Source: Kutzneria buriramensis (lineage in GTDB: Bacteria > Actinomycetota > Actinomycetes > Mycobacteriales > Pseudonocardiaceae). From it: a DNA stretch of 64,000 nucleotides. Below are positions 1 through 64,000 of the stretch, one piece after another. The notes beneath the pieces were generated by a model. It was not told the origin of the DNA, searched no databases, and saw only the letters and a program-made list of their open reading frames with translations. Each line of letters starts with the position of its first letter. The first letter of the stretch is position 1. Location: positions 186,001 through 250,000 of the forward strand of contig NZ_QUNO01000017.1 in NCBI RefSeq assembly GCF_003387475.1, in the 5' to 3' direction. A program made the position numbers and the translations under genes.

Positions 1-501
1 GCCACCATCCCCGGTAACCCACTCGACAAGGCCGACACCCAAGATCAGCAACGGTGGATAGCGGAACTCATCGACCGATTCTCCGTTGATCCTGGCAAGG
101 TTCCACTCAGCGTGGTCAGCGCCCGCCAGGATCGCGTGCTGGTGCTCAGCATCTACCACTTGGCGTCACCCCTACCAGCCTGGCATTCAGGGTCGATGGT
201 GCTGGTCGGCGACGCGGCACACGCAGTTGGGCCGTCCGCCGGCCAGGGCGCCTCAGTCGCCCTGGAGGACGGCGTCATTCTGGCCAAGTGCTTGCGCGAT
301 ATCGGAAACCTCGGCGACGCGTTCTACACGTACCACCAGCTACGAGCCGACCGCCTCCAGCAGCTGCTGGTCCTGACGCAGACACGTGTGAGCAACCTCC
401 ACGAGGCCAAGGCCTACTCCAACCCCAACAGGCGCACCTTCCTGTACGAGCACAAGATTGAGTGGGACGAGCCGATCACCGCCGTCGCCAAGCCGCGATG
501 A
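1..501 (+). CDS. FAD-dependent monooxygenase, C-terminal part (5' truncated by window)
   Basis: The reading frame is open from base 1, and 166 residues are visible. The segment VLVGDAAHAVGPSAGQGASV (about residues 69-88) is the GD motif of class A flavoprotein hydroxylases (PHBH fold, FAD_binding_3), whose Asp contacts the FAD ribityl chain; it is followed by the usual ALEDG helix. These enzymes hydroxylate or epoxidise aromatic or polyketide substrates with NAD(P)H and O2, mostly in the cytoplasm. The Rossmann GxGxxG region lies outside the window, so substrate and total length cannot be judged. The gene ends 259 nt before integrase 1 and reads in the same direction. Confidence 0.8.
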   Translation, partial: ATIPGNPLDKADTQDQQRWIAELIDRFSVDPGKVPLSVVSARQDRVLVLSIYHLASPLPAWHSGSMVLVGDAAHAVGPSAGQGASVALEDGVILAKCLRDIGNLGDAFYTYHQLRADRLQQLLVLTQTRVSNLHEAKAYSNPNRRTFLYEHKIEWDEPITAVAKPR

Positions 502-678
502 GTACCTGCCGCATACGCTGATCCGCCCCCAAAAGGCCATCGCCATGGGGGCGCTACCGCTGGCCACGCTCAGTGCGGTTGACGCACCGGCCCTTGTCGG
601 CCCACCAGCCAGGCACGCCGCGCTAACCAGCAAAACACCGCATGCCCACTCGCGGCTCGTTTCCTGACGGGGCTTGCA

Positions 679-693
679 CGGTGATCGAGTTGC
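679..693 (+). promoter_or_regulatory. Conserved 15-nt box upstream of integrase 1
   Basis: CGGTGATCGAGTTGC lies 67 nt before the integrase start and recurs exactly upstream of integrase 3 (41046-41060) at nearly the same distance. Just after it, TGCACCT and AGGTGCA (691-697 and 708-714) form a small inverted repeat. It could be part of the int promoter or a binding site for an excision or control protein; this is inferred only from conservation and position. The rest of 502-760 shows no gene. Confidence 0.45.
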
Positions 694-760
694 ACCTACC
701 GGGATCAAGGTGCACTACGGGGTCTGTTCACACAGCCGTCCGCAGACCCGGGAGGACGTC

Positions 761-2182
761 ATGGCATGGGTCGAGAAAACGGGTAAGAACAGCTGGCGAG
801 TCCGCTACCCCAAAAAGACCGGCGGAACCGGCTCCATGTCCGGATTCCGCACCAAGAAAGCCGCCGACGCCTACGCCAACGACCTCGAGACCGACCAGCG
901 CCGCGGCATCTGGATCGACCCCACCGACTCCCGCATCACCGTCGCCGACTGGACCGCGCAGTGGTTCCCCACCCTGGACGTCGATCCCCGCACCATCGAC
1001 AACTACCGCAGCTACCTCACCAACCACATCCTGCCCCACTGGGGCACCAGCAGCCTCGGCGAGATCACCGCCCTCGACGTCACCGCATGGATCAAACAAC
1101 TCCGCCACCACCTCGCAGCCTCCACCGTCAACTGCGTCGTCTGCGTATTCGCCATGCTCATGGACGACGCCGTCGACCAACACCTCATCCCCGCCAACCC
1201 CGTCCGCCGACGCCCCCGCCGCGGACGCCGCTGCAACCGACCACACCCACCCACCGAACGCGTCTGGACCACACCCGAGAAGGTGCTGCGCGCCGCCGAG
1301 CAGGCCGGCATGCTCGGCGGACCCGACGCGAAGCTGTTGGTCATCACCACCGCCTGGACCGGCTGCCGCTGGGGCGAAATGGCCGGACTGCAACCACACA
1401 ACGTCGACCTCATCCGCCGCGTGATCGTCATTGATGACAAGATAGGGGCCCTGCACGAGTCCGCCCACACGCTCTGGCTCGGCCCACCCAAAACACCGTC
1501 CTCAGCGCGCACCATTCCACTACCACCGTTCCTGGTCGAACTCCTGCGCGAGCACCTCGCCCGACACACGGGCCAGTTCGTTTTCACCAGCCCACTCGGC
1601 TATCCCCTGCGGCGCAGCGACTTCCACCGCCGCGTGTTCCGCCCCGCCGTCGACGGCAACCGAGACCACCCCAACGCCAGCATCCACACCGAACCCGTCC
1701 AACCAGGACTGACCTTCCACGGACTACGGCACAGCCACAAAACCTGGATGATCACCGACGGCATCCCTGAAATCGCGCAAGCCAAACGACTCGGCCACCA
1801 CCTGTCCAACCGACTCGTCGAAACCTACAGCCACGTCGCCCCCGAAATCGAAACCCGCCTCCTACGCGGACTCGAACAACGCTGGCACAACGCCACCCAC
1901 ACCCGACGCCCCACCGACAACCGACCCCGTCGCAGCTCGGCAGCCGGTGCACACCACACGCGTCCGGCGCGGCGCAGCACCCCGCGCACAAACAGCACAC
2001 ACAGCCGGCCCCTGCTCACCACGACGAAGAACCCAGCCGTGACAAGCATTCGGGAGGCCTGCGTCCTCCCGAATTCCTCCACCATGATGCAACCCAGCGA
2101 TCACCGCCCGCACCAGGTCGCGATCATTGCTCGCATAAGAAAAGCCCTCCGACCAGGTAAGACCTGGATCGAAAGGCTTTAA
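761..2182 (+). CDS. int: Tyrosine site-specific integrase 1
   Basis: This 473-residue integrase is expected to catalyse recombination between the element's attP and the tRNA-Ala gene. An N-terminal AP2/SAM-like arm-binding region (MAWVEKTGKNSWRVRY) precedes a core-binding domain (about 60-155) and the catalytic domain (about 170-370). The catalytic residues are visible: R203 in GCRWGE, K244, H320-xx-R323 in HGLRHSHKTW, H346 in GHHLSN and nucleophile Y356 in ETYSHV. The ATG at 761 is chosen because GGGAGG lies 6 nt before it and the other two integrases start at the same MAW; longer upstream starts give non-homologous sequence. The Arg/Pro/Thr-rich tail after residue 375 is variable. The stop codon lies inside the terminator hairpin next to the attachment core. 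Confidence 0.95.
   Translation: MAWVEKTGKNSWRVRYPKKTGGTGSMSGFRTKKAADAYANDLETDQRRGIWIDPTDSRITVADWTAQWFPTLDVDPRTIDNYRSYLTNHILPHWGTSSLGEITALDVTAWIKQLRHHLAASTVNCVVCVFAMLMDDAVDQHLIPANPVRRRPRRGRRCNRPHPPTERVWTTPEKVLRAAEQAGMLGGPDAKLLVITTAWTGCRWGEMAGLQPHNVDLIRRVIVIDDKIGALHESAHTLWLGPPKTPSSARTIPLPPFLVELLREHLARHTGQFVFTSPLGYPLRRSDFHRRVFRPAVDGNRDHPNASIHTEPVQPGLTFHGLRHSHKTWMITDGIPEIAQAKRLGHHLSNRLVETYSHVAPEIETRLLRGLEQRWHNATHTRRPTDNRPRRSSAAGAHHTRPARRSTPRTNSTHSRPLLTTTKNPAVTSIREACVLPNSSTMMQPSDHRPHQVAIIARIRKALRPGKTWIERL
2135..2180 (-). terminator. Intrinsic terminator downstream of orphan tRNA-Ala 3' half (element A)
   Basis: On the minus strand an imperfect stem (plus arms 2141-2158 and 2162-2180) is followed by GGGCTTTTCTTAT. 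It sits 10 nt beyond the tRNA 3' end, where a tRNA terminator would be. It overlaps the 3' end of integrase 1. Confidence 0.7.
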
Positions 2183-2190
2183 TCAAATTG

Positions 2191-2232
2191 TGGAGCTGAG
2201 GGGACTCGAACCCCTGACCCTCACACTGCCAG
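2191..2232 (-). repeat. att: Attachment-site core: orphan 3' half of tRNA-Ala (A/B junction)
   Basis: These 42 bases are identical to 42639-42680, the 3' part of the intact tRNA-Ala(GGC), from position 32 in the anticodon loop through the T-arm to discriminator A73. Identity stops sharply in the anticodon loop (the next plus-strand bases are CGCGACC instead of TGTGATG), so this is not a functional tRNA. It is the expected att core left by integration into the tRNA 3' half. Confidence 0.9.
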
Positions 2233-2494
2233 CGCGACCACAGTAGACAGCGCCTCCGACCTGCAGAAACAGAGAATCGCCACGTCAAACCCGTTGCAGT
2301 CACTGCACTTGAGCGCCGTACAGTACGGTTCAATGTGGTGATCTCATCAAGATCCGTACGTCGAGAGCTAAACAGACGCACCCAAGCCTGACAGGCAGAT
2401 AGATCGTCAACGGGCTAATGACCCTGGCAGAAGGCCGGGGAGCCCTTGGTAGGACTGGATTTGCGAAGATCAAGTCCGAGCCAGAAGGCTCCCC

Positions 2495-3283
2495 GTGATC
2501 ACCTATCGTGCCACACTCGACGTCCCCCACGATCTCGCCCGCTACCTCGGCCACCTGCTGCGCGCCGAACGCCGCCGACGCGGCACCCGCACCCACGCCA
2601 GAGCCCTGACCTGCTTCTGGCAGGCAGTACTCGGGCTGCGCTGGTTCCGTCACAACACCGACGTCACCACGCCGGCCCGCGACCACGGCATCGCCCGCGC
2701 CACCGCCTACCGCTACCTCGACGAGATCATCACCGTGCTCGCCGACCACGCCCCGAACCTGCACGACGCCCTACGACACGCCAAAAACCAGGGCGCGACC
2801 CACGTCATCCTCGACGGCAAGATCTTCCCCGCCGACCGCTACGGCGAGCCCGCCCTCAGCAAAAAACACACGGTCATCGACCGCTGGTACTCCGGCAAAG
2901 CCCACCGCCACGGCGGCAACATCCAAGCCCTGACAGCGCCGAACGGTTTCCCGCTCTGGGTCAGCGACGTCGAACCCGGCTCGGTCAACGACATGCTCTC
3001 AGCACGCAAACATGTTCTCGGCGCCTTGTACTGGGCCGCGTCCCAACTCGGACTGCCCACCCTGGCCGACGCCGGTTACGTCACCGCCGGCATCGGCGTA
3101 TTCACCCCGGTCAAGCACCTCGGCGACGGCCACGCGCTCGCGGTCGACAACCGCACCTACGACACCCTGCTCCGCGGTCTGCGCTGCCTGGGCGAACGCG
3201 GCTTCGCCCTACTGACCGGACGCTGGCGGGCCCTACGTCATATCACCGCTAGCCCGCGCAAGATCGGCGACATCGTCAAAGCC
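2495..3283 (+). pseudogene. IS5-type (DDE_4) transposase, 3' truncated
   Basis: The product has the layout of IS5-group/HARBI1-like transposases: a winged-helix N-terminus (about 1-85, ARATAYRYLDEI), then the DDE domain with VILDGKIFPAD (first Asp), the GGNIQAL strand and ADAGYV (second Asp). Homology runs to ITASPRKIGDIVKAA near 3283. The usual short C-terminus (LVLT.FE..) is replaced by unrelated sequence up to a stop at 3499, and no right terminal inverted repeat is seen. The 3' end of the IS has therefore been lost, probably by a later rearrangement. The start is GTG at 2495. The left IS end probably lies near 2440-2460 but is not resolved. Confidence 0.75.
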
Positions 3284-3655
3284 GCAGGTTCAACACACAT
3301 CCCTGCTCCAGTTTTGCTCCAGACGATCCAGTGTGAAGACCCGGGACCCAGCCGCACATCCGTTGCGCCACAGGGTCCTCCGACCACAGCATCGAAGCGA
3401 CCCGCGATGTCGAGCGTGGCGCCGAAGCGGCGGTCGCCACCAGGCCAAACGGGCCGAGAACAATGCGGGCGAAAGTGTCGAAGTCGCAGGCGTCCGTAGT
3501 AGCCGGCGGCGGGCTCACGGCCCTGGCGGTGCGGTGTGATCGACGATGGGTGGAACCCATGCGCCCGGCTTTCCCATGGCCGCGTTGAAGGACCGCAGTA
3601 GCGTCGTCGGCCCCGAAGATCTCAGCTGCGGACCCGTCAGGTTGGAGCAGTGACG
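3284..3655. other. Non-coding or remnant stretch between IS fragment and exporter gene
   Basis: This holds the read-through tail of the truncated transposase frame (to 3499) and sequence downstream of the MFS gene. Frames are open on both strands, but none resembles a family I recognise. No clear hairpin terminator was found. Confidence 0.4.
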
Positions 3656-4897
3656 TTATCCAGCTGTTTCGGTGGCTCGCAGGGATCGAGCCAACGGACC
3701 CGTGCTGAAGGAGAAGACGGAGGCAGCAATGAAGATGACTCCCGCCAGAGCCATGGCCCAGCTCGCGCCGAGGACTTGGGTGATGCCGCCGGCTACGGCG
3801 TAGCCCAGGACAGTTGCCGCCGCGAAGACGACGCCCATGAAGCTGTACAGCCGGCCGCGGAGATCGTCCTCGATGGCTTCCGCGAACAGGAGCTGAGTCA
3901 GGACCTCCTCCGGGCCGTAGGACAGACCCCAGACAAACCACAGAACACAGAAGACGACATAGCCGGGGCTCAGCGGCATCACCAGGTTGACCACGCCGTA
4001 GACGAGGCCGCTGCCGAGCAGCCAGCCGCGGCGCCGGCGGTGGAAGTTCAGATGGCCGCACACGAGACTGCCGATGATGCTGCCGACCGCGTAGCAGGTC
4101 ACCGCGACGCCATACTGCAAACTCGACACGCCTAGCGTGTCGCGCAGATAGGGGATGGCGGCAAGCAGTGCGATCGGGAGTGCGGCCAGGCTGATCCCCC
4201 AATACAGGAACAGGCGCGAGGCCGTCACGCTGGCACGGGTCGCGCGCAGGCCATCGCGAATGCTGGCAAGGACCGAACTGCTCACCGCCTGCGCCCGTCG
4301 CTCACGCCACTGCGGGTCGAAATGCCGGATGCTACTGAGCGCTGCGGCGATGACGAGAAACGAGCCGGCGTCGACGAGAACGGCGTGGCGGGCCCCGATC
4401 AGGCCGGTCAACGCCCCGCCGAGCGCCGGTCCGATGGCTTGGGCGGTGAACATCAGGCCGGTGCGGCGGCCGATCAGCCGCTGGTAACCGTCGCCGGCCA
4501 GCGCAGGGAGCGCAGCTTGCACAGCCGGTCCGCTCACGGTTCCCACAACCTGCGCGAGAACCGCGCAGGTGACCACCACGGCGAGCGGGCCACTGAACGC
4601 AAGGCCCGCGAGCAGCGCAGCGGACAGAATGTAGGAACCGACCGCGAGTGCGTGCCGGTTGGTGCGGTCGGCGAGTGCCCCTGCGAACGGCGCCAGCATC
4701 AGCTGGGGAAGAGCCAGAGCGATGAAGACAGCGGCGGTGCCGGAAACACTGCCGGACGTTCCGTAGACGAACAGCGGTATGGCGATCTCGGTCACTCCGG
4801 TGCCGATCGCGCTGACCGTCATGCCCGCCAGCAGGACGGCCTCGCTGCGCCCGCTCAGACCGCCCTGAGGCGGGTCCGCGGTGGTCTCGGTGCTCAC
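3656..4897 (-). CDS. MFS transporter, probable exporter of the RiPP product
   Basis: This is a 413-residue major-facilitator protein with about 12 hydrophobic segments. The signature GALADRTNRHALAVGSY (about residues 77-93) matches the loop 2-3 motif A of drug and siderophore exporters (MFS_3/EntS-like). The start is GTG at 4897, 26 nt after the stop of the upstream YcaO gene and behind a GGAG site, so the two form an operon with the precursor gene at 7273-7374. As the only transporter in the cluster it most likely exports the modified peptide and gives self-resistance (inference). It ends in a short Arg-containing cytoplasmic tail. Confidence 0.85.
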   Translation of the reverse strand: MSTETTADPPQGGLSGRSEAVLLAGMTVSAIGTGVTEIAIPLFVYGTSGSVSGTAAVFIALALPQLMLAPFAGALADRTNRHALAVGSYILSAALLAGLAFSGPLAVVVTCAVLAQVVGTVSGPAVQAALPALAGDGYQRLIGRRTGLMFTAQAIGPALGGALTGLIGARHAVLVDAGSFLVIAAALSSIRHFDPQWRERRAQAVSSSVLASIRDGLRATRASVTASRLFLYWGISLAALPIALLAAIPYLRDTLGVSSLQYGVAVTCYAVGSIIGSLVCGHLNFHRRRRGWLLGSGLVYGVVNLVMPLSPGYVVFCVLWFVWGLSYGPEEVLTQLLFAEAIEDDLRGRLYSFMGVVFAAATVLGYAVAGGITQVLGASWAMALAGVIFIAASVFSFSTGPLARSLRATETAG

Positions 4898-4923
4898 GTG
4901 GAGATCTCCATGATCAGTATGCC

Positions 4924-7131
4924 TCAGGCGTGCGGGAGAGGGACGTAGTTCAGGTCTTCTTCGGCCAGCGGGGTCGTTCGCCAGCCCAGGTGCACAGCCT
5001 CGTCCTGGATCCTGCGGTTACCCAGGAACGGGAATGCCGCAGGCGCGTTGGGCGCGAGGCCAGGAATCAGCACCCGCACCACACGCATACCGGTTGCCCG
5101 CACGTCCGGCGTGGTGACATCCACATGAATTACTTCCAAGCCGTGGCTGTGGAGGATATCGAGGTAGGTGGAGAGTCGCCGATCCGGAAGGCGAGGCAGA
5201 TCGTCCAACGCGCGAGTTGCCGGCACGTCGGTCCAGGAGCGGACCAAGTCGTGTGCCCGGGGGTCCAGGTGAACCTGCTGCTGAGCCATGAGGTCGTTGC
5301 AATCACGGAAGTCGCCGCGGTAGACGTCCAAGTAGCGGCGGTCGGCTCGGTAGGGCTTCATGACCTCCGCGAGCTCTCCCCGGCGCACCGCCTGAGCGTA
5401 CCTGCTGTCCTCAACCAGCAGGTCACGGCTGCCGTCCTGCAGCGTGAGAGCTTCGGTCCACGCCTTCATGACGGCCTGTTCGGGGTCGGGCCGACACGCG
5501 AACCCGATGTTGAACAGCTGCAGCTCGGGATGCTCCACAAGACCGGCGATGACGGGAATGCCGAAGCGGTTGTCCAAATGGACTGCCCAGGCCTTCTGAG
5601 CGGGAGAATTCTGCCACAGCAAGGTCAGCTCGGGCGAGGGGATGATGCCTGGCAGCGGCTGGCGGTTGTGCCACCACACCATCGTCGCATCGCGCTCGAC
5701 GATCTCCTCGATCGCGTTCACCATGGCCGACTCGATGTCCATGCCAGCCGATATTCCCGGATAGGACATCAGGTTCGTCTTCGGGGCGTCGGCGTACTTC
5801 CCGGTGTACCAGTTGACATAGACGAGGCTCGCCGGAACCCACACGTCACGGTCCCGGGTCACTGAGTGTCCCTTCACCCAGTGAGTGTCCAGATCATGGG
5901 TGAATTTGACGAAGGGAAAACCGCGTGCTGCGTACTGCTGATCGGAATAGAGGACGACTCGATTCGGATCAAGTGCCACGTCGCCTGACTTGACGATCTC
6001 GAAATATGACGCCGCCCGAATGCTGTCGTCCTGCACCCAGTTTGCACAGTAGCGTTCGACCGCTTCGCCGATAGCTGCCCCGCGCGCAGATTTGCTGTCA
6101 TTGAATGCACTGCCCTGACAGACGGTGTTGTTCGCGAAAGAGTACAGCCGCTTCATCTGAGCGACATCCGACTGAACTGTGTGCAAGATAGACGGGATAT
6201 CGGGATGATGCGTGACATTCCGGGTCCGTAGCACGATGCCCGTCTCGGCGTCGATCAAGGATCGCTCGTCGAACGCGGCCGCGCCACCGCCCGTCTTATG
6301 CGGGAGAGGGAGGACAGGGTGCGGCGTCACGGTCAGGCTGATGGGATCCAGCGTGACCACGCCGCCGACCAGCGGGGTGGGAACTCCGCGAACCCAGCGT
6401 TCAGCCATGGTCAGGAAGGTGGAGATCATCCAGGCGGTCTCGCCGACCGGTGGTCGACTGCAGGCAAGAGTCGGGTTCTGCCGCTGCGCCTGGTACACCG
6501 TGGGGTCAGGTGAGGTCGTGAGCCGTCGGCCGGTGACGTCCTCCCAGGTCATCTCCGTCATGCCGGGCGCGATGACAGGACCACACCACGCCTTCCCTTG
6601 TTCGAGGTGCAAATGCACTGCCGGCAGGCCTTGCTCGACACAAGCGCGTTCAAAGTCGGAGATGACGTCATCCGAGCACTCGCCGAACAGTCCAACGACG
6701 ACAGCTCTGGCCGAGCTCTTCTCGCGGCCGTGGGCCAGGCCGTCCCAAACCTCGACCGAAGGGATCGATAGCTGGCTAGCCATGGCGACAAGTTCTTGAT
6801 CGCCAGTGATCAGCAGGCGCGGCGAGCGCTGGTCCTCTGCCGACGGGAAGCGCGACCGGTGCCAACTCCGCGCAGATGGTTCTGATCGTGTGAGCACGCC
6901 GGCGCCGAGGAGTTCCTCGATGATTTCGTCGAGATCTGCGGGTGTCCCGTCGCCGCTTCGATCTCCCGCCTCCAGCCCCGTCAGGTATTTCGCCACGACC
7001 TCGGCAGATCCTGCTATGCGATATTTGACCCCAGTCGGCGTGGTTAGCAGGCACGCGTCATCAGCGAGAGGGCGCACATCCGCATCGACAAAGAATATCT
7101 GGCCCGCTTCAGCTTCAGTTGGCGCTACCAT
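4924..7131 (-). CDS. E1-like leader-binding / YcaO cyclodehydratase fusion protein
   Basis: This 735-residue protein would use ATP to modify backbone amides of a ribosomal peptide (azoline, thioamide or amidine chemistry). The N-terminal third (about 1-300) resembles the TOMM leader-binding E1-like partner: FFVDADVRPLADDACLL, then TGVKYRI and an acidic helix. The C-terminal half is a YcaO domain. Its ATP/Mg motifs are visible as FNDSKSARGAAIGEAVERY (about 342-360) and ESAMVNAIEEIVERDATMVW (about 463-482). The C-terminus NYVPLPHA is a short version of the proline-rich end of cyclodehydratases. ATG 7131 is preferred because GAGGG lies 5 nt before it; GTG 7137 is an alternative, while the open frame back to 7197 lacks a good site. 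It lies between the precursor and exporter genes. No flavin dehydrogenase or protease gene follows, so azoline rather than azole, or a different YcaO product, is possible. Confidence 0.88.
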   Translation of the reverse strand: MVAPTEAEAGQIFFVDADVRPLADDACLLTTPTGVKYRIAGSAEVVAKYLTGLEAGDRSGDGTPADLDEIIEELLGAGVLTRSEPSARSWHRSRFPSAEDQRSPRLLITGDQELVAMASQLSIPSVEVWDGLAHGREKSSARAVVVGLFGECSDDVISDFERACVEQGLPAVHLHLEQGKAWCGPVIAPGMTEMTWEDVTGRRLTTSPDPTVYQAQRQNPTLACSRPPVGETAWMISTFLTMAERWVRGVPTPLVGGVVTLDPISLTVTPHPVLPLPHKTGGGAAAFDERSLIDAETGIVLRTRNVTHHPDIPSILHTVQSDVAQMKRLYSFANNTVCQGSAFNDSKSARGAAIGEAVERYCANWVQDDSIRAASYFEIVKSGDVALDPNRVVLYSDQQYAARGFPFVKFTHDLDTHWVKGHSVTRDRDVWVPASLVYVNWYTGKYADAPKTNLMSYPGISAGMDIESAMVNAIEEIVERDATMVWWHNRQPLPGIIPSPELTLLWQNSPAQKAWAVHLDNRFGIPVIAGLVEHPELQLFNIGFACRPDPEQAVMKAWTEALTLQDGSRDLLVEDSRYAQAVRRGELAEVMKPYRADRRYLDVYRGDFRDCNDLMAQQQVHLDPRAHDLVRSWTDVPATRALDDLPRLPDRRLSTYLDILHSHGLEVIHVDVTTPDVRATGMRVVRVLIPGLAPNAPAAFPFLGNRRIQDEAVHLGWRTTPLAEEDLNYVPLPHA

Positions 7132-7171
7132 GCTCACCCTCACCGTTGTGTTTGCGAAAAACGAGCGTCGA

Positions 7172-7222
7172 GAACCCCGCGGCTGCGCGGACTGCAAGAG
7201 ACGCCTGCGATCCCCGGGGTTC
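7172..7222 (-). terminator. Candidate attenuator hairpin between precursor and YcaO genes
   Basis: On the minus strand GAACCCCG (plus 7215-7222) and CGGGGTTC (plus 7172-7179) can pair around a GC-rich loop that itself folds, followed by CGACGCTCGTTTTTCGC. A leaky terminator here would let the precursor be made in excess of its enzyme, as is common in RiPP operons. This is a reading by eye, without folding energies. Confidence 0.4.
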
Positions 7223-7272
7223 CCGACAGCTAACTAGCGACTCCTCAGAGAATCAACTCCGAGTGTCCGCAA

Positions 7273-7374
7273 TCAGAAATCCCAGCTGAACGTGGCCGCC
7301 GGCGTCGGGTGGTGGTTCCCGTTCGGCGCCAGGATCTCGTTGGTCAGCTCTGCGGTCTCGATCTTCTCGATCAT
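7273..7374 (-). CDS. Candidate RiPP precursor peptide (33 aa)
   Basis: A short gene reads into the YcaO operon and starts ATG ATC GAG AAG, behind GGAG with a 5-nt gap (ATGGAGATGACATG). The 33-residue product has an acidic, helix-forming N-terminus (MIEKIETAELTNEILAP), typical of a leader, and a C-terminal part NHHPTPAATFSWDF rich in Pro, His and aromatics. The C-terminal part has no cysteine; Thr24, Thr28 and Ser30 are the only azoline-competent residues. Its stop is 141 nt before the YcaO start. Support comes from position, strand, a good ribosome site and leader-like composition; I recognise no family. The cleavage site and the modification are unknown. Confidence 0.7.
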   Translation of the reverse strand: MIEKIETAELTNEILAPNGNHHPTPAATFSWDF

Positions 7375-7698
7375 GTCATCTCCATGTGCTCATAGTTTGA
7401 CAGAACAGCTGATGTCCGATCTTTGAGCAACCCAAATTCGGGCAACCGAAAGAACGGGTATCATCCCAGAGTTCGTGACCGTCCAACATCGTCAGACAGC
7501 GGGCAAATCCCCCCGTTTTCACGAATCCCTAGTTGCTCACCGAATGCGATCGGCTGACTTTCAAATTCAAGCAGACACGCGATGGGTCGTCAAGCATCCG
7601 CCTGAACGGTGACCGAGAAAATCAATCCGCCCCTCCTGGCTGGCCGCACGGTTGTGCAACTGAGTCTTTTCTTCAGTTGCACAACCGTGAATCCCGAA
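7375..7698. promoter_or_regulatory. Promoter region of RiPP operon; 17-bp perfect inverted repeat at 7647-7689
   Basis: This region between the StrR-like gene and the precursor gene is visibly more AT-rich than its flanks (7380-7600). At 7647-7663 and 7673-7689 it carries two perfect 17-bp arms (CACGGTTGTGCAACTGA and its complement) around a 9-nt loop, starting 10 nt beyond the regulator stop. There is no T-tract, so it may be an I-shaped terminator of the regulator gene. An operator for the StrR-like protein, whose family binds long inverted repeats, is the alternative. No gene is visible here. Confidence 0.5.
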
Positions 7699-8688
7699 TC
7701 AGGCGGTGGCGCTCGTGGAGTCGGCGAGCTCCTCGGCTAGCCGCCGCCAGCTGTCGGCATAGCGCCGTGCGACCTCGGAGACGACCTCGGCGCAATGCGG
7801 CGGCACACTGCCGACAACGGTCTGCCACTCGCGCTCCTCGATGCGGTGTGCCATGAGCCAGCGCAGAAGCGATCGGCCGGTCTCCGTCAGCCGCAGCGAC
7901 GGATCCCGCTGCAGTTCGCCGAGTACCACAGGCAGGTCCTTGCAGCCGCCGGTCGACACGCTACTGGTCCGGGGGCGGCCGACCCGTATGGACCGGCCGC
8001 CCGCGGACTCCTCGCTCATCTGCGCACGCACCCGCCGCACGGTATTGGGCGAGATCCCGGCCGCCTTGGCGACTTCGCGCAGCGACGCGTTCGGGGACTC
8101 GGCGAGGATTCGCTGGGCGGCCTGCCGACCTTCAGCGCCACTCACCATCCGCCGCCGCCCGTCCAGGCCGATCCGTACGTCAGTCTGAGATGCACCGGCC
8201 GAGGTGCGGTTACGGATCGCGCCGATGGTCTTCGGCGACAATCCCGCAGTGGCCGCAATCGCCCGGTCCGACATCGCCGGACAGGCCGCGATGATGCGCT
8301 CCGCGGCGGCCTGCCGGTCAGCGAGCGTCAGCGGCAGGCCGTGGGTTGTGTTCGCCTCGACCGCCAGCAACAGCGCCGCGGTCTCATCACCGTCGAAGAA
8401 AACGACGTCGACGGTGCTGTCCCCACGCAGCATGGCAGCGTGCAGCCGGTGCATCCCATCGACGACACGCATGGTCTCGCGGTGCACACAGATCGGCGGC
8501 AGGTTCCCGTCCATCTGGGCGAGCAACTGCACGTGCTCCGCGTCCACACCGGCCGACCGCAGCGAATCCGCCGGCCGCAGAGCATCGATGGCGACCTCAG
8601 TGATCCTCGTCGACTGGACGACCGACGCCAGATCGACCACTTTTCGGTTCCCGTCAGCCACCACGGGCTGCGAACGATATTCGAACAA
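7699..8688 (-). CDS. StrR-like (ParB-domain) pathway regulator
   Basis: This 329-residue DNA-binding protein has an N-terminal ParB/Srx-like domain: IDALRPADSLRSAGVDAEHV, then LPPICVHRETMRVVDGMHRL, ending with the GLPLTLADR helix entry (about residues 30-145). Two helix-turn-helix segments follow (MSDRAIAATAGLSPKTIGAI and ASLREVAKAAGISPNTVRRV). This order is that of StrR, NovG and related activators of antibiotic clusters in actinomycetes. TTG 8688 is used because GGGGG lies about 5 nt upstream; a downstream GTG is possible. It reads in the same direction as the precursor-YcaO-MFS operon and probably controls it. The hairpin after the gene could be its terminator or its target. Confidence 0.85.
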   Translation of the reverse strand: MFEYRSQPVVADGNRKVVDLASVVQSTRITEVAIDALRPADSLRSAGVDAEHVQLLAQMDGNLPPICVHRETMRVVDGMHRLHAAMLRGDSTVDVVFFDGDETAALLLAVEANTTHGLPLTLADRQAAAERIIAACPAMSDRAIAATAGLSPKTIGAIRNRTSAGASQTDVRIGLDGRRRMVSGAEGRQAAQRILAESPNASLREVAKAAGISPNTVRRVRAQMSEESAGGRSIRVGRPRTSSVSTGGCKDLPVVLGELQRDPSLRLTETGRSLLRWLMAHRIEEREWQTVVGSVPPHCAEVVSEVARRYADSWRRLAEELADSTSATA

Positions 8689-9051
8689 AACATCCCCCAG
8701 ATGCCGTACGTAAGCCGTGCACTCGCGCCGGCGGACATCAGTTGAAGACTGCCCGCCAGCGCTACCGGCACGACATCTACCGTCTACTCTAGTAAGGTCC
8801 GGGCGACAATCACAGCGTTATCGAGTGCCGCGATCACGGCAGCACGCTCCCCTCTGGCGTGCTATCGCGTCCCACATTTTCGACACCTCATCCTTGTTTC
8901 GCAACACCAGGCTTTCGGGGCGGACTACTCGCTCGGTATCGGTCGACTACTCGACACCCGAGACACCACCAAGATCACCACAGCCACTACATGTGGTGAC
9001 CATTTTCGCCGTCGACTAATTCTACCAACGGTGACGGCCTAACCTAGGGAC
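8689..9051. promoter_or_regulatory. Divergent promoter region, regulator / serine hydrolase
   Basis: No gene is seen in this 363-nt divergent gap. TAACCT at 9040-9045 followed 6 nt later by ATG looks like the -10 of a leaderless actinobacterial promoter for the serine hydrolase. No convincing -35 or operator repeat was found. Confidence 0.4.
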
Positions 9052-10356
9052 ATGTCGTCACCCATGATTGATACCGCGCGCGTCGAGGACGTACTCGACC
9101 AGCACCTGCGCGGCCAGGTGCCTGGAGCCGCCCTGGCCCTGACCCACGCCGGTGAACCATTGTTTACCAGGTGCTTCGGCCTCGCGGACCTGGCGCGACG
9201 GCAGCCGGTGCAGCCAACGACCGTGTTCCGACTGGCCTCGGTGACCAAGCCCTTCACCGCCCTGGTCATCATGCTGCTGGAACGGGATGGATTGCTCGAC
9301 GTGGACGCTCCGATCCGCGACTACCTGCCAGGTTATCCGGCGCACGCCGCGCGGGTTACAGTCCGACACCTGCTGACCCACACATCGGGAATCCCCAATT
9401 ACATCGCTCAGCCCAGCTACGCCGAAATTATATCGGACAGCCGCCGCACCGACGCCGATCTGCTAGCCTGCTTCGCCGATCGGGAGTTGGATTTCGAACC
9501 AGGCTCGCGCTACGGATACAGTAACTCCGGCTACCGCCTGCTGGACATGATCGCCGAACATGTCACAGGCACGCCCTTCGGCGCGATTCTGGCCGAACGT
9601 GTCTTCACCCCAGCCAAAATGCACCATTCCTACCTGGTGAATCACACCTCCACCACGACGGATCACGCGCGCGGCTACATTGGCGACTCCGACAACTTCA
9701 GCGAGGCGGCCTACTTCAACATCGCCCTGACCGGCGGAGCCGGCCGAATCGGATCCACGCTGGCGGACTTGCTCCGGTTCGACCGGGCGCTGCGCACGGA
9801 ATCGATCGCCGACGCCGACCTACAGTGTCGCCTGTTCAGCCCGGTCCAACTCACCACGGGACGACGGGAGGGGTACGGCCTCGGATGGCGGCTGGGCACC
9901 TACCGTGGCCACCGGCTGATCTACCACGGCGGCGGCATTCCCGGTTACACCAGCCTCTACGTGCGACTGCCCGACGATGACCTCGGCATCGTCCTGTTGA
10001 CCAACCTGGGACGGTTCCCCTGCACGAACTTCGCGCGACGGCTGATCGACGCCGCTCTCGACCAACCGCCGGTGCTACGGTGCGCGATCCCGCTGCCGCA
10101 ATCCACTGTGGACGCGCGCGCTGGGGTCTACGCCGACACGGACTATCGGCTCGACATCACTGCCGAATCGGGGCTCCTGATCGTCTCCTTCCTCGGCCGC
10201 CGTCACCGCATGGCGCCCGTCGATCAGACAACCTATGTCGCACAGGACGATCCCGACATAACCCTCACGTTCCACGACGGTGGGCCCGAACGCGCCTGTA
10301 CCCTGAACTACCCGCTGTGGTGGTGCACCGTCTACCGGCTTACACAGGTCCGCTGA
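9052..10356 (+). CDS. Serine hydrolase of the class C beta-lactamase / DD-peptidase fold
   Basis: This 434-residue protein has the three PBP-like active-site motifs. S63-V-T-K66 holds the nucleophile and general base; Y156-S157-N158 is the second motif; H292-G-G-G is the KTG-equivalent third motif. The family includes D-aminopeptidases, esterases and DD-carboxypeptidases, so the substrate is open. No signal peptide is visible at the chosen start, which suggests a cytoplasmic enzyme. ATG 9052 fits a leaderless transcript; ATG 9064 is the alternative. A hydrophobic C-terminal beta-strand domain (about 345-434) follows the catalytic part. Its position next to the RiPP locus allows a role in peptide maturation or immunity, but nothing in the sequence proves this. 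Confidence 0.85.
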   Translation: MSSPMIDTARVEDVLDQHLRGQVPGAALALTHAGEPLFTRCFGLADLARRQPVQPTTVFRLASVTKPFTALVIMLLERDGLLDVDAPIRDYLPGYPAHAARVTVRHLLTHTSGIPNYIAQPSYAEIISDSRRTDADLLACFADRELDFEPGSRYGYSNSGYRLLDMIAEHVTGTPFGAILAERVFTPAKMHHSYLVNHTSTTTDHARGYIGDSDNFSEAAYFNIALTGGAGRIGSTLADLLRFDRALRTESIADADLQCRLFSPVQLTTGRREGYGLGWRLGTYRGHRLIYHGGGIPGYTSLYVRLPDDDLGIVLLTNLGRFPCTNFARRLIDAALDQPPVLRCAIPLPQSTVDARAGVYADTDYRLDITAESGLLIVSFLGRRHRMAPVDQTTYVAQDDPDITLTFHDGGPERACTLNYPLWWCTVYRLTQVR

Positions 10357-10436
10357 GGACTCCTCAATCCGGACGTCGTGCGCTACGCTGCCCCGGAATC
10401 CATCAATTGCGGATATTGTCCCTGGGGGGATAGGTC

Positions 10437-10625
10437 ATGAAGCGTTCAGTACTGGGCGGCCTGGTGATCGCCGCCGCCGTCGCCGTGCTCGCCGTCGGCG
10501 TGAGCGGAACGAGCAGCGTCGCGGCCCCGGATCTGCACCGGTCGGTGAACAGCTACGTCGCCACCACGTACCAGCCGAACGCCGGTACCCACATCGAGGA
10601 ACCAGCGCTGGGCGGACACCACTGA
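10437..10625 (+). CDS. Small secreted peptide of unknown function (62 aa)
   Basis: The ATG sits 6 nt behind GGGGGGA, a strong ribosome site. The first 30 residues form a classic Sec signal peptide: KR, a hydrophobic run of Gly, Val, Ile, Ala and Leu, then a cleavage region ending SSVAA. The mature part would be about 32 residues, starting PDLHRSVNSYVATTYQ and ending in GGHH, with no cysteine. I do not recognise a family. It lies 80 nt after the serine hydrolase gene and converges with the AfsR-like regulator, so a signalling peptide, a toxin for the nearby SdpAB-like proteins, or an unrelated exported peptide are all possible. Confidence 0.7.
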   Translation: MKRSVLGGLVIAAAVAVLAVGVSGTSSVAAPDLHRSVNSYVATTYQPNAGTHIEEPALGGHH

Positions 10626-10635
10626 ACCGGAGCGG

Positions 10636-10680
10636 AGGTGTCCTTCCTCGATCGCCCGCAGCGTTCGAGGAAGGACACTT
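10636..10680. terminator. Bidirectional hairpin terminator
   Basis: Arms 10636-10651 and 10665-10680 pair over 16 positions with one G-T pair around a 13-nt loop. It lies between the convergent small-peptide and AfsR-like genes. Confidence 0.75.
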
Positions 10681-10683
10681 CCG

Positions 10684-13600
10684 TCAGTCCGACCTGATGG
10701 CGATCCGACAGCGCACGCAGTCTGCGTTTGAGTCCGTCAGGGAGTCGAGATGGCGGCGCGCGTAATCGGCGTCGATCATGCCGTCCGGGTATGACTCGAG
10801 CGCCTGTGTCCAGTGCGATTGCGCCTGTTCCAGTCGCTGTCGCGTCCAGGCGATGTGCGCGAGCCCTTCGTATGATCGCGCGACGTGGCGGGCGAAGCCG
10901 TACTTGAGCGAGTACTCCTGGGCCCGCTCGAAAATCTCGCCGGCCTTCTCGAGATCGCCCGTGCTGAACATCGCTTCGCCGAGCGTATTCAGGATTTCGC
11001 ATTCGCTCTTGCGGATGCCGATACGCCGGGCCAGGGCCAGCGCCTGCCGGCCGTTGTCCAACGCGCTCTCTAAGTTCCCCAATGCCCGGCCGGTATAGCA
11101 CAGGCCGAGCAGCGACGTCATCGTGCCGGTCTCGAAACTGGCCCGCCGGCTGGCCTCGCCCACCTGCTCGAACGTCCGCTCGGCTTGCCGGTGCTGCCCC
11201 TGAAAATGCAGTACCATACCAATATTCCACAGCTTCAGGGTGGTGCGGCGAGGAAATTCACCGTTGGCCTTTTCGATCTCCAGCGCGCGCCGGCCGAGAG
11301 TCGCCGCCTCCTCGAAGCGGCCGAGATCCCGGCAGATCACGCCCAGATTGTTGGCGATCACGGCGTTCAGACTCGTACTGCGGCCCCGCGCGAGAATCTC
11401 CTCAGCGAGGCGGTACGTTTCGTAGGCCTTCTGCAGCTGATCGTCTGTGTGATACATGAATCCGAGGTCGGTAAGCTGCGCGGCCTCCCGATAGGTGTCG
11501 CCGGTCCGGCGGCTCAGCGCGAGAGCGCGCTCGATGTATCTGCGGGCCTCGGCGGTCGAACCGCGCTGCCGGCAGGCAGCGGCGATGACATGCAGGCATA
11601 CGGACTGGCCGTTCAGGTCGTTGTCGGCCTCGGCGGCCCGCAATCCCTTTTCCAACAGAGCACGTGTGTTTCCTGCGTAGTTGCGCGACTTCAGGTACGG
11701 ATGCAGGGCACCGACGAGCTGCCAGCAGAGCCGGTGCCAGCCGTCGTCGGCAGCAAGATGGGCGACGGCACGAATATTGGCGTACTCCACGTCCAGCAGC
11801 CTCATCGCCTCATCGCTGGAATATGCGGTCTTCACGTGGTTCGGCTCGTAGTCGCTGCCCGGCACCTTCTGCTCGACGTCCGTGGACCGCGGGCCGTCGC
11901 CCTTGAGATGCTTACCCCAGGTGTCGGCCGACTGGAGGTAGTAGCTCAGGAGCCGCCCCTCGGCCGCCCGCCGATCCTCCTCACTGTCGAGCCCCGTGCA
12001 CAGCTCGTTCGCGCAGTCCCGAACCAGGTCGTGGAAGTAGTACCGGCCGACAGTGTCCTGACGGACCAGGTTGTCGTCGAGCAGTGTCTCCAGGAACACC
12101 TCGGCTTCGTCCAGCGGGAGACCGGCCAGTGCAGCTGCGGCGTACGCGTCGAAATCGGGCCCCGGGTGGAGGCCAAGCAGCCGGAACAGCCGGTACTGCT
12201 GGTCAGACAGGTAGCGGCAGGACAGTCGGAGCGCGGACATCACGCCGCGGTCGCCGGTCTGCAGGAACCGCTTGCGTCGGGCCTGGCTGTCCAGACGCTC
12301 GACGAGATCGGCGACAAGCCAGCCCTGTCGATCGCGCAGCCGGGCTGCGGCGATCCGGATCGCCAGCGGCAGCCGCCCGCACAGCTCGACTGCCGTCGCC
12401 ACCGCCTCCGGTTCCGCAGCGGCTCGGTCCTCGCCGATGATCTGGGTAAATAGCGTCCTGGCGTCGTCGATCGGGAGGACGTCCAGGGACAGCGGGACTA
12501 TGCCCTCCAGCGCGGTCAGCCGCCGCCGGCTCGTGACGATCACCAGGATGCCTGGTGTGCCAGGCAGCAGCGGCCGGATCTGCGCGGCGTCCAGTGCGTT
12601 GTCGAGAATGATGACGGCCCGCTTGCCCGCCATGCGCGAGCGCCAGTGGGCCAGCCGGTTGTCCAGGTCGGCCGGCACGCTCTCCACCGGCACGCCGCAG
12701 GCGCGCAGCAGCGTGTCGAGCGCCTGCTCCGATGTGACCGGCTCGACTCCGAGGCTGAAGCCGTGTAGATCGATGAAGTACTGGCCGTCCGGGAAGTCCT
12801 GAGCGATTCTATGGGCGAGATGGACCGCAAGCGTGGTCTTGCCGACCCCACCCATGCCGTCGATGGCCGAGATCACGAGGGCGGTGGGGAGGGTGGACTT
12901 CGCCTCCGACACCAGCTGGACCAACTCGGTGGCGCGGCCGGAGAAGTCCCTCGTGTCACGAGGCAGGAGACACCGCCCCGCCACCTCCTCAACCGAAGAC
13001 GCCTCATTCGGCTCCTCGCGCGTGGGGCTGTCCACCGGAAGCGAGCCCGGCCCTGACACGACCGCCTCGGCGGTGCCATTGAGAATGGCCGACTGCACAG
13101 CACGAAGCTGCGGACCGGGATCAAGTCCCAGCTCTTCTGCCATCAGCCGTCGACCTCGGTCGTATACATCGAGCGCGTCGGCCTGACGTCCGCTCAGGTG
13201 CAGCGCCAGCATCAACGTGCCGCGCAGCGACTCACGCAGTGGGTGTTCAGCGACGAGGCCGCGCAGTTCGCCGACGATCGCATTGGCCTCGCCCGCGCGC
13301 AGCCGTAGGGACGCGAGATCCTCCACTGCCGTCAGCCGCTGTTCCTGGAGGCTCGTAGCCGCGATGTCGATGGACGGGCTGCGTAGTCCGGACAACACGT
13401 CTCCGCGCCACATCGCCAGCGCCGCCCGAAGGTGGGTGATCGCGGCGTCCACTCGGCCGTGCGATTCGGCGATCTTGGCCTCGCGAATTCGCCGGCCGAA
13501 CTCCTCCCGGTCGACCGACGACGCCGAGGCATCCAGCCGATATCCGGCCTCGGTTGTCGTCACTCGCACGTCCTCAGCGGATGCGGCGAAATTCCGGCGA

Positions 13601-13803
13601 AGGCTGCCGACTGCGTTGTGCACCTGCTGCCGCACCGAGTCGGGCGGCGTGTCCCACAGCTCGTCCACAAGGTGCTCGAACGTCACGACCCGATTCAGGT
13701 TAAGGAGCAGCAGGGCCAGCAGTTTGCGTTGTCGGGTGCCGACGACCCGTATCGGATGTCCTTGGCTCCTCGCCTCCAGAGGACCCAGAATCAGGAACTC
13801 CAC
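10684..13803 (-). CDS. AfsR/SARP-family transcriptional regulator with NB-ARC and TPR domains
   Basis: This 1039-residue regulator has an N-terminal OmpR-like winged helix (MEFLILGPLEARSQG...RKLLALLLL), a BTAD domain (about 95-245), an NB-ARC ATPase with Walker A GGVGKTTLAVHLAH (about 315-330) and Walker B VIILDNA, and a C-terminal TPR array (about 680-1030). Proteins of this layout (AfsR) activate secondary-metabolite genes in response to ATP and phosphorylation. GTG 13803 is chosen because GGGGGGAGA precedes it and the SARP fold begins there; extending to 13977 adds an Arg-rich leader unlike the family. The gene is divergent from the sdpA-like operon, a likely target, and converges with the small secreted peptide gene. 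Confidence 0.9.
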   Translation of the reverse strand: MEFLILGPLEARSQGHPIRVVGTRQRKLLALLLLNLNRVVTFEHLVDELWDTPPDSVRQQVHNAVGSLRRNFAASAEDVRVTTTEAGYRLDASASSVDREEFGRRIREAKIAESHGRVDAAITHLRAALAMWRGDVLSGLRSPSIDIAATSLQEQRLTAVEDLASLRLRAGEANAIVGELRGLVAEHPLRESLRGTLMLALHLSGRQADALDVYDRGRRLMAEELGLDPGPQLRAVQSAILNGTAEAVVSGPGSLPVDSPTREEPNEASSVEEVAGRCLLPRDTRDFSGRATELVQLVSEAKSTLPTALVISAIDGMGGVGKTTLAVHLAHRIAQDFPDGQYFIDLHGFSLGVEPVTSEQALDTLLRACGVPVESVPADLDNRLAHWRSRMAGKRAVIILDNALDAAQIRPLLPGTPGILVIVTSRRRLTALEGIVPLSLDVLPIDDARTLFTQIIGEDRAAAEPEAVATAVELCGRLPLAIRIAAARLRDRQGWLVADLVERLDSQARRKRFLQTGDRGVMSALRLSCRYLSDQQYRLFRLLGLHPGPDFDAYAAAALAGLPLDEAEVFLETLLDDNLVRQDTVGRYYFHDLVRDCANELCTGLDSEEDRRAAEGRLLSYYLQSADTWGKHLKGDGPRSTDVEQKVPGSDYEPNHVKTAYSSDEAMRLLDVEYANIRAVAHLAADDGWHRLCWQLVGALHPYLKSRNYAGNTRALLEKGLRAAEADNDLNGQSVCLHVIAAACRQRGSTAEARRYIERALALSRRTGDTYREAAQLTDLGFMYHTDDQLQKAYETYRLAEEILARGRSTSLNAVIANNLGVICRDLGRFEEAATLGRRALEIEKANGEFPRRTTLKLWNIGMVLHFQGQHRQAERTFEQVGEASRRASFETGTMTSLLGLCYTGRALGNLESALDNGRQALALARRIGIRKSECEILNTLGEAMFSTGDLEKAGEIFERAQEYSLKYGFARHVARSYEGLAHIAWTRQRLEQAQSHWTQALESYPDGMIDADYARRHLDSLTDSNADCVRCRIAIRSD

Positions 13804-14097
13804 ACGATCTCTCCCCCCACGTTCAGCCTGGCTGACCCGCCAGCGACGGGCTGTCCGCCGCCCCGAGCCGGCGGACAATGGCACAAACGACCAGTGCCGA
13901 ACAGCGACGAACGTATGTGACTCGCGCCACTCTTGCCGCCGCGACGGAGGCCATTCGTGCGATAGGGACTCAACCAAGGCTATCAGAGCAGTCCTCAGGT
14001 GGGCCCAGAGTAGCGAAGACCGAACCGGGCGATCCGCTTGACCGATCCGTCCGCATGGGGGAGTGTGTGGCCTGAAGGCAATGTGGGGGCTACGATC

Positions 14098-14706
14098 GTG
14101 CGAATCGGCAAGATGGGATCATCGGGATCGCCGGCTGTCGTCGGTTACGAAAATGAGCATGCCCGTCGCGGGTTCGGGCTGACACTCACGATCCTTCTTG
14201 TCAGCCTGCTGATATCCATGCTGGCCCAGTGGGGCGGCGGCATCGCGCCGGATCTGGTCGGAGACCACCTCGGCGCTTATGCCGTGATCTGGCCACAGGG
14301 CTGGTCGTTTTTCACTGATCTCAGCGGAAAGAATGTCCTCACGGCCTATCGAGTGAGTCCGGACGGCATGCGTCTCACCCTCGAGACACAACGCCAGGAG
14401 TGGTCCGACTTCACCTGGGGGCTCGACCGGGCCGGCGATTCTGCGGCTTTCGAGATAACGCAGCTGGCCCAGGAGGTTCCCGACCGATACTGGCGGGCCT
14501 GTGAGGCTGCGAATCCCGCGGAATGCGGCCCGTTTCTACCAACATCGTCAAACCTCGCCCTGACGAACTCGTCGACGACGCCGACCCTGTGCGGGCCTAC
14601 GGTGATCGCCATCGATCGGCCGAACTTTCCGCCTTCGGGAGACCTACCGACCTCGCCGCGTCGCGTCGCGCGGGTCGCACTGGTGAATCTGACATGCGCA
14701 AGGTGA
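14098..14706 (+). CDS. sdpA: SdpA-family antimicrobial-peptide maturation protein
   Basis: The product is about 202 residues. It has an N-terminal membrane anchor (GFGLTLTILLVSLLISMLAQ) followed by VIWPQGWSFFTDLSGKN, which matches the PQGWxFFT signature of SdpA, a protein needed with SdpB to mature the SdpC toxin in Bacillus subtilis. The remainder would face the outside and contains cysteine pairs (RACEAANPAECGPF). GTG 14098 is preferred because GGGGG lies 8 nt upstream; TTG 14038 and ATG 14113 are alternatives. The 3' end overlaps the sdpB-like start by 13 nt, which implies translational coupling. It is divergent from the AfsR-type regulator. No SdpC-like toxin gene is adjacent. Confidence 0.8.
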   Translation: MRIGKMGSSGSPAVVGYENEHARRGFGLTLTILLVSLLISMLAQWGGGIAPDLVGDHLGAYAVIWPQGWSFFTDLSGKNVLTAYRVSPDGMRLTLETQRQEWSDFTWGLDRAGDSAAFEITQLAQEVPDRYWRACEAANPAECGPFLPTSSNLALTNSSTTPTLCGPTVIAIDRPNFPPSGDLPTSPRRVARVALVNLTCAR

Positions 14707-15617
14707 CCGACGCAGTGCGACTCGTGTCCCACGCCGCGACAGCATTCGAGCCGCGATGTCGCTGGCTGGCGATCGGCCGATCACTACTCGCCTTTGCGAC
14801 GCTGACCGAAATCCTGTTCACCCCCGACTCGGCCCTGTTCGCTGACGCCACCGGGCTGACTTCCGGCATGCGGTGCGACACTGTCCGTTCCCTCTCGCTG
14901 TGGTGTCTGGACAGCGGCTTGACCGGCCACGTCCTGATCAGCCGCATAGTCGCGGTTGGCACGCTGGCCATAGTGGGCGCCGGTTACCGCCCGCGCTGGA
15001 CCTGCGTTCCGCACTGGTATGTCACCTACAGCCTGGCCGCGAGCATGACGGTAGCCAACGGCGGGGACAGCGCGGCGGTCGTGCTAACACTGCTGCTTGT
15101 TCCGCTCTGCCTCGGCGACGACCGGGTCTGGCAGTGGCGGGCACCAGCAAGGCCGCTTGGAGCGCGGTGGCGGGGCAGCGCGTTTGCCGCGCAACTCGTG
15201 ATCCGTTTTCAGCTATGCATAATCTACGTCACGGCCGCCGTCACGAAACTGGCAGATCCAGCTTGGCGAGGCGGCAGCGCCTTCTATTTCGTGGCAAACG
15301 ACCCCTATGTTGGCATTCCGACTGCCGCCTCCCAACTGATTCTACCCACCCTAGACACGCCGTGGCTGATCAGGAGCATCACCTGGTCGGTCATTGCCGT
15401 GCAGTTGTTCATCGCACTGACAATTATCGGCCGCCGCCGATTGCGTTCAATTGCCGTTTTTCTGGTCGCCGCACTGCACGTGTCGATAATTGTCGTAATG
15501 AGCCTGCCAAGCTTCGGACTGATCATGATAGCGTTCTCAATGATCGCTTACGGTGGAGAATTCGCGGACATTGCTGCAGAAAAACGAGAGGATCATCGTC
15601 GTGGCCTCGCAAGCTGA
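14694..15617 (+). CDS. sdpB: SdpB-family (HTTM domain) membrane protein
   Basis: This 307-residue multi-pass membrane protein has about 6-8 hydrophobic helices, with IGRSLLAFATLTEILF near the N-terminus and RFQLCIIYVTAAVTKLADPA followed by WRGGSAFYFVAND in the middle. These are hallmarks of SdpB and related HTTM (vitamin K-dependent carboxylase-like) proteins. In the Bacillus sporulation-delaying-protein system, SdpA and SdpB together process the secreted toxin precursor. ATG 14694 lies inside the sdpA-like 3' end, and the stop overlaps the GNAT gene by 17 nt, so the three genes are tightly coupled. The C-terminus is short, charged and cytoplasmic. Confidence 0.82.
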   Translation: MRKVTDAVRLVSHAATAFEPRCRWLAIGRSLLAFATLTEILFTPDSALFADATGLTSGMRCDTVRSLSLWCLDSGLTGHVLISRIVAVGTLAIVGAGYRPRWTCVPHWYVTYSLAASMTVANGGDSAAVVLTLLLVPLCLGDDRVWQWRAPARPLGARWRGSAFAAQLVIRFQLCIIYVTAAVTKLADPAWRGGSAFYFVANDPYVGIPTAASQLILPTLDTPWLIRSITWSVIAVQLFIALTIIGRRRLRSIAVFLVAALHVSIIVVMSLPSFGLIMIAFSMIAYGGEFADIAAEKREDHRRGLAS

Positions 15618-16620
15618 CATCAGGCCGTGTAACCCAGATCAGACGGATGAGGCCGCACTGGCGGAGTACCACAAACTGGCCGTTGCGAGCGCAAAGATCG
15701 ACCGCCCACACGAGCCGGCCACGAGCTACGAGGCGGTGATCGGCCGATTGCGTAGGCCCAGTACCGATGCCGATGCCGTTCGACACTGGTTCGCGTATCA
15801 GGCTGGCAAGGTGGTCGGGCACATGATGGTCAACCTACCGATGCTGGAGACCCACGACGTCGCCTCGGTCGAGATCACCGTGCATCCGGATTCGCGCCGA
15901 CAGGGCATCGGCATCGACTTCCTGCGCACTCTTTTTCCGGTCTTGCGTGCCGAGGGGCGGACCACCGTCGAGGGCTGGTGGATCACCGGAGGCGGTGTCG
16001 GCGAACGGTGGGCCGTCGCGCGCGGCTTTCGACTGACGCATGCGACCGTGAGCCAGCGGCTGGCGCTTCAAGACGCCGATCCGGCCGCCTGGGCGGTCGA
16101 ACCGCCGGCTGGCTATCGTGTCGTTCGGTGGATCGGCCAAGCGCCCGATGACCTGATCATTTCCTACGCCGACGCACGTGGCGCAATTCATGACGCGCCC
16201 CTCGGTCAAGCGGCTTACGAGTCACCGGAGTGGACTCCAGAGCGGGTCCGAGTCGCCGAGCGTGCCTTGCGCGACCGCGGCGTGGAGCAGCGCGTGGTCG
16301 TCGCTGTTCATGAAGCCTCCGGCGCAGTGGCCGGCACTACCGAGGTGGAACTGCTGCCACACACCAAGGGGGTGGTCCACCAGCGCGACACCTCCGTTCT
16401 GCCCGCGCATCGCGGACACGGCATCGGGGCGTACATCAAGGCGCACATGATCAATTGGCTGATGGCCGACTACCCCGACCTCACCCGGATCCAAACCACG
16501 ACCGGCGCCGAGAACGTGCACATGATCAGGGTCAACCGGGCACTTGGATTCGTCATTGCGCGTTCCTGGGTCGTCGCGACCGGCGAGCTCGCAGCCCTGG
16601 AAGCCCAACTCCCGTCCTAA
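15601..16620 (+). CDS. GNAT-family N-acetyltransferase with two GNAT repeats
   Basis: The 339-residue product has an acetyl-CoA-binding motif in each half: EITVHPDSRRQGIGIDFLRT (about 95-115) and SVLPAHRGHGIGAYIKAHMI (about 265-285), each with the R/Q-x-x-G-x-G/A turn. Double-GNAT proteins include mycothiol synthase and antibiotic-modifying enzymes. GTG 15601 is chosen because GAGAGGA precedes it by about 8 nt; the open frame upstream lies inside sdpB. The 17-nt overlap with the SdpB-like gene makes it part of the same transcript. Acetylation of the peptide toxin as immunity, or modification of another target, is inference from context only. Confidence 0.85.
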   Translation: MASQADIRPCNPDQTDEAALAEYHKLAVASAKIDRPHEPATSYEAVIGRLRRPSTDADAVRHWFAYQAGKVVGHMMVNLPMLETHDVASVEITVHPDSRRQGIGIDFLRTLFPVLRAEGRTTVEGWWITGGGVGERWAVARGFRLTHATVSQRLALQDADPAAWAVEPPAGYRVVRWIGQAPDDLIISYADARGAIHDAPLGQAAYESPEWTPERVRVAERALRDRGVEQRVVVAVHEASGAVAGTTEVELLPHTKGVVHQRDTSVLPAHRGHGIGAYIKAHMINWLMADYPDLTRIQTTTGAENVHMIRVNRALGFVIARSWVVATGELAALEAQLPS

Positions 16621-16840
16621 ATCGCAACGCCGCCGTTGGAAGCTCCCTCGGCACTCGTCGCACTGTCGCCAGCGATGTCTTAAGGAGTCCTTTGCTACTG
16701 TCGGAATTTCGCGAATTGACGGGGTTGCATGCCGTAATCAACCCAAAAACGCCGAGCTTCCTATTGCATGCCTGTGGGGTTCCAGAAGTCGGTCCACGCA
16801 TCCGACCTACGGCAACGGACACATGACGGGCAGGGCATGA

Positions 16841-17912
<1,072 letters not shown>

Positions 17913-18071
17913 AACCGCTGGTCAGCAGCGGTGACCTACTTTTGGAACCCAACAGGTCCCCATCTCCGAATGGCGCTCCCCTGACGCGCCTCCCTCGCAC
18001 ATGGACATGATCGAGCGCCGATTCCTCGCGGTGACGGCAGGTCCGCGTCCGTTGCCCCTCGGCCGTCGGGT

Positions 18072-18638
18072 TCAGGTGATGGCGGGTGGGATCCGTGGCC
18101 GCACAGCGGCGACGAAGCGCGGGACGGTCCGCACGAATCCGGCCAGGAACGCCTCCACCGTGACTGGTGGGTTCCTCTTGTCCGCCACCAAGTCTCGCAA
18201 ACATTGGACCGTCTGCTGTGGATAGAGATCCAACTGGTTCAGCAGGAAGTCGTCAGGCCCCATGGCGTCGAGGTCGTACGGGTCGAGCGCGGACCGAGGG
18301 AAGTCTTTGAGGTTCGCGGTGACGATGACCGCCGCGTCCGCCCTCACCGCGGCTGCCAGCACATGCCTGTCCTTCGGATGGTTGGTCATCGAGTCGATCA
18401 GGTCCTCGTACCCTGTGACCTCGGCGTCCGGGAAAGCCGCCCGCATGAACCCGATCCGCCTGTCCGCTTTAGCCTCAGTCACGTCGTCGAACTTGAGCAT
18501 ATTGCGCCTGACCTCCGCCAACACGCCTGCCGACCACAGCGGGCGGTAGGTGTCAGCTTCGGCCAGACGCAGCAACAGATCGGTCAGGTTGACGGGGACC
18601 AGGACGCAGGCGTCCAGGAGAGCGGGGAACGCGGGCAC
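18072..18638 (-). CDS. PIN-domain ribonuclease, probable toxin
   Basis: This 188-residue protein has the conserved acidic set of PIN nucleases: D9 in LLDACVLVP, E42 in GVLAEVRRN, D90 in HPKDRHVLAAAV and D112 in VTANLKDFP. These coordinate the metal ion for RNA cleavage. It is longer than a typical VapC (about 130), with a C-terminal extension. The gene begins 48 nt after the HTH-domain gene at 18687-19163 and is co-directional with it, an antitoxin-then-toxin order. RNA targets cannot be predicted. Confidence 0.85.
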   Translation of the reverse strand: MPAFPALLDACVLVPVNLTDLLLRLAEADTYRPLWSAGVLAEVRRNMLKFDDVTEAKADRRIGFMRAAFPDAEVTGYEDLIDSMTNHPKDRHVLAAAVRADAAVIVTANLKDFPRSALDPYDLDAMGPDDFLLNQLDLYPQQTVQCLRDLVADKRNPPVTVEAFLAGFVRTVPRFVAAVRPRIPPAIT

Positions 18639-18686
18639 ACCCCCAGTTTCGCAGTCACCTAGCTGTTCGCGTCGTCGGCACGCCCA

Positions 18687-19163
18687 TCAGTCGTCGAGGA
18701 CCTCGAAGCCGTCCACGTGTTGGAGGTCTTCGGCATCTTGCGTCATCTCGCGCAGGATCGCCTTGCGCTGCTGGCGCGCGCGCTGTTGGTAGTCGAGCAG
18801 ATCAGTCAACAACACACGACGGTGCCGGCCGACCTTCTCGAACGGGATCTCGCCACGCTCCAGGAGCGCGACCAACGTGGGACGCGAGATGCTGAGCATG
18901 TCGGCCGCCTGCTGCGTGGTCAGCTTCATCGTGTGTGGTGCCAGCGTGATCGCCAGGCCCTCGGTCAAGGCCGCGACAACCTGCCGCAGCGCCTCGTAAA
19001 CCGAGTGGGGAAGCGCGACACGAACACCGTCGGGTCCGACCAGCACGGCCTGTCCCGCTGTAGGAGCGTGCTCGAACAACGCCGCCAGCCTGTGCAGCTC
19101 GTCACGGCCGTGATCAGGTTCTGGAGGCAGCACGGTCTGCTGCTCCAGGAGCGCGTGACTCAT
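18687..19163 (-). CDS. HTH (excisionase-like) antitoxin for the PIN toxin
   Basis: The 158-residue product has a MerR/excisionase-type helix-turn-helix in its C-terminal half (MKLTTQQAADMLSISRPTLV, then ALLERGEIPFEKVGRHRRV, about residues 78-118), followed by a charged helix and the acidic tail DAEDLQHVDGFEVLDD. The N-terminal half is an alpha/beta segment of unknown role. Such HTH_17 proteins are found as partners of PIN toxins in actinomycetes, where they repress their own promoter and neutralise the toxin. An element-encoded excisionase is a weaker alternative. Confidence 0.75.
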   Translation of the reverse strand: MSHALLEQQTVLPPEPDHGRDELHRLAALFEHAPTAGQAVLVGPDGVRVALPHSVYEALRQVVAALTEGLAITLAPHTMKLTTQQAADMLSISRPTLVALLERGEIPFEKVGRHRRVLLTDLLDYQQRARQQRKAILREMTQDAEDLQHVDGFEVLDD

Positions 19164-19640
19164 CTGTCCTCCACCATGATGCCCGTCGGGAACCAGCTGC
19201 CGTCGCCGCCCACCGTCGAAGTAGGCGTCAACGACACCAGGTTATTCGAAAGAAACGAAGATTGCTATCCCTGTGTCGGTCTACAGCACTATCTACCCTG
19301 GTCAGAGACCTGCGTAGCCGCTTGACCGCGGCGAGTATCACCAGGATGGGCCCAGCTGGCTGGGCTACCGCCCGTCCGCTGAAGTCGGCCCAGCCCGGAG
19401 CCGAACGGGTCCGACCTCGGCCGCTATCCACCTCTACCCCCTCGGCCGGTCCCGCGCACGAATGGGTGCGCACTTGGGCGTCGACCCAACCACCGTCCTC
19501 CAACCGCCTTCGAAGACGTGGCGTCCGCACCCGCGACCCGCGCGGACGACCTCGGCCTCGGCATGCCGGCGATGAGCCGGTGCGCCATGAACGGCGGCGC
19601 CTCGAACAGACCCCTCCCGCGATGGCTACGCTGACGCGTC
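19164..19640. other. Divergent intergenic region
   Basis: No convincing gene was seen between the antitoxin and the 124-aa gene. Open frames on both strands have the biased Arg/Pro/Ser composition of non-coding high-GC DNA. TACGCT at 19627-19632, about 8 nt before the ATG at 19641, could be a leaderless -10 element. Confidence 0.4.
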
Positions 19641-20015
19641 ATGGCTAGGGGTGTTTCGAAGTCCATGGCGCGGATGACCGGCCGGTGGCGGATCGTGGAG
19701 ATGAGCGGCTGGGACCGCGATGCCATCGACCTGGCCGAACCGGGTTTCATCGAGTTCGGCGGGAACGGGACCGGCGAGTTCGGTTTCATCGCCGTCCGCG
19801 GTTGGTTGGACTGCCGCCCGACCGAACGGGACGGCCGGCCCTGTGTCGAGTTCACCTGGGAGGGCGTCGACGAGGGCGACCAGGTCAGCGGACGCGGCTG
19901 GGCCGTTCTCGTCGACGACAGCACGATCGAGGGCCACCTGTTCTTCCACCTGGGCGACGACTCGACGTTCCGGGCAGAACCCTTCACCCCTGCCGACCGA
20001 GTGGACGGGCAGTGA
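19641..20015 (+). CDS. Conserved hypothetical protein (124 aa), first gene of primase-helicase operon
   Basis: This small soluble acidic protein carries GRWRIVEMSGWDRDAIDLAE, then GFIAVRGWLDCRP and VEFTWEGVDEGD. I recall this pattern as a widespread actinobacterial protein of unknown function, usually predicted as a beta-rich single domain. The gene overlaps the next one by 4 nt (GTGA), so they are co-translated. I can assign no activity. Its promoter appears leaderless (TACGCT upstream). Confidence 0.75.
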   Translation: MARGVSKSMARMTGRWRIVEMSGWDRDAIDLAEPGFIEFGGNGTGEFGFIAVRGWLDCRPTERDGRPCVEFTWEGVDEGDQVSGRGWAVLVDDSTIEGHLFFHLGDDSTFRAEPFTPADRVDGQ

Positions 20016-21178
20016 GCGAGTACCAGTATTACGAGTTCCTGGCGATCGACCGCCCGCTGAACGATGCCGAGCAGGCCGAGGTCCGGGCGCTGTCCACCCG
20101 GGCGAGGATCACCGCCACCAGTTTCGTGAACGAGTACCACTGGGGCGACCTCAAGGGCAATCCCAGCCGGTTGATGGAGCGCTACTACGACGCGCACCTG
20201 TACGTGGCCAACTGGGGCACTCACCGAGTGATGTTCCGTCTACCCTGCGACCTGCTCGATCAGGTCGTCGTCGAGGACTACTGCGTCGGCGACCAGGTCA
20301 GTGCCTGGACCACGCACGAGTTCACCCTGCTCGAACTCACCAGCGCGGACCACGCCGGTGAGTTCGACTTCGACTACGACTCCGAGACGTTGCTGTCGGG
20401 GATCATCGGGGTCCGCGCCGAACTCGCCGCCGGTGACCTGCGACCGCTCTATCTCGCCTGGCTGGCCGCCTACGGCGCCTGGGAACGCGACGAAGACGTC
20501 TTCGACCGCGACGCCGACGACGATCTCGAACCACCGGTTCCACCCGGATTGGGCGCGCTCACCGCGGCGCAGCGGGCGCTGGCCGACTTCCTACGCCTCG
20601 ACGACGACCTGATCGCGATCGCGGCTCAGGCTTCTCCACCGCTGGAGCAGACCACTGACGATTCCGAAGACCTCGGCGCTTGGGTGGCCCGCCTACCGGT
20701 TGCCGAGAAGGACCGGCTCCTGGCACGAGTCGCGCAGGGCGAGGCCGCGCGAGTGCGGATGGAACTGCTGCGCCGCTTCCGCGGCGACACCGCACCCACC
20801 AGCCCCGCCCCAGCCCGCCGGACCGTGGCCGACCTGCTCGACGACGCGGCGCGGCGACGGGCCGACCGTGAACGCCAAGCCGCCGCCCAACGCGCCAAAG
20901 ACGAGGCACGCCGGGAACAGGCGCGCCTGAAGGCCCGCGAACGACGACTCGACACACTGGCCGACGAGGAAGACGCCGCGTGGTCGCGCGTCGACGCGCT
21001 GATCGCCACCCGGAAACCGGCCGAGTACGACGCCGCCGTCACCCTGCTCACCGATCTGCGGGCGTTGGCCGAACGCGAGGACCGCTACGACACGTTCACG
21101 TTGCGCACCACCGCCTTGCGGCAAGCACATGCGCGCAAACCCACCCTCATCCAGCGCCTCGAACAGGCGGGCATCTGA
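20012..21178 (+). CDS. Conserved hypothetical protein with C-terminal coiled coil (388 aa)
   Basis: The N-terminal domain starts [20 protein letters not shown] and continues with [20 protein letters not shown], a pattern seen in many uncharacterised actinobacterial proteins. The C-terminal half (about 270-330) is rich in Arg, Glu and Ala and should form a long coiled coil ([20 protein letters not shown]), followed by a helical end. There is no catalytic motif I recognise. GTG 20012 overlaps the preceding stop (GTGA), and the TOTE-type gene begins 23 nt after its stop. It is probably a structural or adaptor partner of that enzyme (inference). Confidence 0.75.
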
Positions 21179-21201
21179 CCATCGGATCTACGGTGGGTTC
21201 C

Positions 21202-23622
21202 GTGGACGACGATCTCCAGCCAGCGACGGTCGCGGGGCTCGCGGAGGAACTCGCGGAGCTCCGTGCCGTGACAACGCGATTGCGTGCGGAGAACGCGCGG
21301 TTGCTGCGGCTGCTGGAGCTGACACCCAAACAGGCGGCTCCGCCCGGCCCGGTGCAGACCGGTATCTTCGAGGCGCACCCCGGCCCGGTCGACCGGCGGT
21401 CGGTCCCGGAGTTGAAGGTCGATTTCTTCGCTGCCTTGTTCGCCGCTCGCGCCGACGTCTACGCCACGCGGTGGGAGAACACGCGTACGGGCAAGGCAGG
21501 CTGGCTGCCAGCGACACGTGGCGGATGGCGCAAAGGCGTTCGTCATGAGGACCGCGACTATCTGCCTCTGAGCAAGGACGTATTGCACTCGCATCTGACC
21601 GGTGACGTGCATGTCGGGCTGTATCCGCTACTGGACGGCGATCTGTGCTGGTGGCTTGCGGCTGATTTCGACGGCCCGATGGCGATGCTGGACGCCCTGG
21701 CCTATCTGAAAGCCGCCAGGGCATGGTCGGCGCCGGCAGCGTTGGAGGTATCGCGCTCGGGAGTGGGGGCGCACGCGTGGGTGTTCTTCACCGCCCCTGT
21801 GCCCGCGGAGACAGCTCGCCGACTCGGCACAGCCTTGTTGCGGGAGGCGATGGCGGTACGTGGTCGCATGGACCTGGCCAGCTACGACCGGCTCTTCCCG
21901 TCGCAGGACGTGCTGCCCTCCGGCGGTGTGGGGAATCTGATCGCCGCACCGTTGCAGGGCAAGGCCCGCCAGGACGGGGCAACGGTATTCCTCGACCTGG
22001 CGACGATGGAACCGCACGACGACCAGTGGGCCTATCTGTCCTCGCTCGGCCGAATGAGCCCGGCCGAGGTCAGTCGGGTCGCGCGCCGCGCCGGTGCAAT
22101 CACCGTCGGCGCCAGCATCGACAAGATCGGCGCCGCGGTCTCGACCCGGATCCGCGCAACCACATCGCCTGTCGTGCATGCCCGGCTCAGCTCGGGAATC
22201 CGCCTGGAATCAAACGAGCTGACCCCAGCGTTGCACGCCACGCTGAAGCACGCCGCGTCAATGACGAACCCACTGTTCTACGAACGCCAGCGCCTCCGAA
22301 TGTCCACATGGGACACACCGAGATTCCTGCGCAGCTACGACGAAACCCTAGATGGCGGGCTCATCTTGCCTCGCGGACTGCGGGACACGGTGGCCGCGCT
22401 GGTCGAGCAGGCAGGCAGCCGCCTCGAGGTGACCGACGAGCGGCAGCCCGGTGAGTCGCGGGAGTTCACCTTCACCGCCACGCTGAGCTGCGAGCAACAG
22501 GACGCCGTAGACGATCTACGCGACCACGACCTCGGTGTGCTGGTCGCGCCGCCGGGCGCGGGTAAGACCGTGATGGCCTGCGCGGTGATCGCCGCCCATG
22601 AGACCTCCACGCTCGTGCTGGTCGACCGTAAGGCCCTGGCCGACCAGTGGCGCACGCGCATCAGCGAAATGCTGGGTGTCAAGGCCGGCCAACTCGGCGG
22701 CGGTCGCCGCAAGACCCGTGGCGTGGTCGATATCGCGATGCTGCAAACCCTGGCCCGCAAGACCGACATCGAGCAGCTGACCAGCAGCTATGGGTTGATC
22801 GTCGTGGACGAGTGCCATCACATCCCCGCCGCGGCGTTCGAGCATGCCGTCAAGCAGATCCCGGCCCGACGCTGGCTCGGACTCACAGCGACGCCGTACC
22901 GTCGTGACAAGCTCGACGACCTCATCGCGTTGCAGCTCGGCCCGGTGCGCCACACCATCACTCACTCCACACCAGCACACAAGGACAGTGCGCCCCAGCT
23001 CGAACTCGACAAGACCGCCCAGCGTCCGACACCGGTACTCCATGTGCACGACACCGTCTACCGCTACCGCGGCGACGGCGACCCGACGAAGCCTGGCGGC
23101 ATAGCGGCCATCTACCGTGATCTCGTGGCCGATGACGCCCGCCTCGCACAGGTCGTCAACGACGTGATCGCCGCACTGGAACGGGGCCGGCACTGCCTGC
23201 TGCTCACCCAGTGGACAGCCCATGTCGAACGGTTCGCTGACCGGTTCCAGCAACGGTCGCTCGACCCCGTCGTACTACGCGGCGGCATGGGCGCCACCGC
23301 CCGACGCGACGCCCTCAGCCGACTCCACGCTCCGGCTGGGAAGACGCCGCTGTTGGTCGTCGCCACCGGGCCATTCGTCGGTGAAGGATTCGATTGCCCC
23401 GTGCTGGACACCCTGTTCCTCGCCGCTCCGATCGCGTTCAAGGGACGCCTGGTCCAATACGCAGGCCGTATCCTCCGCGCCTCCCCTGGCAAGACCACTG
23501 CCGAGGTCCATGACTACCACGACGTCAACACCGGCGTCCTGGCCTCGTCACTGGCCAAACGCGCACCCGGCTACGTCAGCCTCGGCTTCGCCGACCCCCG
23601 CCGATCAGCGTCAGCACCTTGA
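21202..23622 (+). CDS. TOTE-type archaeo-eukaryotic primase fused to SF2 helicase
   Basis: This 806-residue protein joins two enzymes. After a short coiled coil (about 10-40) comes an AEP primase-polymerase domain (about 60-350) with the metal-binding pair in [10 protein letters not shown] (about 149-158), the [13 protein letters not shown] strand holding the conserved His (about 190), and [20 protein letters not shown]. The C-terminal part is an SF2 helicase with Walker A APPGAGKT (about 448), DECHH (about 535), [10 protein letters not shown] and motif [11 protein letters not shown]. Proteins with this AEP domain define the TOTE conflict systems proposed by comparative genomics; an activity against invading DNA is predicted for that group, not shown here. 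GTG 21202 is chosen; GTG 21193 is equally in frame. It is the last gene of a three-gene operon. Confidence 0.88.
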
Positions 23623-23649
23623 CGCAGCCCACGCACAGAGACGCTTGGC

Positions 23650-24010
23650 GTGCGGGAGTTGGACGTCCTGCACGTCGACACCGTGAACCTGCACCAACTG
23701 TACGCCGCTTTCATCATCGAGATCACGACACGGCGAGTTCACCTACTCGGCGTCACCGCGAGCCCAACCGCGCAACGGACCGCGCAGATCGCTCGCAATC
23801 TCGTCGCCGACCTGGAGGAGACCGGATGCCGATTCAGACATCTGATTCGCGACCGCGATGCGAAGCTCGACGCCGTCTTCGCCTCCACCGGGACCAACGT
23901 CGTGCTCACCGCGCCACAGGTGCCGAGGATGAACACGTATGCCGAACGCTGGATTGCTTCCGTCCGCCGTGAGTGCACTGACCGGATCCTCATCGGCGGA
24001 CAGCGCCATC
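23650..24010 (+). pseudogene. Integrase-core transposase fragment
   Basis: The translation (LDVLHVDTVNLHQLYAAFII, then RDRDAKLDAVFASTG and NTYAERWIASVRRECTDR) is the middle of an rve/DDE transposase related to that at 16850-17912. It lacks the N-terminus, and after GGQRHLRRD the frame leaves homology. It is an IS remnant between the primase-helicase and integrase genes. Confidence 0.7.
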
Positions 24011-24272
24011 TACGCCGCGACGTCGATGACGTTCCTCACCGGCAACTTCCGGCAGCTCTCGGACACCTTCAAGGTCCGCAAGACCCGCGGCGTCCTGGAG
24101 ACGATCAAGACCAACGTCATCACCAACGCCCAGCGCCGCTCTCGCGCTGTTCTCCGACAACCAGTCGCAGACGGCGCCTCCAGCACGAGGCCAGCCGCAC
24201 CACAGGCCAACACGCCGTGAGCCACCACAATGACTCCTCCCCACCACATCACGAACACACTGGGAGGTCGTC
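24011..24272. other. Remnant stretch upstream of integrase 2
   Basis: A short plus-strand frame (from 24026: MTFLTGNFRQLSDTFKVRKT) looks protein-like and recalls DUF1275-type membrane proteins, but it is only a fragment. The 15-nt box found upstream of the other two integrases is absent here, probably replaced with the inserted remnants. GGGAGG at 24262-24267 serves integrase 2. Confidence 0.3.
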
Positions 24273-25874
24273 ATGGCCTGGATCGAGAAGACCGGAACAC
24301 AGTCCTGGCGCGTCCGCTTCCGGCGTGCCGACGGCACCACCGGATCAGCACCCGGGTTCCCCACCAAGAAAGCCGCCACCAACTACGCCGACGACCTGGA
24401 AACCGACCAACGCCGCGGCACCTGGCTCGATCCCACAGGATTCCAGACCACTGTCGCCGACTGGGTGAAACGCTGGTTCCCCACCCTCGACCTCGACCAA
24501 CGCACCCTGGAAAACTACGATAGCTACCTGCGCTGCCACATCCTGCCCCGCTTCGGCACCACCCCGATGGGCACCATCACCACCCTCGACATCACACTCT
24601 GGACGAAAGAAGCCGCCGAAGACGGCTACGCCCGGGCCACCATCACCGGCTGGGTCAACCTGCTGTCCATGATCCTCACCGACGCCGTCGACCAACGCCT
24701 CATCCCCGCCAACCCCATCCACAAACGCCGCCGCCGTGGCCGCCGCTCCCGCAGGATCACCCCGGAGAAGATCTGGGCCACCCCCGAGCAGGTCCTACGG
24801 ATCGCCGACCAAGCCGGCATGCTCGGCGGACCCACCGCCCGGCTCCTGATCATCACCGCCGCGTGGACCGGCTGCCGCTGGGGCGAACTCACCGGCCTGC
24901 ACCGCCGCAACATCGACCTGCACCGCGGCCTGCTGATCATCGACCGCGAACACGGGGCGCTGCACGAGTCGACAAGCACGCGCTGGATCGGCCCACCCAA
25001 GACCGCCGCCTCCGCCCGCCGCATCCACCTTCCCCCGTTCCTGGTCGACCTGTTGCGGACACACCTGGACACCCACCCCTACGAGTACGTGTTCACCACG
25101 CCCAGCGGCACCTGGCTGTGGCGCTCGACGTTCATCCGCCGCGTCCTGCGCCCCGCCGCGGACGGCAACCTCACCACCGAGGGCCCACGGGCACGCACCC
25201 AGCCGATCAAGCCCGGGCTGACTTTCCACGGACTACGCCACAGCCACAAAACCTGGCTGATCGCCGACAACCTCCCCGAGATCGCCCAAGCCCGCCGTCT
25301 CGGTCATCACCTGGACAACCGTATCGTCGAGACCTACAGCCACGTCGCCCCGGAACTCGAACAGCGACTCCTCGCACACCTCGAACACCGCTGGCACACC
25401 GCCCAACACGGCCACCCCGCCACCGGACCGGCCCCGCACCCACCGCACCCCGACGCTCACGCGGACCTCCCGCGCCTGACGCCGACGCCTGGCGGCACGG
25501 CAACCCCACCCCGCCCCGTGCGCGATCCCCACCCCGCCGTGATCAAGGACGACCACAGCACCAGCGGGACCTTTGGCGCGCTCCTCGACAACAATCACGC
25601 CAACGGCATCACGGCCAACGGACCGTCGTCTATCCCGAGCAACACGGCACCCGATCATAACAACACACATGCCAGGAAAGACCTTACCTTCACACGCACG
25701 CGCGACATGAACAGCAGTTCTCACAATAGCACCGTTACTGTTCTTCATTTCTCAGACGCATCACAACAACAGGACATGACAAACGCCGACGAAACAACAC
25801 TGGCGTTCTGTCACACCGGACACGAGACCTTCCGACCATTCAGGACGCTAGAACGCCTTGGAGATGATCAGTAA
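24273..25874 (+). CDS. int: Tyrosine site-specific integrase 2
   Basis: This 533-residue homologue of integrases 1 and 3 begins MAWIEKTGTQSWRVRF. The catalytic residues are present: Arg in TGCRWGEL, Lys in PPKTAASARR, His/Arg in HGLRHSHKTWL, His in GHHLDN and Tyr in ETYSHV. It has a longer C-terminal tail (about 155 residues after HLEHRW) rich in Pro, His and Thr, with a polar end that may have arisen by loss of the original stop. The start is supported by GGGAGG 5 nt upstream. It reads toward the core at 26287-26328 and should be the integrase of element B. Confidence 0.93.
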   Translation: MAWIEKTGTQSWRVRFRRADGTTGSAPGFPTKKAATNYADDLETDQRRGTWLDPTGFQTTVADWVKRWFPTLDLDQRTLENYDSYLRCHILPRFGTTPMGTITTLDITLWTKEAAEDGYARATITGWVNLLSMILTDAVDQRLIPANPIHKRRRRGRRSRRITPEKIWATPEQVLRIADQAGMLGGPTARLLIITAAWTGCRWGELTGLHRRNIDLHRGLLIIDREHGALHESTSTRWIGPPKTAASARRIHLPPFLVDLLRTHLDTHPYEYVFTTPSGTWLWRSTFIRRVLRPAADGNLTTEGPRARTQPIKPGLTFHGLRHSHKTWLIADNLPEIAQARRLGHHLDNRIVETYSHVAPELEQRLLAHLEHRWHTAQHGHPATGPAPHPPHPDAHADLPRLTPTPGGTATPPRPVRDPHPAVIKDDHSTSGTFGALLDNNHANGITANGPSSIPSNTAPDHNNTHARKDLTFTRTRDMNSSSHNSTVTVLHFSDASQQQDMTNADETTLAFCHTGHETFRPFRTLERLGDDQ

Positions 25875-26230
25875 TACGCGTCCCGGCGAGCACTCGACGC
25901 CCTCCGGCCACGCCGGTCCTCCTCATCGGAGTTACCGAACGGCGACATCAAGTGCGATAACCGCGACCCTGCGATGGGATTCCGCCCTGCAAACTAAGGC
26001 TTGGAAACCGGCCGTTACTCAGCGAGACTTTACGATCACACTCTGCACAGTTCGGTCGGGTTTGACTCCCACATCGCCGGCAGATGGGGCGAGATAACGA
26101 AATCCCTGACCACCGCGCGAATTGCGATATCAAACACCCTATCCGCACGGAGCGCGCTGCTCCAGAAATGCGCCGGTAGGGACACCACGTCACCCACAGG
26201 CGCGATCAACCAGAGATCCTTCTCAAAAGA
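25875..26230. other. Non-coding region downstream of integrase 2
   Basis: No gene is recognised. Frames here are short and lack family-like sequence. As the stretch between integrase and att core it may hold arm-type integrase sites, but I could not define repeats by eye. Confidence 0.4.
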
Positions 26231-26275
26231 TCAAAAGCCCCTCCGACCAGCAAAAACCGCTGGACCGAAGAGGCT
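26231..26275 (-). terminator. Intrinsic terminator downstream of orphan tRNA-Ala 3' half (element B)
   Basis: Plus arms 26236-26251 and 26259-26275 form an imperfect stem. On the minus strand it is followed by GGGGCTTTTGATCTTTTGA. It lies 11 nt beyond the tRNA 3' end, as in the other two copies, but differs in sequence from them. Confidence 0.75.
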
Positions 26276-26286
26276 CGATCAAATTG

Positions 26287-26328
26287 TGGAGCTGAGGGGA
26301 CTCGAACCCCTGACCCTCACACTGCCAG
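26287..26328 (-). repeat. att: Attachment-site core: orphan 3' half of tRNA-Ala (B/C junction)
   Basis: This 42-bp copy is identical to 2191-2232 and 42639-42680. Identity with the intact tRNA ends in the anticodon loop, after which the plus strand reads GATTTTC. The bases on the tRNA 3' side, TCAAATTG, are shared with the A/B copy. Confidence 0.9.
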
Positions 26329-26826
26329 GATTTTCTCCACCTGTAGCCAGTGTGCGGAGGTACGCCCAGCGAAGCCGCTTCCGGCAGGCAATGATCGGTA
26401 CGCCAAACTTGCTACGACGCGGCAGGCGGAACCGCCTTAAGGAAACCACACATAGATAAATGCATGCCGCACCCGATCTGAATGGAGGAGGTATGGACAC
26501 GCACAGGATCACCGATCGTCAGGTTTCCCACAGTGTGACGTGCACGATTGCTCCACAAGCATACGCGAGGTGCCGCCGCGCACACGATTAGACGCGATGC
26601 CCGAATCAGTGTCCCGACCGCGACCTGGGGCCGAACGAGCACCTGTGGGCGCAGCTGAACGTCGAGCCCGGAGCAGCTGACCAGCGTCAAGAACTCCGGA
26701 GCGCTCGGCCATCGACTCCTCCACCCGAGCTTGACGCGGTCATGAAAGGCGACCGTACCACAGCAAATCGCAAGCCGGGCGGTTTCAACCGGCCGCCACA
26801 CGATGGTTCCAGGCCAACTACTACAG
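26329..26826. other. Non-coding left end of element C
   Basis: About 500 bp between the core and the immunity gene. Short open frames exist on the minus strand, but none resembles a known family. The region may hold a decayed gene or second immunity remnant; I cannot support either. Confidence 0.35.
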
Positions 26827-27216
26827 TCAGGGCTGTTCCCACAATTGACCGTCCGGGTAAGTCGAGTCAGTTACGTACGTGCCAATGGTTCGAGCCGTTT
26901 CGACACGTGTAGTCAGCCACCGATTCGGCGTAGGTGTTTGCTGACCACCGAGCATCACCTCAGTTTCACCAACCGCCTCTGGCGATCCGACTAGCTGCTG
27001 AAAATCACCATCAACGAGCCGTGTAATTACATAGCCAGCCCGAGTGATACCAACAATCAGTTCTGCTTCATCACCGTACTCGGAAACGCCAAGCATCAAG
27101 ATTACGTCATTGGACACAGCGAGTTCGTCAAGAAGGCGGTCAACGTCAGCAACTTCATTCAAATCCCGTTCGTCATGATGTTGACCTTGACCGTGAGTCT
27201 CAATTAGAACCCGCAT
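26827..27216 (-). CDS. Imm1-like immunity protein
   Basis: This 129-residue acidic cytoplasmic protein is encoded directly after the Rhs toxin; its ATG overlaps the toxin stop by one base (TGATG), which couples their translation. The sequence (DVDRLLDELAVSNDVILMLG, then AELIVGITRAGYVITRLVDG) fits the Imm1 family, a common partner of deaminase-type polymorphic toxins. It would bind the toxin tip and protect the producer and its kin. The base composition is visibly more AT-rich than the rest of the Rhs gene, as is that of the toxin tip, suggesting that tip and immunity gene were acquired together. Confidence 0.75.
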   Translation of the reverse strand: MRVLIETHGQGQHHDERDLNEVADVDRLLDELAVSNDVILMLGVSEYGDEAELIVGITRAGYVITRLVDGDFQQLVGSPEAVGETEVMLGGQQTPTPNRWLTTRVETARTIGTYVTDSTYPDGQLWEQP

Positions 27217-30200
27217 CAGTAGCTCTTTCTTAGAGTTCGATACCCGCCGCCTCTAACGTACTGTCCAAGATATCCGTCAGGCCCAACCACCGTCAAGGTG
27301 TCGAGGTCGAGATTTTTTGCGTACCCAGCAAGACTGGATCGACAGTATCCACATGGATCTAGGCCGTCGACATAGAGGGTACCGTTCCCGCCGCGAACCC
27401 CCGCACGGGCGGCCTGCCCGAATGCATCGCCTTCGGCATGGGTCATGGATTGCGGCGTGACGCCAGCCGGTCGTGGGTAATTCTGCCCATGTCCGTTGAT
27501 GCCAAAGTATTGTTGTCCATTGACATCGAGCCGAGATAAGACAACATCGTCACCCGACGGCGAGCCAAGGGATTGCCGCAATTTTGCAAGCGCATCGAGG
27601 CCGTCACAATTATGAACCAGTACCGGGACGCCGCCCGTGACAACGAAGTAAGTGTGCAAGTTGTCGATCGTGAGGTTGTATGTTCGAATGCTACTCGCAA
27701 AGCGCCATATGGATACGATGATTGCCGCTTTGCCGCTAATTCCGCCGAGTTTGTCGCCAGACCTAAGGTCTACAGCCGCAGTCCAGCTATGAGTAGTGTC
27801 GTCCCAGAACAAATGATGAGCAGTGACGGTGACAGTTTGAGAGCCGCCAACTGTCGCAACAGCAAGGCTAACAAAGTCCGTGTCAGTGTCAGTTACATGT
27901 ACCGCGGTAACCACATGCCGCTGCAAGCTAGGACTGTCCGGATCGCTATTGGCAACATTGTCCCCGACCTTAATTGCCTGAATCGGCTCAGTTTTGCCGT
28001 CCGCCATTAGCACTTGGGTACCCGCGGCGAAACTATTGCAACCTTTCAGGGCGCCGAGTTCATCGAGCTCACCACCCATTCCGCCAATACCGCCGAGCCC
28101 GCCGAGCGCCATAGCCTGAAGAGCATCAGCGATCACCCAGCCCACCTTGGCAGCCTTGGCGTCAGCCGCACATTTTTCGGGATTCTCGATACAGTAGAAG
28201 GCGGCAATCCATTTCGCGCCCTCAATATCGTCTGGATGGGCCGTCAAATATCGATCGGCCTCTTCGCAGGCAAGTACCCCAAAGCACGCGTTAGTGCTCC
28301 CACCATGCCCGTTGCCGACTTGGAAATTCCAGTAGTCGCCATTCGGATGATAGATCGGCAGTGTGAGCTGGGCATTGAGAGTGATCTTATTGTCAGTAGA
28401 TGGAGAATTTTGACCGAGCCACTGATTAACAACTCTCGACTCGTTCAACAATTGCGCCTGCGAATTTTGCCAAATCTGATGCCAGTTATCAATGGAGGCT
28501 TGCGTGGGGGCAGGACCGCCGGGCAGGCCGCCACAGCCGACGTTGTCCGGGCCGCAATTCATAAGTAGTCCGGTCGGATCGCTGCCGGTAACCGGATTGT
28601 TTCCCGCATAGTCGTAACCGTTGAGCTGGTTCGAGTCGGTGGCTTCCATGGCGGGATCGATCGTTAGGAAACGGCCCGTGGCTGGGTTGTACTCGCGGGC
28701 ACCGAGGTTCTCTAGTTGTGTCGTCGGATCGGGTGTGCCGCCGACATAGCCACGGTCGCCAGGCCACGTGGTGGGTACAGTGCCGCGCGGGGTTCCGAAA
28801 GGCATGTACTGCCTGCGGGTGACCTTGTAAGTGCCTGAGTCGACGACGAGCTGATCGGTGCCCTGCCGATCGGGGACTAGGAACTGCGGGTTGCCGCTAC
28901 TGACATTGCTGGTCCGCACTGCGATGGTGGTCCCGCCGATCGCGTAGTACCGAGAACCAGTCGCGCTGTGTGTGGTCGTGTCGAGCGTGAGCTGCTCGGT
29001 ACCAAAGAAGAAGGTGGTCTTGCCGGGATCGCGCCGGACGATGAGGTTGCCGTCGGCGTCATAGACGTAGGAGCTACCGCCGGTGGCGGTGGTGTCGGTG
29101 GCCAGTTTGCCCTGGTCGTTCCAGGTTAGGGATTGGTCGCCGATAGGGCCGCCGCTGATCTGGGTGGTGTTGCCGGCGGCGTCGTAGTGGTACGAACCAG
29201 TGTTCGTGGCGGCGTCCGGCCCGGTGGCGCTGGTGTTGGATAACGTGTGGGGCTGGTCGGTGGCGGAGCCCGGTGCCGGATAGTTGTAGGTGGTCGTGGT
29301 GTCTTTGGTCTGGTCGCCAGCGATGTTGTGATCGACCTGAGTGGACCGGTTGCCGGCGGCGTCGTAGGCCCAGGACTGCCAGTACGGGCTGGGGCCTCCG
29401 ACAGTCGTGGAGTTCCCGGCCGTGGGGGTCGCCGAGCAGTTGTCGGTGGCCGACCAGGCGCCGGTAATCCGGGTGGCGTAGTCGTAGGTGAAACATTGGG
29501 TGTCGGTGGCAGCTCCGGCGTTCTGGACGTCCTTTGTGGACGTCACTAGTCCCGCGCCTTTGGAGACCCCGTTGCCACTATAGCTGTAGGTCAGGTCGTC
29601 GACAGTTGGCGCGAAGGGCACGGTGGTCGTGACCTCAGTCAGCGCGTGGGTCTGGGCGTCGTAGCCGTTGTCGACCGTGATGTCCCCGGTCGCGCCGGTT
29701 AGGGTGTACCGCGCGGGCTGGCCGTATTCGGAGTATCCAACGGCTTTGACGAACGGCCAGGTGGCGCCGTTTCCGGGGCTGCCGTTGACCACGGTGCCCT
29801 TGAGCAGAATCGGTTCGCCGAAGTCGTCGTAGTCGGTCTGCACGTCTTCGTGGGGTAGTCCGTCCACGGCCGCATAGTTGACGTGGGTCGGATAGCCTTC
29901 GGCGCTGAAGCCGTATCCAGTGATCAAACCGTTGCCGGGCAAGAGACCGGCGGGCTCACCGCTCAGCGTTGTCTGTACCGCCCCAGGGGAACCGAACTGG
30001 TTGTAGGCGATCACCGCGCGGGTGTAGGTGTCCCCGCCGGAGTACGACGTCGTGCTGGCCGGGTAGCCCTTCGCGGGGGTGTCATAGGTCCATGCTGCGA
30101 TCTGGTTAGCAGTCGACAGAGTCTTGGTGCTGGTGGTGTCGTATGTGCCGGTCTTGCGGTTGGCACCGTCGTAGGTAATGGTGGCTTGTTTGCCTCGCGC

Positions 30201-33200
30201 GTCGGTCTGAGTGATCAGTCGGCCGCCGTTGTCGTACGTGCTTGTGGTGGTGCCGGCATCCGGATCGGTTGCCGATGTCTGCTGACCCAGCAGGTTGTAC
30301 TCGTAGGACCAACTGTTGCCGGCAGCGTCGACCACGGTGTGTTGCTTGCCGTTCGGGTAGTAGGTGTAGTGAGTGGCGCTGTAGTCCGTGGCCGGATCGG
30401 CCGGGTTAGCGGGCACGCCGCTGTGGTAGGTGTACAGGTCGGTCGTGCGGCCCCGGGCGTCAACAATCGCCGTAGTTGCTGGGGCGCCAGCAGGCGGGAT
30501 CGTGGTCGTGAAGTTGCCGCCATAGACGTAATTCGTCTGCCACGTCTGACTTCCCAGCGAGTTGGCGATGGCGCTGGTCTTGCGGCCGGCGCCGTCATAC
30601 GTAAAGCCCGTCGCCGACGGCACTTTATCGGCGCTAGCTCGCACATAGGTGGTCGACACCGGACTGCTGTTGAAATATGGGTCTGTGGCCTCAGAGACCT
30701 GACCGGTGTTGTTGTATTCCGTGTCGGTGATAAGGCGGCCGTTGTCGGGGGTCTGCTTCTGCGTTTCACGTGCTCGCAGCATCGCGTCGTACAAGGTTTC
30801 GCTGAGGCGGTAGCCGTTGCGAACGTTGACCGTGTATGTGTCCACGACGGACGGACCCGTGTTCGACACGGTGTAGGTGTACTTCGTTGCAGCGTCGGCC
30901 ATGCCGGGCTTCAGGACGGTGGTCAGTCGGCCAAGCGCGTCGTACTGCAGCGTCGTCTTGTAGTTCGCCGCGTCAGTCTTGGTCAGCGGTAGGTTGCGTT
31001 GCGGATCGAACGTGACGTTGGTCGTCAGCTGCATCTGGTCCGTCGCGGCCACGGTGGTGGCCGTGGCGGTGGGTGCGGCACCCGTGGCCGGCGTGTAGAC
31101 GGTCGTGGTCTTGTTGCCGTTGCCGTCGGTTTGCAGTTTCTGGCGACCGTACTGGTCGTCGGCAGTGGTCGACAGCGTGACCGGTGGGTCAGCGACGCCG
31201 TTGGTGTAGGACGCAACCTGTTGGGTCATCGACACGTCGCCGGCATTGGGCGGGGTGGTGAGCGAGGTTGCCTGGTCATAGAAGGTGAGGGCGTCGGACA
31301 CCGCGTCGTGGGGGAACGTCGGTGTGGTGTCGCAGTTGACTGAGACGGTGGTGACTTCCGAGGGCTTGTCGAGGATCCACCGGTCGGTGTTGTCGTCGAA
31401 CGATGTGGTCGTGCACAGGTCGTCCGCGGCAGTGGAGACGTCCCCCTGATCGTTGACCTTGGTGATACGGCCGTGGTCGTCGAAGGTGTTGTCTGTCTCC
31501 GTCTCGCGGACCGTGCCGTTGGACAAGCGGGTGAAGGACTTGGTGTCGGCGGTGCCGGTCAGGAAGGCTTGCTGAGCGGGCAGCCCAGTCAGGGCGTGGG
31601 TGGCGAGAGCTTCACTGGTCCAGGGATCGTTGATCGTGTCGCTGACGACATCGTCGCCGTTGTAGGTGACGGTTTCGTATGCGTCACCTTGGAACTGTTC
31701 GGCGTCTGCCGACGGTGTCACTGTGCGCAGGTTCGCCACACCGTCTGGCTGTGGTGGGGTCTGCCCGGCCATGCCACGGTAGTAGGTATAGGCCGTTTTG
31801 AGGACGGGGTTGGATCCGGTAGTGACGATCATCCCTTGGTAGCCGCGCCACTGGTTGTAGGTGCGCTGGTCGCTCGGGGTGAGGGGATTGTCGTTGTGGT
31901 GCCACGCGGGTGTGCCGATCGGGGTGTAGGCCGTGTGGATCTTGTTCGTGGAGCTGGTGTCGAGGGGATCGTCTTCCTCAACACCCGTGACGATGAATTT
32001 GTTGAACCAGTCCATGATCGGCGAGTTCAGAGTGGACGGCGTCCAGTAGGTCGGATAGCACAGTGATGTGTTGTTGGCCGGATCCGGTGTTCCAGAGGCG
32101 CAGCCCGGCGAGGAGTAGTCCACGGTGATGGTCTCGCCGGTCTCGGTGGTCACCTTCTTCAGGCGCTGACGGGTCAGCGGTGAGTAGCCGTTGTTGAGGT
32201 TGACCCGATTGCTCAGCGTCGTGCCGGTGAAGGTCACTGGCGGCAGGCTGATCGGGTCGGTGGAGCCGCCCGCGCTGGTATCCGTGCCGGTGTGGGTGAT
32301 GGAGGACAGCCACAGCGACGGCGTTGTCGGGTCGCCGGTCGGTGGGAAGTCGTGGTCGAGCGCCCAGGTGTCGGTTTTCGTCTCGGTCGCGCCGACCAGG
32401 ACGTCGGTCTCGATGCTCTGCAGCGTGTAGTTGGACCAGAAAGATGGGCCGTGCGCCTTGCAGTCCGCCGCGCCCGCAGCGCAGGTGAGGTCGTAGGGAA
32501 CGTCTGGCCAGTTCTTCGCCGTGTCGGCGGTGAGGTCGGTGTTCGGGTCGCAGGTGAAGTCGGTGCAGCGGCCGGTCGAGGTAAACAGCACCTGCGCTGC
32601 GGGGGACGTGGTGTAAACACCGCCGTCACGCTGTCCGTATTGAATCTTGGCGAGGTAGCCGCCGCGGGTGTAACTCATGTTGGCCTGGGTGAAGGCCGGG
32701 TCATTGACCAGGGCGCCGGGGTGCGACGCGTAGCTGTTGGACTCGGTGTTGTAGAAGAACGAGACAACGTCATCGTGGGTGTCCTTGATGTAGTCAAGGT
32801 TCCACCGATAGGCCTGCATGCAGTGCGACGCTGAGAAGGTCGCGTTGTAGCAGGGCTGGTTGGCTGCCGTGGCGTAGACAGGTTCGGTCCACACAGAGTT
32901 GGTGGGCGTGCTCTTCTGATCACCGGGGTCGACGCCGGGCAAGTGGTTCTGACCGAAGACGTATTGGGTGCCGTCAGTGGTGGTGACGGTGAAGTACTCG
33001 CCGTTCTGGGCGCCGTTGCTGGCGCCGGTCTGGTACTGCACCCGTTGGCTGGGGTCATTCTGGGCCACATAGGTCCCGGTGGCGTCGTCCTTGATCAGGG
33101 CGCTGGTGCTGCCGTTCAACGAGAGCGTCAGCGTGTTGTTGTCCGACCAACAGTTGTCGGGTGTCTTCGTCGGGCCTGTGGGATTTTGGAAGCAGCTCTG

Positions 33201-34148
33201 GTAGGAGCGCTCGATGTAGCCGGGCGAGTAGTCCCAGCCATCGCCGATCCAGGACGCCTGGTTGTTCGTCGACGACGTCAGGCCGTCCACGGATTGAGAG
33301 TTGTAGGACAGTTGGAGCTTCGGTGAAAGCCCGCCGGGCACGGCGGGGACCGGGATGGGGTAGGACCAGGTGAACGCGTCAGTGGAGCCGCCGGCCTGCC
33401 ACGACCCGGACGGCTTGAGCGAGGTCGCGCTGTAGTCGCCGCCGCTGCCCGAGTCGGCGGCATCCGCGGCCAGCACGATCTGGGCCGACTTGGCGGATCT
33501 GATGCTCGCGGGCAGGGCGATGTCGCCGCCGACAGTGCCGGCCCTGGCGTCGTTGGCCGACGGGATCGGCGACTCCGCGCGACATTCCGCCTTCATCGGG
33601 GTGCTCAGCGCACAAGCCGGCAGCTGCACCAGACGGAGCCGGGAGGACCAGCCGCCGCCATAGGCGTCGCGGAAGGCGCCGTAGTCCAGGTTGACGTGAA
33701 CCTTGCTCGGCGTGGAGCCGGAGTCAGTGCGCTGCACCGAGAAGACGACACCGTGCACCCCCGCGGCAGCCGCCGCCTGTTTGCTGCTGACATCGACCTT
33801 GGCCGACGGCGCCGCATCTGCCGCCGCAGTCTTGGCCAGGCGCACGGGAAGGGCGCCGGCGCGCACTGCTGCTGTGGACGTCGTGGCTAGTGTCACGTCT
33901 GCGCTGCCCGATGGCCAACTCGGCGAGGTCGGTTGCCACTTGGGCATCTGTGGCGGCGCGGTGTAGCGGCTCGCCACCGGCTGCACGGGGATCGATTTGT
34001 CGTTCGGGTGGAACGGAGCCGGATCACTGCTGGTCGCGACGGCCGGGTTGGCGATGGCCGGCGCGAGCACAGCCGTCACCGCCAACACGATGCCTGCCGT
34101 GATGACTCGACCCTGAAATTTGCGCAGAGCGAACTTCAGCGACGCCAC
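27216..34148 (-). CDS. Secreted Rhs/YD-repeat polymorphic toxin with Hint domain and deaminase-fold tip
   Basis: This is a 2310-residue protein. A Sec-type signal peptide (about 1-40, with VITAGIVLAVTAVLAPAIA) is followed by an insecticidal-toxin/SpvB-like region (about 230-900) and many YD repeats (about 900-1800; for example YEYNLLGQQTSATDPDAG). The RHS core REYNPATGRFLTIDP is at about 1815. A Hint protease fold starts at CNSFAAGTQVLMADG (about 2035) and ends VLVHNC (about 2178), an intein-like junction that would release the tip. The last 130 residues are a deaminase fold: THAEGDAFGQAA (His and Glu, about 2236) and DPCGYCRSSL (zinc cysteines, about 2265), followed by LTVVGPDG. The substrate may be DNA, RNA or a nucleotide; a DddA/SCP1.201-like assignment is possible but unproved. 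GTG 34148 is chosen because GGGGAGG precedes it. Confidence 0.9.
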   Translation of the reverse strand: MASLKFALRKFQGRVITAGIVLAVTAVLAPAIANPAVATSSDPAPFHPNDKSIPVQPVASRYTAPPQMPKWQPTSPSWPSGSADVTLATTSTAAVRAGALPVRLAKTAAADAAPSAKVDVSSKQAAAAAGVHGVVFSVQRTDSGSTPSKVHVNLDYGAFRDAYGGGWSSRLRLVQLPACALSTPMKAECRAESPIPSANDARAGTVGGDIALPASIRSAKSAQIVLAADAADSGSGGDYSATSLKPSGSWQAGGSTDAFTWSYPIPVPAVPGGLSPKLQLSYNSQSVDGLTSSTNNQASWIGDGWDYSPGYIERSYQSCFQNPTGPTKTPDNCWSDNNTLTLSLNGSTSALIKDDATGTYVAQNDPSQRVQYQTGASNGAQNGEYFTVTTTDGTQYVFGQNHLPGVDPGDQKSTPTNSVWTEPVYATAANQPCYNATFSASHCMQAYRWNLDYIKDTHDDVVSFFYNTESNSYASHPGALVNDPAFTQANMSYTRGGYLAKIQYGQRDGGVYTTSPAAQVLFTSTGRCTDFTCDPNTDLTADTAKNWPDVPYDLTCAAGAADCKAHGPSFWSNYTLQSIETDVLVGATETKTDTWALDHDFPPTGDPTTPSLWLSSITHTGTDTSAGGSTDPISLPPVTFTGTTLSNRVNLNNGYSPLTRQRLKKVTTETGETITVDYSSPGCASGTPDPANNTSLCYPTYWTPSTLNSPIMDWFNKFIVTGVEEDDPLDTSSTNKIHTAYTPIGTPAWHHNDNPLTPSDQRTYNQWRGYQGMIVTTGSNPVLKTAYTYYRGMAGQTPPQPDGVANLRTVTPSADAEQFQGDAYETVTYNGDDVVSDTINDPWTSEALATHALTGLPAQQAFLTGTADTKSFTRLSNGTVRETETDNTFDDHGRITKVNDQGDVSTAADDLCTTTSFDDNTDRWILDKPSEVTTVSVNCDTTPTFPHDAVSDALTFYDQATSLTTPPNAGDVSMTQQVASYTNGVADPPVTLSTTADDQYGRQKLQTDGNGNKTTTVYTPATGAAPTATATTVAATDQMQLTTNVTFDPQRNLPLTKTDAANYKTTLQYDALGRLTTVLKPGMADAATKYTYTVSNTGPSVVDTYTVNVRNGYRLSETLYDAMLRARETQKQTPDNGRLITDTEYNNTGQVSEATDPYFNSSPVSTTYVRASADKVPSATGFTYDGAGRKTSAIANSLGSQTWQTNYVYGGNFTTTIPPAGAPATTAIVDARGRTTDLYTYHSGVPANPADPATDYSATHYTYYPNGKQHTVVDAAGNSWSYEYNLLGQQTSATDPDAGTTTSTYDNGGRLITQTDARGKQATITYDGANRKTGTYDTTSTKTLSTANQIAAWTYDTPAKGYPASTTSYSGGDTYTRAVIAYNQFGSPGAVQTTLSGEPAGLLPGNGLITGYGFSAEGYPTHVNYAAVDGLPHEDVQTDYDDFGEPILLKGTVVNGSPGNGATWPFVKAVGYSEYGQPARYTLTGATGDITVDNGYDAQTHALTEVTTTVPFAPTVDDLTYSYSGNGVSKGAGLVTSTKDVQNAGAATDTQCFTYDYATRITGAWSATDNCSATPTAGNSTTVGGPSPYWQSWAYDAAGNRSTQVDHNIAGDQTKDTTTTYNYPAPGSATDQPHTLSNTSATGPDAATNTGSYHYDAAGNTTQISGGPIGDQSLTWNDQGKLATDTTATGGSSYVYDADGNLIVRRDPGKTTFFFGTEQLTLDTTTHSATGSRYYAIGGTTIAVRTSNVSSGNPQFLVPDRQGTDQLVVDSGTYKVTRRQYMPFGTPRGTVPTTWPGDRGYVGGTPDPTTQLENLGAREYNPATGRFLTIDPAMEATDSNQLNGYDYAGNNPVTGSDPTGLLMNCGPDNVGCGGLPGGPAPTQASIDNWHQIWQNSQAQLLNESRVVNQWLGQNSPSTDNKITLNAQLTLPIYHPNGDYWNFQVGNGHGGSTNACFGVLACEEADRYLTAHPDDIEGAKWIAAFYCIENPEKCAADAKAAKVGWVIADALQAMALGGLGGIGGMGGELDELGALKGCNSFAAGTQVLMADGKTEPIQAIKVGDNVANSDPDSPSLQRHVVTAVHVTDTDTDFVSLAVATVGGSQTVTVTAHHLFWDDTTHSWTAAVDLRSGDKLGGISGKAAIIVSIWRFASSIRTYNLTIDNLHTYFVVTGGVPVLVHNCDGLDALAKLRQSLGSPSGDDVVLSRLDVNGQQYFGINGHGQNYPRPAGVTPQSMTHAEGDAFGQAARAGVRGGNGTLYVDGLDPCGYCRSSLAGYAKNLDLDTLTVVGPDGYLGQYVRGGGYRTLRKSY

Positions 34149-34505
34149 AGCGCCCTCCCCTTGCACCCTGGCCAACGAGAATCAGCTCAAACAACCCAGC
34201 AACCTAGCAGTCCAAGGTCACGTCGCGAAAGGACGGATCTTCGGCATTTCCGTACGCTCACCGTCCGCATTTGACGGCGGACCGCCATTAGTGCAATCGG
34301 GTTGTTCACCAACCATACATAAGGTTCTATACGAACAAAAAAGACAAACAAGACGCGCTTGACCTGCGTCATCGTCACAGAGGTCATCCGATATTACGTG
34401 ATACACGTCACCTTGTGATCACTCTAGGTATTCCCCTCAAATTTTGATGCCGTGTGTCACGAGCGCGTTGTTGATCCGGCCTACACAACAAATAAGGGGG
34501 GCGTC
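34149..34505. promoter_or_regulatory. Divergent promoter region, Rhs toxin / LamG protein
   Basis: This 357-nt gap between two divergent large secreted-protein genes is AT-rich at 34300-34440. It contains short palindromic stretches (ACGTGATACACGT near 34394 and GTGATCAC near 34415) that could be operator half-sites. Ribosome sites are clear on both sides (GGGGAGG for Rhs, AAGGGGGG for LamG). No gene is seen. Confidence 0.45.
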
Positions 34506-37500
34506 GTGCACGGGAATAGCCCTGCGCACCGTAAGGCGATTCAGGCGAGAACAACGGTCTGTTTGGCCGCTGTCATCCTGACCTCAGCCAGCATCGTGTC
34601 GCCGCCAACTGCCGTGGCCGCCGCAGCAGCATCGATCCGCCAACCAGGCCCAATTCCGAAGTCCCCGGCCCCACCGTCCGGTCTGCGTCCCATCAAGGAC
34701 GGCTACGGCGCGACGGCCGCCCAGAACGCCGCCCTAGCTACTGCCGCAACGCAAGCCCACTCCAGCGGCAAGTCAGTCGCAGTCGACAGGCTGACCACCG
34801 AGACGCAGCAGATCGTCGCGCGACCCAAAGGCGGCTTCGAACTCACCACGACGCCCCAACCAGTGCGCACGAAACAGAACAACTCGTGGGTGCCCATCGA
34901 CACCGCGCTCCACCGCGGCCCGGACGGACGGCTCGCCCCTGCCGCTACCGCCTACGGAGCCGTCACGTTGTCCGCAGGCGGCAACGGTCCCTTGGTGACG
35001 ACGAAGTCCGGGCAGACCACCTACTCGGTATCCTGGCCGACGCCATTGCCCGCACCGACGATCAGCGGCTCCACGGCCACCTACGCCAACGTGCTGCCTG
35101 ATGTGGACCTCGTCGCCTCCGCCACGATCACCGGCGGCTTCTCCGAGGTGCTGGTCGTCAAAACCGCCAAGGCCGCGGCCAATCCGGCACTTGCCACGCT
35201 CACACTTCCAGCAACTGTCGCGAATGGTCACGCCCAGGAAGGCCCTCTAGGCGGTGTCCACATCACCGGCTCGGCGGGCGGCAACACACTCGACGCGTCC
35301 ACCCCGTTCATGTGGGACTCGTCTACCACGGTGACTGCGCCTCAGGGCAAGAATGCGCCGCACACACCGACGGCTACCCAGGTGCATCCCGATGTCTCCG
35401 ACGCCGGACACGCCGGGCTCGCCGCGCACCTGACGCCGATCCAGGCCCGGCCGGGCACGGCGGACTTGACGCTCGTGCCGGACAAGCACCTGCTCGCCGA
35501 CAAGTCCACAGTATTCCCGGTCTACATCGATCCGACCTTCAACTGGCACAACCCTCCCGACGCCGACCATGCCCTGTCCACCCCAGCGTTCGATGAGGTC
35601 AAGCAGGGCGCGCCGTGTACCAACACATCGCTGTACAACAACAGTTCCGCTGACTACGGCGACAGCGGACACCTCGGCGTCGGGGTCAACGGGTGGAACT
35701 CCTGCTTCGGCACCATGCGCGCCTACTACCAGTGGCAGCTACCGTCCATTATCTGGGACGCGCACATCGGCAACGACGGAAACCAGCACGGCGCAACGGT
35801 CAACGCGCTGAAGGTGTATTCAGCCAGCTGCAGCACTTCGACTTACAACCTGCACTGGGCCGGTGCCATCGGACCCGGCACATCGTGGAGCACCCAACCC
35901 AGCTATGGCGGCTCGTTAGACCAGCAGACCGCCCCCGCCGTCGGCTGGTGTGGTGGTCCCGCGTCGGCCGCGATTGGATTCGACGTAACGGGTGCGATCG
36001 CGCAGTCCGCGGCCGCACACGCCGGCCAGATCACCTTCGTAGTCACCGAGGACGACGCTGAACGAACCCGAAGCACCAGCAGCTTCTCCCGACTCAGCGA
36101 CAACCCGTCACTGCAGATCTGGTTCAACCGCGCGCCCGACACACCCGGCGACAACGAGTTGTCAGCGTTCTCCGGCTCCGACAACGCCGGCTGCGCCACC
36201 ACGACGCCCTACCCCTACATGGGCAAAACGATCGTCACCAACACCCCCGTCCTGTCAGCGAACGTCACCGACCCCGACGACGACAACCTCCAAGCTACCT
36301 TCAAGTACTGGGTCGACGGCACCTCCACCACCCACACCGGCACCAGCGACGACACCCTCGCCTCCGGCGCCAACGCCACAATGCACCTCCCCGCCTCGTT
36401 CACCACCTCACTGACCAACGGACAAGTCGTCGACTGGCAGGTGCAAGTCACCGACGGACAGGACTGGAGCGACTGGTCACCCGTCTGTCACTTCATCGCC
36501 GAACCGACCGCCCCCTCCGCCCCCTCGATCACCTCCACCGACGGCCGCTACCCCACCGGCGGCAAAGTCGGCGCACTCACCGGCACCCCGGGCAGATTCA
36601 CCGTCGGCTCGACCGGCGGCAATGTGGCCACACTCGTTGACGGCCTCGACCAAGCGCCCGCCACCAGCAACCCACCCGATAGCAGCACCATGTCCTTCAA
36701 CGGCGGCACCGACATCGCCCCGGCCGGCCGGTGGCAACTCGCCGACGGCAGCGGAACATCGGCAGCTAACTCGGCCGGGAACACGCCCGCCACATTGTCC
36801 GGTGGCGCGACCTGGAGCACTGACCCCACCCGCGGCAAGGTCCTAACTCTCAACGGCACCAACGGATATGCAGCCACCACCACACCGGTGATCAAGACCG
36901 ACGGCAGCTTCACCGTGTCGGTCTGGGTGAACATGGCCGCCAACACCGCCGCCGGCGGCATCCTCGGCCAGGACAGTGTCTTCGCCAGTGGCTTCTTCCT
37001 CGAGTACATCTCGGAGGACAAGAAGTGGTCGTTCTCCCGGCTGTCCAGTGACGACCTCAATGCCCCGGCCATCCGCGCCGAGTCGACCAGCACGGCCCAG
37101 CCCGGCGTGTGGACACATCTTGCCGGTGTGTACGACAACGCCACCGGCAAGATGACCCTCTACGTCAACGGCAAAGCCCAAGGCACCGCGACCGACAACA
37201 CGCCCTACGCCGCCGACGGCGCGTTCAGCATCGGCCGAATCCAGTGGAACGCCACCCTAGGCGGCAACGTCACCGGCTCGGTCAGCGACGTACAGGCCTA
37301 CCAGGCCGCCCTAAGCCCCACCGACATCGGCAAGGTTTACGCCGGCAGCACGATCGCCCCCGCCGCACGGTGGCGCACGACCGAAGGATCCGGCACGACC
37401 CTGGCCGATGCCAGCGGCAACAACCACCCCATCACGCTGACCGGCGGCGGTGTGGGCTGGACAAGCCCGACCGACAACACTCCGGCCATCACGCTGGCCG

Positions 37501-40500
37501 ACCCAAACGGGTACGGCGCGACCGGCGGACCCGTGCTGGACACGCAGCAGAGCTTCACCGTGTCGGCCTGGGCAAAGGTCAACGACACGAACGGCTACTA
37601 CGCCGTCGTAGGCCAGAACGCCGCCCACGTATCGGCGTTCCAGATCCGCTACTCGCCCGATGTGAACGCGTGGATCTTCGGCATGCCCACAGTGGACGCC
37701 ACCGGCGACCATTACCAATGGGCGTTCACCCCTGACTCCGGCGCCCAAGTCGGAGCCTGGACTCACGTCACCGGCGTGTACGACGCGCAGGCCCACCAAA
37801 TCAGCCTGTACGTCAACGGCACGCTTGCCGGGCAGAAGAAGGTGACCACAGTCATCCCGTCCCCCGGGCCGTTCCTGATCGGCTCTACCGTCTTCAACGA
37901 CGGCGGGACGGCCTTCCTCCACGGCGCCATCTCCGACGTGCAGGCATACCAGACCGCACTGAGCGCGTCCGAGATCGCCGAGATCCACAGCGCGGCCACC
38001 CAGGCGATCGCCCCGAAATACCCCGGCCCACACACCCTCTACGGCTACGCCACCGACCCTGCCGGCAACATCTCCGGCTACCAGAGCTACTCATTCCTGG
38101 CCGGCAAGAACCCGAACACGCAGTGCCTGTCCCTGGCCGCCTGCTTCAACAACACCGCCACCATGCCCGACAGCGGCGCACAGCCCACCAGCGCCGCCGA
38201 CGGCTACGCCTCATTCTCCTCCGACGACCTCAAGGCCGCCGGCTGGAACCCCGGCGGCAAACTCACCGTCAACGGCGCCACCTTCACCCTGCCGCAGTTC
38301 GGCACCGGCGCACCCGACAACGTCCTGGCCGCCAACCAAACCATCGGCTTCGACGCCACGGTCTCACCGATCGGCACCAGCGCGCTGGAATTCCTCGCCA
38401 CAGCGACATACGCGAACCGATCCTCGACACCCGGCGATGTCAACCAGAACGACACAACTCCGTTCGTCCCCGCGGGCACGCCGATCGCCAGCAGCTACTG
38501 CTTCGACTCCACCAACCCCGCCGCCTGGTGCGCCCCGACCGGAACCATCAACTACGACGACGGCACCACGCAACCCTACTTCCTCACTGTGCCCGATTGG
38601 GTGTACGGACCGGCATCGCTCGCCGCGGTGACGCTTCCCCACCGCGACTACCTCGACGGCCACCAAGACACCCAGCAGCCCAAGATCTTCCCGTTCTCAG
38701 TACCTCTCACGGCGGGCAAGCACGTCACTTCGGTAACGCTGCCTGACGTCAGCACCACCGCCAATAGCGTGCAGGCACTGCACATTTTCGGCATGTCCAC
38801 ACGCAACACCACCACTTACAACGACAAGACCGGCCAGACCTGGACCGGCGCCTGGTCCGCCCCGACCGAGGGCGTGTTCAACTACGGCTCCACCTTCAAC
38901 CAGGTCACCTTCCGTGACGCCGTGAAGCCCTCGCTGTCGGGCAACACCGTCCGTATCAAGTTCGACAACGCCCTAGGCATCACGCCACTCCAGATCGTCC
39001 ACGCCACCGTCGCGCTGGACTCGGGCACCGGCTCGCCATCACCCGTCCCCGCTGGAAAGACAACGGACCTGAGCTTTGGCGGCGCCGCGAGCCTGACGAT
39101 CCCCGAAGGGGGAATGGCCTACTCCGACCCGGTCAACCTGACCGTCGCGGCCGGCCACTACCTGCTGGTGTCCCTCAGTGTCAGCAACGCCGTGCCGTAC
39201 ATCGTCACCCACACCGACACCAACGACAGCGGCTACCAGTGGGTGACCCCCAACAACACCAAGGACGCGGCCGACGACGTCTCGGGGACACCGTTCACCC
39301 AGAACGGCCCAGGCGGCCGGTCCACCAACGTCGTCACCGGCGTGGACGTGGTCACCTCCGGCACACCTACACAGCTCGTGCTTGGCGACGGCTACATCGA
39401 CCAGGCCCAAACCGGCCACGCACCTTCGGCATCGACCAACCTGGCCGGTCAGCTCACCGCGGTCGAGTCCACCGCGCAGGCCGCCTACGGCACCCTCGAT
39501 GCCGGCATCGAGTCCAACCAAATCATGACCGACTACCCCGAGGCCAACGGCAGCGGACCAGCCGTCCTGTCCCGCATCGACCGCGACATCCTCGACCAAC
39601 CCGGCATCAACACCGTGGTGCTCAACCAGGGTCTCGAGGACATCCTGTTCGGCCACACGGCGGCAGACCTCGAGGACAACGGGCTCAACCCACTCATCTC
39701 TTACCTCCTGAACAACAACATCAACGTGGTGTCCATGGGTCTGACACCCTGCGATGGCTACGCCGGCGACGGCGCGAACCCCAACGACACCTGCACCGCC
39801 GCCGTTGACCAGGAACGGGCAAAAGTGAACACGTACCTCGCGGACGGAATCAGTACCTCCGGGACGTGGTCGACACCGGCCTACATCTCAGTCAACGCCG
39901 ACACCGCGGTCGGTGTGCCCGACGCCAACGGGGAAACCAAGCTCGACCCGAACGCCGATGGCGGCGACCACGTCAACCTCACCGACGCCGGCTTCGGCTC
40001 GCTCACCTCGGCCTACCTCGGGGCACGAGACAAGTGGCTGCTCAACGACGGCACCGCCACCAGCGACCCCACCATCGCCGCCGACAGCGCCAACACCACC
40101 ACCAATCTCAGCCTGATCCACAATAACAAGGCGGGAAAGAACCAGGCGACACTCGCCGGCGCCGCCGCTTGGGCGGCTGACGGCACGTTCGGTGAGGTCC
40201 TCAACCTGGATGGCGCCACAGGCAACGCCTCCACCCCCAGCCAGGTTCTCAACACCAACGGCAGCTTCAGCATTTCCGCCTGGGCCAAACTCTCGACCAC
40301 CGGCCACACCGCCGACATCATCAGCCAGGACGGCAGTCAACAGTCTGGCTTCGAACTCCAATACGACACCACCTACAACCGCTGGTCCTTCACCATGCCC
40401 ACAGCCGACGTCGCGAACGCATCACTACTCCACGCGATATCCGACGCCGCGCCGACAGCCGGTGCCTGGACCCACCTGGTCGGCGTCTACAACGCATCGA

Positions 40501-40715
40501 CACACACGATGTCGCTGTACGTCAACGGAACACTGCAATCGACCCAACCGACCAACAGCAGTCCTGTCGCCACGACCGGAGCCTTGGCTATCGGACGAGG
40601 CCAGGCAAGCAGCGCTGCAACAAACTACTTCCCAGGTACCCTGAGCACTACCCAGGCATGGGACTATGCCCTCACCCCAACCCAGGTCTCAGCCCTGTAC
40701 AAGCGAATCAACTGA
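34506..40715 (+). CDS. Very large secreted LamG-domain protein with SGNH-like region
   Basis: This 2069-residue exported protein has a signal peptide (about 1-45) followed by a beta-rich region resembling a DNRLRE-type domain with WNSCFGTMRAYYQWQL (about 345-530). There are three LamG/concanavalin-like domains, at about 780-930, 990-1150 and 1900-2065, recognised by TLNGTNGYAAT, SFTVSVWVNM and the WTHLAGVYD / MTLYVNGK pairs. Between the second and third lies an SGNH-hydrolase-like segment (about 1620-1820): GDGYID stands where GDSI is expected, so the serine is missing, while GDHVNLTDAG keeps the Asp-His end. GTG 34506 follows AAGGGGGG. It is divergent from the Rhs toxin. A role in carrying or anchoring it, or binding glycans on a target surface, is inferred. 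Confidence 0.85.
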   Translation: MHGNSPAHRKAIQARTTVCLAAVILTSASIVSPPTAVAAAAASIRQPGPIPKSPAPPSGLRPIKDGYGATAAQNAALATAATQAHSSGKSVAVDRLTTETQQIVARPKGGFELTTTPQPVRTKQNNSWVPIDTALHRGPDGRLAPAATAYGAVTLSAGGNGPLVTTKSGQTTYSVSWPTPLPAPTISGSTATYANVLPDVDLVASATITGGFSEVLVVKTAKAAANPALATLTLPATVANGHAQEGPLGGVHITGSAGGNTLDASTPFMWDSSTTVTAPQGKNAPHTPTATQVHPDVSDAGHAGLAAHLTPIQARPGTADLTLVPDKHLLADKSTVFPVYIDPTFNWHNPPDADHALSTPAFDEVKQGAPCTNTSLYNNSSADYGDSGHLGVGVNGWNSCFGTMRAYYQWQLPSIIWDAHIGNDGNQHGATVNALKVYSASCSTSTYNLHWAGAIGPGTSWSTQPSYGGSLDQQTAPAVGWCGGPASAAIGFDVTGAIAQSAAAHAGQITFVVTEDDAERTRSTSSFSRLSDNPSLQIWFNRAPDTPGDNELSAFSGSDNAGCATTTPYPYMGKTIVTNTPVLSANVTDPDDDNLQATFKYWVDGTSTTHTGTSDDTLASGANATMHLPASFTTSLTNGQVVDWQVQVTDGQDWSDWSPVCHFIAEPTAPSAPSITSTDGRYPTGGKVGALTGTPGRFTVGSTGGNVATLVDGLDQAPATSNPPDSSTMSFNGGTDIAPAGRWQLADGSGTSAANSAGNTPATLSGGATWSTDPTRGKVLTLNGTNGYAATTTPVIKTDGSFTVSVWVNMAANTAAGGILGQDSVFASGFFLEYISEDKKWSFSRLSSDDLNAPAIRAESTSTAQPGVWTHLAGVYDNATGKMTLYVNGKAQGTATDNTPYAADGAFSIGRIQWNATLGGNVTGSVSDVQAYQAALSPTDIGKVYAGSTIAPAARWRTTEGSGTTLADASGNNHPITLTGGGVGWTSPTDNTPAITLADPNGYGATGGPVLDTQQSFTVSAWAKVNDTNGYYAVVGQNAAHVSAFQIRYSPDVNAWIFGMPTVDATGDHYQWAFTPDSGAQVGAWTHVTGVYDAQAHQISLYVNGTLAGQKKVTTVIPSPGPFLIGSTVFNDGGTAFLHGAISDVQAYQTALSASEIAEIHSAATQAIAPKYPGPHTLYGYATDPAGNISGYQSYSFLAGKNPNTQCLSLAACFNNTATMPDSGAQPTSAADGYASFSSDDLKAAGWNPGGKLTVNGATFTLPQFGTGAPDNVLAANQTIGFDATVSPIGTSALEFLATATYANRSSTPGDVNQNDTTPFVPAGTPIASSYCFDSTNPAAWCAPTGTINYDDGTTQPYFLTVPDWVYGPASLAAVTLPHRDYLDGHQDTQQPKIFPFSVPLTAGKHVTSVTLPDVSTTANSVQALHIFGMSTRNTTTYNDKTGQTWTGAWSAPTEGVFNYGSTFNQVTFRDAVKPSLSGNTVRIKFDNALGITPLQIVHATVALDSGTGSPSPVPAGKTTDLSFGGAASLTIPEGGMAYSDPVNLTVAAGHYLLVSLSVSNAVPYIVTHTDTNDSGYQWVTPNNTKDAADDVSGTPFTQNGPGGRSTNVVTGVDVVTSGTPTQLVLGDGYIDQAQTGHAPSASTNLAGQLTAVESTAQAAYGTLDAGIESNQIMTDYPEANGSGPAVLSRIDRDILDQPGINTVVLNQGLEDILFGHTAADLEDNGLNPLISYLLNNNINVVSMGLTPCDGYAGDGANPNDTCTAAVDQERAKVNTYLADGISTSGTWSTPAYISVNADTAVGVPDANGETKLDPNADGGDHVNLTDAGFGSLTSAYLGARDKWLLNDGTATSDPTIAADSANTTTNLSLIHNNKAGKNQATLAGAAAWAADGTFGEVLNLDGATGNASTPSQVLNTNGSFSISAWAKLSTTGHTADIISQDGSQQSGFELQYDTTYNRWSFTMPTADVANASLLHAISDAAPTAGAWTHLVGVYNASTHTMSLYVNGTLQSTQPTNSSPVATTGALAIGRGQASSAATNYFPGTLSTTQAWDYALTPTQVSALYKRIN

Positions 40716-40727
40716 ACAGACAACCCT

Positions 40728-40761
40728 GAGCGCCTCCCGGACAGCAGTTCGGGAGGCGCTC
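40728..40761 (+). terminator. Hairpin terminator after LamG gene
   Basis: Perfect 12-bp arms GAGCGCCTCCCG (40728-40739) and CGGGAGGCGCTC (40750-40761) are separated by a 10-nt loop, 12 nt after the stop and followed by TGCTTTCC. Confidence 0.85.
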
Positions 40762-41045
40762 TGCTTTCCGCTCCGTCCCCAGTACTCAGCCCCAAACCTC
40801 GTTGACCCACGCAACCGTGATCACTGGACTGCCTAACTAGTGGCGCAAGTCAGCTTTTCCTACAGCCCGCTCTCAGAGTTGTTAGCGGGCCAGGCCAGTG
40901 TTGACGAGGCACCGATGACACCACACCTGCCAGCCTCCACGCGGCGACTTCAACCACCGCGTGTCCCATCCCCACCATCGACAGCACCCGCCAGCCCCCA
41001 AAGCCAAGGTGCGCAACAAATCAGGCACGCTGGCCGTTTTCGCAG

Positions 41046-41060
41046 CGGTGATCGAGTTGC
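41046..41060 (+). promoter_or_regulatory. Conserved 15-nt box upstream of integrase 3
   Basis: This is an exact copy of CGGTGATCGAGTTGC found upstream of integrase 1 (679-693), here 65 nt before the integrase start instead of 67. The surrounding sequence is otherwise different, so the box stands out as selected. Role unknown. The rest of 40762-41125 shows no gene. Confidence 0.45.
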
Positions 41061-41125
41061 GGACACGCCAACGACAGCGCATACCAGGTCTGTCCACATC
41101 CGACACCCATCCATGGGAGGACATC

Positions 41126-42529
41126 ATGGCCTGGACCGAGAAGATCGGCCCGCACTCCTGGCGCGTGCGCTACGCCACCGACGACGGCAAGATCGGATCC
41201 CTCTCCGGATTCGACACCAGGAAAGCCGCCACCGACTACGCCAACCAGATCGAAGCCGACCAACGACGCGGCACCTGGCTGGACCCCAACGCAGGCAAGA
41301 CCACGGTCACCGACTGGGCGGCATTGTGGACCGAGACCCTCGACGTGGAGACCCGCACCAAGGAGAACTACCTCGGCCGGATCCACAATCACATCCTGCC
41401 CCGCTGGGACACCACCAACCTCGGCGACATCTCCGCCCGACCACTCACCCTCTGGATCAAGCAGCTGCGGCAGCGTTACGCCGCCTCCACCGTGGCCGGC
41501 ATTCTCACCGTGTTCTCGATGATGCTCGACGACGCCGTCGACGAACACCTCATCGCCAACAACCCTGCACTGGCCGTTCGCCGCCGAGCCCGACGCGGAC
41601 GCCGCCGCGACACCGAACCCATGCCCATCGAGCGGATATGGGCCACCCCCGAGCAAGTCGTGCGGATCGCCGACCAAGCAGCCCTGCTCGGCACCCACAG
41701 CGACTGGCTACTAGTCATCACCGCCGGCTGGACCGGAGCACGCTGGGGCGAGATGACCGGCCTCCGCCGCGCCAACACCCACCTCGACGACGGCTGCATC
41801 GTCATCGACGCCAACACCGGCTGCCTACACGAGTCCGCACACACCATGTGGCTCGGACCAACCAAGACACCAGCATCAGCCCGCACCATCACCCTGCCGC
41901 CATTCCTCATCACCCTGCTCCGAGAACACCTGGAATCCACCGACTCCGAATTCATCTTCACCAGCCAACGAGGATTCCAACTCCGACGCAGCGACTTCGC
42001 CCGACGCATCTTACGGCCCGCAATCGACGGAAATCTCCACAAACCCAATGCGCCGGTACTCACTTATCCCGTGCAACCCGGCATGACTTTCCACGGACTA
42101 CGACACAGCCACAAGACGTGGATGATTGCCGATGGCATCCCCGAGATCGCCCAAGCCCGACGCCTGGGCCACCGACTCGACAATCGGATCGTCGAGACCT
42201 ACAGCCACGTCGCCCCAGAAGTCGAACGACGCCTCCTACGTGGCCTAGAACGCCGCTGGCACAAGGCCAGGAGCCTCACCGAGCACACCACCCCGCCACT
42301 GCCACGAGCAGCAAGCACCGTCGCTCTGTCTGACCCCCACCGCGCCGAAGTGGTGGGAAACCAGGCGGGATCACCGCGACATGTGCAATGTTCGCTCCAG
42401 CACTCAAAAAGCGCTGAGCCAGGGTCCAAAGAGTGCTCAGCGAGGCGCGCTAACACGCCCACTATCGATCACCACCACGATCCGGCAGCAAGATCGATCC
42501 TCCAGAAATCCTCCACCCCAGCAACCTGA
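41126..42529 (+). CDS. int: Tyrosine site-specific integrase 3
   Basis: This 467-residue integrase (MAWTEKIGPHSWRVRY) is homologous to integrases 1 and 2 along the whole length up to residue 380. Catalytic residues are Arg in TGARWGEM, Lys in TKTPASARTI, His/Arg in HGLRHSHKTWM, His in GHRLDN and Tyr in ETYSHV. Ala replaces the Cys before the catalytic Arg seen in the other two. ATG 41126 follows GGGAGG by 5 nt. It reads toward the intact tRNA-Ala and would integrate element C there. The polar C-terminal tail differs from the other two. Confidence 0.95.
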   Translation: MAWTEKIGPHSWRVRYATDDGKIGSLSGFDTRKAATDYANQIEADQRRGTWLDPNAGKTTVTDWAALWTETLDVETRTKENYLGRIHNHILPRWDTTNLGDISARPLTLWIKQLRQRYAASTVAGILTVFSMMLDDAVDEHLIANNPALAVRRRARRGRRRDTEPMPIERIWATPEQVVRIADQAALLGTHSDWLLVITAGWTGARWGEMTGLRRANTHLDDGCIVIDANTGCLHESAHTMWLGPTKTPASARTITLPPFLITLLREHLESTDSEFIFTSQRGFQLRRSDFARRILRPAIDGNLHKPNAPVLTYPVQPGMTFHGLRHSHKTWMIADGIPEIAQARRLGHRLDNRIVETYSHVAPEVERRLLRGLERRWHKARSLTEHTTPPLPRAASTVALSDPHRAEVVGNQAGSPRHVQCSLQHSKSAEPGSKECSARRANTPTIDHHHDPAARSILQKSSTPAT

Positions 42530-42584
42530 ATCGGTTCCGAGACGATCGCCAGCGATCAACAACCATTAGCAGCCAAATACAATA

Positions 42585-42629
42585 AAATCCTTGGGGCCCA
42601 ACGGAAATTCCGTTGGGCCCCAAGGATTT
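42585..42629 (-). terminator. Terminator of tRNA-Ala, 21-bp perfect stem
   Basis: Arms 42585-42605 and 42609-42629 are perfect complements over 21 bp with a 3-nt loop. On the minus strand the stem is followed by TTTTATTG. It is 9 nt beyond the tRNA 3' end, between it and the convergent integrase 3, so it can stop transcription from both sides. Confidence 0.9.
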
Positions 42630-42638
42630 GATCACGCG

Positions 42639-42680
42639 TGGAGCTGAGGGGACTCGAACCCCTGACCCTCACACTGCCAG
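42639..42680 (-). repeat. att: Attachment-site core within intact tRNA-Ala
   Basis: This is the 42-bp segment repeated exactly at 2191-2232 and 26287-26328. It runs from the anticodon loop to the discriminator base, so integration regenerates a complete tRNA. Confidence 0.9.
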
Positions 42681-42711
42681 TGTGATGCGCTACCAGCTGC
42701 GCCACAGCCCC
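42639..42711 (-). tRNA. tRNA-Ala (anticodon GGC)
   Basis: The minus strand folds as a 73-nt tRNA: acceptor GGGGCTG pairs with CAGCTCC (one G-T), D-arm GCGC/AGCTGGTA/GCGC, anticodon stem TCACA/TGTGA with loop CTGGCAG (anticodon GGC), T-arm AGGGG/TTCGAGT/CCCCT and discriminator A. CCA is not encoded. Its 3' half (42639-42680) is the target core shared with 2191-2232 and 26287-26328; only here is the 5' half (42681-42711) present. It marks the boundary between the integrated elements and the chromosome. Confidence 0.95.
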
Positions 42712-42825
42712 GAAACGAGAGTCGAAACCCGGGTTGGTAGGTCCCTCATCTCGTAGGGCAAACACTACACGATGGGTCCGCGGGAAGTGAAATCGGGGGG
42801 TGGGGTTGGGCGTTGCCGCAGGTCA

Positions 42826-42856
42826 GGCCCGCCGCGCCGGGGCGGCGCGGCGGGCC
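42826..42856 (-). terminator. GC-rich hairpin after DsbA-like gene
   Basis: Perfect 13-bp arms 42826-42838 and 42844-42856 are separated by a 5-nt loop, just after the stop of the minus-strand gene. There is no T-tract, which is usual for high-GC organisms. Confidence 0.7.
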
Positions 42857-42864
42857 GGGGGTGA

Positions 42865-43704
42865 TCAGTTGAGGAGCTTGTCGAGCCACTGGGGGTCGGC
42901 ATTGGTGTTGATGGTGGTGTTCCCGTTGCGCACGGTAGGCGTCCCCTTGAGGGACAGCGGCGGATTGAACGCGGCGTTGTACTGCTGCTGCACGAGCTTG
43001 CCGTACGCGTTGTTGTTGACGTCGCTGGTGAACTGCGGCGAGGTGATGCCGAGGCGCTTGCCGAGGCTGAGGAGCTGGGCATTGGTGTAGCCGGGCCCGC
43101 CCTCCTCGGGCTGCTGGGCATAGAGGCTGGCGTGGAAGTCGGCGAACTTGCCCTGCTTGGCGGCGGCGATCGCAGCATTGGCGGCCTGGGTGGAGAACCC
43201 GGGCGGCACGCTGTGGGAGTCGAGCAGGTTGACCAGGTGGTACTTGATCTGGAGCTTGCCGTCGGCCATGGCCTTGGCGGTCTGCGCCCCGGTGGCCTGC
43301 TCCAACTGGTCGCAGTACGGGCAGAGGAAGTCCTCGTAGACGTCCAGCTTGACCTTGGCGGTGTCGGGACCGGCGACCACGGTGCCGTCGTCGAGCACGG
43401 TGGCGGAGTACTCGCTGGGGGCCTTGGTCACGGCGATGGCGTCGGCATTGCTGGTGTTGACGGGCGGCTTGGCCTGATTGGTGTTGCCGCTGGTCACGAT
43501 CACGGCGACGATCACGGCGACCGCCACCACGATCACGACGGCGACGCCGATGGCGATGTTGCGCCGGTCGTTGCTGGCGCCGCGGGCGGCGGCGAGCGTC
43601 TTGGCGGCGTTGGCCTTGCTCTGGGTCCGCTTCTGCTGAGTGCTGGGCGTCTTGGGCGCGTCGGCCCTGGTGTGTGTCCGCTTCTTGTTCTGGGCCGCGC
43701 CCAC
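42865..43704 (-). CDS. Membrane-anchored DsbA-family thioredoxin-fold protein
   Basis: This 279-residue protein has a basic cytoplasmic N-terminus (about 1-48), one transmembrane helix (NIAIGVAVVIVVAVAVIVAV, about 49-68) and an extracytoplasmic DsbA-like domain (Thioredoxin_4). The redox motif C128-P-Y-C131 is in VYEDFLCPYCDQLE, and the cis-proline region is near LKGTPTVRNG. It probably forms or repairs disulfides in exported proteins. The start is GTG 43704. It is the first chromosomal gene to the right of the tRNA and ends at a GC-rich hairpin. Confidence 0.92.
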   Translation of the reverse strand: MGAAQNKKRTHTRADAPKTPSTQQKRTQSKANAAKTLAAARGASNDRRNIAIGVAVVIVVAVAVIVAVIVTSGNTNQAKPPVNTSNADAIAVTKAPSEYSATVLDDGTVVAGPDTAKVKLDVYEDFLCPYCDQLEQATGAQTAKAMADGKLQIKYHLVNLLDSHSVPPGFSTQAANAAIAAAKQGKFADFHASLYAQQPEEGGPGYTNAQLLSLGKRLGITSPQFTSDVNNNAYGKLVQQQYNAAFNPPLSLKGTPTVRNGNTTINTNADPQWLDKLLN

Positions 43705-43782
43705 TGAACCGTCCTCCTCGTCGCGGGGCCGGCCAACTCGGCGGCCGAGTCCTGGCGAAATGCTACCGACGGACTCTTAGCG

Positions 43783-44682
43783 TCAGCTGAGAAGGCCTTT
43801 TCGCAACGCCGAGAGGCACTGCTCGAGCGCCTCCGACGCCGCCGGGACCAAGGGGGCATAACCGGCGAAGGAATGCACGAGGTGGTCGAACCGGACGACT
43901 TCGGCGGACTCGAGGCGGCGGCCGTAGTCCTCGGCCTCGTCACGGAGGGGATCGCGCCACACGGTGGCGATGAACGCGGGCGGTAAGCCGGTGAGATCCG
44001 GGGCGAGCGCGGGGTAGAGCGTCGAGGGGCGGCCAGAGACGTCACCGGCGTAGTACCGCAGGTAGGTGGCGAGATCGGCGGCGCCGAGCACGGGCGCGTC
44101 AGCCTGCTCACGTTGCGAGGGGAACTCACCACCGAGGGCGGGATAGAGCAGCAGCTGGAACCGCAGCGCCGGCCCACCAGAGTCCCGAGCCAGCTGCGTG
44201 AGCACGGCGGCGAGGTTGCCGCCGGCGCTGTCCCCGGCGACGGCGATGCGCGACGGATCCCCGCCGATCTCGGCGGCGTGCGAGCCGACCCACCGCAGCA
44301 CGGCGAAGGAGTCCTCGACGGCGGCGGGAAAGGGGTGCTCGGGCGCCAACCGGTAGTCGACGGCGACGACGACGGCCTGCACGGAGCGGCAGATCCGCCG
44401 GCACAGGTCGTCGTGGGTGGCCAGCCCGCCGGTGCACCAGCCGCCGCCGTGCATGAACACCACGACCGGCAGGTCGACGGCCCCGGCCACGGGTTTGTAG
44501 ACCCGCACGGGCACCGGTGTTGTCATGTCGATCACGTCGCCGACCTGGATCACCGGCCGCATCCGCTGCCACCGCCGGTTCAGGTCGTCGCGGACCGCGA
44601 CCACGTCGACGCCGGGATCGGAGACCCGGGCGACCGGGAAAGCCTCGAGGAACTGGTTCAGTTCTGGGTCGATGTTCGGCAC
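43783..44682 (-). CDS. HSL-family alpha/beta hydrolase (esterase)
   Basis: This 299-residue enzyme has the hormone-sensitive-lipase oxyanion motif HGGGW (78-82), nucleophile elbow GDSAGG with S152, Asp in WRDPLRDEAEDYG (D244) and H270 in HLVHSFAGY. It is expected to hydrolyse short-chain esters in the cytoplasm. GTG 44682 is preferred over GTG 44703 because TAGCCT upstream looks like the -10 of a leaderless promoter and the protein then starts PNIDPELNQ, as in relatives. It is divergent from the VIT1/CCC1 gene. Confidence 0.9.
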   Translation of the reverse strand: MPNIDPELNQFLEAFPVARVSDPGVDVVAVRDDLNRRWQRMRPVIQVGDVIDMTTPVPVRVYKPVAGAVDLPVVVFMHGGGWCTGGLATHDDLCRRICRSVQAVVVAVDYRLAPEHPFPAAVEDSFAVLRWVGSHAAEIGGDPSRIAVAGDSAGGNLAAVLTQLARDSGGPALRFQLLLYPALGGEFPSQREQADAPVLGAADLATYLRYYAGDVSGRPSTLYPALAPDLTGLPPAFIATVWRDPLRDEAEDYGRRLESAEVVRFDHLVHSFAGYAPLVPAASEALEQCLSALRKGLLS

Positions 44683-44750
44683 GCCTCTAAGGCTAGGCAA
44701 CACTTCGCAAGGCTTTCCTCAGTCCATGGTGAATCTATTACCCTCCGAAC

Positions 44751-45473
44751 GTGACCCAGGTTGACGAAACTGCGCAGAGCGAGGTCGGCCACACCCACAA
44801 CGACCTGTCGGGCGGCTGGCTGCGGCCGGCGGTGTTCGGCGCGATGGACGGCCTGGTGACCAACATCTCACTGGTCGCGGGGGTCGGCGGCGGCGGCGCG
44901 AGCGCGCACGTCATCGTGCTCACGGGCATGGCGGGCCTGGTCGCCGGCGCGTTCTCGATGGCCCTCGGCGAGTACGCCTCGGTGCAGACGCAGAACGACT
45001 CGGTGCGGGCCGAGGTGGCCACGGAGCGCCGGGAACTGCGCGAGAACCCGGCGGCCGAAAAGGCCGAGCTGGTGCAGATGTTCACCGAGATGGGCCTCGC
45101 GGAATCGACCGCGCGCCAGGTGGCGGAGGAAATCCACGCGGACGAGGAATTGGCGGTCCGCGTGCACATCGAGCAGGAACTGGGCGTCAATCCGGACGAC
45201 CAGCCGTCGCCGGTGGTGGCGGCGATCTCCTCCTTCCTGTGTTTCTCGGTGGGCGCGCTGTTCCCGCTGCTGCCGTTCCTGTTCGGCTGGGAGTCGCTGC
45301 TGGCCGGCCTGGGCGTGGGCGGCGTGGGCCTGTTCGCGGCGGGCGCGGTGGTGTCCCGCTTCACGACCCGCCCGTGGTGGTCGAACGGCCTGCGCCAGTT
45401 GCTGTTCGGCGCGGTCGCGGCCGGCGCGACCTACCTGGTGGGTCTGCTGATCGGGGTGGCTGCGGCAGGCTAG
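44751..45473 (+). CDS. VIT1/CCC1-family metal (Fe/Mn) transporter
   Basis: This 240-residue membrane protein has an N-terminal pair of helices (PAVFGAMDGLVTNISLVAGV, about 25-44), GAFSMALGEYASVQTQND (about 64-82), a soluble acidic middle (about 90-150) and three C-terminal helices. These match the VIT1/CCC1 family, which moves Fe2+ or Mn2+ across membranes. The start is GTG 44751. The hrpB gene begins 4 nt after its stop and is likely co-transcribed. Confidence 0.93.
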   Translation: MTQVDETAQSEVGHTHNDLSGGWLRPAVFGAMDGLVTNISLVAGVGGGGASAHVIVLTGMAGLVAGAFSMALGEYASVQTQNDSVRAEVATERRELRENPAAEKAELVQMFTEMGLAESTARQVAEEIHADEELAVRVHIEQELGVNPDDQPSPVVAAISSFLCFSVGALFPLLPFLFGWESLLAGLGVGGVGLFAAGAVVSRFTTRPWWSNGLRQLLFGAVAAGATYLVGLLIGVAAAG

Positions 45474-45477
45474 CGGG

Positions 45478-47808
45478 GTGCGACTCCCCGATCTGCCGGT
45501 ACGCGCGGTACTCGATGAGCTGACCGACGCCCTCGACCGTCACGGCACGGCGGTCCTGGTGGCCCCTCCCGGCACCGGAAAGACGACTTTGGTGCCGCTG
45601 GCGCTACGAGGGCGGGTAGTGGTGGCGGAGCCGCGCCGGCTGGCGGCGCGGGCCGCGGCGGCGCGGATGTCGGAGCTGCTGGGCGAGCCGGTGGGCGGCA
45701 CGGTCGGCTACGCGGTCCGCGGCGACCGCCGCACCTCGAAGCAGACCCGGGTCGAGGTCGTCACCTCGGGCCTGCTGCTGCGGCGCCTCCAGCACGATCC
45801 GGAGCTCGCCAATGTCGACACGGTCCTGTTGGACGAGTGCCACGAACGCCACCTGGACGCCGATCTGCTGCTGGCACTGCTGCTCGACGCCCGCGCCGGC
45901 TTGCGACCGGACCTCAAGATCCTCGCCACCTCGGCGACTGTTGCCGCGCAACGACTCGCACAGCTGCTCGGCGACGACACCCCGGTCATCGAGGCCAAGG
46001 CGCGCATTTTCCCCGTGGAGACAACGTATGTCCCGCCGGCTAGAGGCGAACGCCTGGAGCAGCACGTTGCCAGAACAGTCCACAAAGCACTGTCCGAAAC
46101 AGACGGTGATCTGCTGGTCTTCCTCCCCGGCGTCGGCGAGATCCGACGGGTCACCGAGCGACTCAAGGGCCTGAACGTGCTGCCGCTGCACGGAAGGCTC
46201 AGCGCCAAGGCCCAGGACGAGGCGTTGAAACCCGGGCCCCACCAAAGGATCGTGCTCGCGACGGCAGTCGCGGAGTCCAGCCTGACGGTGCCGGGCGTCC
46301 GGGCGGTGGTCGACGCCGGCCTGGCGCGCTCGCCCCGGGCCGACCACCGGCGCGGCCTCTCCGGCCTGGTCACCACGCGCGTGTCGGCGGCGGTGGCCGA
46401 TCAGCGGGCCGGCCGCGCGGGCCGCGAGGCGCCGGGCCGGGTGTACCGGTGTTGGCCGGAGCACGAGCAGGCGACGCTGCCCCGCTATCCGGAGCCGGAG
46501 ATCCGCACGGCGGAGCTGACCCGCCTGGCGCTGGAGCTGGCCTGCTGGGGCACCCCGGACGGCAGCGGCCTCGCCTGGTGGGACCAGCCGCCGGCGGGCG
46601 CCCTGGCCGCCGGCCAGAGCACGCTGAAGGCCCTGGGCGCCCTCGATGCCAACGGCGTCACCGATCGCGGCCGCCGCATCGCCGAGCTGGGCCTGCACCC
46701 GCGCCTCGGCCGCGCCCTCCTCGACGGCGCGCAGGAGCTCGGCGCACGGCCCGCCGCCGAGGTGGTCGCGCTGCTGGACGACGACTCCGTCGCCAGGTCC
46801 AGCGATGTCGACACGGCGCTCCGACAGCTCCGCCAGGACCGGCCGCACAGCTGGCAACGCGAGGTCCAGCGGCTCACGAAGCTCGTCACCGGCCCCGACG
46901 CGACGCGGGACGACCCTGCGCTCGTCGTCGCCCTGGCCCACCCCGAACGACTGGCCAAGCGCAGGGAACCGGGCTCCCGCAGCTACCTGATGGCCGGCGG
47001 CACCGCCGTCGAGACGGACGGCCCGAACGACAGCGAGTGGCTCGCGGTCGCCGTCGCGGACCGTGAACCTGGCCGCGCGCACGGCAAGGTCCGGTTGGCG
47101 GCCCGAGCGGACCAGGAGTTGGCCGAACGGGCCGCGCCGGCGCTGTTGTCCGAGGCGGACGAGGTGATCTGGGCCACTGGCGACATCGTCGCCCGCCACG
47201 TCCGACGGCTCGGCTCGATCGTCCTCGTCGAACGTCCGATCGCCAGGCCCGATCCCGACCAGCTACGTGAGGCGCTGACGGCCGGCCTGCACAGGGAAGG
47301 CGTCGGTCTCCTGCGGTGGACGCAGGACGCGACCCGGCAGCGCCAGCGCATGGAGTTCCTGCACGCCCACCTGGGCGATCCCTGGCCGGAGGTTTCGGAT
47401 GACGCCATCATCCGAAACCTCGACCTGAGCGCCGCGCGGAAACGGGCGGATCTCGCCAACATCAGCGCCCAGCACGTGCTCCAGACGATGCTGCCCTGGC
47501 CGGCGGCCGCCCGCCTGGACGAGCTGGCCCCGGACCGGCTCGAGGTGCCCTCCGGCTCGAAGATCCGCGTCGACTACACGGCCGAGGGCCCGGTCCTGCC
47601 GGTCAAGGTGCAGGAGGCCTTCGGCTGGACCGAGACGCCCCGGATCGCCGACGGCCGCGTGCCGGTGCTGCTGCACTGCTCTCCCCCGCCGGACGCCCCG
47701 TGGCCGTCACCGGCGATCTGGCGAGTTTCTGGCGGCAGGGCTACCCGCAGGTGCGCTCCGAGCTGCGCGGCCGCTATCCGAAGCACCCCTGGCCGGAGGA
47801 TCCGGTGA
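45478..47808 (+). CDS. hrpB: ATP-dependent helicase HrpB, with 3' frameshift
   Basis: As it stands this is a 776-residue DEAH-box protein: Walker A GTGKTT (32-37), DECHER (119-124), SAT in LATSATVA, and QRAGRAGR (motif VI, about 300). The HrpB-specific C-terminal region is at about 640-760. After VPVLLHCS (about 47675) the reading frame leaves the family: the +1 frame continues [19 protein letters not shown], then [12 protein letters not shown], and stops at 47843. A single base seems missing near 47672-47680 (CTGCACTGCTC), so the native end is replaced by about 40 unrelated residues. This is either a sequencing error or a real mutation; the helicase core is unaffected. GTG start. Confidence 0.92.
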
Positions 47809-47862
47809 CCGCTACGCCGACTCGCCGGACGAAACTCCGTTGACCAGGGCATCCTGGTGCGC

Positions 47863-48363
47863 ATGTCGAACTCGACCACCACCGACAAGCTGTTCAAGGT
47901 CGCCATCGCGATCAAGGGCCTCGACGGCCTGGGCCAGCTCGTGCTGGGCATCGTGCTGATCTTCGTCCCGCCCACGCTGATCACCGGCCTGGCCAACGAG
48001 GTGGTCACGCGGGACCTGCTCGGCGACCCGAGCGGCACGCTGTCCACGCACCTGGAGACCGCCGCGCACAACTTCGCCGACGGCAGCAGCCGCGCGTTCG
48101 CCATCGGTTACCTGCTGTTGCACGCCGTCATCAAGCTGGGCCTGGTGGCGGCGCTGCTGCGCAAGATCATGCCGCTCTACCCGGTGGCCGCGGTGGTGCT
48201 GGGCGCCTTCGTGGTCTACGAGGTCTACCGGGCGATCAACACCCACTCGATCGCGCTGCCGATCTTCGCCGCGATCGACGTGGTGATCATCATCCTGGTC
48301 ATCCGCGAATACCAGCAGTTGCGGCGCGAGCGCGCGGAGTCCTCGACGGACGCTCACATGTGA
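47863..48363 (+). CDS. DUF2127 family membrane protein
   Basis: This 166-residue protein has four predicted membrane helices (for example VAIAIKGLDGLGQLVLGIVL near residue 12, and VVIIILVIREYQQLRRER at the end). The fold and length match DUF2127, whose function is unknown. ATG 47863 is used, with GTG 47857 also possible. It lies 20 nt after the intended end of hrpB (47843), in the same direction. Confidence 0.85.
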   Translation: MSNSTTTDKLFKVAIAIKGLDGLGQLVLGIVLIFVPPTLITGLANEVVTRDLLGDPSGTLSTHLETAAHNFADGSSRAFAIGYLLLHAVIKLGLVAALLRKIMPLYPVAAVVLGAFVVYEVYRAINTHSIALPIFAAIDVVIIILVIREYQQLRRERAESSTDAHM

Positions 48364-48406
48364 TCAAGAACGTCGAACTGTCAAGGATCCTGGCGCGTAC
48401 TGGAGT

Positions 48407-48444
48407 GTGACGAAGTCCGGGTCTGCCCGATTGGACTTCGCCAC
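48407..48444 (+). promoter_or_regulatory. Inverted repeat upstream of first gluB-like gene
   Basis: Arms GTGACGAAGTCC (48407-48418) and GGACTTCGCCAC (48433-48444) pair with one mismatch across a 14-nt spacer. A related repeat (GTGACAAAG...CTTTGTCAC) lies before the second copy of the gene, suggesting a common regulator site or leader structure. Confidence 0.5.
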
Positions 48445-48494
48445 CTCCGGTTTGTTAGGCAGTGCAGGCCGCCTCGACCTTAAGGGGACCTCAC

Positions 48495-49328
48495 ATGCGC
48501 CTGCGGGGATCATTACGAGCGACCGCCGCACTCGCCGCCCTCGCACTGCTCGCCGCCTGCGGAACCGGCGACGGACCCGCCGGCTCGCTGACCGCGGCCG
48601 CCGGCCAGGGCAAGCTCACCATCGGCATCCGGTTCGACCAGCCGGGCATCGGCGAGAAGACGCTCAACGGCCAGTACACGGGCTTCGACGTCGACGTGGC
48701 GCGCTACGTCGCCAACGAGCTGGGCGTGGACCCCTCGAACATCACCTGGAAGGAAGCCCAGCCGGCGGACCGGGAGACGTTGCTCACCACCGGCAAGGTC
48801 GACATGGTGGTGGCCGCGTACACGATCAACGACAAGCGCAAGAAGCTCGTCGACTTCGCCGGCCCCTACTTCACCGTCGGCCAGGACCTGCTGGTGCGGA
48901 TGAGTGACGACTCGATCACCGGGCCGCAGTCGCTGAACGGCAAGAAGCTCTGCTCGGTCGCCGGTTCCACGTCCGCGCAACAGGTGAAGGACAAGTTCGC
49001 ACAGCAGACCACTCTGGTCGAGTACGGCCGGTATTCGGACTGCGTCACGGCGTTGCTGGCCAACATTGTCGACGCCGTCACCACCGACGACGTCATTCTC
49101 GCTGGTTACGCCGCGCAGAACCCCGAACTACTCAAGGTCGTCGGCAAACCGTTCACCAAGGACTCGTACGGAATCGGCCTGCGCAAAGGCGACGAAGGCG
49201 GCCGCGAAAAGGTCGACGCGGCGCTGCAGAAAATGGTTTCCACCGGGGCCTGGCGCTCGGCTCTCCAGAGCAACGTCGGCAGCTCGGGCTACCAGTTGCC
49301 GTCGCCGCCGGCCATCACGGAGCGCTGA
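48495..49328 (+). CDS. gluB: Glutamate-type ABC transporter substrate-binding lipoprotein (copy 1)
   Basis: This 277-residue SBP_bac_3 protein has a lipoprotein signal peptide ending in lipobox LLAAC (about 18-22), followed by KLTIGIRFDQPGIGEKTLNG and YTGFDVDVARYVANELGV, typical of the GluB/GlnH periplasmic-binding family for acidic or polar amino acids. Tandem copy 2 (49538-50371) has the same length and about three-quarters identity by eye. No permease or ATPase genes are adjacent, so it must work with subunits encoded elsewhere or act as a sensor. ATG 48495 follows AAGGGGA. Confidence 0.9.
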   Translation: MRLRGSLRATAALAALALLAACGTGDGPAGSLTAAAGQGKLTIGIRFDQPGIGEKTLNGQYTGFDVDVARYVANELGVDPSNITWKEAQPADRETLLTTGKVDMVVAAYTINDKRKKLVDFAGPYFTVGQDLLVRMSDDSITGPQSLNGKKLCSVAGSTSAQQVKDKFAQQTTLVEYGRYSDCVTALLANIVDAVTTDDVILAGYAAQNPELLKVVGKPFTKDSYGIGLRKGDEGGREKVDAALQKMVSTGAWRSALQSNVGSSGYQLPSPPAITER

Positions 49329-49395
49329 CCGGCGATTACTCCGGCACGACACCCCCGCCCGCAAATAGGCATGTTGATCTTCCAAAATTAACCTG

Positions 49396-49425
49396 GAAAT
49401 TCCGGACACCGCCGTCCGGAATTTC
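49396..49425 (+). terminator. Hairpin terminator after gluB copy 1
   Basis: Perfect 12-bp arms GAAATTCCGGAC (49396-49407) and GTCCGGAATTTC (49414-49425) are separated by a 6-nt loop, 67 nt after the stop. Confidence 0.75.
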
Positions 49426-49443
49426 GCTCTGGCGCGCAGAGAT

Positions 49444-49504
49444 CTGCTGTGACAAAGTTCAAGACCCATTCGAAGGGTTCGACAGTTTCGCTTTGTCACA
49501 GCAG
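49444..49504 (+). promoter_or_regulatory. Long inverted repeat / structured leader before gluB copy 2
   Basis: Perfect 14-bp arms CTGCTGTGACAAAG (49444-49457) and CTTTGTCACAGCAG (49491-49504) enclose 33 nt that contain a second hairpin (GACCCATTCGAAGGGTT). It lies 33 nt before the ATG, so it could be a leader RNA structure or a double operator. It shares GTGACRAAG with the repeat before copy 1. Confidence 0.55.
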
Positions 49505-49537
49505 GCAGTCCCGACTCGACCTCGAGGGGGCCCGATC

Positions 49538-50371
49538 ATGCGCCCGCGAAAACTATTACGAGCGGCGGCCGCACTCGCCGCGTTGGCCCTGTTCACGACG
49601 GCCTGCGGCGCGGACGGCCATCCGGGCTCGCTGAGTGCGGACGCCGCCGCCGGCAAACTCACCATCGGAATTCGCTACGACCAGCCCGGACTCGGCGAGA
49701 AGACGCTCAACGGGAAGTTCCAGGGCTTCGACGTCGAGGTGGCCAGGTACGTGGCCGGCGAGCTGGGCGTGAAGCCGGAGAACATCACCTGGAAGGAAGC
49801 CCAGCCGGCCAACCGGGAGAAGCTGCTGACCGGCGGACAGGTCGACATGGTCGTGGCCGCCTACACCATCAGCGACGAGCGCAAGAAGCTCGTCGACTTC
49901 GCCGGCCCGTACTTCCATCTCGGCCAGGACCTGCTGGTGCGGCTGGACGACAACTCGATCACCGGGCCGGAGTCGCTGAACGGCAAGCGCCTGTGCACGA
50001 CGGTCGGCACCACCTCGGCCCAGGCGGTGAAGGACCAGTTCGCGCACGAGGTGACGCTCGTCGAGTACCCGCGGTACACCGACTGCATCACCGCGCTGCT
50101 GGCCGGCCTCGTCGACGCGGTCACCACCGGCGACGTGATCCTCGCCGGCTACGCGGCGCAGAACCCCGAGCTGCTCCGGGTCGTCGGCAAGCCGTTCACC
50201 AACGACTTCTACGGCATCGGCCTGCGCAAGGGCGACCCGAACGGCAAGGCGCGGGTGAACGCCGCCATCGAGAAGATGGTCTCCACCGGCGCCTGGACCG
50301 CGGCGGCGAAGGCCAATCTCGGCGCCTCCGGCTACCAGCTGCCCAAACCGCCGGCCATCACCGAGCGCTGA
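49538..50371 (+). CDS. gluB: Glutamate-type ABC transporter substrate-binding lipoprotein (copy 2)
   Basis: This 277-residue paralogue of copy 1 has a signal peptide ending FTTAC, then KLTIGIRYDQPGLGEKTLNG. Both copies share two cysteines in the ligand-binding lobes (for example RLCTTVG and YTDCITALLAG) and the C-terminal ending PPAITER. ATG 49538 follows GAGGGGG. It has its own promoter-proximal inverted repeat and is separated from copy 1 by a terminator, so the two are probably regulated separately. Confidence 0.9.
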   Translation: MRPRKLLRAAAALAALALFTTACGADGHPGSLSADAAAGKLTIGIRYDQPGLGEKTLNGKFQGFDVEVARYVAGELGVKPENITWKEAQPANREKLLTGGQVDMVVAAYTISDERKKLVDFAGPYFHLGQDLLVRLDDNSITGPESLNGKRLCTTVGTTSAQAVKDQFAHEVTLVEYPRYTDCITALLAGLVDAVTTGDVILAGYAAQNPELLRVVGKPFTNDFYGIGLRKGDPNGKARVNAAIEKMVSTGAWTAAAKANLGASGYQLPKPPAITER

Positions 50372-50390
50372 GCGTCGGTAGCGTGGCGGC

Positions 50391-51353
50391 ATGCGCCTGC
50401 TGATCGGCTTCGACCAGTACCCGCTCGACCCGTTCCACGACCTGCTGCCCGGTTGGGACGTGGCCAGGACCACGCCGGACCGGTTCGCCGAGCTCGGCGT
50501 CGACGCGGACGTGCTGTGCCCGATCGCCGCGCGGGTGGACGCCGGCCTGATCGCCGCCGGCCGGTGCGGGCTGGTCCAGCAGTTCGGCGTGGGGCTGGAG
50601 AACGTCGACATCGACGCCGCCACCGCGGCCGGGGTGCTGGTGTCGCGGCTGCCCGGCGACGTCACCGGCAATGCCGACAGCGTCGCCGAGCTCGCCGTGC
50701 TGCTCGCGCTGGCGCTCAGCCGCCGGCTCGACGGGGCGCGGCAGGCCCTGCGCGACCGGCAGTGGGCGCAGCCGGTGGGGCGGGCGCTGTTCGGCGGCAC
50801 GATGGCGATCGTCGGGCTGGGCGCGATCGGCGCGGCGGTGGCGAAACGGTTGGCGGGCTTCGATGTCCGACTGCTCGGCGTGCGCGAGCATCCGGAGCTG
50901 GGCGGGCCGCCGGAGGTCGGGCAGGTGGTCGGGACAGACCGGCTGCTCGACGTGCTCGGCGAGGCGGACGTCGTCGTCAGCGGCCTGACGTTCGGCGAGC
51001 ACAACCGCAACTTCTTCGACGCCGCGGCGTTCGCGGCGATGAAGCCGGGGGCGCTGTTCGTGAACGTCGCGCGGGGCGGCCTGGTCGACGAGGCCGCCCT
51101 GCTGGCGGCGCTGGAGTCCGGGCACATCGCCGGGGCCGGGCTGGACGTGCACGCCGTGGAGCCGGCCGACCCGGCGAGCCCGTTGGTCAATCACCCCAAC
51201 GTGATCGCCACCCCGCACGTGGCCGGCGTGACCGAGCAGATGATGCAGCGCTCGGTCATCGCCTTCACGGACAACCTCAAGCGGTACGAGGCCGGTGAGC
51301 CGCTGCTGTGGACGGTGAACTCAGAGGGTGCGCAGCGCCGGCCACAGCGCTGA
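50391..51353 (+). CDS. D-isomer specific 2-hydroxyacid dehydrogenase
   Basis: This 320-residue NAD(P)-dependent dehydrogenase has a Rossmann motif in MAIVGLGAIGAAVAKRLAGF (about 142-161). Catalytic-domain signatures are VQQFGVGLENVDIDAA, VNVARGGLVDEAAL (Arg, about 228) and the HVAGVTEQ segment with the catalytic His. The family reduces or oxidises 2-keto/2-hydroxy acids such as glyoxylate or phosphoglycerate; the substrate is not predictable. It starts 19 nt after gluB copy 2, and its 3' end overlaps the convergent glycosyltransferase gene by 33 nt. Confidence 0.9.
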   Translation: MRLLIGFDQYPLDPFHDLLPGWDVARTTPDRFAELGVDADVLCPIAARVDAGLIAAGRCGLVQQFGVGLENVDIDAATAAGVLVSRLPGDVTGNADSVAELAVLLALALSRRLDGARQALRDRQWAQPVGRALFGGTMAIVGLGAIGAAVAKRLAGFDVRLLGVREHPELGGPPEVGQVVGTDRLLDVLGEADVVVSGLTFGEHNRNFFDAAAFAAMKPGALFVNVARGGLVDEAALLAALESGHIAGAGLDVHAVEPADPASPLVNHPNVIATPHVAGVTEQMMQRSVIAFTDNLKRYEAGEPLLWTVNSEGAQRRPQR

Positions 51354-52859
51354 CCACGGCTCGTCACGGTCGGTGCACAGGTAGATCGGCGCGCCCTGGT
51401 AGCCGTTCTGGATGCCGAGCTTGTTATCCACTGTGGACACTCGGGCGACGGTGCGGAAGTGTCGGCGCATCAGGTCGGAGTTGTTGTCGCCCACGTACAG
51501 CACGTTCGTCGCGCTCTCCGGCGGCACGCCGAAGTACCAGTAGCCGCGGTTCGGACCGTAGGGCTCGGGCAGGCCGCGTTCGGGGCCGTACATGGACATC
51601 ACGCTTGCCGACCAGTAGGTGTCGCCGACGATCGCCGTGTGCGCGCGGACATCATCGGGCAGCGCGCGGTAGGCGTCGGCGACCTCGTCGGCCATCTGCG
51701 GCCAGCCCACGCTCTCGAAGTCGATGAAGGACGAGACCTCGTCGGAGCCCCGGAGCGACTCCACCGGCCGGGTCGGCAGCGCAAAGACCACCAGCGCGAC
51801 CGAGGCCAGGAACGCCGGCCACGCCACCCACGGCACCCACCGCTTCCGCCCCTCCAGGCCGACCGCGCCGACCGCCCACAGCACGGGCAGGATGCCGGCG
51901 GCGTAGTACGGCCGGCCGCCGGTCGCGATGAACACCACGATCAGGCCGATGGCGGTGATGCCGAGAAACCTGAGCTGCGGCAGCCGGAACGTGCGCCACA
52001 GGCCGTACAGACCGAGCGGCACACCGACGATTCCGCTGTAGAGGGCCAGGACCACCAGGAAGCCGCCCGCGCCGCCGATGTTCGCGTGCTCGTCGGCGGC
52101 GATCACGCTGCTCATCTCCAGCTGCGGCCAGCCGTTGCGGGCCTGCCAGAGCAGCGCCGGCACGGACGTCAGCACGGCGATCGCGGCGCCCAGCCACAAC
52201 ATGGGCCGGCGCAGCAGGTCCCGGGGCCCGGCGAGGAGGATCGCCGCGGCGGCGATCAGCCAGAAGAAGACGATCAGGTACTTGCCCTGCGACGTGACCG
52301 CCGTGACCAGGCCGGCCCAGAGCAGCAGGCGGTCCTCCCGCACCCGGATCCACCGGACCAGCAGCCAGGTGATCACCGCCCACAGGAATGGGTCCACAGT
52401 GGACGTGGCGAGCAGATGCCCGCCGCCGGCGAGGAAAGGCGCGACGGCGTAGGCGGCGGCCGTGATGACCTGGGCCCGGCGCTCGCCGCCGAGCTCCCGG
52501 GCCATCAGCGCCGCGACGAAGACGCCGGCCACCGTGGCCAGGATCGCCGGAATCCTCAGCACCACGAGGTTTCCCGGCGCAATGGTGTCCGCGATCAGCG
52601 CCAGGAACGGCACCAGCGGCGGCTGGTCGACGTAGCCGAAGTCGAGATGGTGGCCGGCGGCGACGAAGTACAGCTCGTCGCCGAAGTAGCCGTAGCGGCC
52701 GGCCGTGGCCAGCAGCGTGATGCCCAGTAGTCCAGCGATGATCGCGACCGGCCGCACGGCAAGTGCGGCAACGTCCACGGCGCTGCTGGGGACAGTGGTC
52801 GTGGTTCCCCCGGATTGCCGCACTTGCCGTTCCCCCCTCGTTTTCCCAACGAGGACCAT
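51321..52859 (-). CDS. GT39/ArnT-like membrane glycosyltransferase
   Basis: This 512-residue polytopic protein has about 10-11 hydrophobic helices and an early loop with YGYFGDELYFVAAGHHLDFG (catalytic Asp-Glu, about 55-74) and VDQPPLVPFLA. That pattern is typical of PMT/ArnT glycosyltransferases (PF13231), which use polyprenyl-phosphate sugars outside the membrane. The C-terminal 140 residues form an extracytoplasmic domain (SSFIDFESVGWPQMADEVAD onward). ATG 52859; a GTG about 12 codons downstream is possible. Confidence 0.88.
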   Translation of the reverse strand: MVLVGKTRGERQVRQSGGTTTTVPSSAVDVAALAVRPVAIIAGLLGITLLATAGRYGYFGDELYFVAAGHHLDFGYVDQPPLVPFLALIADTIAPGNLVVLRIPAILATVAGVFVAALMARELGGERRAQVITAAAYAVAPFLAGGGHLLATSTVDPFLWAVITWLLVRWIRVREDRLLLWAGLVTAVTSQGKYLIVFFWLIAAAAILLAGPRDLLRRPMLWLGAAIAVLTSVPALLWQARNGWPQLEMSSVIAADEHANIGGAGGFLVVLALYSGIVGVPLGLYGLWRTFRLPQLRFLGITAIGLIVVFIATGGRPYYAAGILPVLWAVGAVGLEGRKRWVPWVAWPAFLASVALVVFALPTRPVESLRGSDEVSSFIDFESVGWPQMADEVADAYRALPDDVRAHTAIVGDTYWSASVMSMYGPERGLPEPYGPNRGYWYFGVPPESATNVLYVGDNNSDLMRRHFRTVARVSTVDNKLGIQNGYQGAPIYLCTDRDEPWSALWPALRTL

Positions 52860-52970
52860 CCAACCCGGACGGCCGCCGCCGCCGACAGCGCGGAAAGTGC
52901 CCGGCGGCTGATACTTTCGTAGGTGCCGGCGCTACCTAAGGCGGATTGTCGGACTGGGTAGGGTCGAGAG

Positions 52971-54155
52971 GTGACCCGACCGCGTTGGCGCGACGCCTTC
53001 TTCCTGCTGTCGCCGTTCGCCACCGTGCTCGGCGTCATGATGGTCATCTGGGCGGTCTACGGGCCACCGGAGACGTTCCACGAGTGGACCCAGACGTTCA
53101 TCCAGCTGCCGTCGGCGGTCGCGCTGCTGTGGCACCGCAAGGCGCCGCTGCTCCTGCTGGCGCTGTGCGCGGCGTCCGCCATCGCCATGACGGTGTCGGC
53201 GTACACGGATCCGCAGCTGTTCGTCGGCGACCTGAACACGAACCCGCAGTGGGTGCCGCTGGCCACGCCGTTCGCGGTCGGCGTCGCGTTCAAGCGGATC
53301 CCCGGATCGTGCCGGATGTGGGCGTGCACGGCGCTGCTGATCGTGATCTCCACCCGCTGCTGGGCGCCGTCGTTCGACGCCGTCACCGGCGGCGCGTTCT
53401 TCACCCTGTTCCCCGCTCTGTTCGGGCTCTACATCGGCAACCGGGCCAGCCTGATCCGGGCGCTGACCGATCGGGCCGAGCGGGCGGAGCGGGAGCAGGA
53501 GCTGCTCGCCGAGCAGGCCCGCGCCGACGAACGCGTGCGGCTGGCCGGGGAGATGCACGACGTCGTCACGCACCGAGTGAGCCTCATGGTGCTGCAAGCG
53601 GGCGCCCTGCGGATCACCGCGCCCGACGACGCCACCCGGACCGCCGCCGAGGAGCTGCGGGAGGCCGGCTGCCAGGCGCTCGACGAGCTGCGGGATCTGG
53701 TCGGCGTGTTGCGGGCGCAGTCCGGGGCGGACGAGGAGGAGCAGACCGACGCCGTGCGGCTGCCCGATCTGGCAGAGCTGGTCGCGGAGTCCCGGGGCGT
53801 CGGCATGTCGGTGGAGCTGATCGTGGACGGCAATCCCCTGCTGACCGCGCCGGTGGTCGGCCGCACCGCGTACCGGGTCGTGCAGGAGGCGCTCACCAAC
53901 GTCCGCAAGCACGCGCCGGACGCCCGCACCCGCGTGCACGTCCGCTACGGCGCCGATCGCGTGCGGCTGACCGTGCGCAACGGGCCGTCGCAGCGGACCG
54001 GCGAGCTCGGCGACAGCGGCTCCGGCACGGGCCTGCTCGGGCTGCGGCAGCGGGTCGAGCTGGTCAGCGGCCGTTTCACCGCCGCCGCGCGGCCCGACGG
54101 CGGGTTCGAGGTCGATGCGATACTGCCCGCGTTCGTGCCGACGACGGAGAGCTGA
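52971..54155 (+). CDS. NarL-type sensor histidine kinase
   Basis: This 394-residue kinase has five or six N-terminal membrane helices (about 10-155), a short coiled coil, and a HisKA_3 dimerisation domain with phospho-acceptor H196 in LAGEMHDVVTHRVS. The HATPase domain carries VVQEALTNVRKHAP (N box, about 305) and GTGLLGLRQRVE (G box). It should phosphorylate the response regulator encoded immediately downstream. The large membrane part with short loops suggests sensing within the membrane. Start GTG 52971. Confidence 0.93.
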   Translation: MTRPRWRDAFFLLSPFATVLGVMMVIWAVYGPPETFHEWTQTFIQLPSAVALLWHRKAPLLLLALCAASAIAMTVSAYTDPQLFVGDLNTNPQWVPLATPFAVGVAFKRIPGSCRMWACTALLIVISTRCWAPSFDAVTGGAFFTLFPALFGLYIGNRASLIRALTDRAERAEREQELLAEQARADERVRLAGEMHDVVTHRVSLMVLQAGALRITAPDDATRTAAEELREAGCQALDELRDLVGVLRAQSGADEEEQTDAVRLPDLAELVAESRGVGMSVELIVDGNPLLTAPVVGRTAYRVVQEALTNVRKHAPDARTRVHVRYGADRVRLTVRNGPSQRTGELGDSGSGTGLLGLRQRVELVSGRFTAAARPDGGFEVDAILPAFVPTTES

Positions 54156-54156
54156 C

Positions 54157-54807
54157 GTGATCAAGGTCCTGGTCGTGGACGACGAGCCGATGGTGTGCGC
54201 GCACCTGCGGACGATCCTCGGCTCCGCCCCCGACATCACCATCGTCGACGCCGCGCACGACGGGGCCGCCGCCGTCGAGGCCGTCGTCCGGCACCAGCCG
54301 CACGTCGTGCTCATGGACCTGCGGATGCCCGGCGTCGACGGGCTGACCGCCATCGAGCGCATCGCCGGCCTGCCGTCGCCGCCGACCGTCGTCGCCCTCA
54401 CCACGTTCGACGCCGACCAGTACGTCATCCGCGCCCTGCGCGCCGGCGCCGCCGGCTTCCTGCTCAAGTCCACGCCGCCCGAGGACCTCATCAGCCTCGT
54501 CCGCGTCGCCGCCGACGGGCACACCGTGCTCTCCCCCGCCGCCGCCCGCCGCCTCGTCGCCGCCTCCGCCACCGAGCAGGCCGCCCGCGACAAGGCGTCG
54601 TCGCTGATCGCCGACCTCACCGAGCGGGAGATCGACGTGGTCACCTGCCTCGGCGAGGGCCTGTCCAACGCCCAGATCGCCGCCCGCCTGCACCTGTCCG
54701 AGGCCACCGTGAAGGGCTACGTGTCGCGGATGCTCGTCAAGCTCGACTGCGCCAACCGCACCCAGATCGGCCTGCTCGCCTACGACGCCGGCCTCGTCAC
54801 CCGCTGA
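54157..54807 (+). CDS. NarL/LuxR-family response regulator
   Basis: This 216-residue protein has a receiver domain with acidic pocket D8-D9, phospho-acceptor D54 in VVLMDLRMPGVDG and Lys in FLLKSTPPEDL. The LuxR helix-turn-helix at the C-terminus is LTEREIDVVTCLGEGLSNAQ followed by LHLSEATVKGYVSRML. GTG 54157 lies 1 nt after the kinase stop, so the pair is co-translated. The 3' end overlaps the convergent TetR gene by 11 nt. Confidence 0.94.
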   Translation: MIKVLVVDDEPMVCAHLRTILGSAPDITIVDAAHDGAAAVEAVVRHQPHVVLMDLRMPGVDGLTAIERIAGLPSPPTVVALTTFDADQYVIRALRAGAAGFLLKSTPPEDLISLVRVAADGHTVLSPAAARRLVAASATEQAARDKASSLIADLTEREIDVVTCLGEGLSNAQIAARLHLSEATVKGYVSRMLVKLDCANRTQIGLLAYDAGLVTR

Positions 54808-55330
54808 GCCCGGCCAGCACCACCGACAGGAGCGTGTCGAACAGCTCCGGGTCGTCCTCGGTAGCCAGGATCAGGCCCTGGACCAGGGCGACGAGGTGGG
54901 CGCGGGTGATGTCGGGGCGCACCGCGCCGGCCTCCTGGGCCCGTACGAGCACGCGGTCGCCGGCGGCCTTGGCGGCGGCGCAGGCGTCGTCGAACTCGGT
55001 GCGGTCGCCGAGCACCATCGACATGACGCCGATGGCGATGCCCCGGTAGGTCTTGCCGTGCTCGCAGCTGGCCCGGACCCAGTTGGCGAAGGCCTCGGCG
55101 GGTTCCTGGCCGGCGAGCTCGTCGATGTACGTGGTCAGCCCGCGCAGCCGCGCGGACAGCAGCGCCACGAGCAGGGCCTCGCGGTTGGGGAAGTGCCGGT
55201 AGAGGGTGCCGATGCCCAGCCCGGCGCGCCGGGCGATGTCCTCCAGCGAGGCGTCGGCGCCGTGCTCGGTGAACGCCTCGTGGGCGCAGGCCAGCAGGCG
55301 CTCGTAGTTGCGTCGGGCATCGGCGCGCAT
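54797..55330 (-). CDS. TetR-family transcriptional regulator
   Basis: This 177-residue regulator has an N-terminal helix-turn-helix (ASLEDIARRAGLGIGTLYRHFPNR in two overlapping segments, about 27-50) and a helical ligand-binding domain. It is divergent from the LLM oxidoreductase gene, with a palindrome in the gap, so it probably represses both. The inducer is unknown. Confidence 0.93.
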   Translation of the reverse strand: MRADARRNYERLLACAHEAFTEHGADASLEDIARRAGLGIGTLYRHFPNREALLVALLSARLRGLTTYIDELAGQEPAEAFANWVRASCEHGKTYRGIAIGVMSMVLGDRTEFDDACAAAKAAGDRVLVRAQEAGAVRPDITRAHLVALVQGLILATEDDPELFDTLLSVVLAGLSG

Positions 55331-55347
55331 CGGAACTCCCTCGACAA

Positions 55348-55364
55348 ACGGAGGTAGCCTCCGT
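55348..55364. promoter_or_regulatory. Candidate TetR operator
   Basis: Perfect palindrome ACGGAGG-TAG-CCTCCGT in the 78-nt gap between the divergent tetR and LLM oxidoreductase genes. A further CGGAGG half-site lies at 55380-55385. Confidence 0.6.
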
Positions 55365-55408
55365 ATGGTCGTCGATATCCGGAGGCGACCTCAGCTTAGG
55401 GGAGAGGC

Positions 55409-56257
55409 ATGGACACCATCGGCATCTGGACGTTCGCGTTCGACGGCCAGCCGGCGGCGCAGGTGCGGGAAGCGGCGGCTGAGCTGGACGAACTCGGCTA
55501 CGGGGCGCTGTGGTTCGGCGAGGGCTTCGGTCGGGAGGCGCTGACCCAGGCGGCCCTGCTGCTGCACGCCACGAGCCGGCTCACGGTGGCGACCGGCATC
55601 GCGCAGACATCACTGCGCAGCCCGCGGGCCATGGCGATGGCCCACCACACGCTCATTGAGGCGTTCCCGGAACGCTTCCTACTCGGCCTCGGCGGCCACC
55701 GGTCGCCGGGACAACCGGGCGCCCCGACCGACGCGCGGCCGCTCGACACCATGCGGGACTACCTCGACGCGATGGACCAGGTGCCGGGGTTCGGCGTGCA
55801 ACCAAGGCGGGCCCTGGCGGCGCTGGGGCCACAAGCGCTGAAACTCGCGGCGGAGAAGACCGAGGGCGCGCACTCGTACTTCGTGCCGGTCGAGCACACC
55901 GCGAAGGCCCGGGAGCTGCTCGGCCCGGAGCCGCTGCTGGCCGTCGAGCAGGCGGTGGTGCTGGGTGGCGACAAGGACGTGGCCCGCCAGCACGTCACCA
56001 CCTACATGGTCGCGAAGCACCAGACGAACAACCTGCGCCGGTTCGGCTACACCGATGACGACTTCGCCGGCAGCGACCGGCTGGTCGACGCCATCACGGT
56101 CACCGGCGACGTGGACGCGGTCGCCAAGCGCGTCCAGGAGCACCTGGACGCCGGCGCGAACCACGTCTGCATCCAGGTGCTCACCTCGGACCCGGGCCGC
56201 ATCCCGCTCGCGGAGTGGCGCGAGCTGGCCGACCTCATCCCACGTCACGCCGCCTGA
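55409..56257 (+). CDS. LLM-class (F420-type) flavin-dependent oxidoreductase
   Basis: This 282-residue luciferase-like TIM-barrel protein has IGIWTFAFDGQPAAQVREAA at the N-terminus, YGALWFGEGFGREALTQAAL (about 31-50) and FLLGLGGHRSPG (about 88-99), the pattern of the actinobacterial F420-dependent TIGR03620-type family. It likely transfers hydride to or from F420. The substrate is unknown. ATG 55409 is behind GGGGAGAGG. The 3' end overlaps the convergent ABC permease by 23 nt. Confidence 0.9.
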   Translation: MDTIGIWTFAFDGQPAAQVREAAAELDELGYGALWFGEGFGREALTQAALLLHATSRLTVATGIAQTSLRSPRAMAMAHHTLIEAFPERFLLGLGGHRSPGQPGAPTDARPLDTMRDYLDAMDQVPGFGVQPRRALAALGPQALKLAAEKTEGAHSYFVPVEHTAKARELLGPEPLLAVEQAVVLGGDKDVARQHVTTYMVAKHQTNNLRRFGYTDDDFAGSDRLVDAITVTGDVDAVAKRVQEHLDAGANHVCIQVLTSDPGRIPLAEWRELADLIPRHAA

Positions 56258-57836
56258 ACCCGACCAGCCCGGCGGCGGTCAGCGCGATCGTGATGGCCAC
56301 CAGCCACACCAGCGGCGTCGCGGTGAACTCGCCGCCGGGCAGCTTGGGCAGGTGCGTGAACGGCGAGATGTCCAGCGCCCACTGCTTGAGCTGGAACAGC
56401 GGGCCGAGCAGCTCGATCAGCAGGAACACGACCAGCGCGGCCCACGCCAGCGAGACCAGCTTGGGCAGCAGGCCGAACAGCGCGGTGGCGATGCCGGCCA
56501 GCACCCACACGGCCGGCACCTGCACCATCGCCGCGCCGAGCAGCCGCGGCAGCTGGGCGCCGACATCGCCCTGGCTGAGCCCCACGGCCAGACCGGTCAC
56601 GGTGCCGGCGACCGCCAGCAGGAAGGCGGTGCCCAGCAGCGCGAACAGCAGATGGCTTGCGGCCCAACGGATTCGCGCCACGGAACCGGCCAGCACGGGC
56701 TCGGCGCGCATCGTCGTCTCCTCGCTGCGCAGCCGCAACGCCGCCTGGATGGCGTACACGGACACGGCCAGGCCGATGATGTCCAGGATGGCCGCCATGA
56801 ACGAGTCCACAAGGGACTGCTGGCCGCCGATGTGTTGCAGCGCCTCGGCAAGCTGCGGGCTGCTGTCGAGAATGCTGTTCAGGCTCTTGGAGATCCCGCC
56901 GAGCGCGCCGCCCATCACGGCGAGGCCGACGGCCCAGCCGATCAGGATTCCCCGCTGCAACCGCCAGGCCAGCCCGAGCGTGCCGAGCAGGGCCGGGCTC
57001 GCCGTGGCCCGGCCGGCCCGTTCCGGCAGCATGCCGGCGCCGATGTCCCGGCGGCCGACCAGACCGTACGCGACACCCAGCAGCACAACGGAAATCGCGA
57101 CGTACAGGGCCGGCACCCACCAGCGCTCGTCGGCGAACGGACGCATCTGCTGCGACCAGCCGATCGGGCTCAGCCACGACAGCCACCGCGGCCCGTCGGA
57201 GGCGGCCGAGTCGCCGGCGGCCCGCAGCAGGTACGCCGCGCCGATGACCACGCCGCCGATCCCGTTGGCGGCACGGGAACTCGAGCTCACCTGGACGGCG
57301 ACCGCGGTCACCGCCGAGAAGAACCACACGCTGCCGCCGATGCCCAGCCCCATCGCGAACGACCCGGCGGCCGGAAGCCCTTGGCCGGCAAGGGCGAGGC
57401 CGATCAGCAGCGCGTACACCACGCCCGCCCCGAAGACCACGATCAGCGTCGCGGTGAGCTTGGCGTGCCGGCCGACGACGCCGGCGCCGAGCAGCTCGTG
57501 CCGGCCGGTCTCCTCGTCGGCCCGGGTGTGCCGGACGGTCGTGAACACCGCCATCAGCCCGACCAGCACACACGCCACAGCCCCGTATTTCCACTCCGTC
57601 ATGCCGCCGACGGTGTCGAGTCCCTGTGCCGGGCCGCTGAGCGCCAGCACCGACGGGTTGTTGGCGATCGACGCGGCGAACTCGACCCGTGACTGCACGG
57701 TCGGGTAGAGCTGGGCGAAGCTGGCCGCGGTGGCGGCGACGATGCCGGTGATGGCCAGGATCCACACCGGCAGCTGGATCCGCTCCCGGCGCAGCACCAG
57801 CCGCACCAGGGAACCGGTGCCCACCAGGGTGTTCAC
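56235..57836 (-). CDS. ABC exporter permease
   Basis: This 533-residue protein has about 12 transmembrane helices, arranged as two ABC-2-like halves, as in actinobacterial polyketide/tetronasin-type exporters (TnrB3-like). GTG 57836 overlaps the ATPase stop by 4 nt (GTGA), showing translational coupling; longer upstream frames run antiparallel or out of frame with the ATPase gene and are rejected. Substrates of the group are usually drugs or hydrophobic peptides. Confidence 0.9.
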
Positions 57837-58720
57837 GCTTCCACCTCGTAGTGCCGCAGGAACAGCTGCTCCAGCGTGGGCGGCTGGCTGACCAGGCTGC
57901 GCACCCCGAACTCGGTGAGCTTGCGCAGCACCGCGTCCAGCTCGGCGGTGTCCACCTCGAACTGGACCTTGTTGCCCTGCGCCGAATAGTCGTGCACGCC
58001 GGTCATGGTGTCCACACCGGACAGTGGCGAGCCCAGCTCGGCGGTGATCGAGGTCCGGGTCAGGTGCCGCAGCTCGGCCAGCGTGCCGGACTCCACGGTC
58101 CTGCCGCTGCGGATGATGCTGACCCGGTCGCACAGCGCCTCGACCTCGGCCAGCACGTGGCTGGACAGCAGCACGGTCCGGCCGTCCTGGCGCTCGCGGG
58201 CGATGCAATCCCGGAACACCTCCTCCATCAGCGGATCCAGGCCCGAGGTCGGCTCGTCCAGGATGAGCAGCTCCACGTCGGAGGCGAGCGCGGCGACCAG
58301 TGCGACCTTCTGCCGGTTGCCCTTGGAGTAGGTCCGGCCCTTCTTGGTCGGGTCCAGGTCGAAGCGCTCCAGCAGGTCCTTGCGGCGCTTGGGATCCAGC
58401 CCGCCGCGCAGCCGGCCGAGCAGGTCGATCACCTCGCCTCCGGACAGCGTGGGCCAGAGCGTGACGTCACCGGGCACGTAGGCCAGGCGGCGGTGCAGCT
58501 CGGTGGCGTCCCGCCAGGGGTCGCCGCCGAGCAGCTCGGCGCGGCCGCCGTCGGCGCGCAGCAGACCGAGCAGGACGCGGATGGTGGTGGACTTCCCGGC
58601 GCCGTTCGGGCCCAGGAAACCGTGCACCTCGCCAGTGGTCACGGTGAGATCGAGTCCGTCGAGCGCCTGGGTCCGGCCGAACGCCTTGCGCAGGCCGGAC
58701 ACCGAGATGGCGGTTGTCAT
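57833..58720 (-). CDS. ABC transporter ATP-binding protein
   Basis: This 295-residue ATPase has Walker [10 protein letters not shown] (about 38-46), a signature motif in degenerate form [15 protein letters not shown] (about 128-142), Walker [14 protein letters not shown] and the switch-His region [11 protein letters not shown]. The C-terminal DUF4162-like domain (about 220-295) is typical of drug exporters. It forms an exporter with the downstream permease and is divergent from a GbsR/MarR-type gene that probably controls it. Confidence 0.94.
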
Positions 58721-58738
58721 GGCGCCAAGCTACACTCA

Positions 58739-58756
58739 TTTCACAAATTCGTGAAG
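58739..58756. promoter_or_regulatory. Candidate GbsR/MarR operator
   Basis: TTTCAC-AAATTC-GTGAAG, an inverted repeat with 5-bp perfect core arms, lies between the divergent ABC-ATPase and regulator genes, in a patch that is AT-rich for this genome. A second GTGAA half-site follows at 58760-58764. Confidence 0.55.
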
Positions 58757-58789
58757 ACAGTGAACTCGACCGGGTGAGAGGATGATCGA

Positions 58790-59260
58790 GTGACCGAGCG
58801 CGACGACGAGGCCGTGTCGAAGTTCATCGAACGGTTCGCCCTGATGCTGGCCGAGGCGGGCATTCCCCGCATGCCGGCGCGGGTCTTCGTCGGGCTGCTC
58901 GCGTCCGAGAGCGGCCAGCTCACCGCGGGCGAGCTGGCCGAACAGCTGTCGGTCAGCCCGGCCGCGATCTCCGGCGCGGTGCGCTATCTCACGCAGGTGC
59001 ACCTGGTCGTTCGGGAGCGCGAGCCCGGCGAGAAGCGGGACCACTACCGGGTGCGCGGCAGCAGCTGGTACGAGTCGGCGGCGGACCGGGAGCGCCTGCT
59101 CGTGCTGTGGTCCGAGGCGCTGACCGAGGGCGTCGCCGCGGTCGGCGAGGACAGCGAGGCCGGCGCCCGGCTGCGCGAGTCGGTCGAGTTCTTCGACTTC
59201 CTCCGGGTGGAAATCCCCTTGGTCCTCGACCGCTGGCGGTCACGTAACGTCGCGAACTGA
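58790..59260 (+). CDS. GbsR/MarR-family transcriptional regulator
   Basis: This 156-residue winged-helix protein carries RMPARVFVGLLASESGQLTA followed by ELAEQLSVSPAAISGAVRYL (recognition helix, about 45-64) and the wing EREPGEKRDHYRV. The layout fits actinobacterial GbsR-type regulators that sit beside and repress ABC exporters. GTG 58790 is behind GAGAGGA. It is divergent from the exporter operon, with an inverted repeat between. Confidence 0.92.
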   Translation: MTERDDEAVSKFIERFALMLAEAGIPRMPARVFVGLLASESGQLTAGELAEQLSVSPAAISGAVRYLTQVHLVVREREPGEKRDHYRVRGSSWYESAADRERLLVLWSEALTEGVAAVGEDSEAGARLRESVEFFDFLRVEIPLVLDRWRSRNVAN

Positions 59261-59311
59261 GGCGGCGATCATGCGGTGGTCCACCCCGTCGAGTGGGAGA
59301 GGCCACCCCGG

Positions 59312-59740
59312 ATGCCACGTCTTGTCGCCGCCGCCGGCGCGTTCCTGCTCGGCGCCGCCCTGCTGTCGGGCTGCGACCCGAACCCGCAGGTCACCAATAC
59401 CGGCAACGGCACAGCCGCGATCACGTCGAGCGTAACGCCGGCCCCGGTCACGACGACTAGTACCACCGAGGCGACCACCACGACGACCGTCGCACCGCCA
59501 CCGACGACCACCGTGGTGCCGCCACCCGCTGTAATCACGCATGCCGCCGCTGCGCCCCCGCAGACGGCGTGCGGCGCCGACCAGTACCGCAACGTGGACG
59601 GTGTCTGCGTGAACCGTCCGGTGGCCGCGCCCGGTCCCCCGCCCGGCGCGACCGCGAAGTGCAACGACGGCACGTACAGCTTCAGCCAGCACCGGTCGGG
59701 CACCTGCTCCGGCCACCACGGCGTCGCCGTCTGGCTGTAG
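59312..59740 (+). CDS. DUF3761-domain lipoprotein
   Basis: This 142-residue protein has a signal peptide and lipobox LLSGC (C23), a long Thr/Pro-rich linker (about 40-80, TTTSTTEATTTTT), and a C-terminal domain with CGADQYRNVDGVCVNRP and CNDGTYSFSQHRSGTCSGHH. The last element is the DUF3761 signature with paired cysteines. It is probably tethered outside the membrane; function unknown. ATG 59312 follows GGGAGAGG. Confidence 0.85.
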   Translation: MPRLVAAAGAFLLGAALLSGCDPNPQVTNTGNGTAAITSSVTPAPVTTTSTTEATTTTTVAPPPTTTVVPPPAVITHAAAAPPQTACGADQYRNVDGVCVNRPVAAPGPPPGATAKCNDGTYSFSQHRSGTCSGHHGVAVWL

Positions 59741-59755
59741 GACCATCGAACAAGC

Positions 59756-59791
59756 GAGGGGCCGGTTCCCGCCCCCAGGAACCGGCCTCTC
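59756..59791. terminator. Bidirectional hairpin terminator
   Basis: Arms 59756-59769 and 59778-59791 pair over 14 bp with one G-T pair. It lies between the convergent DUF3761 and DUF309 genes. Confidence 0.8.
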
Positions 59792-59798
59792 GCGCCCA

Positions 59799-60251
59799 TC
59801 ACGTCAACTTCGGCGGCGTGGCGTCTTCCCCGCCGCCGTCCGCCACCCGGTTCGCCCAGCCGACCAGGCCGGCGATGTCGATCCCGTACGGGTCCGAGTC
59901 CCGGTACGGCTCGATGTTGCCGGCTCCCCGGCGCAGCAGGCTGATCGCGCCGGCGCGGTTGCCGCGGGCCGCGTGCGTGAGGCCGACCGCCAGCTGGGCC
60001 ATGCCCCGCCAGAGCTGGCGATCCGGCTCGTTGGCCGCCTTCCAGGCGTCCTCCAGCACCTCGTGGGCGTGGAACGGCCGTCCGCGATCCAGCAGGTCCT
60101 GAGCCTCCGCAAGCGTTTGCGAGGGGGTGCGGACGATGCCCTCCGGCTGTCGCTCGACCCCCGGCGCGCCGTGCGCCATCGGCCGGCCCAGCCCGTCCCG
60201 CGGCCGCGCGTTGCGGGCCTTGCCGTTCGCGTCCCTGTCCCGGTCGGCCAT
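59799..60251 (-). CDS. DUF309 domain protein
   Basis: This 150-residue protein has the DUF309 helix pair LDRGRPFHAHEVLEDAWKAA (about 53-72) and WRGMAQLAVGLTHAARGN (about 81-98), which contains conserved His and Glu. The N-terminal 35 residues are basic and disordered-looking. Function unknown. The FMN glutamate-synthase-like gene ends 11 nt upstream, so the two are probably co-transcribed. Confidence 0.9.
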   Translation of the reverse strand: MADRDRDANGKARNARPRDGLGRPMAHGAPGVERQPEGIVRTPSQTLAEAQDLLDRGRPFHAHEVLEDAWKAANEPDRQLWRGMAQLAVGLTHAARGNRAGAISLLRRGAGNIEPYRDSDPYGIDIAGLVGWANRVADGGGEDATPPKLT

Positions 60252-60261
60252 GGTCCGATTC

Positions 60262-61902
60262 TCACACGGTGAAGCGGTCGGGATCGGCCTGCGCCCAGTC
60301 GACGGCCCAACTCCGCGGCGGCTCCGCCAGCAACTGGCCCGGCGCCAGCCACTCGTACAGGTCGGCGTAGGTCTGCACGGTGACCGGATCCGTGCGGCGG
60401 CACAGCATGTGCGGGCGCAGCTCGTCGGGATGGCCCACGCCCATCGACGCCATGATCTGCACCGCGCTGTGCACCGTCGACTGCTGGAAGCGCTGCACGC
60501 GCAGGGATTTGTCCCCGACGTCCAAAGCCCGGGCCCGCTTCGCGTCCTGGGTCGCGACGCCGACCGGGCAGGTGTTGGTGTGGCAGCTCTGTGCCTGGAC
60601 GCAGCCGACCGCGAACATCATCGCCCGCGCCGCGTTGGTGTAGTCCGCGCCCTGCAACAGCCTCTTGACGATGTCGCTGCCGGTCGCGACCTTGCCGCTG
60701 GCGCCGATCCGGATCCGGTCCCGCAGGCCGGTGCCGACCAGCGCGTTGTGCACGGTGATCAGGCCCTCGGTCAGCGGCGTGCCGAGGTTGTCGGCGTACT
60801 CCAGCGGCGCCGCGCCGGTGCCGCCCTCCGCGCCGTCCACGATGATGAAGTCGGGAGCCGTTCCCTCCTCCAGCATCGCCTTGCACACGGCGAGGAACTG
60901 GCGGCGCGATCCCAGGCACAGCTTGAAACCGGCGGGCTTGCCGCCGGCGAGTTCCCGCATGTGCGCGATGAAGCGGACCAGTTCCCGCGGCGTGCCGAAG
61001 ACCCGGTGGTACGGCGGGGAGATCACCGTCTGGCCGACGGGAACGTCCCGCACCGACGCGATCTCCGCGTTGACCTTGCTGCCCGGCAGCACACCGCCGA
61101 CGCCCGGCTTCGCGCCCTGCGACAGCTTCAGCGACACGCAGCGCACGCTGTCGTGGGCCGCTTTGTCCGCGAACTCCCTTTCGTCGAAGCCTCCATCCTT
61201 GGTGCGGCAACCGAAATACGCCGTGCCGACCTCCCACACCAGGTCGCCACCGTGCCGCAGGTGGTACTCGGACAGGCCGCCTTCGCCCGTGTCATGGGCG
61301 AATCCGCCGAGCTTCGCCCCTTTGTTCAGCGCCAGCACCGCGTTCGCCGACAGCGAGCCGAAACTCATCGCGGACACGTTCAACAGCGACATCTCGTACG
61401 GCTTCGTGCAATCCGGGCCGCCGATCCTGATTCGCGGCGCGTCGTCGGGGACCGGCAGCGGGGCCATCGAGGCGGCGAGGAACTCGTGCCCCGTCGCGTA
61501 GACGTCACGTTCCGTGCCGAACGGCTCCTCCGCGTCCGTGCCCTTGGCACGCTGGTACACGATGCTGCGGACGTCCCGGTCGTACGGGCGGCCGTCGAAG
61601 TTGCGTTCGATGAAGTACTGCTGCAACTCCGGGCGCAGATCCTCCAGCAGGAAACGCAGATGCCCGAACACCGGGTAGTTGCGCAGCACCGAATGCCGGC
61701 GCTGGATCAGGTCGTACGCGCCCAGGGCCGCCACCGCCAGCAGCGGGACCGTCAGGAAAAGCCACCACGGCGAGACCGCCACGACGAGCGTGACCGACGC
61801 CAGCGCCACCAACCACAGCACCGCCACCACAGTGATCCGCACGGGGAAAGTCAACACCGGACGCCGCCGCGACGCACGCCCTGGTGGAATGGTGCCCGGC
61901 AT
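60262..61902 (-). CDS. FMN-binding glutamate synthase family protein
   Basis: This 546-residue protein has two N-terminal membrane helices (about 18-60), then a Glu_synthase TIM barrel: NVSAMSFGSLSANAVLALNK, GEGGLSEYH and IIVDGAEGGTGAAPLEY, with a GASGKVATG phosphate loop. The cysteines of a 3Fe-4S cluster are seen in AVGCVQAQSCHTNTCPVGVA. It resembles the catalytic and FMN domain of glutamate synthase without the glutaminase domain, so it may be a membrane-bound oxidoreductase of unknown substrate. ATG 61902 is used; GTG 61857 is an alternative. Confidence 0.9.
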   Translation of the reverse strand: MPGTIPPGRASRRRPVLTFPVRITVVAVLWLVALASVTLVVAVSPWWLFLTVPLLAVAALGAYDLIQRRHSVLRNYPVFGHLRFLLEDLRPELQQYFIERNFDGRPYDRDVRSIVYQRAKGTDAEEPFGTERDVYATGHEFLAASMAPLPVPDDAPRIRIGGPDCTKPYEMSLLNVSAMSFGSLSANAVLALNKGAKLGGFAHDTGEGGLSEYHLRHGGDLVWEVGTAYFGCRTKDGGFDEREFADKAAHDSVRCVSLKLSQGAKPGVGGVLPGSKVNAEIASVRDVPVGQTVISPPYHRVFGTPRELVRFIAHMRELAGGKPAGFKLCLGSRRQFLAVCKAMLEEGTAPDFIIVDGAEGGTGAAPLEYADNLGTPLTEGLITVHNALVGTGLRDRIRIGASGKVATGSDIVKRLLQGADYTNAARAMMFAVGCVQAQSCHTNTCPVGVATQDAKRARALDVGDKSLRVQRFQQSTVHSAVQIMASMGVGHPDELRPHMLCRRTDPVTVQTYADLYEWLAPGQLLAEPPRSWAVDWAQADPDRFTV

Positions 61903-62314
61903 GCCGATGAAGACCGCGGCGGGCCGAGGTGCTCGACGAGACGCACACCCAGATCCGCACGCTGGGCATGGCCGCCGTGCGGGTCGCCGACGCGGCCGAG
62001 GCAACCGGCGTCAGCCCCGCCTTGATCATCTACCACTTCGGCACCAAGGAGAACCTGCTGTCGGCGGCACTCCTGCGCGCAGGATCTCTCCACTTTGGAC
62101 GCCATTGTCGGCGGCGGTCTCGGCGTCGCCGCCGTGCCGTACTGCATCACCCCCGCCAACCAGCAGCGGATCCGGGCGGGCCTGGTCGTGGAGGCCGCCA
62201 ACCTGCCCTTCTCACCACCGTCTTCGACCTGTCCCGCGACAGCGGCCACTCCCTCCGGCGGTCCGCGCTTGCCTTGACGACCCGCCAACTGGCCGCTGTC
62301 GACGGGTTGGCGGG
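61903..62314 (+). pseudogene. Gene remnants: TetR-type HTH and a dehydrogenase-like fragment
   Basis: At 61929-62090 the frame reads TQIRTLGMAAVRVADAAEAT, then GVSPALIIYHFGTKENLLSA, a clear TetR N-terminus that then degenerates. In another frame, about 62095-62215 reads VAAVPYCITPANQQRIRAGL and VVEAANLPF, reminiscent of the C-terminal region of Glu/Leu/Phe dehydrogenases. Neither has a complete gene around it. The patch is best read as decayed DNA between the glutamate-synthase-like and VOC genes. Confidence 0.55.
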
Positions 62315-62683
62315 CTAGGCCGACGGGCCGGCGACGCCGACGACGTTGCCCTCCGGGTCGGCGAACCGGCCGACGGTGAAGTCGCCCGTGGCCGGCTCGG
62401 GGCCGAGCAGCCGCTTGCCGCCGAGGCTCTCGGCGGTGCGCAGGGCGGTCTCCACGTCGGGCACGGCGACGTAGAACAGCACCCGCGGCTCGAACCCCTC
62501 GCCGCCACCGACACCGCCGTTGATGCCGGCGCCGGTCGCGAAGTGGTACTTCCCGGGCTGCGACACGTTCGGGCTGACGGCGTCGCCGGTGTCGAACGTC
62601 CAGCCGAACAGGCCGGCGTAGTAGTCGCGCAGCGCGTCCGGCTCGCCGCCGATGATCTCGAAGTGCACCACGGGCTGCCCCAT
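62315..62683 (-). CDS. VOC (glyoxalase-like) family protein
   Basis: This 122-residue single-domain VOC protein reads MGQPVVHFEIIGGEPDALRD, YYAGLFGWTFDTGD, then VPDVETALRTAESLGGKRLL and RFADPEGNVVGV. These beta-alpha-beta-beta-beta modules bind a metal or small molecule and act in glyoxalase, dioxygenase or drug-binding roles. ATG 62683 is fixed by AAGGAG 7 nt upstream; longer frames are not homologous. Confidence 0.93.
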   Translation of the reverse strand: MGQPVVHFEIIGGEPDALRDYYAGLFGWTFDTGDAVSPNVSQPGKYHFATGAGINGGVGGGEGFEPRVLFYVAVPDVETALRTAESLGGKRLLGPEPATGDFTVGRFADPEGNVVGVAGPSA

Positions 62684-62699
62684 GCCTGGCTCCTTTCGC

Positions 62700-62870
62700 T
62701 CACCCGGTGGTCGGAGCCGCCAGCAGCTTCTCGACATCGGCCCGGCGACCGGCCCAAGGATGGGCGAGTTCGAGCTCCCGCGACACCTGGAGCAGCAGGT
62801 CCTCCCGCCACGGCGCGCCGACGAGCTGCACGCCGACGGGTAGGCCGGTGGTGGATCGGCAGCGAGATCG
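62700..62870 (-). pseudogene. Amidase C-terminal remnant
   Basis: The minus-strand frame reads TGLPVGVQLVGAPWREDLLL and QVSRELELAHPWAGR, which is the C-terminal end of amidase-signature enzymes. The catalytic Ser-Ser-Lys region is absent, and the frame upstream is unrelated. It lies 17 nt before the VOC gene. Confidence 0.7.
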
Positions 62871-62936
62871 CGGGCTGACGCTCCCGCCATCGTGCCCGGA
62901 CACCTGGCCGGAGCCGACACACGCTTGCCCGTCTAG

Positions 62937-62957
62937 TTTTAGTCATCTAGACTAAAA
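62937..62957. promoter_or_regulatory. Palindromic operator upstream of vWA gene
   Basis: TTTTAGTC-ATCTA-GACTAAAA has perfect 8-bp arms in very AT-rich sequence for this genome, 28 nt before the ATG. The TAGTC/GACTA core recalls NrtR (Nudix-related) sites of NAD-metabolism genes, but the regulator is not in the window. Confidence 0.65.
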
Positions 62958-62985
62958 GTACGTTGACGACCGAGGGGAGACCGAC

Positions 62986-63906
62986 ATGGGATACGGCCGG
63001 TGGGATGACGACGCCTTCCAGGCGGCGCGGACGTTCCGCGCCAGACGGGGACTCGACGACTTCGGCTACACCGCCGACATGCACGGCCAGGCCCGCTCGA
63101 CGTGGCGGGCGCACCAGCGGCTCGACCCTCGGGACGCGTTCCGGGAGAGCCGCGACAGCGCTGAGCACGCCAACTCGCTGCCGATCGCGGTGCTGTTCGA
63201 CGTCACCGGCTCGATGGGCACGGTCCCGCGCATCATGCAGGGCAAGCTCGGCCGGCTGCACGGCCTGTTGCGCAGCAAGGGATACGCCGAGGACCCGCAG
63301 GTCCTGTTCGGCGGCATCGGCGACGCCGAGAGCGACCGGGTGCCGCTCCAGATCGGCCAGTTCGAGTCCGACAACCGGATGGACGAGCAGCTGCGGCTCA
63401 TCCTGCTGGAGGGCGGCGGCGGTGGGCAGAAGTCGGAGAGCTACGAGCTGGCGGCGTACTTCATGGCCCGCCACGTGGCCACCGACGCGTGGGAGAAGCG
63501 CGGCCGGAAGGGCTACCTGTTCCTGATCGGCGACGAGCTGAACAAGCCTCGGCTGGCCGCGCAGCACATCCGCGAGGTCATCGGCGACGACGTGCGTGAG
63601 GACGTCTCGGTCGCGTCGGTGTACCGCGAGCTCTCCCAGCGGTGGCACGTCTTCTACATCCTGCCCAACCAGTCGAGCTACTACCACGACCCGGACATCG
63701 CCGCGCACTGGGCGACGCTGCTGGGCGAGCGGTTCCTGCGCCTGGAGGATCCCGCCGCGGTGTGCGAGTTGATCGCCCTGATGGTCGGCGTCGGCGAGGG
63801 CCGGATCGACGTCGGCGGCGGGCTGGCCGACCTGAGCGACATCGGCTCACGTGCCGAGGCGGCCGCGGTCCGCCGCGCGCTGGAGACGGCGAATGGCCCT
63901 CGCTGA
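62986..63906 (+). CDS. vWA-like protein
   Basis: This 306-residue soluble protein has a von Willebrand A-like fold: LPIAVLFDVTGSMGTVPRIM (about 65-84) holds a MIDAS-like motif D72-x-T-G-S76. FGGIGDAESDRVPLQIGQFE and YLFLIGDELN give the following strands. ATG 62986 begins MGYGRWDDDAFQAARTF. It overlaps the next gene, an adenylosuccinate-synthetase homologue, by 14 nt, so they are a co-translated pair under the 62937-62957 palindrome. A role as metal-dependent scaffold for the partner enzyme is inferred. Confidence 0.85.
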   Translation: MGYGRWDDDAFQAARTFRARRGLDDFGYTADMHGQARSTWRAHQRLDPRDAFRESRDSAEHANSLPIAVLFDVTGSMGTVPRIMQGKLGRLHGLLRSKGYAEDPQVLFGGIGDAESDRVPLQIGQFESDNRMDEQLRLILLEGGGGGQKSESYELAAYFMARHVATDAWEKRGRKGYLFLIGDELNKPRLAAQHIREVIGDDVREDVSVASVYRELSQRWHVFYILPNQSSYYHDPDIAAHWATLLGERFLRLEDPAAVCELIALMVGVGEGRIDVGGGLADLSDIGSRAEAAAVRRALETANGPR

Positions 63907-64000
63907 TCGGCACGTGATCGTCGTCGACCTCGGCTTCGGCGACGCCGGCAAGGGCGCGACCGTGGACTGGTTGTGCGCCAACGGATCCGTCGCCGCCGTC
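63893..64000 (+). CDS. Adenylosuccinate synthetase-like protein, N-terminus (3' cut by window)
   Basis: ATG 63893 opens ALADRHVIVVDLGFGDAGKG, followed by ATVDWLCANG. This matches the N-terminal GTP-binding loop of adenylosuccinate synthetase (GDEGKGK in PurA), with altered residues (GDAGKGA). The changes and the coupling to a vWA gene suggest a paralogue rather than the purine-pathway enzyme. Only 36 codons are visible. Confidence 0.75.
   Translation, partial: MALADRHVIVVDLGFGDAGKGATVDWLCANGSVAAV

Follow-up and report, generated by a model that had tools for sequence, protein, structure and literature searches.

A minimal mobilisin-type YcaO peptide cluster with a fused cyclodehydratase and its relation to streptamidine

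Overview

Analysis of the window, the whole 64,000-nucleotide stretch of DNA, revealed a real small peptide-natural-product cluster consisting of a 33-residue peptide gene and the enzyme gene behind it. As far as the accessible text of the earlier survey goes, it is a minimal variant of an orphan family already glimpsed in 2015 (PMC4603692). We read the locus as a minimal mobilisin-type YcaO RiPP operon in which the 33-residue peptide is very likely the substrate of the fused enzyme and would be converted to a streptamidine-like amidine; the chance of all this holding together was estimated at about one in two. The amidine itself is our best guess at the product chemistry, by analogy with streptamidine.

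Organization of the locus

Four genes on the minus strand between 3656 and 8688 follow one another in the direction of transcription: a regulator gene (8688–7699), the 33-codon gene (7374–7273), the YcaO gene and the MFS gene. The features are listed below.

7699–8688, minus strand: probable cluster regulator, ParB-like/HTH (weak matches; link to the cluster suggested by its place)
7647–7689, minus strand: 17-bp perfect inverted repeat 3′ of the regulator gene, probable terminator (repeat search)
7380–7383, minus strand: ribosome-binding site GGAG, 5 nt 5′ of the peptide-gene ATG (sequence)
7273–7374, minus strand: predicted precursor peptide gene, 33 aa, ending NHHPTPAATFSWDF (sequence; relatives at 48 further loci of the window-enzyme clade)
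7167–7227, minus strand: RNA hairpin in the spacer between the peptide and YcaO genes, probable attenuator (spacer fold; z-scores at 38 loci)
4924–7131, minus strand: fused RRE/E1-like/YcaO enzyme, 735 aa from ATG 7131 (NCBIfam/Pfam, AlphaFold, Foldseek matches to LynD, TruD and MusD)
6904–7080, minus strand: putative RRE-like N-terminal part, residues 18–76 (model secondary structure in RRE-like order and full-length LynD match)
4927–6246, minus strand: YcaO domain, residues 296–735 (PF02624, E 1.9e-58)
3656–4897, minus strand: MFS transporter, probable exporter (PF07690; the same gene order at two other loci)

The 33-codon ORF starts with ATG and encodes MIEKIETAELTNEILAPNGNHHPTPAATFSWDF. 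The sequence-only reading had described a YcaO RiPP cluster with a cysteine-free peptide gene behind a clear ribosome site and an MFS gene, all of which could be confirmed. Its azoline-competent residues Thr24, Thr28 and Ser30 are present as claimed, and Thr7 and Thr11 occur in addition in the leader. The ORF is very likely the precursor gene of the cluster, judged from its sequence and that of its relatives. The YcaO ORF (4924–7197) runs from a first start at TTG 7197, and ATG 7131, preceded by gagggtgagc, appears the more likely start.

The regulator matched the ParB model TIGR00180 at 21.5 bits, below the cut-off of 58, and gave weak helix-turn-helix matches of which one, HTH_24, was above its cut-off; no PDB relative was found at E ≤ 1. 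A StrR-like assignment is plausible from these matches. The inverted repeat at 7647–7689 sits between the regulator gene and the peptide gene and was absent from the list of a simple terminator scan. A Pfam scan of the window covered 11 proteins between positions 112 and 16620, among which neither a dehydrogenase nor a TfuA protein was found. It had been claimed that dehydrogenase and protease genes were both missing nearby; the first part agrees with the scan, while a PF00144 serine hydrolase (9052–10356) was the sole protease-like gene among these proteins. This hydrolase was rejected as the leader peptidase: a 29%-identical relative lies 3′ of YcaO at locus L106, yet only these two of 86 mapped loci, the window and L106, show such a gene.

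Relatives of the fused enzyme

A scan of genome contigs with the single window enzyme confirmed no relatives. With one genome per species and an alignment of eight sequences, 345 relatives were obtained, of which the best 80 were kept. Among 390 genomes of the host family, 54 had relatives at E ≤ 1e-60, and 394 genomes of the class gave 35 relatives. Searches in the families of two relatives gave no new fused enzymes (22 genomes at E ≤ 1e-120; 35 genomes at E ≤ 1e-165).

The phylogenetic tree was built from 134 YcaO domains with a Lactiplantibacillus plasmid enzyme adjoining a SagB dehydrogenase as the outgroup; duplicate loci (L077, L079, L126, L141, L155, L160, L164 and L181) and sequences shorter than 380 aa were omitted. 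The window enzyme was placed in a clade of 57 tips with a support of 0.939, and its position within the clade was poorly supported. Removal of three second copies left 54 loci. L131 and L139 lie on one contig, with identical domain scores. The clade spans Actinomycetota, Chloroflexota and Acidobacteriota. The YcaO domain of the window shares 58% identity with its counterparts in L106, L107 and L108.

Precursor peptides of the clade

Whether a similar short gene accompanies the homologous YcaO loci had been named as a check, and such a gene was present at 49 of the 54 clade loci. These comprise 43 loci with F/I-x-W peptides (window counted), four with the Asn/His motif only and two recognised by a wider look, namely L136, with an I-V-W peptide at −1.9 kb, and L112, with a tandem repeat carrying A/P-Q-W ends at −2.65 kb. 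The five loci lacking a peptide (L111, L114, L123, L131 and L134) all lie at contig ends, the match starting 157–1061 bases from the end.

The usual signature of the clade is (A/V)P-x0-2-[NHC][HN][HN]-x6-F-x-W, which reads AP-NG-NHH-x6-FSW in the window. Members include LAPSHNHSSIAPVFTWND of Streptomyces sp. NRRL B-1347, LAPNSNHHGHVATSFAWS of Microbacterium testaceum, VPHCHHGTTPQTFAWK of Mobiluncus mulieris and APHNHAVQAAVFGWN of Microlunatus parietis. I-x-W variants occur at L110, L113 and L132, and the Asn/His part is found without F-x-W at L140, L158 (Cutibacterium avidum), L170 and L180. F/V-x-W peptides were also seen outside the 57-tip clade, at L047, L035, L039 and L154, which counts against the amidine reading. 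The acidic leader that had been remarked on in the window peptide is not a family feature, as the leaders of L108 and L171 are basic. None of five F-x-W peptides tested matched NCBIfam or Pfam, and the peptides of L047, L112, L172 and L178 had no match in NCBIfam.

Short ORFs in the 1.8 kb 5′ of YcaO at the loci of the best 80 of 345 relatives were filtered for F-x-[WFY] close to the C-terminus, and at 35 of these 80 loci the peptide obtained carried the Asn/His motif as well. All 35 had a start/ribosome-site score of at least 3.5, and the 15 other ORFs passing the filter had no motif and scored 2.5 or less. Within 1.8 kb 5′ of YcaO at the same loci there were 127 short ORFs preceded by a good ribosome site, and a regular expression written after the family had been seen matched 38 of them, compared with 2 of 698 elsewhere on the YcaO strand (the L136 peptide just beyond the limit and one spurious match) and 0 of 1000 on the opposite strand. 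Codon comparison of the three peptide genes of L078, L079 and L080 gave silent to replacement ratios of 4:10, 4:3 and 3:10, with no silent excess.

An alignment of 44 peptides was anchored on the F of F-x-W, with 37 distinct peptides collected by the regular expression (window counted) and seven by hand; peptides lacking [FIV]-x-W were omitted. Position −7 was H or N in 40 of the 44 peptides and position −8 in 38; position −9 was H, N or C in 40. These counts are inflated because the regular expression required one such pair; the F-x-[WFY] filter made no such demand. No column between −1 and −10 had Ser, Thr or Cys in more than 23 of the peptides. Four peptides had none of these residues between the conserved Pro and F-x-W, and those of L119 and L163 had none after the conserved Pro at all.

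The 145-nt spacer between the peptide and YcaO genes folded at −64.2 kcal/mol (z −3.08). Across 38 loci the 110 nt 3′ of the peptide gene had z below −2 in 25, the window among them, and above 0 in four, on the basis of 60 shuffles per locus. The hairpin probably holds the peptide mRNA above the enzyme mRNA.

Architecture of the fused enzyme

The E1-like/YcaO fusion named by the sequence-only reading was supported by domain and structure evidence. The enzyme matched TIGR03604 (E 6e-86) and carries a SagD-type YcaO domain according to NCBIfam and Pfam, and the E1-like model TIGR03882 was matched at 32.4 bits, below its cut-off of 36.9. An AlphaFold model built from 35 related sequences reached a pLDDT of 89.5 and a pTM of 0.85. 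The best PDB matches by Foldseek were LynD (E 3.7e-38, TM-score on the query 0.64), TruD and MusD (both 0.58), with alignments spanning 700–830 columns. This full-length match fits a single chain with a leader-binding N-terminus, an E1-like body and a catalytic domain.

Neighbouring genes

For 51 clade loci, of which 37 had at least 4.5 kb on both sides, the genes up to 5 kb away were clustered by single-linkage BLAST, with Pfam names for the representatives. ABC genes, with exporters and importer ATPases lumped, occurred at 38 of the 51 loci, a FecCD-type importer at 26, an S9 peptidase at 11 and an MFS gene of the window type at three; FecCD was found at none of 12 loci of the HNRA-repeat clade. 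The peptide–YcaO–MFS order recurs at L039 and L035, both outside the 57-tip clade. The FecCD-type importers of other members suggest a metal-scavenging peptide. The window itself was rejected as a metallophore cluster: the FecCD, periplasmic binding protein and S9 representatives (one each) had no match in the 64-kb window at E ≤ 1e-4. The CydD representative matched it only near 58 kb, with 26% identity.

Relation to streptamidine-type loci

In relation to STREPTAMIDINE, streptamidine-type loci carry standalone YcaO enzymes together with precursors such as ...QLAHLSATHSNALVENPFD; one precursor of this type is annotated as amiA on the Rhodococcus plasmid pNit. The streptamidine core is given as HLSATH (PMC8442711). 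From sequence comparison, the window group is related to streptamidine through its enzyme parts and through accessory genes of its other members and, more weakly, through the peptides.

Streptamidine-type YcaO domains are 33–41% identical to that of the window. When the N-terminal half of the fused enzymes was used as a profile, a separate E1-like ORF was detected at 15 of 25 standalone-YcaO loci (E 1.8e-32 to 2.6e-7), among which L056 and L181 are one locus. An iron permease, an S9 peptidase and two ABC genes are present at the streptamidine locus on the Rhodococcus plasmid pNit; the S9 (28% over 552 aa to L121) and ABC genes (about 30–35%) are homologous to genes at clade loci. The L177 peptide combines NSHNH, ALVENPF and FAW; its matches to the streptamidine models (E 6e-4 and 0.03) stayed below threshold. 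When the peptides are lined up on F without gaps, the H-S-N of streptamidine precursors at −9 to −7 faces the N-H-H of the window peptide. Among 3,717 short ORFs from 40 standalone-type loci, a profile built on the new peptides detected L172 (E 0.008) and more weakly L173, L174 and L183.

Several results count against the amidine reading. The same profile left the ALVENPF peptides, L177 and L178 unmatched among those ORFs, and an E1-like match was found at only 2 of 11 examined ALVENPF loci and not at the Rhodococcus locus. The window peptide had no match to the streptamidine models NF040714 and NF040715 at E ≤ 10. Streptamidine enzymes and the window enzyme fall into separate clades of the 134-domain tree, and the joint deep nodes are weak. 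Membership of the window in the streptamidine family itself was rejected on the precursor models and the clade. Streptamidine is further described, in the accessible text, as requiring a hydrolase and a dehydrogenase (PMC8442711), which were not found in the window.

Proposed mechanism and alternative readings

In the proposed mechanism, the RRE part would bind the peptide and the YcaO domain would activate, at the expense of ATP, a backbone amide within or close to LAP-N-x-N-H-H. An amine, rather than a Ser, Thr or Cys side chain, would attack the activated amide to give an amidine with a net change of −18 Da, as in streptamidine, a family whose products are marked by a six-membered amidine; an amidine had been among the products thought conceivable. 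The candidate site would lie near L15-A16 by the streptamidine register or near N18-H22 by conservation. Cleavage may follow the conserved Pro by a host peptidase, after which the MFS protein would export the product.

Conventional azoline formation, in which Thr24, Thr28 or Ser30 would yield one or two (methyl)oxazolines that stay unoxidised for want of a nearby dehydrogenase, is unlikely. In its favour, the fold and the E1/YcaO build are those of azoline-forming enzymes, the Pro-rich C-terminal tail has P731 and P733 invariant in 35 sequences, and Ser or Thr directly precedes F in 23 of 44 peptides, the window among them. Streptamidine mutants are also reported to give −18 Da intermediates read as oxazolines (PMC8442711, accessible text). 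Against it stands the peptide alignment: Ser, Thr and Cys are conserved nowhere and two members have none after the Pro, so the single methyloxazoline once suggested is not the family chemistry. A conserved azoline site in the 44 peptides is thus excluded for the family, and for the window peptide alone an azoline is possible.

A new ring formed from Asn or His side chains of the [NHC][HN][HN] cluster appears improbable. The conserved H/N columns, inflated as they are by the regular expression for 37 peptides, point to this cluster, and the E1-like part also matched MccB in Foldseek, an enzyme that acts on Asn. To our knowledge there is no YcaO precedent for such a ring, and the conserved residues may have their role in recognition or metal binding instead. 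More doubtful still is an enzyme that acts mainly as an ATP-dependent protease and leaves a plain short peptide as its product. Such cleavage is reported in the PDB title of MusD (7u58), one of the three best full-length relatives in PDB, and a leader peptidase gene was not found beside the peptide gene; against it, 11 of 51 clade loci have an S9 peptidase of their own.

Thioamide formation, which the sequence-only reading had also entertained, is very improbable: YcaO enzymes form thioamides with TfuA (PMC8442711, accessible text), and classification as a thioamidated RiPP was rejected as none of the 11 scanned window proteins is a TfuA partner. Equally improbable is a leader peptide or chance ORF with the true precursor elsewhere, which would fit the hairpin 3′ of the ORF, as in attenuators, but is opposed by related peptides at the same place across phyla, by the regular-expression control and by the tandem leader-core repeat of L112.

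Beyond the streptamidine-like amidine preferred for the window, a wider picture is offered as doubtful speculation. Mobilisins and streptamidines may form one very large azoline-free YcaO superfamily making amidines, or a new Asn/His-derived ring, on peptides with a conserved His/Asn cluster nine to seven residues before Phe; many products could be exported and re-imported peptide metallophores, and the window would be a stripped-down member with peptide, enzyme and exporter only. Metal binding by the products, if it occurs, would make them ribosomal metallophores of a new class. Because the window supplies a peptide and one fused enzyme, the question of a YcaO substrate free of azoline residues becomes a two-gene experiment.

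Comparison with known systems

As in linear azol(in)e-containing peptides/TOMMs, the window has a YcaO enzyme with an E1-like partner; a core rich in or conserved for Cys, Ser or Thr was not found, the window peptide having three such residues after Pro and no Cys, and the 44 peptides having no conserved site. Its product should differ from thiazole-rich TOMMs, as had been expected. The cyanobactin-type heterocyclases LynD and TruD and the muscoride enzyme MusD share the three-part fold with the window enzyme over the whole length (sequence matches at E 1.5e-23, 6.7e-22 and 2.9e-20) but are only 19–21% identical to it in structural alignments; their substrates have Cys, Ser or Thr at the modified sites.

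Streptamidine-type loci resemble the window in peptides without a Ser/Thr/Cys-rich core, and they share S9, ABC and iron-importer genes with other clade members. The streptamidine family, AmiA/B/D, has separate enzymes and ABC exporters, whereas the window has a fused enzyme and an MFS protein.

It had been stated that no described family has such a core; the group in fact matches the orphan mobilisins and is related to streptamidine, as far as the accessible texts show (PMC4603692, PMC8442711). The name mobilisin goes back to Cox, Doroghazi and Mitchell (2015), who described an orphan predicted TOMM group with 52 D proteins, most of them from Mobiluncus and Rhodococcus, with clusters of B, C and D proteins and a short Cys/Ser/Thr-poor peptide noted by hand near the fused enzyme (PMC4603692, accessible text). 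A single YcaO gene was found in Mobiluncus mulieris ATCC 35243, and it lies within the clade of the window (support 0.939), so the clade matches the mobilisin group as described there. Like mobilisins, the window has a fused cyclodehydratase and, as at L150, a nearby short peptide poor in Cys, Ser and Thr; unlike the clusters described, no B protein (dehydrogenase) was found among its 11 scanned proteins. The mobilisin group includes Rhodococcus, and the single Rhodococcus locus analysed here is that of streptamidine. In the literature searched, which comprised papers open without subscription and without their supplements, no description was found of the signature, the spread to Chloroflexota and Acidobacteriota, the streptamidine link or the importer context. 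For the orphan YcaO group of 2015, the analysis supplies a defined signature of the precursors and several dozen candidate substrates whose hosts are named, and it connects the group to streptamidine.

Genomic surroundings of the cluster

The following genes were located in the window around the cluster of the peptide gene, the fused E1-like/YcaO gene, the MFS gene and the regulator gene.

674-2182 and 2495-3499: an integrase of the phage type and a transposase of the IS5 type, immediately following the MFS gene
10684-13977: AfsR/SARP-type regulator of 1097 aa with NB-ARC and TPR parts

The integrase and the transposase immediately behind the MFS gene suggest a mobile region with the cluster at its edge.

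Additional YcaO genes and gene neighbours

Apart from the window locus, the host genome contained five more YcaO matches above the Pfam cut-off, distributed on contigs C14, C15 and C17, among which close-lying pairs could be observed at approximately 103-106 kb of C17 and 133-136 kb of C14. Two adjacent YcaO-domain ORFs were also seen at loci of other genomes. The second ORF was a close copy (48-50% to the YcaO domain of the fused window enzyme) at L112, L113 and L132, and a remote copy (25-28% to that domain) at L118, L120, L122, L124 and L129.

At an Amycolatopsis locus, the peptide and YcaO genes were followed by other genes.

L034:8889-13375: three molybdenum-hydroxylase-like genes, then an MFS gene

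Judged by eye, these three genes look like candidate molybdenum hydroxylase subunits.

Peptides preceding YcaO genes

The locus from a record titled Tissierella (L165) and the Varibaculum cambriense locus (L145) encoded the same peptide. Contamination or mislabelling probably underlies this match.

Repeat peptides were encoded at the following loci.

L075:7772-7918, on a Streptomyces plasmid: peptide of 48 aa in which a VV(D/N)NCVAAY-like unit occurs three times, encoded ahead of a gene for a standalone YcaO enzyme
L074:8371-8490: (V/I)HNRAV-repeat peptide
L143, L144, L148, L149, L152, L157, L159, L160, L161, L162 and L164: (V/I)HNRAV-repeat peptides, upstream of YcaO

In the YcaO-domain tree, the L075 enzyme clustered with those of L043, L046 and L065-L068. 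The (V/I)HNRAV peptides, found in Streptomyces (including S. scabiei) and Amycolatopsis, were 39-44 aa long, consisted of four or five repeats and lay directly upstream of fused YcaO genes. The repeats lacked Cys, and Ser/Thr were absent except in the last unit. The one such peptide tested matched no NCBIfam model. The hexapeptide units of these peptides are reminiscent of the six-residue core of streptamidine.
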